Source: Deltaproteobacteria bacterium
GTDB taxonomy: Bacteria > Desulfobacterota > Dissulfuribacteria > Dissulfuribacterales > QOAL01
NCBI GenBank assembly: GCA_027067775.1
Contig: JAMOVK010000106.1
Span: forward strand, 1 to 32,230
Direction of reading: 5' to 3'
DNA: 32,230 nucleotides
Shown here piece by piece: positions 1 through 32,230 of the stretch; position 1 is the first letter of the stretch, and each line of letters starts with the position of its first letter. Position numbers and translations under genes: made by a program. The notes below the pieces were generated by a model, which ran no database searches, had not been told where the DNA came from, and saw only the letters and a list, made by a program, of their open reading frames with translations.

Positions 1-121
1 AGTCTCGAGCCAAGACCATAATTATTAAAACAAAACATTTTAACAATGTATTACCTAGCGTACTTAATGAATTAGTTTAGGTCTATTAGATGTTGACCCC
101 TTTATAGGGGTAAAGAGTTTT

Positions 122-156
122 GAAAAAGAAAAAGGGGTGAAAGGGTCACCCCTTTT
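122..156 (-). terminator. Intrinsic terminator after flgM
   Basis: A perfect 10-bp inverted repeat (arms 130-139 and 147-156, 7-base loop) lies just past the flgM stop. Read on the minus strand it is followed by a T-rich run (complement of the A-run at 122-133), as expected of a Rho-independent terminator. A second small hairpin (arms 96-101 and 106-111, 4-base loop) lies further downstream. Nothing else is recognisable in 1-194. Confidence 0.75.
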
Positions 157-194
157 CCATGGGGAGGAGAGGAGGAGAAGACAGGTCTATATAG

Positions 195-509
195 TTATCC
201 TAGATCTTTTATAAGATCTTTTAGCATGGCATTTGCCACCTTTTCTGCATCGACCTGATAGGTGCCATTTTGAACTTGCTCCTTAATCATCTGAAGCTTT
301 TCTGCCCTCTGGGGTTCTTGGGTCTTTATAGTATCTGTTACCTTGTTAAGCAGCCTGGACTGTGAAGATAGCTCAACCGTATCTGTCTTGACCGCTGTCT
401 TTTGATTTGTCTTATTTACATCTTGCTGATTCTGCTGTTTATCCCCAACGGCCTGGGTATTAAGATATTTTTCTATCTGAAGTCCATGATTCTGATCACC
501 TATTTTCAT
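195..509 (-). CDS. flgM: Anti-sigma-28 factor FlgM
   Basis: FlgM binds and holds the flagellar sigma factor FliA (sigma-28) until the hook-basal body is finished. The protein is 104 residues, a normal length. The C-terminal half carries the family signature: a D-x-VELSSQS stretch, then a helix with EKLQMIKEQVQNGTY and a final helix VANAMLKDLI. The N-terminal half is polar, Gln/Asn-rich and probably disordered, as is typical. I chose the ATG at 509 because GGAG lies 7 bases upstream; the ATG at 515 is too close to that site. The start overlaps the upstream gene's stop by 14 bases, so the two are probably translationally coupled. Confidence 0.9.
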   Translation of the reverse strand: MKIGDQNHGLQIEKYLNTQAVGDKQQNQQDVNKTNQKTAVKTDTVELSSQSRLLNKVTDTIKTQEPQRAEKLQMIKEQVQNGTYQVDAEKVANAMLKDLIKDLG

Positions 510-930
510 TTTCATTCTCCGTAGCGTAATCGTTGTAAAAGCTTTCAAATATATTCTTCAAGTCTAAAAAGGACAACTCCTCTATCTTTTCACCTGAGTC
601 TTTATCTAAGATTTTGAACCTAAATCCAGCACTTTTGTTCTTTTGAGGAATTATGTCCACATTCTCCTTGAATTTTTGTCCTATTTTTTCAAATAATTGT
701 TCCTCAAAATCTTCTCTACCTCTAATCTGATGTTTCTTGGCCCTGCTTACAAGTCCGTTAGTTATTTCATGGATTAATTGTTTCTTTTTCGCTTCAGCAG
801 AGATGTCTATAGTATCGGGAGAGGTTGCCCTATCTCCTTTGGCAAGCTTCATCCGAGCAAGGCTTCTCCTTCCAAGCCGTTGACCATAAGCCTTTATCAC
901 ATGTTGGATATGGAAGGAGGAAACATTCAT
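496..930 (-). CDS. DVU0524-family FlgM-associated protein
   Basis: A 144-residue protein of the small family found beside flgM in Desulfovibrio and relatives (DVU0524 type); its biochemical function is unknown. Visible features are an N-terminal helix (IQHVIKAYGQRL), a basic LARMKL stretch, an ISAEAKKKQLIHEI segment that resembles the FlgM-type serine/helix start, and a charged C-terminus. The frame stays open upstream to 1173, but that part is AT-rich and unlike a protein. The ATG at 928-930 has an AGGACAGGTG ribosome site just before it, so I start there. It overlaps flgM by 14 bases. A role in flagellar-gene timing or in FlgM handling is inferred from position only. Confidence 0.75.
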   Translation of the reverse strand: MNVSSFHIQHVIKAYGQRLGRRSLARMKLAKGDRATSPDTIDISAEAKKKQLIHEITNGLVSRAKKHQIRGREDFEEQLFEKIGQKFKENVDIIPQKNKSAGFRFKILDKDSGEKIEELSFLDLKNIFESFYNDYATENENENR

Positions 931-1085
931 ATTACACCTGTCCTGACAATTTTTGTCTCTTTTTACCTTATTTCTTGGTTTATTAGTCGGATGTTTTTGG
1001 CAAAAACTTAAATTTTTGCTCAGTATTTTATGTGCAGAAAAAGCACAGATGATTAATATTGTCAGAAATCCAACAGTGGACATTT

Positions 1086-1091
1086 TATAAT
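1086..1091 (+). promoter_or_regulatory. Possible -10 box before the radical SAM operon
   Basis: A perfect TATAAT lies 55 bases before the ATG at 1146, in the 215-base divergent gap between the flagellar pair and the plus-strand operon. No good -35 sits at normal spacing, so this is weak evidence. The rest of the gap is AT-rich. I saw no convincing sigma-28 or sigma-54 promoter for the flagellar genes. Confidence 0.3.
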
Positions 1092-1145
1092 TAGGTATTT
1101 GGGACAAATAAAGACAAAAAATACAATAAGTAAAAAATATTAAAA

Positions 1146-2084
1146 ATGAAATATATTTTTGGACCTGTGCCATCTAGAAGGTTGGGCTTATCCTTAGGAG
1201 TAGATATTCTCCCTGCCAACGCATGCAAGATATGCAACATGAACTGTGTCTACTGCGAACTTGGTAAGGGACTGAAGACCTATCTCGAGGCACCCTCCCC
1301 TCCTTCATGGCAAAAGATAATATCTGAAATCAGGGAATATACATCTTCAAATACTCAAAGATTTGATTTTTTGACATTCACGGCCTCGGGAGAGCCGACA
1401 CTGCATCCCGATCTTGAAAAAATCATATCAGAAGCCAAAGATTTGACTTCCAAACCGATAACCGTTTTAACGAATTCTTCTAGGGTCGCCCAGCCTAATG
1501 TTAGACGGGCACTGAGGCTTGCAGATGTTGTTCTTCCATCTCTGGATACTGCCAACCAGACTACATTCCGGAAGATCAATAGGCCTCATCCGTCAATAAG
1601 GATTGCACAGATTATAGAGGGACTCGTTACTCTTAGAAAAGACATGCCTGGACAGATGTGGCTGGAAATACTCTTTGTAAGGGGCATAAATGACACACGA
1701 GAGGAGCTTTTGGCGTTAAAAAAGGCAATAGAGACCATCAAACCACACAAGATTCAGTTGAATACTGTAGCGCGTCCACCAGCAGAGAGCTGGGCGAGAC
1801 CTATAAGTTCCAAGGCCATGGAAGGCATCCGTTCTTTTTTGGGTGAAAAGGCTGAAGTGGTAATAGATTTTAAGGCCCAGATGGACAGGCCAGATGGCAT
1901 CATCCTTGAATCCGAACTGGTTGACACACTTAAAAGACGGCCTTTAAGCCAAAAAGATATTGAAGGTCTTTTTGGTAAATATAGTAAGACCTGGACACTG
2001 CTTAACTCGTTATTAAAAGAAGGAATCGTAAAGGAACAGACGATAATGGGAAAGCGTTTCTATTTTGCCCAAGCAAAAGGTTAA
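1146..2084 (+). CDS. Radical SAM protein, COG0731 type
   Basis: A 312-residue radical SAM enzyme related to the wyosine-synthase-like COG0731 group; the substrate is unknown. The N-terminus starts with FGPVPSRRLG, typical of the group. It is followed by Cys27 and the [4Fe-4S] triad Cys30-x3-Cys34-x2-Cys37. The SAM-binding region shows FTASGEPTLHPDL around residues 78-90. The last 60 residues (SQKDIEGLFGKYSKTWTLL then LKEGIVKEQ) look like a winged-helix domain, so it may also bind nucleic acid. There is no clear Shine-Dalgarno. It heads a plus-strand operon, with the thioesterase start only 6 bases after its stop. The family is certain; the reaction is not. Confidence 0.85.
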   Translation: MKYIFGPVPSRRLGLSLGVDILPANACKICNMNCVYCELGKGLKTYLEAPSPPSWQKIISEIREYTSSNTQRFDFLTFTASGEPTLHPDLEKIISEAKDLTSKPITVLTNSSRVAQPNVRRALRLADVVLPSLDTANQTTFRKINRPHPSIRIAQIIEGLVTLRKDMPGQMWLEILFVRGINDTREELLALKKAIETIKPHKIQLNTVARPPAESWARPISSKAMEGIRSFLGEKAEVVIDFKAQMDRPDGIILESELVDTLKRRPLSQKDIEGLFGKYSKTWTLLNSLLKEGIVKEQTIMGKRFYFAQAKG

Positions 2085-2090
2085 AAAATC

Positions 2091-2570
2091 ATGTCACTTA
2101 TTCCAAAAGGCAAACCGGTTTCTGCCTCAAAAATTGTACTGACTCAAGTCATGTTGCCAGAAGACACGAATTCGGCTGGGAACGTACACGGCGGGACCAT
2201 AATGAAACTAGCAGATAACGCAGCCTTTGTTGTGGCAAGTAGACACTGCCGGTCAAATGTGGTGACTGCATCGGTGGATCGCATTGATTTTCTTGCTCCT
2301 GTATATATTGGCGATCTGTTAATTCTTAATGCCAGGCTAAATTGGACTGGTCGGGCCTCCATGGAAATAGGGATAAAGGTGGAAGCTGAAGACCTTTTCT
2401 CCGGAAACACAAGGCATGTGGCCACTGCCCTACTCACCTTTGTTGCTCTTGATGAAAAAGGACGTCCTAAACCAGTACCTCCGTTGATCCTTGAAACAGA
2501 AGAAGACAGAAAGATATTTCTAAAGGCTGCTGAAAGGGCCCAGATAAGAAAGGATACCAGAAAAAAATAA
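2091..2570 (+). CDS. Acyl-CoA thioesterase, hot-dog fold
   Basis: A 159-residue single hot-dog domain protein that should hydrolyse acyl-CoA thioesters to free acid and CoA in the cytoplasm (YciA/BACH group). The signature NSAGNVHGGTIMKLADNAA contains the conserved Asn/His and the catalytic acidic residue of this group. It is followed by TASVDRIDFLAPVYIGD, the usual second strand motif. The C-terminus ends in the KPVPPL motif common to these enzymes plus a basic helix. It sits between the radical SAM gene (6-base gap) and RNase G (4-base gap). Chain-length preference cannot be read from sequence. Confidence 0.9.
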   Translation: MSLIPKGKPVSASKIVLTQVMLPEDTNSAGNVHGGTIMKLADNAAFVVASRHCRSNVVTASVDRIDFLAPVYIGDLLILNARLNWTGRASMEIGIKVEAEDLFSGNTRHVATALLTFVALDEKGRPKPVPPLILETEEDRKIFLKAAERAQIRKDTRKK

Positions 2571-2574
2571 AAAT

Positions 2575-4092
2575 ATGGCTGGAAAAAGAAAAAAGAGTAC
2601 AAAAAAAGCAAAAAATAGCAAAATATTGATTAATGCCCTGGCTCCGGAAGAATGTAGAGTAGCCCTTATTGAAAACGGTCGACTGGAGGCCTTTGAGCTT
2701 GAAGGAAGGGGATACGAAACCACCAAGGGGAACATTTATAAAGGGAAGATAGTAAACGTGGAAACCAGCCTTCAGGCTGTGTTTGTTGATATTGGGCTGA
2801 ACAGAAACGGCTACCTGCCATTTGAGGAGATACATCCTGACTATTATGGTTATGCAGAAGATAAAAACAAGATAGCCAAGCTTCTCAAAAAAGGGCAAGA
2901 TATCTTGGTTCAGGTGGTCAAAGAAGAAACACCGTTAAAAGGTGCCTACGTTACCACCTATCTGTCACTGCCTGGTAGATTTTTGGTACTGATGCCAGGT
3001 AATCCCCATGTGGGGGTGTCCCGGAAGATAGAGGATGAAAAGGAAAGGCAGCGGCTTAAGAAGATACTTAAACAGATCAAGCTTCCAGACGGCGTTGGCA
3101 TAATTGCCAGGACTGCTGCCTATAGGGCTACAAAGGCAGAAATACAAAAAGATCTCAGGTATCTGACCAGACTGTGGAACAGTCTAAAAAAATCAGCCAA
3201 ATCAGCACCCAGTCCCTCTCTTCTTTACCGAGACAGGGAGTTGACCACAAGATTTCTTCGTGATTACTTGGCCAGTGATGTCTCGGAAATAATCGTCGAT
3301 CACAAGGATACCTTTGACAAGATACGGGGTTTTTTGAAGATTATTGCTCCAAGGCAGGTTTCTACCCTTACCCTTTACCAAGACGAACGTCCACTATTTG
3401 AAAGATACGGGATAGAAAATCAGATAGAGCAGGTTTTTCAGCCCAGGGTCGATCTTCCCTCAGGTGGTTATATTATTATTGAACCAACAGAGGCCATGGT
3501 TTCAATAGACGTGAATTCGGGAAAAAACATTAAGGAAAAAGACCTGGAAGACACGGCATTGGCCACAAATCTTGAAGCAGCAGAAGAGATAGCTCGCCAA
3601 TTGAGACTAAGGGATCTTGGCGGCATAATAGTAATTGACTTTATTGACATGAAGGGCAAGGCCAACCGCAGTCTTGTGGAAAAACGCCTTAGGCAGAGCC
3701 TAAAAAAAGATAAGGCCAAAACGGAAGTAGCACGGATATCAAGATTTGGACTGCTACAACTGGTCCGACAAAAACTCAAGAGCCCATTAAAGACCTTAAG
3801 CTATATAAAGTGTCCTTACTGTAAGGGGGCGGGATTGATCAAGTCGGTGGAATCCCTGGCCGTCTTATATCTCAGGTTAATGGGAAGCAAACTTTCATCA
3901 AGGCAAGCCTCACAGGAAGAGCACCAGCGACTCGTGCTAGAGGTTCCTCCTCCAGTGTCTTCTTATCTGTTAAACAAGAAAAGGGCTGAACTGCTAAAAC
4001 TTGAGGAAGGCTATCAGATTAGCATACAGATAGAGCCAAAGGATCGGCTGGCAGCAGAAGAATTTTATCTATACTTGGCAAAGGAACAGTGA
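2575..4092 (+). CDS. rng: Ribonuclease G (Rne/Rng family)
   Basis: A 505-residue RNase E/G-family endonuclease that cuts single-stranded AU-rich RNA and matures rRNA 5' ends. The order is a basic N-terminus, an embedded S1 RNA-binding domain (about residues 45-130), a 5'-sensor/RNase H-like region, then the DNase I-like catalytic centre with Asp312 (SIDVNSGKN) and Asp355 (VIDFIDM), the Mg-binding aspartates. The Zn-link is present as Cys413-PY-Cys416, so it should form dimers. The length matches RNase G and lacks the long C-terminal scaffold of RNase E. The N-terminal 20 residues are unusually Lys-rich. It is cotranscribed with its neighbours (4-base gaps on each side). Confidence 0.95.
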   Translation: MAGKRKKSTKKAKNSKILINALAPEECRVALIENGRLEAFELEGRGYETTKGNIYKGKIVNVETSLQAVFVDIGLNRNGYLPFEEIHPDYYGYAEDKNKIAKLLKKGQDILVQVVKEETPLKGAYVTTYLSLPGRFLVLMPGNPHVGVSRKIEDEKERQRLKKILKQIKLPDGVGIIARTAAYRATKAEIQKDLRYLTRLWNSLKKSAKSAPSPSLLYRDRELTTRFLRDYLASDVSEIIVDHKDTFDKIRGFLKIIAPRQVSTLTLYQDERPLFERYGIENQIEQVFQPRVDLPSGGYIIIEPTEAMVSIDVNSGKNIKEKDLEDTALATNLEAAEEIARQLRLRDLGGIIVIDFIDMKGKANRSLVEKRLRQSLKKDKAKTEVARISRFGLLQLVRQKLKSPLKTLSYIKCPYCKGAGLIKSVESLAVLYLRLMGSKLSSRQASQEEHQRLVLEVPPPVSSYLLNKKRAELLKLEEGYQISIQIEPKDRLAAEEFYLYLAKEQ

Positions 4093-4096
4093 AACA

Positions 4097-5224
4097 ATGA
4101 AACAGTTACTTCAAGATGTACCAGAATATATCAAAAGTCTCGTGCCCTACCCTCCTGGAAAACCAAAAGATGAACTGGAAAGAGAATATGGCATCAAGGA
4201 TTCGATAAAACTTGCCTCTAATGAAAACGATCTTGGACCATCCCCGAGTGCTGTTGAAAAGATAAAGGGAATTTTAAAAGAATTACACAGGTATCCTGAT
4301 GGCAGCAGTTATTATCTTAAGAAGGAACTTGCCAACAGGTACGATGTCCGCCCATCCAATCTTGTCCTTGGAAATGGATCCAACGAACTCATAGACTTTC
4401 TATGCAGAATATTTATTAGAGAAGGCAGAAATGCCATCAGCAGCAGACCCAGCTTTCTAGTTTACAGTAAAATGGTCCAGATTACAGGTGGTAAAAACAG
4501 GGTGATCCCGTTAAAGAATGCAACCCATGATCTGGCTGCCATTGCTGATGCAGTAGACGATAAGACCCGTCTGATTTTTCTTGATAATCCCAACAATCCT
4601 ATGGGGACTGTAATTTCTTATGGTGATCTCGAGCACTTTCTTTCATGTTTGCCTAATCATCTAATTGTGGTATTAGATGAGGCCTATGGAGAATTTGTCA
4701 AACCGGGTACGGATTGGGCTGAAGGAATCTCGTTTTTTAGAAAATACAAAAATATCGTGATTTTGAGAACCTTTTCAAAGGCCTATGGTCTTGCAGGGCT
4801 CAGGATCGGCTATGGTATCATGGATGATGCAATTGCCGCACTTTGTGACCGGGTCAGACAACCTTTTAATGTTAATCTTCCTGCTCAAGAAGGGGCACTT
4901 GCTGCCCTAAAAGATGACCGGCATCTGCGCTTGACTCTTGAAAATACGTGGGAACAAATGATAGAGCTTTCAAATAAAATTCGGGAACTTGGATGCATTC
5001 CCTTTGAAAGCAACACGAACTTCATGCTTGTTGATACCCATAGACAGGCCAAGGTCCTTTTTGAGGCAATGTTGAAAAAGGGAATAATAATCAGGTCTAT
5101 GGACTCTTATGGATTTCCCACATATATCAGGGTCACTATTGGAACACCGGAAGAAAACCAACGGTTTATCAAGGCCTTTTCTGAGGTAATTAAGGAAATA
5201 CCAAAAAATAAAGGGAGGGATTAA
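4097..5224 (+). CDS. hisC: Histidinol-phosphate aminotransferase
   Basis: A 375-residue PLP-dependent class I/II aminotransferase that converts imidazole-acetol phosphate to histidinol phosphate. Family features are LASNEN near residue 40, the GNGSNELID loop, LDNPNNPMG at about 163-170, LDEAYGEF around 193-200, and the PLP Schiff-base lysine Lys228 in RTFSKAYGLAGLRIGY. It stands away from other his genes, next to rng and DUF134. HisC paralogues also act on aromatic substrates, so exact specificity is not proven. The stop overlaps the DUF134 start by one base (TAATG), which implies coupled translation. Confidence 0.93.
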   Translation: MKQLLQDVPEYIKSLVPYPPGKPKDELEREYGIKDSIKLASNENDLGPSPSAVEKIKGILKELHRYPDGSSYYLKKELANRYDVRPSNLVLGNGSNELIDFLCRIFIREGRNAISSRPSFLVYSKMVQITGGKNRVIPLKNATHDLAAIADAVDDKTRLIFLDNPNNPMGTVISYGDLEHFLSCLPNHLIVVLDEAYGEFVKPGTDWAEGISFFRKYKNIVILRTFSKAYGLAGLRIGYGIMDDAIAALCDRVRQPFNVNLPAQEGALAALKDDRHLRLTLENTWEQMIELSNKIRELGCIPFESNTNFMLVDTHRQAKVLFEAMLKKGIIIRSMDSYGFPTYIRVTIGTPEENQRFIKAFSEVIKEIPKNKGRD

Positions 5225-5541
5225 TGGCTCGTCCACCAAAATGCAGACTTGTTGGAAGGAAACCGTCTGTTACGTACTTCAAGCCTAGAGGCATTCCTCT
5301 TAGAGACCTTGAGGAGGTCACTTTGACAGTGGAAGGACTCGAGGCACTGAGATTAAGTGAAATAGAAGGGCTTGACCAGGATTCTGCAGCAGAAAGGATG
5401 GGAATATCAAGGCAGACATTTGGACGTATTCTGGCTCAGGCGAGAAAAACTGTCGCACGGGCAGTGGTTGAAGGACTAGGGCTTAGAATAGAAGGCGGTA
5501 ACTATAAACTGGTATCTCATCATCCCCAAGATACGATCTGA
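5224..5541 (+). CDS. DUF134 (UPF0251) HTH protein
   Basis: A 105-residue DUF134-family protein with a strong AAAGGGAGGG ribosome site. It begins with the family motif MARPPKCR and a KPRGIPL turn. A sigma-like helix-turn-helix follows: LTVEGLEALRLSEIEGLDQDSAAERMGISRQTFGRILAQAR, shown here only as the span of residues 37-77. The family is widespread in anaerobes and is presumed to be a DNA-binding regulator; its target is unknown. It overlaps hisC and the macro gene by one base at each end, so the three are translationally coupled. Confidence 0.88.
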   Translation: MARPPKCRLVGRKPSVTYFKPRGIPLRDLEEVTLTVEGLEALRLSEIEGLDQDSAAERMGISRQTFGRILAQARKTVARAVVEGLGLRIEGGNYKLVSHHPQDTI

Positions 5542-5975
5542 TGGAAACGATTTCTTGCTATGGAAACACAAGGATTGTAATAAAAACCGGCGATATAACC
5601 AAGGAAAAAGTGGAAGCAATAGTCAATGCTGCCAACAGTCGCCTTCTTGGTGGTGGTGGTGGGACGGTTGGTCCTGTCTGGCAAGGCGGAGTCAAAAACG
5701 AAGACAAGATACTCGAACGATCTTTTTTAAACAGCCTTCAGCGCGCACTTGAAAAGAGAGTCAAGACCATAGCCTTTCCTGCTGTCAGTACAGGTGCCTA
5801 TGGATTTCCTGTAGATCAAGCAGCACGAATAAGTGTATGCGCTATAAAGAAATTTCTCAACACACATCCTGACTCATTTCAAGAGATTAGGATGGTACTT
5901 TTTGGTGAAAACATATACAAACACTTTGAAAAGGCTATAAAGAATTGCTTTCAGAACCTATCCTCTATTTCTTGA
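5541..5975 (+). CDS. Macro-domain protein with deleted catalytic loop
   Basis: A 144-residue protein that is clearly a macro domain (ADP-ribose binding/deacetylation, YmdB/MacroD-like). Conserved parts are GDITKEKVEAIVNAANSRLLGGGG, then TVGPVWQGG, FPAVSTGAYGFP and a normal C-terminus. The segment that usually joins GGGG to TVGPVW is missing. It starts with VDGAIH, carries the catalytic Asp, and is about 46 residues long relative to YmdB. The frame is intact across the join, which falls in a run of GGT codons near 5650-5665. The fold core strand and helix that are lost make deacetylase activity unlikely. This is either a real in-frame deletion in a decaying gene or an assembly collapse. It overlaps the DUF134 gene by one base. 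Confidence 0.85.
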   Translation: METISCYGNTRIVIKTGDITKEKVEAIVNAANSRLLGGGGGTVGPVWQGGVKNEDKILERSFLNSLQRALEKRVKTIAFPAVSTGAYGFPVDQAARISVCAIKKFLNTHPDSFQEIRMVLFGENIYKHFEKAIKNCFQNLSSIS

Positions 5976-5994
5976 TTATTAATCATTAATAATC
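5974..5994. repeat. Perfect 21-bp AT-rich palindrome
   Basis: GATTATTAAT and its exact reverse complement are separated by a single C and overlap the macro-gene stop. There is no T-run, so it is not a classic intrinsic terminator. It could be an operator for the downstream promoter or a weak transcript-end hairpin. Confidence 0.6.
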
Positions 5995-6094
5995 GTCCTA
6001 TATTTTCCTGTATTTTATTATTTAAGCTTTGGTAACCTAATGCTCAATTTGTGAATTAATTATTTTTAAATAATTTTAAAAAAAATAATTTATC

Positions 6095-6123
6095 TTGACT
6101 TAAATTTGGGCCATGCTTAAATA
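6095..6123 (+). promoter_or_regulatory. Sigma-70 promoter of the LTxxQ triplet
   Basis: TTGACT, a 17-base spacer, then TAAATA lie 45 bases before the first start codon. A very AT-rich stretch directly upstream (6059-6091) could act as an UP element. This suggests strong transcription of the three secreted-protein genes, separate from the upstream operon. Confidence 0.6.
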
Positions 6124-6140
6124 ATTTAATAAAGAGAGAA

Positions 6141-6156
6141 TTTCCGTTACGGGAAA
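6141..6156 (+). promoter_or_regulatory. Leader hairpin next to the ribosome site
   Basis: TTTCCG and CGGGAAA form a short imperfect hairpin directly before the AAAGGAGG ribosome site of the GTG at 6168. Its place between promoter and Shine-Dalgarno suggests transcript protection or translation control; this is inference. Confidence 0.35.
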
Positions 6157-6167
6157 AGGAGGACAAC

Positions 6168-6644
6168 GTGAAAAAGATAGCCTTGATTACAACCTTTTCG
6201 TTATTAATTGTTTGGTCAGTCTGTGTCATTAAAGTAGCAGCCCAGGAAGAAGTAAATGATGTGTGTTTCAAAGCAGAATGTTGGAAAGAAGAAGGCCTTA
6301 CAAGGCTTGCATCAACTGGCTGTCCCACACCTACCCTTTTTATAAAAACTGCACTGCGTGAACTCAGTTCTTACGTAAAAGCAGCCGATGCCCTTGGCCT
6401 GACTGATACGCAAAAAGCCCAAGTACAAAAGATTTACGAACATGCCAACATGTTGGTAATTAAGGCCCAGGGCCAGTTACAGAGTATCACCAAGCTCTTA
6501 GCCAGGGAGATGGTTAAGGATGTACCAAACAAACAGAAAATCAAGGGGTTTGTAGACGAAATAGAAGACGTTTGCTGGAATACAATCTCCGCTCTGGCAA
6601 AGGATATACACGAAGCACGTGCTTTAATCAATAAGAAGAAATAA
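6168..6644 (+). CDS. Secreted LTxxQ (Spy/CpxP-like) protein, paralogue 1
   Basis: A 158-residue exported protein of unknown function. A signal peptide spans residues 1 to about 25 (KK, a hydrophobic core, then VAA). The mature part is helical with one LTxxQ motif (LTDTQ, 78-82), as in the Spy/CpxP/ZraP periplasmic chaperone and metal-stress group. Cysteines are at 33, 38 (in CW), 52 (in GCPTP) and 136. The last three line up with the two downstream paralogues. It stops before the position of the second LTxxQ seen in them. The start is a GTG with an excellent AAAGGAGG site. A periplasmic envelope-stress or metal/redox role is inferred from the family and the cysteines. Confidence 0.75.
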   Translation: MKKIALITTFSLLIVWSVCVIKVAAQEEVNDVCFKAECWKEEGLTRLASTGCPTPTLFIKTALRELSSYVKAADALGLTDTQKAQVQKIYEHANMLVIKAQGQLQSITKLLAREMVKDVPNKQKIKGFVDEIEDVCWNTISALAKDIHEARALINKKK

Positions 6645-6679
6645 AACAAAAATTTAGAATGATAACAAAGGAGAGGGCC

Positions 6680-7195
6680 ATGATACGTTCACTAATGATT
6701 GCTTTTTCGGTTGCTACAACAATTGTAATAGGTGGAGCATTTGTCAATGCATCACCAATACCGCAGAAGAAGGTGAAATGTCTTGCAGGAATGTGCTGGC
6801 GCAATCTTGACATGAAAAAGATAGAAGAACAGGGTTGCCCCGCCCCTATGATCATCATTAACAATATCTTGCGTGAAATGAACGGATATCTGGCAGCAGA
6901 CAAGTTTTTAAATCTGACACCAGAACAAAAGAAAGAGCTAAGGATGCTCAGGCATCGTTGCCACAGAAAGATTATCAAAGGCAAGTCGCTCTTAAATCTA
7001 CTATCCATAAACCTCTTGGATAATATGGCAACCGACAAATTCGAATTGTCTGAGGTCGAAGATCTGGTCTCCCAGCTTAGAAAGGCATGCTCCCAACTGG
7101 TCTTTGGTGTTATTCAAGACGCCATTGATGCCAGGATGATACTAACTCCTGAGCAGCGGAAAAAGGCAAGGGATTTTGTTGGGCCTACCCAATAA
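6680..7195 (+). CDS. Secreted LTxxQ (Spy/CpxP-like) protein, paralogue 2
   Basis: A 171-residue exported protein with two LTPEQ motifs (79-83 and 155-159), the hallmark arrangement of the Spy/CpxP family. The signal peptide (residues 1 to about 24, ending VNA) is followed by Cys34, Cys39 (CW), Cys53 (GCPAP), Cys94 and Cys137. The CW-to-GCP spacing (14) and GCP-to-distal-Cys spacing (84) are identical to paralogue 1. The ATG at 6680 is chosen over 6659 because AAGGAGAGG lies just before it. It starts 35 bases after paralogue 1 and overlaps paralogue 3. Function is unknown; a periplasmic chaperone or metal-sensing role is the family-based guess. Confidence 0.78.
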   Translation: MIRSLMIAFSVATTIVIGGAFVNASPIPQKKVKCLAGMCWRNLDMKKIEEQGCPAPMIIINNILREMNGYLAADKFLNLTPEQKKELRMLRHRCHRKIIKGKSLLNLLSINLLDNMATDKFELSEVEDLVSQLRKACSQLVFGVIQDAIDARMILTPEQRKKARDFVGPTQ

Positions 7196-7760
7196 CAACA
7201 ATTTTTTAATAGCAGGCAGCCTCGTAGTAATTGCGTTGTTTGTTACATGGAGTTCAGGAAACTCCTGGGCAGAACAGCAGGATTTTAAAAATATAGCAGA
7301 AAAAAGCCTTATACATCTATGTTGGCATGACTATTCTGTATCAAAAATAAAAAACTGTTCTGCCCTTGACCTGCTTTCTAAATCGTCGATTTGCGAAATC
7401 GAGGCCATACGTAGTTTTTCCTCTGAATTAAAGCTCAACCCGGATCAACAGAAGGCCATATCAAAAATATACAGAAAATATAGACGTAATCTAAGCTATT
7501 ATAAATCAAAAATGGGGCTCATTATTTCGGATTTGAGCGATAACATCTCAAATGAAAAGTTTGATATAAACTCTGTTACAACAGAGATATCAGAATTAAA
7601 AGATTTCTGTTCAAAGCTCCAACTGCTTGCCCTAACCACTGTAATATCCTTTAGGCAAATCCTTACCAGGGAACAAAGACAGAAGCTGCGAACTATTCCA
7701 TTTCCGGAAAAATATATAAAAAAGAATCAGCAAATCTTAATAGTTCCGTGTGGAGAATAA
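7176..7760 (+). CDS. Secreted LTxxQ (Spy/CpxP-like) protein, paralogue 3
   Basis: A 194-residue exported protein, the most diverged of the tandem three. An Asn-rich N-terminus leads into a signal peptide ending near SWA (residue 32). The two family motifs are LNPDQ (87-91) and LTREQ (163-167), 76 residues apart exactly as in paralogue 2. Cysteines are at 49 (CW), 61, 73, 145 and 192; the 61-to-145 distance is again 84. The start is a TTG 20 bases inside the preceding gene, with a purine-rich AAGGCAAGGGA just before it, which implies coupling. It has an extra 20-residue tail ending PCGE. The start codon is the least certain part. Confidence 0.72.
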   Translation: MLGLPNNNNFLIAGSLVVIALFVTWSSGNSWAEQQDFKNIAEKSLIHLCWHDYSVSKIKNCSALDLLSKSSICEIEAIRSFSSELKLNPDQQKAISKIYRKYRRNLSYYKSKMGLIISDLSDNISNEKFDINSVTTEISELKDFCSKLQLLALTTVISFRQILTREQRQKLRTIPFPEKYIKKNQQILIVPCGE

Positions 7761-7789
7761 AAAAGCCGACTATTAGATTAATCGGCTTT
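7759..7789 (-). terminator. Terminator of the slyD transcript
   Basis: An 8-bp stem (AAAGCCGA at 7762-7769 with TCGGCTTT at 7782-7789) on the minus strand is followed by six T's. It is in the 65-base convergent gap and partly overlaps the stop of the LTxxQ paralogue 3. It may also slow plus-strand transcription, although no T-run follows on that strand. Confidence 0.75.
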
Positions 7790-7825
7790 GTCTAACTCGC
7801 ATTTTTTGTTTGACAGCGATCTGTT

Positions 7826-8341
7826 TTATCCACAACCTCCGCATGTACCGCAACCACCCTGAGGATCGGTGTCGCAGCCACATGCTCCTGCCAAATTTGA
7901 CATTTCAGCAAAGGAAGGTTCCCTAACATCCAGGATTTCTATATCAAAATGAAGCGTTTCGCCTGCCAAGGGATGATTAAAATCTGCCTTTACTACCTCA
8001 TCGGTAACCTCCTTGACTGTAAATCGTACAGGGCCATGGGGAGATTGGGCCTCAAAGGGCATCCCTGGCTTAATCTCCATGCCCTCAGGAAAGTTGGACC
8101 TCGGGATTTCACGAATAAGGTCGTCTCTGGCTTCTCCATATGCATCCTCTGGTTTTATGGTCAGAGAGACAGAATCCCCTGCCTTTTTTCCTTTTATTCC
8201 GTCTTCAAGCCCCTTTATCACCTGACCGGAACCGAAAACAAAACCAAATGGCTCGTCGGGCGTTGTCTGGTCTATTGTCTCACCAGAATCGAGCTTGAGA
8301 GTGTAGTTAATTGTTACATAAGTCTTGTCATTAATTTCCAT
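7826..8341 (-). CDS. slyD: SlyD-like FKBP peptidyl-prolyl isomerase
   Basis: A 171-residue FKBP-type prolyl isomerase/chaperone of the SlyD group. Residues 1-70 give the split FKBP domain (VTINYTLKLDSGETID, GSGQVIKGLEDGIKGKKAGD, PEDAYGE). The insert-in-flap chaperone domain lies between about 73 and 125, and FKBP resumes with GETLHFDIEILDVR. Where E. coli SlyD has a His/Cys/Asp-rich nickel tail, this protein ends in a Gly/Cys tail with Cys154, 156, 164, 167 and 170. That is a probable soft-metal site. The start has a clear AGGAG, and a good promoter lies upstream. A nickel-handling role would suit the larB/larE genes further along, but that is inference. Confidence 0.9.
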   Translation of the reverse strand: MEINDKTYVTINYTLKLDSGETIDQTTPDEPFGFVFGSGQVIKGLEDGIKGKKAGDSVSLTIKPEDAYGEARDDLIREIPRSNFPEGMEIKPGMPFEAQSPHGPVRFTVKEVTDEVVKADFNHPLAGETLHFDIEILDVREPSFAEMSNLAGACGCDTDPQGGCGTCGGCG

Positions 8342-8400
8342 TTTTTTCTCCTAAGTGATTTTTATTCCAAGAAACTTACTGGGAAAGTTTTTGGTAGCGG

Positions 8401-8429
8401 ATTATTGATGCCTGCAGTTAATATGTGAA
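8401..8429 (-). promoter_or_regulatory. Sigma-70 promoter of slyD
   Basis: On the minus strand TTCACA (8424-8429), a 17-base spacer and AATAAT (8401-8406) each match consensus in five of six positions. The start codon of slyD is about 50 bases further on. Confidence 0.6.
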
Positions 8430-8524
8430 CAATAATAGGTATAAAACCTATGAAGGTCAAGGATAAATAAAAACTCTTTGCCATCCTCATAGTCTTTAGG
8501 AAGGACAGCGGCACAGGTGGGCAT
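8402..8524 (-). CDS. Possible 40-residue protein between hemY and slyD
   Basis: An ATG with GGAAAAAG before it opens a 40-codon frame on the same strand as its neighbours, starting MPTCAAVLPKDYEDG and ending CRHQ. The composition is protein-like (three Cys, aromatic-rich centre), but I recognise no family. The 3' end overlaps the slyD promoter, which weakens the case. The 212-base gap holds nothing else I can name. Confidence 0.25.
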   Translation of the reverse strand: MPTCAAVLPKDYEDGKEFLFILDLHRFYTYYCSHINCRHQ

Positions 8525-8553
8525 CTTTTTCCGAATGACGCGTTACCTTTGGG

Positions 8554-9936
8554 TCAAAATCTTGCTGTAAAATCTCTCTTGGCCATGCTTTCAGCTAGTC
8601 TTTTAGAATTTGCAACACAATCGTTTAAGCTGACTCCTCCGATCCAGTTGCATCTTATGAAAAGGTAGGGAATCTTGGAAAGCTCCTGCCCGATATTTCG
8701 GACCAGTGCAAAATACCCCGTATGGTATTGAGGAATAGCCCGCTTCCACCTAAACACTGTTGCAAGATCTGGATCAGATCTAAAGCCAATTAAAGAGCGT
8801 AGATCTTCAAGGGCCATATCTAAAATCTGTGAATCTTTAAGCTCAAGGATGTGCCTATTTCTCATCCCGCCAACAAGGCATCTTATTAAATGATACCTGT
8901 CTGGAGCCCTGTTTTCAAACACTGATGAATCCCACAGGGCACCGAGAATCTTTCTGGATTCACAAAAGGGACAGAGAAAACCAAATCCGTTGAGACTATC
9001 TGTTATGCCCTCTTTTCTTATCCCAAAGGCGCAAACCGCTATGGGAGGATATTCAAAATAAGAGAACAACCTGGAAAGCTCTGGAGAAACCGTCTTAACA
9101 ACTGAAGCAGCGTTGAAAGCCGGAAGAGACAAAACCAAATGGCTCCCAGACAGATTTGTTCCGTTTTTTAAAAAGACCTGCCACTCATCTGCCTGTCTTT
9201 CTATTTTCATCACCCTAGCATTTACCACTATCTCTTCTTTGAGAGCCTGTCTAAGGGCCTGGACCAAATCTTCCATTCCTCCATGAAAGGAGGTCAAAGT
9301 ACCACCGGGGCCGGCAGAGGGGCCTTTTTTTCCTTTCTTCCTGGCTTTTGCCTGAAGTTTTATCATTGCCACAATAAGACTACCGTATTCTCTTTCAAGT
9401 TCGTGTATCCGAGGAAAACAGGCCTTTAAGGAAAGTCTTTCAGGATTGCCTGCATAAATGCCGGATGCCATGGAATCGATCAGATACCTGTATGCCTCAT
9501 CCCCAAGACGTCTTATGGCAAAAGATGCAAGGGTTTCATCTACGTCCTGCATCAGGGGAGGAATCACGGGTTCAAGCATCAAACGCATCTTGCCCCACGG
9601 AGATAGCACCGATGAAGACAGAAACTGTCCAGGCGACGTTGGAAGGGGAACAAGTTTTCCGTTTCTAACCACATAACGTATTCTTGACGCATCATTACTT
9701 CTCAGGGGTTTGACTCCTAAGTCTGCAGCAAGGGCCAATGTGGAAGGTTTGTTATCAAGAATTCCATTTACTCCTCTTTCGATTACAAAACCGTCTCTTT
9801 TGTCAGTCCAGGCCTTGCCCCCTACCCTGTCCTTTGCCTCAAGAACGGTTATCTTCCAGCCATTTGACATGTTTTTTAAATACCATGCCAGGGACAAACC
9901 ACTCATTCCTCCACCAACTATTATTACATGGGCCAT
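8554..9936 (-). CDS. hemY: Protoporphyrinogen oxidase, HemY/HemG type
   Basis: A 460-residue FAD-dependent oxidase that makes protoporphyrin IX (or coproporphyrin III) from the porphyrinogen in haem synthesis. The N-terminal Rossmann motif VGGGMSGLSLAWYL binds FAD. It is followed by LEAKDRVGGKAWT and the PPO-typical ERGVNGILDNKP and LVPLPTSPGQFL. The C-terminus has the YHTGYF and FIRCNWIGGVSLNDCVANS segment close to the family's FAD-binding end. Two ATGs are adjacent; the one at 9936 has better spacing (7) from AAAGGAG than 9939. It is monocistronic or leads into slyD. The family normally uses O2, which is odd if this organism is a strict anaerobe. Confidence 0.9.
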   Translation of the reverse strand: MAHVIIVGGGMSGLSLAWYLKNMSNGWKITVLEAKDRVGGKAWTDKRDGFVIERGVNGILDNKPSTLALAADLGVKPLRSNDASRIRYVVRNGKLVPLPTSPGQFLSSSVLSPWGKMRLMLEPVIPPLMQDVDETLASFAIRRLGDEAYRYLIDSMASGIYAGNPERLSLKACFPRIHELEREYGSLIVAMIKLQAKARKKGKKGPSAGPGGTLTSFHGGMEDLVQALRQALKEEIVVNARVMKIERQADEWQVFLKNGTNLSGSHLVLSLPAFNAASVVKTVSPELSRLFSYFEYPPIAVCAFGIRKEGITDSLNGFGFLCPFCESRKILGALWDSSVFENRAPDRYHLIRCLVGGMRNRHILELKDSQILDMALEDLRSLIGFRSDPDLATVFRWKRAIPQYHTGYFALVRNIGQELSKIPYLFIRCNWIGGVSLNDCVANSKRLAESMAKRDFTARF

Positions 9937-10045
9937 CATCAGGCTCCTTTCTCTATATTTTTACAGGTTCTTACAATAGCACTTTTTGAATAAATTTCGC
10001 ATGAAATAATTCCTGCCAAGGAATATTCAATCATAGCCATAAAAC

Positions 10046-10080
10046 AAAAAAAATCGGCCTGTGAGATTTGCAAGGCTGAT
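10046..10080 (-). terminator. Terminator-like hairpin between divergent genes
   Basis: An 8-bp stem with one G-T wobble (10053-10060 with 10073-10080, 12-base loop) is followed on the minus strand by eight T's. It faces the hemY promoter region and not the end of any known gene. It may stop antisense reads coming through the AEC gene or end an unrecognised short RNA. Confidence 0.5.
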
Positions 10081-10134
10081 CTTGTTTAGGGGAATTGATA
10101 ATAGTAAAAAGTGCATCGAGGGTTAAGCTTTAAA

Positions 10135-11049
10135 ATGGAAAACTTTGTCATAATAATAATCTATCTACTTATAGGTGTTTTTCTCAAGGCGACAAAAAGA
10201 CTACCAGAAAACTTTTCAAATAGCCTAAATCTTTTTGTCATATACGTATCTCTCCCTGCATTGGTGCTGCTCAGGATCCCCTCTATGGAAATCAGCAGCG
10301 AGCTGATGTTTGTGGCTGCCTTGCCATGGGTTATGGTGGTCTTAGGCAGTGTTATGGTACTTTTATTCTCTCGCATGTTGGGATGGGAAAAAGAGGTGAT
10401 TGGTTGCCTGTTGCTAATGGTGGCTCTTGGCAACACTTCATTTCTTGGGATTCCCATGGTCAAGGCCTTTTTTGGAGAAGATGCCATTGCCTATGCCGTA
10501 ATATATGACCAGCTTGGCTCTTTTCTGGCTCTTGCCACCTATGGCTCGCTGGTTCTGGCATTTTTCGCAAGCAGGAAGGAGGCCACCCCCAAACCTTGGG
10601 AAATATTAACAAAAATCCTGTCATTCCCTCCTTTTATTGCCCTTGTTGTAGCCCTTTTTATCAGGAATATAACCTACCCCCAGTTTGTATTATCGATACT
10701 GAAAAGTCTTGGGGCCACACTTGTTCCAGTAGTTATGATAGCGGTTGGCCATCAGCTATGCATACGTCTTGAGGCTGGCACATTAAAGGCCTTAATGGCT
10801 GGTCTGATCATGAAGCTATGTGCTGCTCCACTCCTTGCACTTTTGATTGTAAAGCTGTTTGGTCTTCATGGACCCTCTGTTGAAGTTGCGGTATTTGAAG
10901 CAGGAATGCCTCCGATGGTATCAGCCGGTGCTCTTGCCATAATGGCAGGACTTTCTCCAGGCCTTACTGCAGCTCTTGTAGGTGCTGGAATATTTTTAAG
11001 CTTTCTAACATTGCCAGTTCTTTTTGAAATAATAAAATTGGTCATATAA
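10135..11049 (+). CDS. AEC-family (auxin efflux carrier-like) permease
   Basis: A 304-residue polytopic inner-membrane transporter of the AEC family (TC 2.A.69), whose bacterial members move malate, other organic anions or amino-acid derivatives. About ten hydrophobic segments are visible. The N-terminal LLIGVFLKATKRLP and LNLFVIYVSLPALVL, the central GNTSFLGIPMVKAFFGEDAIAYAVIYDQLG, and the C-terminal EAGMPPMVSAGALA are all family features. I start at the ATG at 10135 with GAGGG 11 bases upstream; a GTG at 10111 would add eight residues and has no ribosome site. It stands alone, convergent with mltG 20 bases away. The substrate is unknown. Confidence 0.88.
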   Translation: MENFVIIIIYLLIGVFLKATKRLPENFSNSLNLFVIYVSLPALVLLRIPSMEISSELMFVAALPWVMVVLGSVMVLLFSRMLGWEKEVIGCLLLMVALGNTSFLGIPMVKAFFGEDAIAYAVIYDQLGSFLALATYGSLVLAFFASRKEATPKPWEILTKILSFPPFIALVVALFIRNITYPQFVLSILKSLGATLVPVVMIAVGHQLCIRLEAGTLKALMAGLIMKLCAAPLLALLIVKLFGLHGPSVEVAVFEAGMPPMVSAGALAIMAGLSPGLTAALVGAGIFLSFLTLPVLFEIIKLVI

Positions 11050-11069
11050 CATAACCAAAGTTTGTTTTT

Positions 11070-12104
11070 CTATCTTCCAGACCTTTTATGCAGGATATAC
11101 TTTCTAACGGCCCTGTTATGTTCTTTAAGGCTTCTTGAAAAATAGTGGGTCCGATTACCCTTGGAAACAAAATATAGATATTTTGTTTCCCTTGGATAAA
11201 GGACTGCCCTTAAGGAAACAATGCCTGGATTACATATGGGCCCTTTTGGAAGTCCATAACGGGTATAAGTATTAAAAGGTGTGGCCTTCCTGAGGTCCTT
11301 CCATGTAAGCCGTTTCTTCTTGATCTTTCTTTCTACCATAATGCCATACTTTACAGTTGGATCGGCCTGAAGAGGCATTCCCCTTTTTAGTCTGTTCCAA
11401 AACACACTCGCTATAATTGGCTTTTCTTCCTGTACCGCTGCCTCTAGCTCTATGATAGAGGCCAAGGTAACCACCTGATGTATAGTGATTCCAAGCTCTT
11501 TTATTCTCTTATCAAAGTCATGACCTTTCCACACATCCCAAAACCTGCTCACAAAATTTTTCACTATATCCTTGGCAGTCACCCCCTTTGGTAAAAAATA
11601 CGAATCTGGGAAGAGATAACCTTCAGCACTTTCTTCCCAGTTGATGCCAAGCTTGGACAAAAACTTCCTATCTGTGCATGTAGAGAGAAAGTCTCCCTTA
11701 CTGACTAACCCGGCCCTTTGAAGCAGATCTGCAATCTGGAACATATTGTATCCTTCTGGTATGGTTATCAGATGTTGTACCACCTGACCGGACACCAATA
11801 TTTCCAGAATCTTTTGGGGTTTCATTGATGGACTTAATTTGTATTCTCCAGCCTTTATTAACTCTGCCTCTTTTCTGTACCAGGCAAGCACCCAAAAGAC
11901 CTCTTTGGAACGGATTAGACCTTTTTTTTCCAGGAGTTTCGCCACTTGCCTGAAAGATGACCCCTTTGGTATCTCAATTATCGTATAAACAGTCTGGTCA
12001 GAAACTGGTTCCAGCAGCTCTTTTACATGGCCATATCCGATGTATGCTGCAAGAAACAGGAGATATAAAAAAAAGATAAATTTTAGATTTAAAAAAATTC
12101 GCAT
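11070..12104 (-). CDS. mltG: Endolytic murein transglycosylase MltG
   Basis: A 344-residue inner-membrane enzyme that cleaves nascent glycan strands and is thought to set glycan length. One transmembrane helix (about 7-25) anchors a periplasmic part. It comprises a LysM-like region (IPKGSSFRQVAKLLEKKGLI, IPEGYNMFQIADLLQ) and the YceG catalytic domain with Glu219 in ASIIELEA, equivalent to the E. coli catalytic Glu. ASVFWNRLKRGMPLQADPTVKYG and the closing YLYFVSKGNRTHYFS are diagnostic. There is no obvious Shine-Dalgarno. Near its 3' end the coding DNA holds a 13-bp perfect inverted repeat (listed separately). Usual neighbours such as ruvX or pabC are absent. Confidence 0.93.
   Translation of the reverse strand: MRIFLNLKFIFFLYLLFLAAYIGYGHVKELLEPVSDQTVYTIIEIPKGSSFRQVAKLLEKKGLIRSKEVFWVLAWYRKEAELIKAGEYKLSPSMKPQKILEILVSGQVVQHLITIPEGYNMFQIADLLQRAGLVSKGDFLSTCTDRKFLSKLGINWEESAEGYLFPDSYFLPKGVTAKDIVKNFVSRFWDVWKGHDFDKRIKELGITIHQVVTLASIIELEAAVQEEKPIIASVFWNRLKRGMPLQADPTVKYGIMVERKIKKKRLTWKDLRKATPFNTYTRYGLPKGPICNPGIVSLRAVLYPRETKYLYFVSKGNRTHYFSRSLKEHNRAVRKYILHKRSGR
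11163..11190. repeat. 13-bp perfect inverted repeat inside mltG
   Basis: GGAAACAAAATAT and its exact complement are separated by two bases inside the conserved codons for ETKYLYFVS of mltG. Short CCAAGG direct copies flank it in the coding strand. It would form a strong mRNA hairpin about 90 bases before the stop codon. Confidence 0.8.
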
Positions 12105-12204
12105 ATGAAAAATGAAAAAATCTTTTGGTTGTTATTAATAATATTATTTTTTATCTATCTTATTGTCTCGTCTGGTTCCAAAAGTCGTTATCCGTGAATC
12201 TTCA

Positions 12205-12225
12205 GGCCATCAAGTCTTGATGGCC
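12205..12225 (+). promoter_or_regulatory. Strong palindromic hairpin in the ttcA leader
   Basis: A perfect 10-bp inverted repeat around one T (GGCCATCAAG arms) lies in the 241-base gap between mltG and ttcA. As RNA it gives a 9-bp stem with a three-base loop. With the terminator-like hairpin at 12274-12306 it makes a two-hairpin leader. It could instead be a DNA operator. Confidence 0.5.
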
Positions 12226-12273
12226 CAAAAATACATACGAAAGGCAACTGTCAGCAGCAGGTTCACAAGCCAC

Positions 12274-12306
12274 CGGTTACCGTTGCGAAATAGTAACTGT
12301 TTTTTT
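12274..12306 (+). terminator. Possible attenuator before ttcA
   Basis: A 7-bp stem with one G-T wobble (12274-12280 with 12293-12299, 12-base loop) runs straight into seven T's, then the GTG of ttcA follows 40 bases later. The order fits a leader attenuator or the 3' end of a small RNA starting near 12160. Five bases of the loop (GTTGC) can pair with GCAAC at 12244-12248. I could not match it to a known riboswitch. Confidence 0.45.
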
Positions 12307-12345
12307 GGAACAGATACTAATAACAACGAACAGGCGCAAAGAAAA

Positions 12346-13089
12346 GTGGGCTACCTAAAAAAAGAGATTAACCGTAAAATAGGCAAGGCCATCCACCGGT
12401 TCGGCCTAATTGAAAGGGGTGACTCTATTATGGTGGCCGTATCTGGAGGAGCAGACAGTCTTACGATGTTGTATTTTCTGCACCAATGGAAGAAGAAGGC
12501 CCCCATAGACTTTGAAATAATGCCAGTGTTTATGGAGATGGGCTACAATGGAAAAAGAATATCAAGGGTGCTGCAGGGGTATTTCCAATCTCTGGAACTG
12601 CCATTCTACATGGAGGAAACAGACTATGCCCTTTACGCTCATGGTAGTGCCAACAGGGGGAAAAGTCCGTGTTTTTTATGTTCCTGGAAAAGAAGAAAGA
12701 GGCTTTTTCAGCTAACCCAGATATTGGGTTGCAACAAGATAGCTTTTGGTCATAATCTTGATGATGTTATAGAGACCTTTTTCCTAAACATGTTTTACAG
12801 CGGGGAAATGAGTACCATGCTTCCTCGTCAAGAGATGTTCAACGGGCTTTTAACCATTGTTAGACCCATTGTATTGGTGGAAAAAGATAAGATAAAAAGG
12901 CTGGCCAACAAGCTTGGACTGCCCATATGTGAAAACCTCTGTCCATCTGCATCAAAAAGTAAAAGGAACAAGGTGAGACAGATTTTATCTAACATCTACA
13001 GGCAGGATAAAAAGATAAAGGGAAACGTGGCAAGGGCCCTTTTCAACCCACGGCCAGAATATCTTCCGGAGAAATTGCCCCCACCCTGA
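12346..13089 (+). CDS. ttcA: TtcA-family tRNA 2-thiocytidine synthase
   Basis: A 247-residue PP-loop ATPase of the TtcA/TtuA-like group; TtcA puts sulfur on cytidine 32 of tRNA with a [4Fe-4S] cluster. The PP-loop SGGADS is at 33-38. Cys109-x2-Cys112 (PCFLCSWKRRKRLF) and the later Cys195/Cys199 (ICENLCPSA) are candidate cluster ligands, and FGHNLDDVIETFFLNMFYSG is diagnostic. The frame is open to 12163, but only from a TTG with no ribosome site and across the hairpins. I therefore start at the GTG at 12346, where homology begins; its ribosome site is poor, so the start is uncertain. The last 47 bases overlap tsaC tail to tail. Confidence 0.82.
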   Translation: MGYLKKEINRKIGKAIHRFGLIERGDSIMVAVSGGADSLTMLYFLHQWKKKAPIDFEIMPVFMEMGYNGKRISRVLQGYFQSLELPFYMEETDYALYAHGSANRGKSPCFLCSWKRRKRLFQLTQILGCNKIAFGHNLDDVIETFFLNMFYSGEMSTMLPRQEMFNGLLTIVRPIVLVEKDKIKRLANKLGLPICENLCPSASKSKRNKVRQILSNIYRQDKKIKGNVARALFNPRPEYLPEKLPPP

Positions 13090-13666
13090 CAACAGTCATA
13101 GATTGGCTGGTGCAATCAACAATGGTGGATGAAGGGCCAGGGGCAATCTGACCCGCATCCAGGAAATAGTCAGGCCCCTCTTTCAGTTGTTGCTTGACCT
13201 GCTCCACGGTCTTTGTTAGTCCTGCTCCAGAAAGATTGGCACTGGTAGCAGTAATTGCTCCCCCTACCCTTTTAACCAGCTCTGCTGCAACAGGATGGCT
13301 GGATACACGGACCCCAACCCTGTCTGTATCTCCACTTAAAAAGTAATGCGTCCCCTTTTGGGCAGGAAGAAGCAAGGTCAAGGGGCCAGGCCAGAACTTT
13401 TTCATAAGTTTGTATGCATAGTCTGGGATAAGGGAAAATTCTATCGGAGCCTGCTCCAGTTCCTGTACCAGTATTAGGAGGGGTTTATTGAATGGCCTTT
13501 TTTTTATTAGATAAATTTTTTTGAGCGCCTCTTCAAAATCGATAGAGGCAGCAAGGCCATAGGCGGTCTCTGTTGGAATAACGCACACCCCTCCCCTTTT
13601 TATGACCCTTGCCGCCTCATCTATCTTTTCATCAAGTTGTCGGACAGAATCTGATAAATTTGTCAT
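13043..13666 (-). CDS. tsaC: Threonylcarbamoyl-AMP synthase TsaC/YrdC
   Basis: A 207-residue Sua5/YrdC/YwlC protein that makes threonylcarbamoyl-AMP for t6A37 of ANN-decoding tRNAs. Key motifs are IPTETAYGLAAS, KKRPFNKPLLILV (the basic nucleotide-binding loop), FWPGPLTLLLP, RVSSHPVA and ITATSANLSG. The length is that of the short bacterial TsaC, without the Sua5 C-terminal domain. It starts 13 bases after the purD-purE stop, with no strong ribosome site, so it is probably cotranscribed with it. Its 3' end overlaps the ttcA coding end. Confidence 0.93.
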   Translation of the reverse strand: MTNLSDSVRQLDEKIDEAARVIKRGGVCVIPTETAYGLAASIDFEEALKKIYLIKKRPFNKPLLILVQELEQAPIEFSLIPDYAYKLMKKFWPGPLTLLLPAQKGTHYFLSGDTDRVGVRVSSHPVAAELVKRVGGAITATSANLSGAGLTKTVEQVKQQLKEGPDYFLDAGQIAPGPSSTIVDCTSQSMTVVRVGAISPEDILAVG

Positions 13667-13679
13667 TATTATGATGATA

Positions 13680-15461
13680 TCAGTCTATTCCTTTTTCGTT
13701 CAACTTGCGTATCTTTTCCTCCTGCTCTGATCTAAATTGTGCAAGCCTTGTCTTAAGCGTGCTGTCTTCAATGGCAAGTATCTCCGTGGCAAAAAGCGCA
13801 GCATTTTTTGCACCTGCCTTTCCAATCCCCATGGTAGCAACGGGGATCCCTGGGGGCATCTGAACAGTGGCAAGGAGTGCATCCAGACCATTTAGAGAAC
13901 TGCTGTCTATTGGAACCCCTATCACCGGTAATGTTGTATGTGATGCGATCACCCCTGCAAGATGGGCAGCCATTCCTGCACCAGCAATTATCACCTTGAT
14001 TCCCCTCTCCTGCGCAGACCTTGCAAAACTGGTCGTAAGCTCTGGACTCCTATGTGCAGAAAGGACCTTTGTTTCATAGGTTACACCGAAATCCTTAAGT
14101 GTATCCGCAGCCTTCTCCATAACCTTAAGATCGCTCTTGCTTCCCATAACTATGGCAACCTGGGGGCCACGCAAATGCCTGAGGGCCTTTTGGCCTATAT
14201 CTTTTCTGTAGTGCATCCCTTCCCAGCTTATCTTGCCAACTGCCTCATAGGCCCTTTCTATCGCCTCTTTTATGGTGGCTCCAAGGGCGGTTACACCAAG
14301 TACCCTACCTCCTGCTGTAACAAACCGTCCCTGTTCATCAAGGGTTGTACCTGCGTGGAAGACCATCACATCTGCCATCTTTTCTACATCTTCCAGCCCG
14401 TTTATCACCTTTCCCTTTTCGTATTTGCCAGGATATCCTTCTGAAGCAAGTACAACGCAGACCGCAGCCCTTTTATCCCATTGAAGCTCTAAGTCCTTCA
14501 AACGTCCTTCCACAGCCGCCTCAATTACATCAAGCAGATCTGTCTTAAGCCTCATCAATATGGGCTGGGCTTCGGGATCTCCAAAACGGCAGTTAAACTC
14601 TAGAACCTTAGGCCTGTTATCTTTTATGATAAGTCCGCCGTAGAGAACTCCCCTGTAAGGCCTTCCCTCTGAGGCCATGGCCTCAACTGTTGGGACCATG
14701 ATATCTTTCATAATGTCCTTAAACAGCTTGTCATTAACCACAGGAGCTGGAGAATAGGCCCCCATGCCTCCTGTGTTTGGCCCCTTGTCTCCGTCAAAAA
14801 CCGCCTTATGATCCTGAGAGGTGGCAAGAGGCAATACATTTTTCCCATCTGTTATTGCCATAAACGATGCCTCTTCTCCCTCAAGAAATTCTTCAACTAT
14901 CAATCTGTTCCCTGCCTCTCCAAAGGCCTTTTTTACCAGTACCTGGTCTATAGCCTCATAGGCCTCTTCAAGGCTGAAACAGAGTATCACACCCTTTCCT
15001 GCTGCAAGGCCGTCTGCCTTTATCACAACAGGTATCCCAGTTTCTTTTCTGACAAACTCCTTGGCAGAGTCTGCATCTGTAAAGACTTTGTATTTACCTG
15101 TTGGAATCTTGTATTTGGACAACAGATCTTTGGTAAAGACCTTGCTAGCCTCTATCTGGGCAGCCTTTTTGTCAGGTCCAAAACATAAAAGGCCCTGCTC
15201 CTCAAAAAGATCAACTATGCCTTCGGCCAGTGGAGCTTCTGGGCCCACAATAGTCAGATCGACCTGATTTGCCTTGGCAAATTCCAGGAGTCCATCTAAA
15301 TCCGTTGCCCTTATGTCAACACAAGTAGCATGCCGTGCTATACCAGCGTTGCCTGGTGCACAGTAAACCTTATCTATTTTGGGACTTTGGGAAAACTTCC
15401 AGCACAGGGCATGCTCCCTTCCCCCTGAACCCACAACGAGAATTTTCTTTTTTAAGGCCAT
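13680..15461 (-). CDS. purDE: Fused PurD-PurE purine biosynthesis protein
   Basis: A 593-residue single frame joining two purine enzymes. Residues 1-431 are glycinamide ribonucleotide synthetase: VVGSGGREHALCWK at the start, an ATP-grasp domain with KADGLAAGKGVILC, and FNCRFGDPEAQ. Residues 432-593 are class I N5-CAIR mutase PurE: VMGSKSDLKVM, SAHRSPE, GAGMAAHLAGV and MPPGIPVATMGIG. Both domains are full length with no linker to speak of (boundary near 14168). The steps are not consecutive (steps 2 and 6b). The start is the ATG at 15461 after GGAGAAGAAAG; earlier ATG codons lack a site. Class I PurE implies a separate PurK. An expressed fusion is more likely than a sequencing error, as neither domain is cut. 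Confidence 0.93.
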   Translation of the reverse strand: MALKKKILVVGSGGREHALCWKFSQSPKIDKVYCAPGNAGIARHATCVDIRATDLDGLLEFAKANQVDLTIVGPEAPLAEGIVDLFEEQGLLCFGPDKKAAQIEASKVFTKDLLSKYKIPTGKYKVFTDADSAKEFVRKETGIPVVIKADGLAAGKGVILCFSLEEAYEAIDQVLVKKAFGEAGNRLIVEEFLEGEEASFMAITDGKNVLPLATSQDHKAVFDGDKGPNTGGMGAYSPAPVVNDKLFKDIMKDIMVPTVEAMASEGRPYRGVLYGGLIIKDNRPKVLEFNCRFGDPEAQPILMRLKTDLLDVIEAAVEGRLKDLELQWDKRAAVCVVLASEGYPGKYEKGKVINGLEDVEKMADVMVFHAGTTLDEQGRFVTAGGRVLGVTALGATIKEAIERAYEAVGKISWEGMHYRKDIGQKALRHLRGPQVAIVMGSKSDLKVMEKAADTLKDFGVTYETKVLSAHRSPELTTSFARSAQERGIKVIIAGAGMAAHLAGVIASHTTLPVIGVPIDSSSLNGLDALLATVQMPPGIPVATMGIGKAGAKNAALFATEILAIEDSTLKTRLAQFRSEQEEKIRKLNEKGID

Positions 15462-15547
15462 CTTTCTTCTCCAGATTTTTTGCAACTTACTACTAATAGT
15501 ACCTAACTTACTGGTCAAGACCGGGAATATTGCTTATATAAGTGTAT

Positions 15548-16936
15548 ATGTCTAAGGGGTTGAAAAGGATAAAAATAGGCACATTTTGGCAAAACAAGTA
15601 TCTGATTGCCATTATTGTACTGCTCTCTCTTTTCAGCATTATTGCTACAATCAGTGCAGTATCCAGTTATAAAATATCTATCGAGGGCTCTCGTCACCTG
15701 CTTGAAACAAGAGCAACGGATATAGCTGTAAACCTGGGTTTTGCCCTGGAAAGGCTTGGTTTGAATCCAGACCTGTTCCCGGATCTAGTGGCATCTGATA
15801 GATGGGAATATCTGGCCTTTCTTGCACTTATTGACAGGGATATGACCTGCATCCTTCACTCCAACCAAAAACTCATTGGTAGAAAGATAAACGATTCGTC
15901 TATCAAAAAGGTGTTTAGCCTGGAACGTATAGTTACACATTTTGAAAAACTTGCCACTGGAGAGGAGGTGTTTATCCTGGATTTCCCTTTAAAATTGCAC
16001 CTGGATGAAGTCAACAGAATCAAAAATCCCAGGGATGGGGTTGCTGCTGCCCTCGGGAAAAGGCCTACCGTCAACACCATTGAGCCTATACCTGCCCTGC
16101 GGGTATTTTGTTTAAGGGTTGCACTTCATCCATGGCCAGCCTTTTCAATAGAAAGAAAGGCAAAATTTCAACTTGTTATGATACTTTCGTCCATCTTTCT
16201 GTTGTGGTTGCTTGCAGGATTTTTTATACGGGCTTGGAAAAAAAATTATATGCTTGAAAAAAGCCTGGCAGAAAAGGAGAGGATGGCAGTACTTGGACAG
16301 ATGGCCGCCGTTCTTGCCCATGAAATCAGAAATCCTCTTAGTACCATAAAAGGATTTGCCCAGATTTATCTAGAAGAGGCTTCAGATCCTGACATAAAGG
16401 AAGATATGAAAATCATAGTGGAACAGGTAGCAAGACTTGAAAGGCTTACCTCCAACCTTCTAGTATATGCAAAACCAACTGAAATCTATCTTGAAACCTT
16501 TGACATAGAAGAACTCTGTCAGGAAATTCGAAGAATCTTTCCCGAGGACAAGAAAGAGGTAAAGCTGAAAATCAACTGTAGAGGCACCCAGGCCACTGCA
16601 GACAGGCTGAAGATAATACAGATAATCGTCAATCTCATACAGAATTCAATGGAAGCAATACAATTCCAGGGGGATAGGGGACAGGTTGAAGTAACTATTG
16701 ATGGAACAGAAGACGGAATAGTAATAGTGGTGGAGGATTCCGGGCCAGGATTTTCAGACGACATAGTGGATAAGCTATTTCAGCCTTTTTTTACAACAAA
16801 GACAAAGGGCACGGGACTTGGACTTGCCATAGTAAAAAGGTTGGTAGAGGCTATGAAGGGCAAAATTCGTATAGACAAAAGCCGTCTTGGAGGCGCAATG
16901 GTAGAGGTCTTTATTCCATCTCCTGAGGAAGAGTAG
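15548..16936 (+). CDS. Orphan membrane sensor histidine kinase
   Basis: A 462-residue two-component sensor. Two transmembrane helices (about 18-40 and 207-227) flank a periplasmic sensor of about 165 residues that resembles the sCache type but is not identifiable. The cytoplasmic part has the H-box VLAHEIRNPLSTIKGFAQ with the phospho-His258, an N-box (IVNLIQNSMEAIQ), VVEDSGPGFS and the G-box GTGLGLAIVKRL, as in ZraS/AtoS-like kinases. These usually partner a sigma-54 activator, but no response regulator is in the window. I prefer the ATG at 15548 over the GTG at 15542; neither has a good ribosome site. radA follows after 8 bases. Confidence 0.9.
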   Translation: MSKGLKRIKIGTFWQNKYLIAIIVLLSLFSIIATISAVSSYKISIEGSRHLLETRATDIAVNLGFALERLGLNPDLFPDLVASDRWEYLAFLALIDRDMTCILHSNQKLIGRKINDSSIKKVFSLERIVTHFEKLATGEEVFILDFPLKLHLDEVNRIKNPRDGVAAALGKRPTVNTIEPIPALRVFCLRVALHPWPAFSIERKAKFQLVMILSSIFLLWLLAGFFIRAWKKNYMLEKSLAEKERMAVLGQMAAVLAHEIRNPLSTIKGFAQIYLEEASDPDIKEDMKIIVEQVARLERLTSNLLVYAKPTEIYLETFDIEELCQEIRRIFPEDKKEVKLKINCRGTQATADRLKIIQIIVNLIQNSMEAIQFQGDRGQVEVTIDGTEDGIVIVVEDSGPGFSDDIVDKLFQPFFTTKTKGTGLGLAIVKRLVEAMKGKIRIDKSRLGGAMVEVFIPSPEEE

Positions 16937-16944
16937 GAGCAAGC

Positions 16945-18300
16945 GTGCCAAAGGAGAAAAAATCTTTATTTGTCTGCAAGAACTGTGGTTTTAGCTCTGT
17001 AAAGTGGCTTGGCCGATGCCCCGAGTGCGATTCATGGGATAGCCTTGTGGAAAGGCATAGCCAATCAAGGAAAAAAAGACAAGATCATCCTGTAAACCAG
17101 CACGTCTATAACCTTGACGATCTTGAAACCCGAACAGAGCAGACACGATTTCAAACAGGCATTGGTGAATTTGATAGGGTGCTTGGAGGAGGAATAGTCC
17201 CGGGCTCCCTTGTTCTTTTAGGGGGTGAACCAGGCATAGGAAAGTCAACCCTCTTGCTCCAGGTGCTTTCAAAACTTTCAAACAGGGGATTAACAGTACT
17301 CTATACATCTGGTGAAGAGTCTCCAGAGCAAATAAAGATTCGGGCAAGCAGGCTTGGAATAGAAGGCAAGATCCTTTTGGCCTGTATGTCCGAACTGGAG
17401 GCTGTTTTGCAGACAGTTGCTGACAAACAGCCAGACATACTTGCTGTGGATTCTATTCATACACTCTACAGCCAAGACGTAAACTCTCTTCCTGGCAGCT
17501 TGGGACAGGTAAAGGCTGCCTCTTCTTCGCTTATGGGCCTAGCCAAAGGATTTAAGATACCAATATTTATTGTAGGCCATGTGACTAAAGAAGGGGCCAT
17601 AGCTGGACCAAAGGCGTTAGAACATCTGGTTGACACTGTTCTCTATTTTGAGGGAGACAGGACCCAGGCCTTTAGAATACTTCGTACTGTCAAAAACAGA
17701 TTTGGCCCCACCCACGAAATAGGCATATTTGAAATGAAAGACAGCGGCCTTGAAGAGGTTGCAAGTCCCTCTAACCTTTTTCTAGAACACAGAAATAACA
17801 GTGTGGCAGGATCGACAATTTTCCCATGCATCGAAGGAACAAGGCCTCTCCTAGTAGAGATACAGGCTCTTGTCAATCAATCCTATCTTGCTCTTCCAAG
17901 ACGTACTACAGCGGGTTTTGATTCTAACAGACTTGCCCTTTTGACAGCGGTTGTAGAAAAGCACCTAGATATTAGCCTGTTTGACAAGGATATCTTTGTC
18001 AACGTGGCTGGTGGTTTGAAAATTTCGGAACCTGCAGCTGATCTTCCACTCTTATGCGCAATTTTGTCAAGTTTTTATGATCGACCTGTAGATCATTCTA
18101 CCGTTATCTTTGGTGAGGTTGGATTGACTGGAGAAATAAGGCCTGTGTCCCATTCGGATCTTAGAATTAACGAGGCCAAAAGACTCGGAATAAAAAAATG
18201 CATCATGCCAGCATATGCAAAGGACAAGCAGCTACCACAAGACATGACGGTTGCACAGATAAATCATATAACCCAGCTGCCTGACCTGCTTTTTGATTAA
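16945..18300 (+). CDS. radA: DNA repair protein RadA (Sms)
   Basis: A 451-residue RecA-related hexameric ATPase that drives branch migration in recombination. In order: a zinc finger (Cys11-x2-Cys14 and Cys25-x2-Cys28), Walker A GGEPGIGKST (93-102), Walker B ILAVDSIHTL, the RadA-specific KNRFGPTHE motif, and the Lon-protease-like C-terminal domain with NVAGGLKISEPAADLPLL. The length is standard. It starts at a GTG with GTAGGAGC before it, 8 bases after the kinase gene. The two are probably cotranscribed, though a functional link is not evident. Confidence 0.96.
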   Translation: MPKEKKSLFVCKNCGFSSVKWLGRCPECDSWDSLVERHSQSRKKRQDHPVNQHVYNLDDLETRTEQTRFQTGIGEFDRVLGGGIVPGSLVLLGGEPGIGKSTLLLQVLSKLSNRGLTVLYTSGEESPEQIKIRASRLGIEGKILLACMSELEAVLQTVADKQPDILAVDSIHTLYSQDVNSLPGSLGQVKAASSSLMGLAKGFKIPIFIVGHVTKEGAIAGPKALEHLVDTVLYFEGDRTQAFRILRTVKNRFGPTHEIGIFEMKDSGLEEVASPSNLFLEHRNNSVAGSTIFPCIEGTRPLLVEIQALVNQSYLALPRRTTAGFDSNRLALLTAVVEKHLDISLFDKDIFVNVAGGLKISEPAADLPLLCAILSSFYDRPVDHSTVIFGEVGLTGEIRPVSHSDLRINEAKRLGIKKCIMPAYAKDKQLPQDMTVAQINHITQLPDLLFD

Positions 18301-18393
18301 AACGCCTCACGAAACCCTTTAACAACTTTCCCAGCCCCTCATCCCTTTACCCTGAAGCTGGATCAAGTATTTTACTTTGTATGGAGTCAGGAA

Positions 18394-18417
18394 AAGGATT
18401 AAAAGGTTTAATTCCTT
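18394..18417. repeat. Imperfect inverted repeat at the trxA -35
   Basis: AAGGATTAAA (18394-18403) and TTTAATTCCTT (18407-18417) pair with one bulged base and reach into the -35 box of the trxA promoter. It may be an operator or a weak radA transcript end. Confidence 0.4.
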
Positions 18418-18444
18418 GACACCTAAATAAAGCTATCCTAAACT
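18416..18444 (+). promoter_or_regulatory. Sigma-70 promoter of the trxA operon
   Basis: A consensus TTGACA, a 17-base spacer and TAAACT lie about 80 bases before the trxA ATG in the 223-base gap after radA. The rest of that gap is AT-rich and shows no gene. Confidence 0.6.
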
Positions 18445-18523
18445 TTTCTCTTTCAAAAGGGATGAAAAATAAAATCAAAATTAATTAATTTCATTAAATA
18501 TTTTAAAAAGGAGAATAATTAAC

Positions 18524-18856
18524 ATGTCTAGTGACAAGATTATTCAGGTTACTGATGCGGACTTTGATGAGAAGGTGCTGAAGAGTGATCTTCCTGTGTT
18601 GGTCGACTTCTGGGCTGCATGGTGTGGACCGTGTAGGGCCATAGCCCCTGTAATAGATCAACTGGCTCAGGAATATGATGGCAAGGTAATAATTGCAAAG
18701 ATGAATGTGGATGAAAACCCTGCAACTCCAGGCAGGTTCGGTATAAGGGCCATCCCTACACTTATCCTTTTTAAGGATGGCAAGGTGGTGGAACAGATAA
18801 CAGGTGCCGTAGGAAAAACTGTTATAGAAAACGCCCTAAGCAAGGTCTCTAAGTGA
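18524..18856 (+). CDS. trxA: Thioredoxin
   Basis: A 110-residue classical cytoplasmic thioredoxin. The active site is WCGPC with Cys34 and Cys37 (FWAAWCGPCR), and the cis-Pro loop is RAIPTLILFKDG. The strong AAAAAGGAG ribosome site and the consensus promoter upstream suggest high expression. The stop overlaps the trxB GTG by four bases (GTGA), so electron donor and acceptor are made together. Confidence 0.96.
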   Translation: MSSDKIIQVTDADFDEKVLKSDLPVLVDFWAAWCGPCRAIAPVIDQLAQEYDGKVIIAKMNVDENPATPGRFGIRAIPTLILFKDGKVVEQITGAVGKTVIENALSKVSK

Positions 18857-19764
18857 TCTACGATGTAATCATTATAGGTGCTGGACCAGCAGGGCTCGCT
18901 GCTGCCATTTATGCAGGCAGGGCCCAGGTCAATGGCTTTGTTCTTGAAAAAATGAGCCCTGGAGGTCAGGTACTTATAACGGATTTTGTTGAGAACTACC
19001 CGGGCTTCTTCGAGGGAATAAGTGGCTTTGAGCTTGTAGAGAAATTTACAGAACACGCCAAAAAATTTGGCATGGCCATAGAAAATGGTGAAGTCGGTTC
19101 CATTGAGCCGGTTGGGGAAAACCTTAATATACATCTGACCGATGGAAAGACGATAACTACCAAGACCGTAATTGTAGCAACGGGCGCAACACACAAAAAA
19201 CTTGGTGTCAAGGGTGAACAAGAACTTACGGGTCGAGGAGTCTCCTACTGTGCTACATGTGACGGTCCTTTTTTTAGAGATCAGGTAGTTGCCGTGGTAG
19301 GGGGTGGTGATAGCGCGGTCCAAGAGGCCATTTTCATGACAAAGTTTGCCAAAAAGGTTTATCTGATTCACCGTAGAGACGAGTTGAGAGCCATTAAGAT
19401 CCTTCAGGAAAGGGCATTTTCTAATGACAAAATCGAATTTATCTGGAACAGCACCGTAGAAGAAATTATTGGCAAAGACCAGGTAGAAGGTATTAAGCTT
19501 TTAAACAAAGTAAGTGGCGAAATTTCTACTCTCAAGGTGGATGGCGTATTTATCTTTATTGGGATTGAACCAACTACCCAATTTATAAGGGGGTTGGTAG
19601 ATACTGATGAACGCGGCTTTATCAAAACAGACGAATGGATGAGAAGTTCTAGACAAGGTATATACGCAGCAGGTGACTGTAGGAAAAAGCCTCTGCTGCA
19701 GATAGTAACTGCAGTGGCAGAAGGAGCCACTGCAGCCTTTGCCGTGGAGCATGATCTAGAATGA
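18853..19764 (+). CDS. trxB: Thioredoxin reductase
   Basis: A 303-residue low-molecular-weight flavoprotein that reduces thioredoxin. It shows GAGPAGLAAAIYA (FAD, residues 9-14 core), the redox pair Cys133-AT-Cys136 (SYCATCDGPFF), a second nucleotide-binding GGGDSAVQEA, and the C-terminal GIYAAGDCRKK FAD motif. Between GGGDSA and the end, HRRDELRA has the basic residues usual for NADPH binding. Start and stop both overlap neighbours by four bases (trxA before, bamD after). Confidence 0.95.
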   Translation: MIYDVIIIGAGPAGLAAAIYAGRAQVNGFVLEKMSPGGQVLITDFVENYPGFFEGISGFELVEKFTEHAKKFGMAIENGEVGSIEPVGENLNIHLTDGKTITTKTVIVATGATHKKLGVKGEQELTGRGVSYCATCDGPFFRDQVVAVVGGGDSAVQEAIFMTKFAKKVYLIHRRDELRAIKILQERAFSNDKIEFIWNSTVEEIIGKDQVEGIKLLNKVSGEISTLKVDGVFIFIGIEPTTQFIRGLVDTDERGFIKTDEWMRSSRQGIYAAGDCRKKPLLQIVTAVAEGATAAFAVEHDLE

Positions 19765-20552
19765 ACAAAAAAATACCGTTTTTATTGATTTTACTTTTTG
19801 CTATTTCATCAATTAACCTGCTGGGTTGTTCCGGCAAGTCAGAGGACTCTTGGTTTAAGAGGATTTTTTCTCCACAGGAAGAACAGGAAGGCCCTATTCC
19901 TCCAGAGGCACAACTTACTGCCAAGGCTATGCACTATTTTGAAATCGGGCGGTATCTGCTGGCAGAAGAAGAATTTAAGCGTATCAGGGACAGATATCCC
20001 TTTAGCCCATACGCTACAGTAGCTGAACTTCGTCTTGCAGACTGCAAGTACTATCAGGGCCTGTATGAAGAGGCCATTCCTCTATACCAGGAATTTGAAA
20101 ATCTTCATCCCACCAATGAAGCCGTTCCCTATGTAATCTTTCAGATTGGCAGCTGTTACTATCATCTCATGGATACTCCTGATCGTGACCAGACAAGCAC
20201 CCACAAGATGATCGAAACTTACACTCGACTTATCAGACGATATCCTGACAGTCCCTTTACCCTGGAAGCACAAAAACGGATCAAAGAAGGAAGGGCATTA
20301 CTGGCAGAGCATGAGTATGTCGTTGCTCATTGGTATTTTAGGACCGACCACATTCCCCAGGCCGTAAAACGGCTGGAAAATATAATAACTCTCTATCCAG
20401 ATACTCCCATTTATTACAAGGCTGTCATGAAGATAGCCGAATACAAGGATGTTGCTGAACATCTTGATGAATACGTAAAGGCACAGGAAAAAAGGGAAGA
20501 TGAAAAAAGGCTGCACACCATGCCGTGGTGGAAGAAACTCTGGCCTTTCTAA
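19761..20552 (+). CDS. bamD: Outer-membrane assembly lipoprotein BamD
   Basis: A 263-residue lipoprotein of the BAM complex that folds beta-barrel proteins into the outer membrane. The signal peptide ends in a lipobox LLGC with lipidated Cys23. TPR-like helices follow (AMHYFEIGRYLLAEEEFKRI, LADCKYYQGLYEEAIPLYQEF, YPDSPFTLEAQKRI and onward), in the usual BamD order. The end is basic and aromatic. Its ATG overlaps the trxB stop (ATGA). Coupling to thioredoxin genes may be only organisational. Confidence 0.9.
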   Translation: MNKKIPFLLILLFAISSINLLGCSGKSEDSWFKRIFSPQEEQEGPIPPEAQLTAKAMHYFEIGRYLLAEEEFKRIRDRYPFSPYATVAELRLADCKYYQGLYEEAIPLYQEFENLHPTNEAVPYVIFQIGSCYYHLMDTPDRDQTSTHKMIETYTRLIRRYPDSPFTLEAQKRIKEGRALLAEHEYVVAHWYFRTDHIPQAVKRLENIITLYPDTPIYYKAVMKIAEYKDVAEHLDEYVKAQEKREDEKRLHTMPWWKKLWPF

Positions 20553-20579
20553 CTCACTTTATAAAATTTTTAAAATTAA

Positions 20580-21701
20580 GTGTCATTGGCATTACCTATC
20601 ATATCTTTGCTGTTGTGGTGTATCATTTTGCTGTTACCCTGGAAACCTTGGAGTACAAAGGAACGCTTTGAACTTTGCAATAAACACGTTCCCATATCTT
20701 TGCTAGACACTTTAACTGTCATAATTCCTGCCAGAAACGAAGCCCAGCAACTTAAAATATCCCTGCCTAGCGTACTCTGTCAGGGCACCGGACTCACCGT
20801 CTTAGTCGTAGATGACCAATCGGATGACAACACTGCGGAGGTATCTACCAAAATATTAAATGGCCAAGGTGAGGTTATAAAAGGCAGGCCTCTTCCAAAA
20901 GGCTGGACTGGAAAGCTGTGGGCACTTGAACAGGGTCTTAAGCACGTTAAAACCAAATACGTCTTACTGATGGATGCCGATATTGTACTTGAGAGAGGGC
21001 TACTGCCTTCCGTGCTTTCGTTCATGGAGAAAAAAGGGGTAGATTTTTTCTCACTAATGGCTTGGCTCCGCATGGAATATCTCACGGAAAGATTCTTTAT
21101 GCCCGCCTTTGTCTATTTTTTTAAATTATTGTATCCATTTAAGTTGGCAAATAAAAAAGGGAACTTTGTTGCCGCAGCAGCTGGCGGATTCATCCTTACA
21201 AAGACGAAGTTACTAAAAGAGATAGGAGCCTTTTCAACCCTTAAAGACTCTTTAATTGATGACTGTACCCTTGCCGGAAGAGTAAAGGCCAGTGGCTACA
21301 CAACGTTTATGGGGCTTACAAGGTGTGCCAGAAGCATGAGAAAATACAAAAACCTGGCTACTATATGGCACATGGTAGAAAGAACAGCCTATACACAGCT
21401 CTTATATAACCCTTTTTTGCTAATATTAACAACCTTTCTACTAGTCACCTGCTTTATAATTCCTGTAATCGGGCTTTTTAGCTGTAATCCTTTGACTTTG
21501 GTCATATCCTTAACAACACTTTCCATTATGTATATTTCTTATATGCCTGTTTTAAGGTACTATGGTCTGAATCTCTTTATAGGGGTTACCCTTCCCCTTG
21601 TGGCGGGTTTGTATCTTGCAATGACCTGGTCATCGGCTGTACGATATTACCTTGGTGGTGGAACTGCCTGGAAGGGAAGAAAATACAAAAACAAAAGCTA
21701 A
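20580..21701 (+). CDS. hpnB: Hopene-associated glycosyltransferase HpnB-like
   Basis: A 373-residue membrane-bound family 2 glycosyltransferase of the hopanoid-associated HpnB group; the sugar and acceptor are not established. It has an N-terminal membrane helix (about 2-20), TVIIPARNEAQ, the metal/nucleotide motifs VVDDQSDDNT and LLMDADI, GRPLPKGWTGKLWAL (very typical of HpnB), SLIDDCTLAGRVKASG, and two or three C-terminal membrane helices. The start is a GTG with no clear ribosome site, 27 bases after bamD. ispH and hpnH follow in the same operon, which supports the hopanoid assignment. Confidence 0.85.
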   Translation: MSLALPIISLLLWCIILLLPWKPWSTKERFELCNKHVPISLLDTLTVIIPARNEAQQLKISLPSVLCQGTGLTVLVVDDQSDDNTAEVSTKILNGQGEVIKGRPLPKGWTGKLWALEQGLKHVKTKYVLLMDADIVLERGLLPSVLSFMEKKGVDFFSLMAWLRMEYLTERFFMPAFVYFFKLLYPFKLANKKGNFVAAAAGGFILTKTKLLKEIGAFSTLKDSLIDDCTLAGRVKASGYTTFMGLTRCARSMRKYKNLATIWHMVERTAYTQLLYNPFLLILTTFLLVTCFIIPVIGLFSCNPLTLVISLTTLSIMYISYMPVLRYYGLNLFIGVTLPLVAGLYLAMTWSSAVRYYLGGGTAWKGRKYKNKS

Positions 21702-21714
21702 AAAATAGATTGCA

Positions 21715-22656
21715 ATGGAAAGAAAAAAACTCAAAATCATTCTTGCACAACCACGAGGTTTCTGTGCAGGAGTAAAAAGGGCTATCAGTATTGTTGAAAC
21801 AGCCATAGAGCGCTATGGAAGACCGGTCTGGGTCTTGCACGAAATAGTTCATAATACCCATGTTATAAAAAGTTTGACAGAAGCGGGGGCAATCTTTGTT
21901 GAAAATATAGACGACATTCCGGAAAAATCCATTACCATCTTCAGTGCTCATGGTGTGGCCACTGCAGTAGAAAAAAAGGCAGCACAAAAGGGGCTAAAGG
22001 TCATTGATGCAACCTGTCCCTTGGTAAAAAAGGTCCACTACCAAGCGCAGAGATACAATAAAACAGGTCATGATATTGTTATTATAGGTCACCATGGGCA
22101 TCCTGAAGTTGAGGGAACCCTTGGAAGGGTTAACGGTAAGGTAACTGTAGTATCCACTATCGAGGATGTCCAAAGGCTTGAAGTTACCGATCCTGAAAAG
22201 GTGGCCTATGTAACACAGACCACCTTGAGTACCGATGATACCAGGGAACTCATAAAAGAGCTGAAAAAAAGGTTTCCAAATATAAAAGGCCCAAACCTCA
22301 GAGATATCTGCTATGCTACCCAGAGCAGGCAGGATGCTGTACGAAAGTTGGCAGAAGAAGTTGATATGCTCCTTGTTGTTGGGTCTCAGAACAGCTCAAA
22401 CTCGAATAGGCTCAGAGAAACAGGAACTGCACGGGGGCTGCCTGCGTATCTGGTTGACAATGCTGATCATGTGGATCTCAAGTGGTTTGAAGGAAAAGCA
22501 ACCATTGGGATAACCGCAGGTGCATCTGCTCCTGAGGTGCTTGTCCAAGATATTATCAACATGCTTAAAAAGCATTTTGATCTAGTGGTAAAGCCACAAA
22601 ATGGCAAGCGTGAGACCATGCAGTTCAAGCTCCCAAAATTTCCAGACTTCGTTTAA
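21715..22656 (+). CDS. ispH: HMBPP reductase IspH (LytB)
   Basis: A 313-residue iron-sulfur enzyme for the last step of the MEP pathway, giving IPP and DMAPP. The three cluster ligands are Cys17 (PRGFCAGVKRA), Cys101 (DATCPLVKK) and Cys199 (ICYATQSRQDAV). HEIVHN, SAHGV, GHHGHPEVEG and TQTTLS line the substrate pocket. It supplies isoprenoids upstream of squalene and hopene, so its place between hpnB and hpnH makes sense. It lies 13 bases after hpnB, with no strong ribosome site. Confidence 0.96.
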   Translation: MERKKLKIILAQPRGFCAGVKRAISIVETAIERYGRPVWVLHEIVHNTHVIKSLTEAGAIFVENIDDIPEKSITIFSAHGVATAVEKKAAQKGLKVIDATCPLVKKVHYQAQRYNKTGHDIVIIGHHGHPEVEGTLGRVNGKVTVVSTIEDVQRLEVTDPEKVAYVTQTTLSTDDTRELIKELKKRFPNIKGPNLRDICYATQSRQDAVRKLAEEVDMLLVVGSQNSSNSNRLRETGTARGLPAYLVDNADHVDLKWFEGKATIGITAGASAPEVLVQDIINMLKKHFDLVVKPQNGKRETMQFKLPKFPDFV

Positions 22657-22674
22657 CAATCATTTTTTGCAAAT

Positions 22675-23520
22675 ATGGCCTCAAACAAGACTTCCAAAAG
22701 GTATATTTCTGCAGAAGAGACAAGTTCCAAAGGACTTTTTCTTGGACTTGTTGCTGTAACATGCCTTTTTATCTGCCTATTTCTCGTGTCTCTTTGGGTG
22801 ATCCCTTACTATGGCTTTGATGCTATTCATCCGTGGGCCAAGTGGATAGCTGGTTTTGTTATAGGCAGTGCCCTAACACTGGTTTTATGGGCCAGTATAG
22901 GCCTTCTTCTGAATGCCACTACTGGCAAGTACCTGCCCTTCTTTAAAAAACTGAGGGGTGTTAGCGTAAAACTGTTTTTACCTGTCATGACCCTTATAGG
23001 CAGGCTTTTTGGAATATCCAAAAACAAGATCAGATCATCTTTTATCAGGGTGAACAATGAACTTGTACTGTCTGAGGCAAAGACCTACAAACCGGACCAG
23101 ATGCTTATGCTGATGCCCCACTGCCTTCAAAACAGTAGATGCAAAATCAGACTCACCTACAATGTAAGAAATTGCAAACGTTGTGGAAAATGTTCCATTG
23201 CTGGCCTTTTAGAACTCAGCGACAAGTACAACATCCACCTTGCTGTGGCAACAGGGGGAACAATAGCCAGAAGGATTGTTGTAGAGAGAAGACCCAAGCT
23301 TATTCTGGCTGTTGCATGTCAAAGGGATCTTGCAAGCGGAATTCAAGACACGTACCCACTTCCTGTCTTTGGAATACTTAACCTCAGACCCCACGGCCCC
23401 TGCCTGGATACCCTTGTACCCCTGGACCATTTGGAGGCAGCAATAAGGCGTTTTCTTGACTCGGATTACTACCCTGAAGATGTGGATAGGAGTCCTATTT
23501 CAGTCCCCCCGGTAGAGTGA
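22675..23520 (+). CDS. DUF116 membrane protein with cysteine cluster
   Basis: A 281-residue DUF116 protein of unknown function. Two membrane helices (about 21-43 and 57-80) come before a cytoplasmic domain. The Cys-rich stretch MPHCLQNSRC then NCKRCGKC places Cys150, 156, 167, 170 and 173 in a pattern that suggests a metal or [Fe-S] site. The following VATGGTIARRIVVERRP and AVACQRDL are family-conserved. It lies between ispH and hpnH (18- and 22-base gaps), so a role in hopanoid or isoprenoid metabolism is plausible by context only. Confidence 0.85.
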   Translation: MASNKTSKRYISAEETSSKGLFLGLVAVTCLFICLFLVSLWVIPYYGFDAIHPWAKWIAGFVIGSALTLVLWASIGLLLNATTGKYLPFFKKLRGVSVKLFLPVMTLIGRLFGISKNKIRSSFIRVNNELVLSEAKTYKPDQMLMLMPHCLQNSRCKIRLTYNVRNCKRCGKCSIAGLLELSDKYNIHLAVATGGTIARRIVVERRPKLILAVACQRDLASGIQDTYPLPVFGILNLRPHGPCLDTLVPLDHLEAAIRRFLDSDYYPEDVDRSPISVPPVE

Positions 23521-23542
23521 AAAAGAAAGCAGGTGAAGAAAA

Positions 23543-24562
23543 ATGTCCATACCACTTATTCAGCAGTTCCGTTTAGGAAAATATATCATGCGCAACATGA
23601 TTACAGGCAACAACCGTTTTCCCCTGGTGCTCATGCTAGAGCCCTTGTTTCTCTGCAACCTGAATTGCAAAGGCTGTGGCAAAACAGCGTATCCAAGCGA
23701 GATCCTGAAAAAAAGGATGTCTGTTGACGAATGTGTTAGGGCCGTAGAAGAATGTGGCGCACCAGTTGTCTCAATACCAGGAGGAGAACCGCTGTTACAT
23801 CCGGACATCCATGTAATTGTTGATGAACTGGTAAAAAGGAAAAAATTTATATACCTCTGTACAAATGCCCTGCTGGTAAAAAAACGTATTGACCAATTTC
23901 ATCCATCACCATACCTCACCTTTAACATTCATTTGGACGGTCTGGCATCAAAACATGATGACCTTGTGGGAGCCAGGGGTACGTTTGACTCTGCAGTTGA
24001 GTCAATAAGGCTTCTGGTTTCAAGGGGTTTTCGTGTAACAACAAATACAACCTTTTTCTATGGAGAAACCCCAGAGTCAGCTGAAAAATTTCTTGATTTT
24101 GTGACAGACCTGAATGTAGAGGCCATGACCATCTCTGCAGGCTTCAGCTATGAAAAGGCACAGGATCAGGAAAGCTTCCTGACCAGAAAAACCACTATAG
24201 AACTGTTCAGAGGAATCTTTGAAATAAAAAAGCAAAAGAAAAAAAAGTGGAAATTTAATCACAGCATTTTGTATCTGGATTTTCTGGCAGGGAATCAGGA
24301 CTATCAGTGTACTCCCTGGGGTAATCCTACAAGAAATATGTTTGGGTGGCAGTGGCCATGCTATTTGCTAAACGATGGATACTACCCAACATATAAAGAA
24401 CTTATAGAAAAGACCGACTGGAATCGGTATGGCAGGGGCAGGGATGAAAGATGTGAAAACTGCATGGTTCACTGTGGCTATGAACCAACTGCAGTGGTTG
24501 ATACTGTCAAACATCCCTGGAAGGCCCTGAAGGTGACACTAACAGGTATAAAAACCTGTTAA
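23543..24562 (+). CDS. hpnH: Adenosyl-hopene transferase HpnH (radical SAM)
   Basis: A 339-residue radical SAM enzyme that joins the 5'-deoxyadenosyl group to diploptene, the first side-chain step to C35 hopanoids. The cluster triad is Cys38-x3-Cys42-x2-Cys45 in LFLCNLNCKGCGK. Family features are the N-terminal QQFRLGKYIMRNMITGNNRFP, SIPGGEPLLHPDI, FNIHLDGLASKHD, the CTPWGNPTRNMFGWQWPCYLL stretch with two Cys, and a C-terminal RCENCMVHCGYEP. The start has AGGTGAAG upstream. It ends the plus-strand operon. The squalene-hopene cyclase that must feed it is not in the window. Confidence 0.94.
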   Translation: MSIPLIQQFRLGKYIMRNMITGNNRFPLVLMLEPLFLCNLNCKGCGKTAYPSEILKKRMSVDECVRAVEECGAPVVSIPGGEPLLHPDIHVIVDELVKRKKFIYLCTNALLVKKRIDQFHPSPYLTFNIHLDGLASKHDDLVGARGTFDSAVESIRLLVSRGFRVTTNTTFFYGETPESAEKFLDFVTDLNVEAMTISAGFSYEKAQDQESFLTRKTTIELFRGIFEIKKQKKKKWKFNHSILYLDFLAGNQDYQCTPWGNPTRNMFGWQWPCYLLNDGYYPTYKELIEKTDWNRYGRGRDERCENCMVHCGYEPTAVVDTVKHPWKALKVTLTGIKTC

Positions 24563-24566
24563 AAAC

Positions 24567-25058
24567 TTAATCACCTTTCCCCTTTTTCTTCTTTTCATCT
24601 CTTTCATACTGCCAAAAGAGCTTTGTATACAAAAAGGCAGAAAGAAAGACCATGGTAGGAACAAGGATAATCTCTGGAAAGGCCCTGTTCTCTGCATTTA
24701 CTAATGAAATGGCAGAAAGGACCATGCAGAAAAGGTATCCTATGCGTCTATAACGCATTATCTCTCTAAGGATGTAAAGATTAACTGTAGGTACCACCAT
24801 GGCAAGCAGCATTACTATGCTAAGCTGTCCAAAAGAAAGGGCGAAATACAGTTTTTTTAAGGTAACAAACAGAAGGATAAAAAACAAAGAAAGATTCACA
24901 AATTGATATTTAAGCCTATCAGCGGGATAGGCTATGTTTCTAAGATAAAAATCAAGTTCACCGTCTTTGTCATCTTCCTTTAAAAGCTGCCTAATTTTTT
25001 CCTTGGAATAGCCCTTTTTAAGAAGCTCTTCTATCTTGTCTTCAATAAAACTAGCCAT
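24567..25058 (-). CDS. Unknown four-helix membrane protein
   Basis: A 163-residue protein I do not recognise. A charged N-terminal helix (FIEDKIEELLKKGYSKEKIRQLL) is followed by about four hydrophobic helices from residue 50 to 155 and a Lys-rich tail. The ATG at 25058 comes 4 bases after the stop of the amidotransferase gene, so it is probably cotranscribed with it. An upstream ATG at 25109 would overlap that gene. It is convergent with hpnH, with only 4 bases between the two stops. Confidence 0.65.
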   Translation of the reverse strand: MASFIEDKIEELLKKGYSKEKIRQLLKEDDKDGELDFYLRNIAYPADRLKYQFVNLSLFFILLFVTLKKLYFALSFGQLSIVMLLAMVVPTVNLYILREIMRYRRIGYLFCMVLSAISLVNAENRAFPEIILVPTMVFLSAFLYTKLFWQYERDEKKKKGKGD

Positions 25059-25062
25059 TTTA

Positions 25063-25782
25063 TTAAGAGACGACCCCTTCCTTTTGCAGATAGTCTGTAA
25101 AATCGTCAAGGAATATAAACAGAACCCTGTTCATGGCATCAAAGTCATGATTGTCTTCCAGCAGGACCTCAGGCCGCTGTATATACTCTCCTTCTGTGAG
25201 GAGTTCATCCCCGCAGTTTTTTATAAGATTCTCAAGCCCCTGTCTTGTACTTTCTATGTGAAACTGGAACCCGACTATTCTGTTGTCAAAAATAAAGGCC
25301 TGATTGGCGCAACCAGAAGAGCTGGCTATGTGCAAAGCTCCCTGTGGCATATCAAAGGTGTCTCCATGCCAATGCAGGGCCTCAAAGGTTGCAGGCATCC
25401 TGCCAAATATTGGAGAATTCCAGCCAAGAGGTGTAAGGGAGACCGGAAAGAACCCGATCTCCTTATAAAGGTTCTTGTGGACCTTTGCTCCAAGCGCATC
25501 GGCCAAGAGCTGGGCACCAAGACATATTCCAAGACAGGCCTTGCCGGCGTCCATCACCTTTTTGATAAAGACCTTTTCTTCTTTAAGCCAAGGGTATTGT
25601 TCCTGATCATAAACACCCATTGGTCCACCCATAATGACAAGGAGATCCAGATCATCAGCCGAAGGCAGTGAACGATCTTCATAAAGCCTGGAGTAGGATT
25701 CAGAATATCCCCTTTCTTTTGCCCACGTGCTAATGGCCTGGGGGCCTTCAAAGGGAACATGCATTAGATAATGGATTTTCAT
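25063..25782 (-). CDS. Class I glutamine amidotransferase (GuaA-N-like)
   Basis: A 239-residue stand-alone class I glutamine amidotransferase domain, like the COG0518 group. The triad is Cys87 (LGICLGAQLLADALG), His175 and Glu177 (FQFHIEST). MGGPMGVYD supplies the oxyanion region, and LHWHGDTF is a family motif. No synthetase partner is fused or adjacent. Its substrate is unknown; many members are annotated as GMP-synthase-like by homology alone. The ATG at 25782 has GGGAGAG 8 bases upstream and sits 5 bases after the DAHP synthase stop. Confidence 0.85.
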   Translation of the reverse strand: MKIHYLMHVPFEGPQAISTWAKERGYSESYSRLYEDRSLPSADDLDLLVIMGGPMGVYDQEQYPWLKEEKVFIKKVMDAGKACLGICLGAQLLADALGAKVHKNLYKEIGFFPVSLTPLGWNSPIFGRMPATFEALHWHGDTFDMPQGALHIASSSGCANQAFIFDNRIVGFQFHIESTRQGLENLIKNCGDELLTEGEYIQRPEVLLEDNHDFDAMNRVLFIFLDDFTDYLQKEGVVS

Positions 25783-25787
25783 GTCTT

Positions 25788-26936
25788 TTACTCTCCCTGA
25801 CCTTGTCCACTGTGCCACTGTTTAAAAAGCGCCTGCTGTGCCAGCTGAAGCCTTTCTTTATAGCACCTTCTCACCGCCTCTATATCCGCAAGATAGTAGT
25901 CAAGCTCTGGCATGGTAAGTGCCTGGTGGCCATCGCAAAGTGCCATTTCCGGCCGCGGATGGAACTCTGTAAGCGCCATGTTTGCCCCTGCTATTATCCC
26001 CTGGGCTGTCACATGAAAGATGTCAAAGATACCGTCTGGTGCCCTGTCTTTACTTCCTACAGAATGGGTGGGATCTATGCATACAGGAAGCCTTGTAAGC
26101 CTTTTAACTACAGGCACGTGGGCAAAATCCACAAGATTTCTGTGGGGATCTCCAAGGCGGGACTGTACTCCTCTTAAGCAAAAAATGATATTTCTGTTTC
26201 CCTCACTTGCTATATACTCACAGGCATTCAGGGAATCTTCTAGGCTCAGTCCCATTCCTCTCTTATACAGGACAGGAAACTCGGTCTGGGAACCTGCTGC
26301 CTTTAAGAGCTCAAAATTTTGGGCATTCCGCGTACCTATCTGGAGCATAACACCAGTGGGTCTGCCACACTCCTCTAGGGCCTGAAATATCTCTTCGATA
26401 TGGATCTCTTTTAGGACCTCCATTGCTATTACTTTTATGTCATACTTGCCTGCCAACTCAAACAACCATGGCAGGCATGCCTTGCCGTGCCCTTGAAAAT
26501 CATACGGACTGGTCCTTGGTTTGTAGACCCCCATTCTGGCAGTCTGTAACCCGGTCCTTTTCATATTTCTGAAGATGGTTTCTACATTGTCCGGGGTATC
26601 AACAGCACACGGACCTATAAAGCAATTAAAGTTTTGCTGACTGAATTCTATATCATTATATACAAAACCAACATCATCCACCTGGCCTCCATGCTTGCCT
26701 ATCTGTCTGTACTTGCTGGAGACCCTTACCACCTTTTCAACCCCAGGCATCCTTTCTATTACTTCTGATGGAATATGGTGGGTTGGCCCAATAAGATATA
26801 TCTCGTTCACGACACGCTGGGCCCCCCTAATGCCTGAAGAACGAGTCTGAATATCTTCAAACTGAGACAGAAAATCCAATAACTTTTGCACTTCCGGACC
26901 GGTTGGGTCCACATCTGGTTTCATAATAATTATCAT
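25788..26936 (-). CDS. aroF: 3-deoxy-7-phosphoheptulonate synthase, type I-beta
   Basis: A 382-residue DAHP synthase, the first step of aromatic amino-acid synthesis (PEP plus erythrose 4-phosphate). Residues 1-75 form the ferredoxin-like regulatory domain seen in the Thermotoga-type enzyme. The barrel follows with FIGPCAV, GVYKPRTSPYDFQGHG, MLQIGTRNAQNFELL, VLYKRGM and PVCIDPTHSVG, which carry metal and substrate ligands. The long C-terminal tail ends in a Gln-rich helix. GGTAGGACA precedes the ATG. It heads a three-gene minus-strand operon. Confidence 0.93.
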   Translation of the reverse strand: MIIIMKPDVDPTGPEVQKLLDFLSQFEDIQTRSSGIRGAQRVVNEIYLIGPTHHIPSEVIERMPGVEKVVRVSSKYRQIGKHGGQVDDVGFVYNDIEFSQQNFNCFIGPCAVDTPDNVETIFRNMKRTGLQTARMGVYKPRTSPYDFQGHGKACLPWLFELAGKYDIKVIAMEVLKEIHIEEIFQALEECGRPTGVMLQIGTRNAQNFELLKAAGSQTEFPVLYKRGMGLSLEDSLNACEYIASEGNRNIIFCLRGVQSRLGDPHRNLVDFAHVPVVKRLTRLPVCIDPTHSVGSKDRAPDGIFDIFHVTAQGIIAGANMALTEFHPRPEMALCDGHQALTMPELDYYLADIEAVRRCYKERLQLAQQALFKQWHSGQGQGE

Positions 26937-26982
26937 TGTCCTACCCGTTTACCTCTTTCGTCAGTTTTTTTATTCTTAGAAA

Positions 26983-27010
26983 AATTTACTCCAAAAGAAA
27001 ACCGTTTCAA
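26983..27010 (-). promoter_or_regulatory. Probable sigma-70 promoter of aroF
   Basis: On the minus strand TTGAAA (27005-27010), a 16-base spacer and TAAATT (26983-26988) lie just past the HU terminator and about 45 bases before the aroF start. Confidence 0.45.
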
Positions 27011-27036
27011 CCCAAAACCATATCCAATGTAATGGC

Positions 27037-27062
27037 AAAAAAAAAGCCGGCATTAGCCGGCT
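27037..27062 (-). terminator. Intrinsic terminator of the HU gene
   Basis: A 7-bp GC-rich stem (AGCCGGC with GCCGGCT, loop ATTA) is followed on the minus strand by nine T's, 24 bases after the HU stop. It is a textbook Rho-independent terminator. Confidence 0.9.
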
Positions 27063-27085
27063 CTAAAGGTCTTTGAGGGAGAACT

Positions 27086-27358
27086 TTATTTGACCGCCTC
27101 TGACAAACGGGAACCAGGACGGAACTTTACCACCTTCTTTGCAGGTATTTTCATCTTTTTACCAGTTTGAGGATTCCGACCGGTCCTGGCCTTTCTCTTT
27201 GTCACATAAAATGTTCCAAAACCCACCAAAGTTACCTTGTCTCCTGCAGCCACTGCGTCCATTACTGCATCCATGAAGGCATTTAGTGCCCTTTCAGCAG
27301 CAGCCTTGGAAATCCCTGCACCAGTTGCCATCTGCTCGACCAATTGTCCTTTATTCAT
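27086..27358 (-). CDS. hup: HU-family DNA-binding protein
   Basis: A 90-residue nucleoid protein. The signature GFGTFYVTKRKARTGRNPQTGKKMKIPA spans the DNA-binding arm, with the Pro that intercalates in DNA. The N-terminal helices (MNKGQLVEQMATGAGISKAAAERAL) form the dimer core. GGGAGGG precedes the ATG. It has its own terminator and stands as a single gene. Confidence 0.95.
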   Translation of the reverse strand: MNKGQLVEQMATGAGISKAAAERALNAFMDAVMDAVAAGDKVTLVGFGTFYVTKRKARTGRNPQTGKKMKIPAKKVVKFRPGSRLSEAVK

Positions 27359-27439
27359 AAAGGCCCTCCCAATTTATTGATATTTGCCCAAATAATGAGC
27401 TTGTTTTCATTATCTTATGTAAAAGACTGGAAATGGCAA

Positions 27440-27470
27440 GGATTTTTTAAAAAAAATAACAAAAAAATCC
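27440..27470 (-). terminator. AT-rich dyad after the larE-like gene
   Basis: GGATTTTTT and AAAAAATCC (27440-27448 and 27462-27470) frame a long T-rich run on the minus strand. It lies just past the short larE-like gene and could end that transcript, but the stem is nearly all A-T. The rest of the 128-base gap is empty. Confidence 0.3.
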
Positions 27471-27486
27471 GCTAGAAAACATAAAT

Positions 27487-28107
27487 TTACGTTTTTTTAT
27501 ACCTAAGCTCAAAATTTAATGCTTGTATCTCCTTTTCACTAAGACTTTTCCCATATCCAACCCTGGTAGCAAGGCAGGATTCGGCTGGCAAATTCCAAAA
27601 ATCATATCCCAACCTTTTCAGACAACAACGAATATCCGTCTTGGTAAAACCAATGTCAGCCAAAGGTGTATGTATTTCAAGTTCCTGCAAGGCAAACAGC
27701 CCAGGCCTGGGTTTTAACAGATCATCAGCCTGGGTTCCATCAAAAATTTCAGAGCAAGGGCTATCCATTTGTGAGATATAAGCCTTTATATTTAAGTATA
27801 TGTTTTTCTTGCAAAAATAGCAGCGAAGCCTGTCATTTCTGTTAATTTCTGGAACAGCAAGTGGATTCCACTTCAACCTTACCGGTTTAACACCTATGCA
27901 ATTGGCTACCCGTACCGCCTGTCTTAGTGCAGCTTCGGAGACAAAGACAGAGTCTAGAAATACGGGAAACATCTTTACACTTGCCCACCTAATCCCTGTA
28001 GCAACTAAAAATGCGCTGTCGACTCCTCCAGAAAAACCAATGGCGCAACTATGCATCTGATTGCGCCAAAATTTTCTTAATCTTGAAAGCTTGGTTTTGG
28101 GTTCCAA
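27487..28107 (-). CDS. larE: Short LarE-like PP-loop sulfur transferase
   Basis: A 206-residue protein of the LarE ATP-dependent sacrificial sulfur-transferase family. LarE uses ATP and a cysteine (or an Fe-S-bound sulfide) to sulfurate a nickel-pincer precursor. The PP-loop SGGVDS is at 26-31. CYFCK (Cys96, Cys99), DGTQADDL and PAESCLATRVGYG with Cys178, the position of the sulfur-donating Cys, are intact. The usual C-terminal domain of about 60-70 residues is missing, and the next 128 bases encode no trace of it. The TTG start is two bases after the DUF39 gene's stop. Coupling to that gene suggests sulfur delivery for homocysteine synthesis as an alternative to the lactate-racemase pathway. 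Confidence 0.75.
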   Translation of the reverse strand: MEPKTKLSRLRKFWRNQMHSCAIGFSGGVDSAFLVATGIRWASVKMFPVFLDSVFVSEAALRQAVRVANCIGVKPVRLKWNPLAVPEINRNDRLRCYFCKKNIYLNIKAYISQMDSPCSEIFDGTQADDLLKPRPGLFALQELEIHTPLADIGFTKTDIRCCLKRLGYDFWNLPAESCLATRVGYGKSLSEKEIQALNFELRYKKT

Positions 28108-28108
28108 T

Positions 28109-29275
28109 CTATGACGGAAGCCTGTCCTGTGGTTGACCTAGCAAAAATTTTCCTTCCTCTATCCACTCCTTCAATATGTTGGCAATTTCCCTTGCCCTTA
28201 CATAACTGGAAAGAGGGGCTGTTTTCACTTTCTTGCCATTAATTTCGATCTGGCCGCTTTTGAGTTCTGCATAGGTAACTTCTTTAATGGAATGGCCCTG
28301 TCCCTTTGGATACGCTGCACCATAATCAACCACCTGGGTCACTATCTCATCGTCTCCAACTCCGGTATACTCTGCCATCTCTTCATTAAGAATGGGAATA
28401 GGCACACCCAGGCCTACTGCAAGGGAACACCCGTAACCCAATATGCTCACTCCTACCAGCCATTTGGGTGACATCTGTTTGAGATCACCAGAAACCATTA
28501 ACGTACCTGCAGGTGTTTTGGGCATTCCTTTTGGAGTGCGTTCCACATCTGGATTGTGCTGAGTGCCCGGACCAATCACATAACCAATACCTCCACCAAG
28601 AAATATACGGGTGCCTATTCCTATGGTCTTGTAATAGGGGTCATTAAAAAGGGGACTCAACTGGCCTGATGTGCAGTAGTTGGCGTTCCCCATTCTTGGT
28701 TTTAGGGTCCCCATATATGTGAAGACGGTCTTGTTGGTCAGGTTGATAGCACAGTTGTAATTTTGATAGGCATTTCTGGGATTGCAGAGCTGGGCAAACG
28801 GAAAGTCCTTTAGGTAAACCTTTTTTTCAACATGTTTCTTTGGGTAGCAATGGGTTCCATAGGCAACAGCCTTTAAGTGGATAGCCCTGCCTGCAACAAG
28901 ATCATGAATTACATGCCCACCGCCGTAAAGGAACTCTCCCGGGTATATCTTGTTTAAAGGGTCGTCTTCCCGCGGTTCCGTAGCCCCAATAAATGCATCT
29001 ACTGCAGCAAGTCCAGCATAGGTTGGCACACCATTCAGCCACACCTTGGCTGCCTTGATTCCTGGGCGTGTATGGCCAATATTGATAAAGGCGCCAGAAG
29101 AACACATTGGGGAAAAGGTGCCTGTGGTAACCACGTCTACCTCTTTGGCAGCCTTAACCGCCCCTTTATTCCTGACTATGCCCACCATTTCCTCAGCAGT
29201 AACAACAACTGCCTTGCCCTGGCGTATCTTTTCGTTGATTTCTTTAAAGGTTTTATTTACCTGAAAATTAGACAT
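28109..29275 (-). CDS. DUF39 homocysteine biosynthesis protein
   Basis: A 388-residue DUF39 protein. In anaerobes this family converts aspartate semialdehyde and sulfide to homocysteine, bypassing O-acylhomoserine. Conserved parts are VVTTGTFSPMCSSGAFINIGH (Cys58), GGGHVIHDLVAG, YGTHCYP (Cys143), NYCTSGQLSPL, and GYGCSLAVGLGVPIPI. The two N-terminal-half cysteines are candidate catalytic residues. The archaeal member carries a fused CBS pair; here the CBS domains are in the separate preceding gene. The NIL/ferredoxin partner known elsewhere is not in the window. It is nearly continuous with the LarE-like gene. Confidence 0.88.
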   Translation of the reverse strand: MSNFQVNKTFKEINEKIRQGKAVVVTAEEMVGIVRNKGAVKAAKEVDVVTTGTFSPMCSSGAFINIGHTRPGIKAAKVWLNGVPTYAGLAAVDAFIGATEPREDDPLNKIYPGEFLYGGGHVIHDLVAGRAIHLKAVAYGTHCYPKKHVEKKVYLKDFPFAQLCNPRNAYQNYNCAINLTNKTVFTYMGTLKPRMGNANYCTSGQLSPLFNDPYYKTIGIGTRIFLGGGIGYVIGPGTQHNPDVERTPKGMPKTPAGTLMVSGDLKQMSPKWLVGVSILGYGCSLAVGLGVPIPILNEEMAEYTGVGDDEIVTQVVDYGAAYPKGQGHSIKEVTYAELKSGQIEINGKKVKTAPLSSYVRAREIANILKEWIEEGKFLLGQPQDRLPS

Positions 29276-29291
29276 GTCTGTTTTTCAAAAC

Positions 29292-29894
29292 CTAATCAAT
29301 CATAGAAAGAACCTTGTGGCCTTTTTGTTCTATTTTTTCAATGATTGGACCAACCTCTGATTTTTCAAGCCTGATATAGTAGACCCTTCTTCTAGATGAC
29401 TGTGTATCAACCCCTACACTTATTATCTTGCTACCCATGTCCCTGATGAGTTTTAACACATCATCAATACTGCCATGTTTTTCATTCAACAGAACATCCA
29501 ACCTAGTACTTTCTTCAAGAAGCCCGAGAAGCTCTATAAAGGCCCCAAGTATGTCGGTTATGGTTATAATGCCAACAAGTTTTCTCTTTTCAAGAACCGG
29601 AAGACCACCAATCTTGTATTCATGAATGAGCTTGGCAGCATAGTCTATGCTTGCATTGGAATCTACAGTGATAGGATTGATGATCATTACATCTGAAGTT
29701 GTAAGCTCATTAAGCATATCGGTGAGCAAATATTGGCGCAAATTGCTTTCAGTGACAAAGCCCAACATGGTGTCATTTTCTACAACAGGAAGATGCCTTA
29801 TAGAGTATCGGTGCATCATTTCAATGGCATCCCTCAGACCGGCATCTGGAGAGATGGTTACAACATTTTTATTCATCCAGTTTTTGACTTTCAC
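29292..29894 (-). CDS. CBS-pair and ACT-like regulatory protein
   Basis: A 200-residue cytoplasmic protein with two CBS domains (about 1-60 and 66-120; repeats of the DAIEMMHRYSIRHLPVVEND and AAKLIHEYKIGGLPVLEKRK type) and a C-terminal ACT-like domain (about 130-200). CBS pairs bind adenosyl ligands such as AMP or SAM. Upstream of the DUF39 gene by 17 bases, it could sense SAM or another product and control homocysteine synthesis; this is inference. The start is a GTG with AGGTGATC before it. Confidence 0.82.
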   Translation of the reverse strand: MKVKNWMNKNVVTISPDAGLRDAIEMMHRYSIRHLPVVENDTMLGFVTESNLRQYLLTDMLNELTTSDVMIINPITVDSNASIDYAAKLIHEYKIGGLPVLEKRKLVGIITITDILGAFIELLGLLEESTRLDVLLNEKHGSIDDVLKLIRDMGSKIISVGVDTQSSRRRVYYIRLEKSEVGPIIEKIEQKGHKVLSMID

Positions 29895-30040
29895 ATCTGA
29901 TCACCTGTGCATGTTGTTTCTAAGCTCTAAGGCTTCACTTATAATATGGCAGTGAAATTATCATTTCAATGAAAAAGAAAAGCCTTTAAAAGATTTTAAC
30001 ATCTAGCCCTGGTCTTCCATCCTGCAAAGAAATAGAAATG

Positions 30041-30069
30041 TTTACAGGTTGGCATCATGATATTAAATA
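30041..30069 (+). promoter_or_regulatory. Promoter of the 39-residue basic protein
   Basis: TTTACA, a 17-base spacer and TAAATA lie 45 bases before the small gene's ATG. The layout (17-base spacer, TAAATA at -10, start about 45 bases on) is the same as that of the LTxxQ triplet promoter. Confidence 0.45.
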
Positions 30070-30114
30070 ATGCCACATATAAATACCCCAAAATATTCAA
30101 ACAGGAGGGAGCTA

Positions 30115-30234
30115 ATGGCAAAACACAAAAAAAGAGAAAGGGAAAGAGAGATTGAAAGGAGAAGAAGACGCAGAAAAAAAAGGATGAAGCTTAGAGCTAA
30201 AGGACTTCTACCTTCACCAGAAGAATCAAAATAA
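30115..30234 (+). CDS. 39-residue Arg/Lys-rich protein
   Basis: An ATG with a near-perfect ACAGGAGGG ribosome site opens a 39-codon frame. The first 28 residues are almost all Lys, Arg and Glu, including a run of six Arg, and the C-terminus is LRAKGLLPSPEESK. It probably binds RNA or DNA, or is a small ribosome-associated protein; I cannot assign a family. It is alone on the plus strand between two minus-strand genes and has its own promoter and a stop 30 bases before the larB end. Confidence 0.65.
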   Translation: MAKHKKREREREIERRRRRRKKRMKLRAKGLLPSPEESK

Positions 30235-30264
30235 CCGGTAATTCAAGACTGAAAATTAGGGAAA

Positions 30265-31044
30265 TCAGTCATGATCTGCCTTGTTCGAACAGTTGATTAT
30301 GGAAGCTGCAAGGAGGGCAGCTCCTACGCCATTGTCAATATTTACCACCCCAATGCCTGGAGCACAGGAATTTAGCATCGCAAACAAGGCAGCAAGCCCT
30401 CCCATATTCACCCCGTATCCAACACTGGTTGGAACTGCAATTACAGGGGCCTTGACTATTCCAGCCATGACGCTAGGCAGGGCCCCTTCCATTCCGGCCA
30501 CCGCAATAATCACTTTTGCTTTAAAGAGGGTGTCCAAACGATCAAGTAACCTGTGTATACCTGCAACTCCCACATCCACCAAAAATTCACAATATACGTC
30601 AATGACCTTAAGACACTCTGCTGCCTCGTAAGCCACTGGCAGATCTGCAGTGCCTGCTGTAACAACCAAGACTCCCTCATTTAAGCCTTTTTTTTCATTG
30701 CTATTTTCATTGGGACAATATGACAGACACCTGGACAGCTCGTTATATTTGGTCCCATGAACCTCTGCTTCAAGAAATTTTCCGGTCTCACCTGGCAGCC
30801 TGGTAACAAGAAGAGACATCCCTTTGGCAACCAACCTTTTTGTCAGATCAAGGAGCTGTTCCCTGGTTTTTCCTGGTCCATAAATTATCTCTGGTAGCCC
30901 TTTTCTAAGGATCCTGTGGTGATCAAATAGTACCTGGCCAATTTGTTCATAAGGTAGCTGTTTTAATACCTTGAGTGCATGCTCAACAGACACCTCTCCA
31001 GCCTGGAGCTGTCTTAGAAGGCTTTCTAAGTACTTTTCATCCAT
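30265..31044 (-). CDS. larB: Nickel-pincer cofactor biosynthesis protein LarB
   Basis: A 259-residue LarB, which carboxylates and hydrolyses nicotinic acid adenine dinucleotide as the first step to the nickel-pincer nucleotide. An N-terminal helical domain (1-60) precedes the PurE-like domain: VVTAGTADLPVAYEAAECL, VDVGVAGIHRLLDRLDTL, VAGMEGALPSVMAGIV and PTSVGYGVNMGGLAAL. This is a full-length protein. LarC, LarA and a full LarE are not in the window; a short LarE-like gene lies 2 kb away. The start has a weak ribosome site 19 bases after the preceding gene. Confidence 0.92.
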   Translation of the reverse strand: MDEKYLESLLRQLQAGEVSVEHALKVLKQLPYEQIGQVLFDHHRILRKGLPEIIYGPGKTREQLLDLTKRLVAKGMSLLVTRLPGETGKFLEAEVHGTKYNELSRCLSYCPNENSNEKKGLNEGVLVVTAGTADLPVAYEAAECLKVIDVYCEFLVDVGVAGIHRLLDRLDTLFKAKVIIAVAGMEGALPSVMAGIVKAPVIAVPTSVGYGVNMGGLAALFAMLNSCAPGIGVVNIDNGVGAALLAASIINCSNKADHD

Positions 31045-31063
31045 AAGAGATTTGATGATTCAT

Positions 31064-31624
31064 CTATCTCAAATAGGCCTTTAGAGGCTCAAGCTGTTTT
31101 TCAAACTGGCTTGAGATCTCTCCAGATATCTTGTTCCACTCTTCCTGCATGGAGGCCAGGGCCTTCATTTCCTCAGGACTCATTGTCATCATCCCACCCT
31201 GAGCATTTGTGCCAAGGGAGGCCTGAACCTGCTGTTGAAACTGTTGTTTGTAACTGTCTAGTGTCTGCTCATAATTTTTTAAAATATATTCCATTTGGGG
31301 GACTATCTGTTCTGCAATAGAGCCCTTCACCTCTTTTAGTCCCTGAAAAGATCTGTTGATAGTCTCCCACTGGCTTTTGTCCCTTGGCAACATGACGTTT
31401 CTCAAAAGAACTTCAGACACCCCCTTCAAGGCTGCTTGTAAATATTCAGGAGGAATCTCGGAAAGTCCCTGCTGTAAGGATTCAATCTCTTCCTTTAAAA
31501 AAGCAGCCGCCTTCTTTTTTCCTTCTTCTTCCCACTTCTGCACTTGGAGTTCCTCTTTTGAGATGCTTCCAAGCCTTTCTGCCTTTTCAAGGGCTATTTC
31601 AAGGGCACTTTTTATCTCTCCCAT
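31064..31624 (-). CDS. Unknown helical protein upstream of larB
   Basis: A 186-residue protein with no family I can name. It is predicted all-helical, with long charged helices and a Gln-rich middle (YKQQFQQQVQASLG) followed by a GGMMTMSPEEM turn. No signal peptide, membrane helix or cysteine is seen. I start at the ATG at 31624, which has AGGAGAAAT before it. It is probably cotranscribed with larB (19-base gap). Its function is unknown. Confidence 0.65.
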   Translation of the reverse strand: MGEIKSALEIALEKAERLGSISKEELQVQKWEEEGKKKAAAFLKEEIESLQQGLSEIPPEYLQAALKGVSEVLLRNVMLPRDKSQWETINRSFQGLKEVKGSIAEQIVPQMEYILKNYEQTLDSYKQQFQQQVQASLGTNAQGGMMTMSPEEMKALASMQEEWNKISGEISSQFEKQLEPLKAYLR

Positions 31625-31770
31625 TACTATTTCTCCTGTAAACAAGTAGTTTGTAGATCAAGTTTTTGCACCTAAATCGAAAACGGGTTACCTTTCCAAT
31701 TTAATAAATGAGAAACCCAAAATAAAGTTATCTCAACTTATCAAAGGCTGCATCCTCTAAATGAAATCTT

Positions 31771-31776
31771 TATAAT
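31771..31776 (+). promoter_or_regulatory. Possible -10 box for the kinase gene
   Basis: A perfect TATAAT lies 34 bases before the ATG at 31810. No good -35 is visible at normal distance. The 185-base divergent gap has no other clear feature. Confidence 0.35.
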
Positions 31777-31809
31777 GGTAATTACTAAAACAAAAGGAGA
31801 CAACCACGC

Positions 31810-32230
31810 ATGGGAAACACCAATCCGCCTTGGCTTCAGGATCTGCTAAAACCTGAAAGCTACCCAAATAGACCGGATAGCATAAAGCTATTGCAAACCC
31901 ATCTCTCTTGGGTATTTCTTGCTGGTGATCTTGTTTTCAAGATAAAAAAACCTGTAGATTTTGGTTTCTTGGATTTTACCACCCTGGAGAAGAGAAAATT
32001 CTTTTGCCAAGAAGAGATACGCTTAAACAAAAGGCTCTGCCCTGAAATCTATCTTGATGTTGTGCCAATAACCAAAGATGGTCAAGCCTTCCATGTAAAC
32101 GGCAATGGTCAACCGGTAGAATGGGCAGTAAAGATGAAAAGGATGCCGGATGATGGTCTTATGTCTGCGTTAATCAACAGGGATGAGGTTACCAAAAGAG
32201 ACATAGAGGAAATATGTCATATCCTGGCCC
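31810..32230 (+). CDS. Aminoglycoside-phosphotransferase-like kinase, 5' part
   Basis: The first 140 codons of a protein cut by the window end. It matches the N-terminus of the COG2187 group: HLSWVFLAGDLVFKIKKPVDFGFLDF, then RKFFCQEEIRLNKRLCPEIYLDVVPIT, and WAVKMKRMPDD. Full-length members are about 340-520 residues and often have a C-terminal P-loop kinase domain. They have a protein-kinase-like fold but no proven substrate, and antibiotic resistance should not be assumed. AAAGGAGA lies 10 bases before the ATG. Confidence 0.85.
   Translation, partial: MGNTNPPWLQDLLKPESYPNRPDSIKLLQTHLSWVFLAGDLVFKIKKPVDFGFLDFTTLEKRKFFCQEEIRLNKRLCPEIYLDVVPITKDGQAFHVNGNGQPVEWAVKMKRMPDDGLMSALINRDEVTKRDIEEICHILA

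Follow-up and report, generated by a model that had tools for sequence, protein, structure and literature searches.

Introduction

The Spy-type proteins described so far are single proteins, poor in cysteine, that serve as chaperones or metal sensors, and the related CnrX is part of a sigma-factor regulatory system. In the literature searched, no title or abstract was found to describe a trio of LTxxQ proteins built on a cysteine frame. Such a trio, encoded by three consecutive genes (p1, p2 and p3, Table 1), is present in the window, which is here the whole stretch of 32,230 nucleotides that was analysed. Among natural bacterial proteins, the p2 model aligns best with CnrX/NccX of the Spy-like Metal_resist family (Foldseek probability up to 1.00, Z about 9), but the trio differs from CnrX by its invariant cysteines and by the lack of a sigma or anti-sigma partner, no gene of this kind neighbouring any trio locus. 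With the LTXXQ proteins Spy and CpxP it shares secretion, a predicted helical hairpin and two LTxxQ motifs 76 residues apart, whereas p2 scores below the family cut-off, three tandem paralogues replace one gene, and the CX4CW motif, the second cysteine (Cys2) and especially the distal one (Cys3) are not features of the family. ZraP is also a helical hairpin and its entry 3lay is among the matches of the p1 and p2 models; the single relatives of the trio in genomes G014 and G015 adjoin a ZraS/ZraR-like kinase/regulator pair, whereas the trio has neither such a pair nor the Met/His-rich arm carried by its single relatives.

Results

The N-termini of p1, p2 and p3 are signal-peptide-like by inspection. 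When the 2.4 Mb genome was searched with p2, p3 (5.6e-16) and p1 (9.1e-14) were retrieved, without any further match at that level. The pairwise identities are 16-25%, in agreement with the first-pass annotation, which had described three consecutive signal-peptide homologues of low identity. The same annotation placed the LTxxQ motifs 76 residues apart in p2 and p3 and ended p1 before the second motif. The spacing was confirmed and p1 of the window does stop short of the second LTxxQ, which is present in p1 of G305, but the first motif of p3 is LNPDQ, so that LTxxQ is followed there only loosely. The 76-residue spacing was rejected as a special feature because it is identical in nine homologues from other loci and genomes, which suggests that it represents the length of the helical hairpin of the family; two cysteines fixed on a hairpin of set length would then give exactly 84 residues between Cys2 and Cys3. 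The significance that had been attached to both exact distances was therefore abandoned, since they only reflect a fixed hairpin length.

Table 1. Features of the trio locus, in window coordinates; motif and cysteine positions are residue numbers.
Feature	Position	Strand	Description	Cysteines
Possible sigma-70 promoter	6095..6122	+	TTGACT-16-TTAAAT; weak in the window, not reported by a stricter scan
Shine-Dalgarno before p1	6156..6163	+	AAGGAGGA, read from the sequence
p1	6168..6644	+	158 aa, GTG start, Sec signal peptide; one LTxxQ (78); last helix absent	19 (signal peptide), 33, 38 (W), 52, 136; CX4CW = C33/C38, GCPTP = C52, distal C136
p2	6680..7195	+	171 aa, signal peptide; LTxxQ at 79 and 155	34, 39 (W), 53, 94, 137; CX4CW = C34/C39, GCPAP = C53, distal C137
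p3	7176..7760	+	194 aa, TTG start, signal peptide; motifs at 87 and 163	49 (W), 61, 73, 145, 192; extra C73, distal C145, terminal PCG = C192
Hairpin between p3 and the convergent FKBP gene	7762..7789	.	terminator score on the minus strand
Presence/absence polymorphism	5976..7825	.	five congeners have the macro-domain and FKBP genes with no trio between them

At a place similar to that of the possible promoter, TTGACA with a good partner hexamer is found upstream of the trio in G007, G001 and G305. A conserved regulatory box 5' of p1 was ruled out: only sigma-70-like hexamers were detected, and those of the window are not significant.

The affiliation of the three proteins was analysed with Pfam profiles. 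The first-pass annotation had proposed a Spy/CpxP-type family and the LTXXQ profile (PF07813) as its check; p2 (22.4 bits) comes near the cut-off of 24.3 bits and p3 reaches 21.7 bits, all scores remaining under it. The Metal_resist profile (PF13801, cut-off 29.2 bits) is barely reached by p3 with 29.4 bits, p2 obtaining 19.9 bits only and p1 none, and it is matched at E 0.01 or better by 9 of the 18 trio proteins. Nothing above noise was obtained for p1 against Pfam. However, a profile made from p1 matches the Metal_resist-type protein of G014/G015 at 3e-14, and p1 is placed in the family because of its paralogues and relatives. The proposed affiliation thus failed at the LTXXQ cut-off and was retained on the near score of p2, the Metal_resist match of p3 and the predicted hairpin.

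The AlphaFold2 model of p2 (pLDDT 82.6, above 90 over most of the hairpin) contains helices at residues 55-72, 81-116, 123-154 and 157-165, and the same hairpin is predicted for p1; the N-terminal cysteine arm is poorly defined in the models (pLDDT about 45-64). The best natural bacterial matches of the p2 model include CnrX/NccX, CpxP, ZraP and Spy with Z values of 7.5-9.6, a range in which unrelated helical proteins score up to 9.3. For p1, ZraP (8.5) and CnrX (8.1) are exceeded by unrelated proteins (up to 10.2), and the identification of the p1 fold from structure alone was dropped since the comparison does not discriminate. The fold of the trio is predicted to be a Spy/CnrX-type helical hairpin.

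As had been noticed in the first reading of the sequence, the CW pair, the second and the distal cysteine are kept in all three proteins, with 84 residues from Cys2 to Cys3 in each; the distance from CW to Cys2 is 14 residues in p1 and p2 and 12 in p3. Free variation of these cysteines was looked for in the homologous trios, and the three were found invariant in all 18 proteins from six genomes. Such conservation at three columns is far beyond chance; the initial Met aside, the sole other residues kept as strictly are a Glu and a Gln. A fourth invariant cysteine, located five residues before that of CW and giving the CX4CW motif, is present in p1 and p2 (12/12) and absent from p3 (0/6). In turn, p3 has in all six genomes a cysteine on helix 1 as well as a (P/S)CG at its C-terminus. 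The CX4CW motif of p1 and p2, C73 and the terminal PCG of p3, as well as the start of p3 within the 3' end of p2, are details that the first-pass annotation had not mentioned.

The same columns were examined in 37 other family members of the phylum. A cysteine occupies the Cys2 column in 8 of them and the Cys3 column in none, Arg or Lys being found at the latter in 20 of the 37. Among the family members examined, the distal cysteine is the sole cysteine of the frame that is unique to the trio. These counts are only partly compatible with the earlier statement that Spy/CpxP proteins usually lack such cysteines, which is too broad for Cys2 and holds for the distal position. The Met/His-rich arm of the relatives is absent from the trio, in which Met and His are few. 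A Met-rich single homologue combining CX4CW with GCGCG was observed in G025 (L093, about 4239-4637, minus strand) and is possibly an intermediate between the Met-rich relatives and the trio.

The phylum was sampled through 395 genomes, and the search was extended beyond it by one pattern-based genome scan, which returned four trio genomes, all already in the set. The triplet, sought in other genomes of the phylum as had been suggested, was found in the same order in five more besides that of the window: two of the eight congeners (G001 and G007), two genomes of the sister genus (G011 and G013) and G305, which belongs to another class. Those trio genomes that carry a name were assembled from metagenomes and are labelled 'Deltaproteobacteria' or Thermodesulfobacteriota. 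A maximum-likelihood tree places p1 (support 97/91) and p3 (98/96) each in a single clade across both lineages, and p2 nearly so, the p2 of G305 branching just outside. The paralogues group by position and not by genome, suggesting that the triplication is older than the split of the lineages or that the block was transferred whole.

In the genus of the window, the trio sits between a macro-domain gene and a gene for an FKBP-type isomerase. The same chromosomal site was found without the trio in G002 to G006, and in G008, also devoid of the trio, the contig ends before the site. Since five congeners have this site without the trio, the trio behaves like a discrete cassette of accessory genes. 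No match to it was found among plasmid records, and carriage by a plasmid was rejected. A DUF134 gene located upstream, with a weak Sigma70_r4_2 match, stays in the congeners without the trio. The macro-domain protein of the window (5541-5975) has 144 aa instead of the 180 aa of its congeners, about 36 residues being absent in frame; the gap removes the GGGVDGAIHRAAG... segment, where ADP-ribose binding is expected, and may be genuine or stem from faulty assembly. The convergent FKBP-type isomerase (7826-8341), found in all nine genomes of the genus, is SlyD-like and ends with a Cys/Gly-rich tail, ACGCDTDPQGGCGTCGGCG.

The genes surrounding the trio differ between the window's genus, the sister genus and G305, and shared gene neighbours were consequently discarded as a guide to what the trio does. 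The trio loci examined have no metal, kinase or sigma-factor gene as a common neighbour. In both sister-genus genomes, a sensor histidine kinase gene is convergent to the trio (L021:6814-8274 and L022:6996-8555). In the same family of bacteria, a single Met-rich Metal_resist protein with two cysteines is encoded near a kinase/NtrC-type regulator pair (L024:5130-5684 and L023:274-825); that of L024 adjoins a heavy-metal P-type ATPase, in a ZraP-like arrangement.

Discussion

The trio is real, conserved and specific, but it belongs to a fold family already known, of which it is a variant. Its strongest unexpected points are the distal cysteine, unique to the trio, and the conservation of three paralogues as a block over two classes. 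It was probably kept as a set of disulfide-locked periplasmic chaperones or of thiol metal binders, and our tentative preference goes to the former: the proteins may be periplasmic hairpin chaperones or buffers with oxidised cysteines and with helix 1 stapled to helix 3. The stable three-gene cassette would supply secreted hairpins of the Spy/CpxP/CnrX fold acting outside the inner membrane, each mature protein being composed of a short cysteine-bearing arm at the N-terminus (CW in p3, extended to CX4CW in p1 and p2), of Cys2 before helix 1 and of the long hairpin. In the periplasm, the VKOR-type oxidase encoded in the genome would oxidise the cysteines. A bond between Cys2, where helix 1 begins, and Cys3, on the side of helix 3 that faces inward, would then hold both helix 1 and the arm to the hairpin, CX4C would close a small loop in p1 and p2, and the surface cysteine on helix 1 of p3 and its terminal PCG would be candidate inter-subunit links. 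The locked hairpin could then serve envelope proteins constitutively, as a holdase or as a cation buffer, and the three paralogues may split the work or assemble together. We infer the disulfide pairing, the chaperone or buffer activity and the subunit assembly alike. The metal or redox response and the mixed oligomers put forward in the first-pass annotation are hypothetical, and no metal or redox gene is kept as a neighbour across the trio loci.

Several observations are compatible with this disulfide lock. Cys3 lies 17 degrees off the hydrophobic direction of helix 3 and thus points inward. According to the register of the hairpin, Cys2 and Cys3 would both be level with residues 100-102 of helix 2 and face this helix, making a bond between them geometrically plausible. 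In p1 and p2 the number of invariant cysteines is even, and the four fit two disulfides in each protein, whereas p3, with an odd number of five, would have one left over to connect with a partner; the additional cysteine on helix 1 of p3 points away from the hydrophobic face (173 degrees). The genome encodes a VKOR with CSYC and a thioredoxin-like CPHC segment; DsbB was dropped as disulfide donor, no credible match in the bacterial family having been obtained and VKOR having been found instead. Against the lock stand the odd number of cysteines in p3, the low pLDDT of the arm, the presence of VKOR also in genomes without the trio and the fact that Spy-type chaperones need no disulfides, as well as the single relative of G025, whose CX4CW lies within a Met-rich, probably metal-binding arm. 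A bolder version, in which p1, p2 and p3 are obligate partners and the exposed cysteines of p3 build a mixed, thiol-controlled cage whose chaperone activity is switched by thiol state or metal load, seems unlikely, and to our knowledge no such three-component device exists in the Spy/CpxP/CnrX family.

The CX4CW of the same-order relative G025, joined there to a Met-rich arm, suggests a possible origin of the motif in a metal site, and we consider thiolate metal binding nearly as likely as the disulfide lock. The cysteines would form a site for a soft metal (Cu(I), Zn or similar) and the trio would sequester periplasmic metal as a cysteine version of its Met/His-rich relatives. The single relatives are indeed Met-rich with cysteines in GCP or SCP, one of them adjoins a kinase/NtrC-type pair as well as a P-type metal ATPase that carries heavy-metal-binding domains, p3 matches Metal_resist in Pfam, and CnrX/NccX are the best solved relatives. 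However, no metal transporter or sensor is conserved beside the trio at its loci, Met and His are scarce in the proteins, and C73 of p3 faces off the core according to the helix register, so that one four-cysteine site common to all three is unlikely.

Roles in signalling or in sulfur chemistry are less likely since no partner gene is conserved. Adaptors of the CpxP/CnrX kind, which would monitor the envelope and signal its state to a kinase or an anti-sigma factor, are suggested by the structural likeness to both proteins and by the convergent histidine kinase gene in G011 and G013, the only loci where a kinase adjoins the trio. We find this improbable: kinase, sigma and anti-sigma genes are absent next to the trio in the three loci of the window's genus, no kinase is adjacent in G305, where the nearest signalling gene codes for a diguanylate cyclase one gene away, and three paralogues in one unit are unlike the known adaptors. 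The invariant thiols and the tail cysteine of p3 could also react with sulfide, polysulfide or oxidants, the redox state of these sensors or carriers switching their binding. The class of the window is probably that of the sulfur-disproportionating Dissulfurimicrobium, D. hydrothermale being an obligate sulfur disproportionator (PMC8780430). There is little chance that such thiol chemistry accounts for the trio, which Dissulfurimicrobium itself lacks, having a Met-rich single homologue only, and redox or sulfur genes are not conserved as neighbours of the trio.

With its invariant sites, its presence or absence at the same site in close relatives and a single-gene form in the same order, the trio offers a clean test set. 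Being ancient, conserved in gene order and invariant in its cysteine frame, such a trio would show that the Spy fold can be rebuilt around thiols and split among three subunits.
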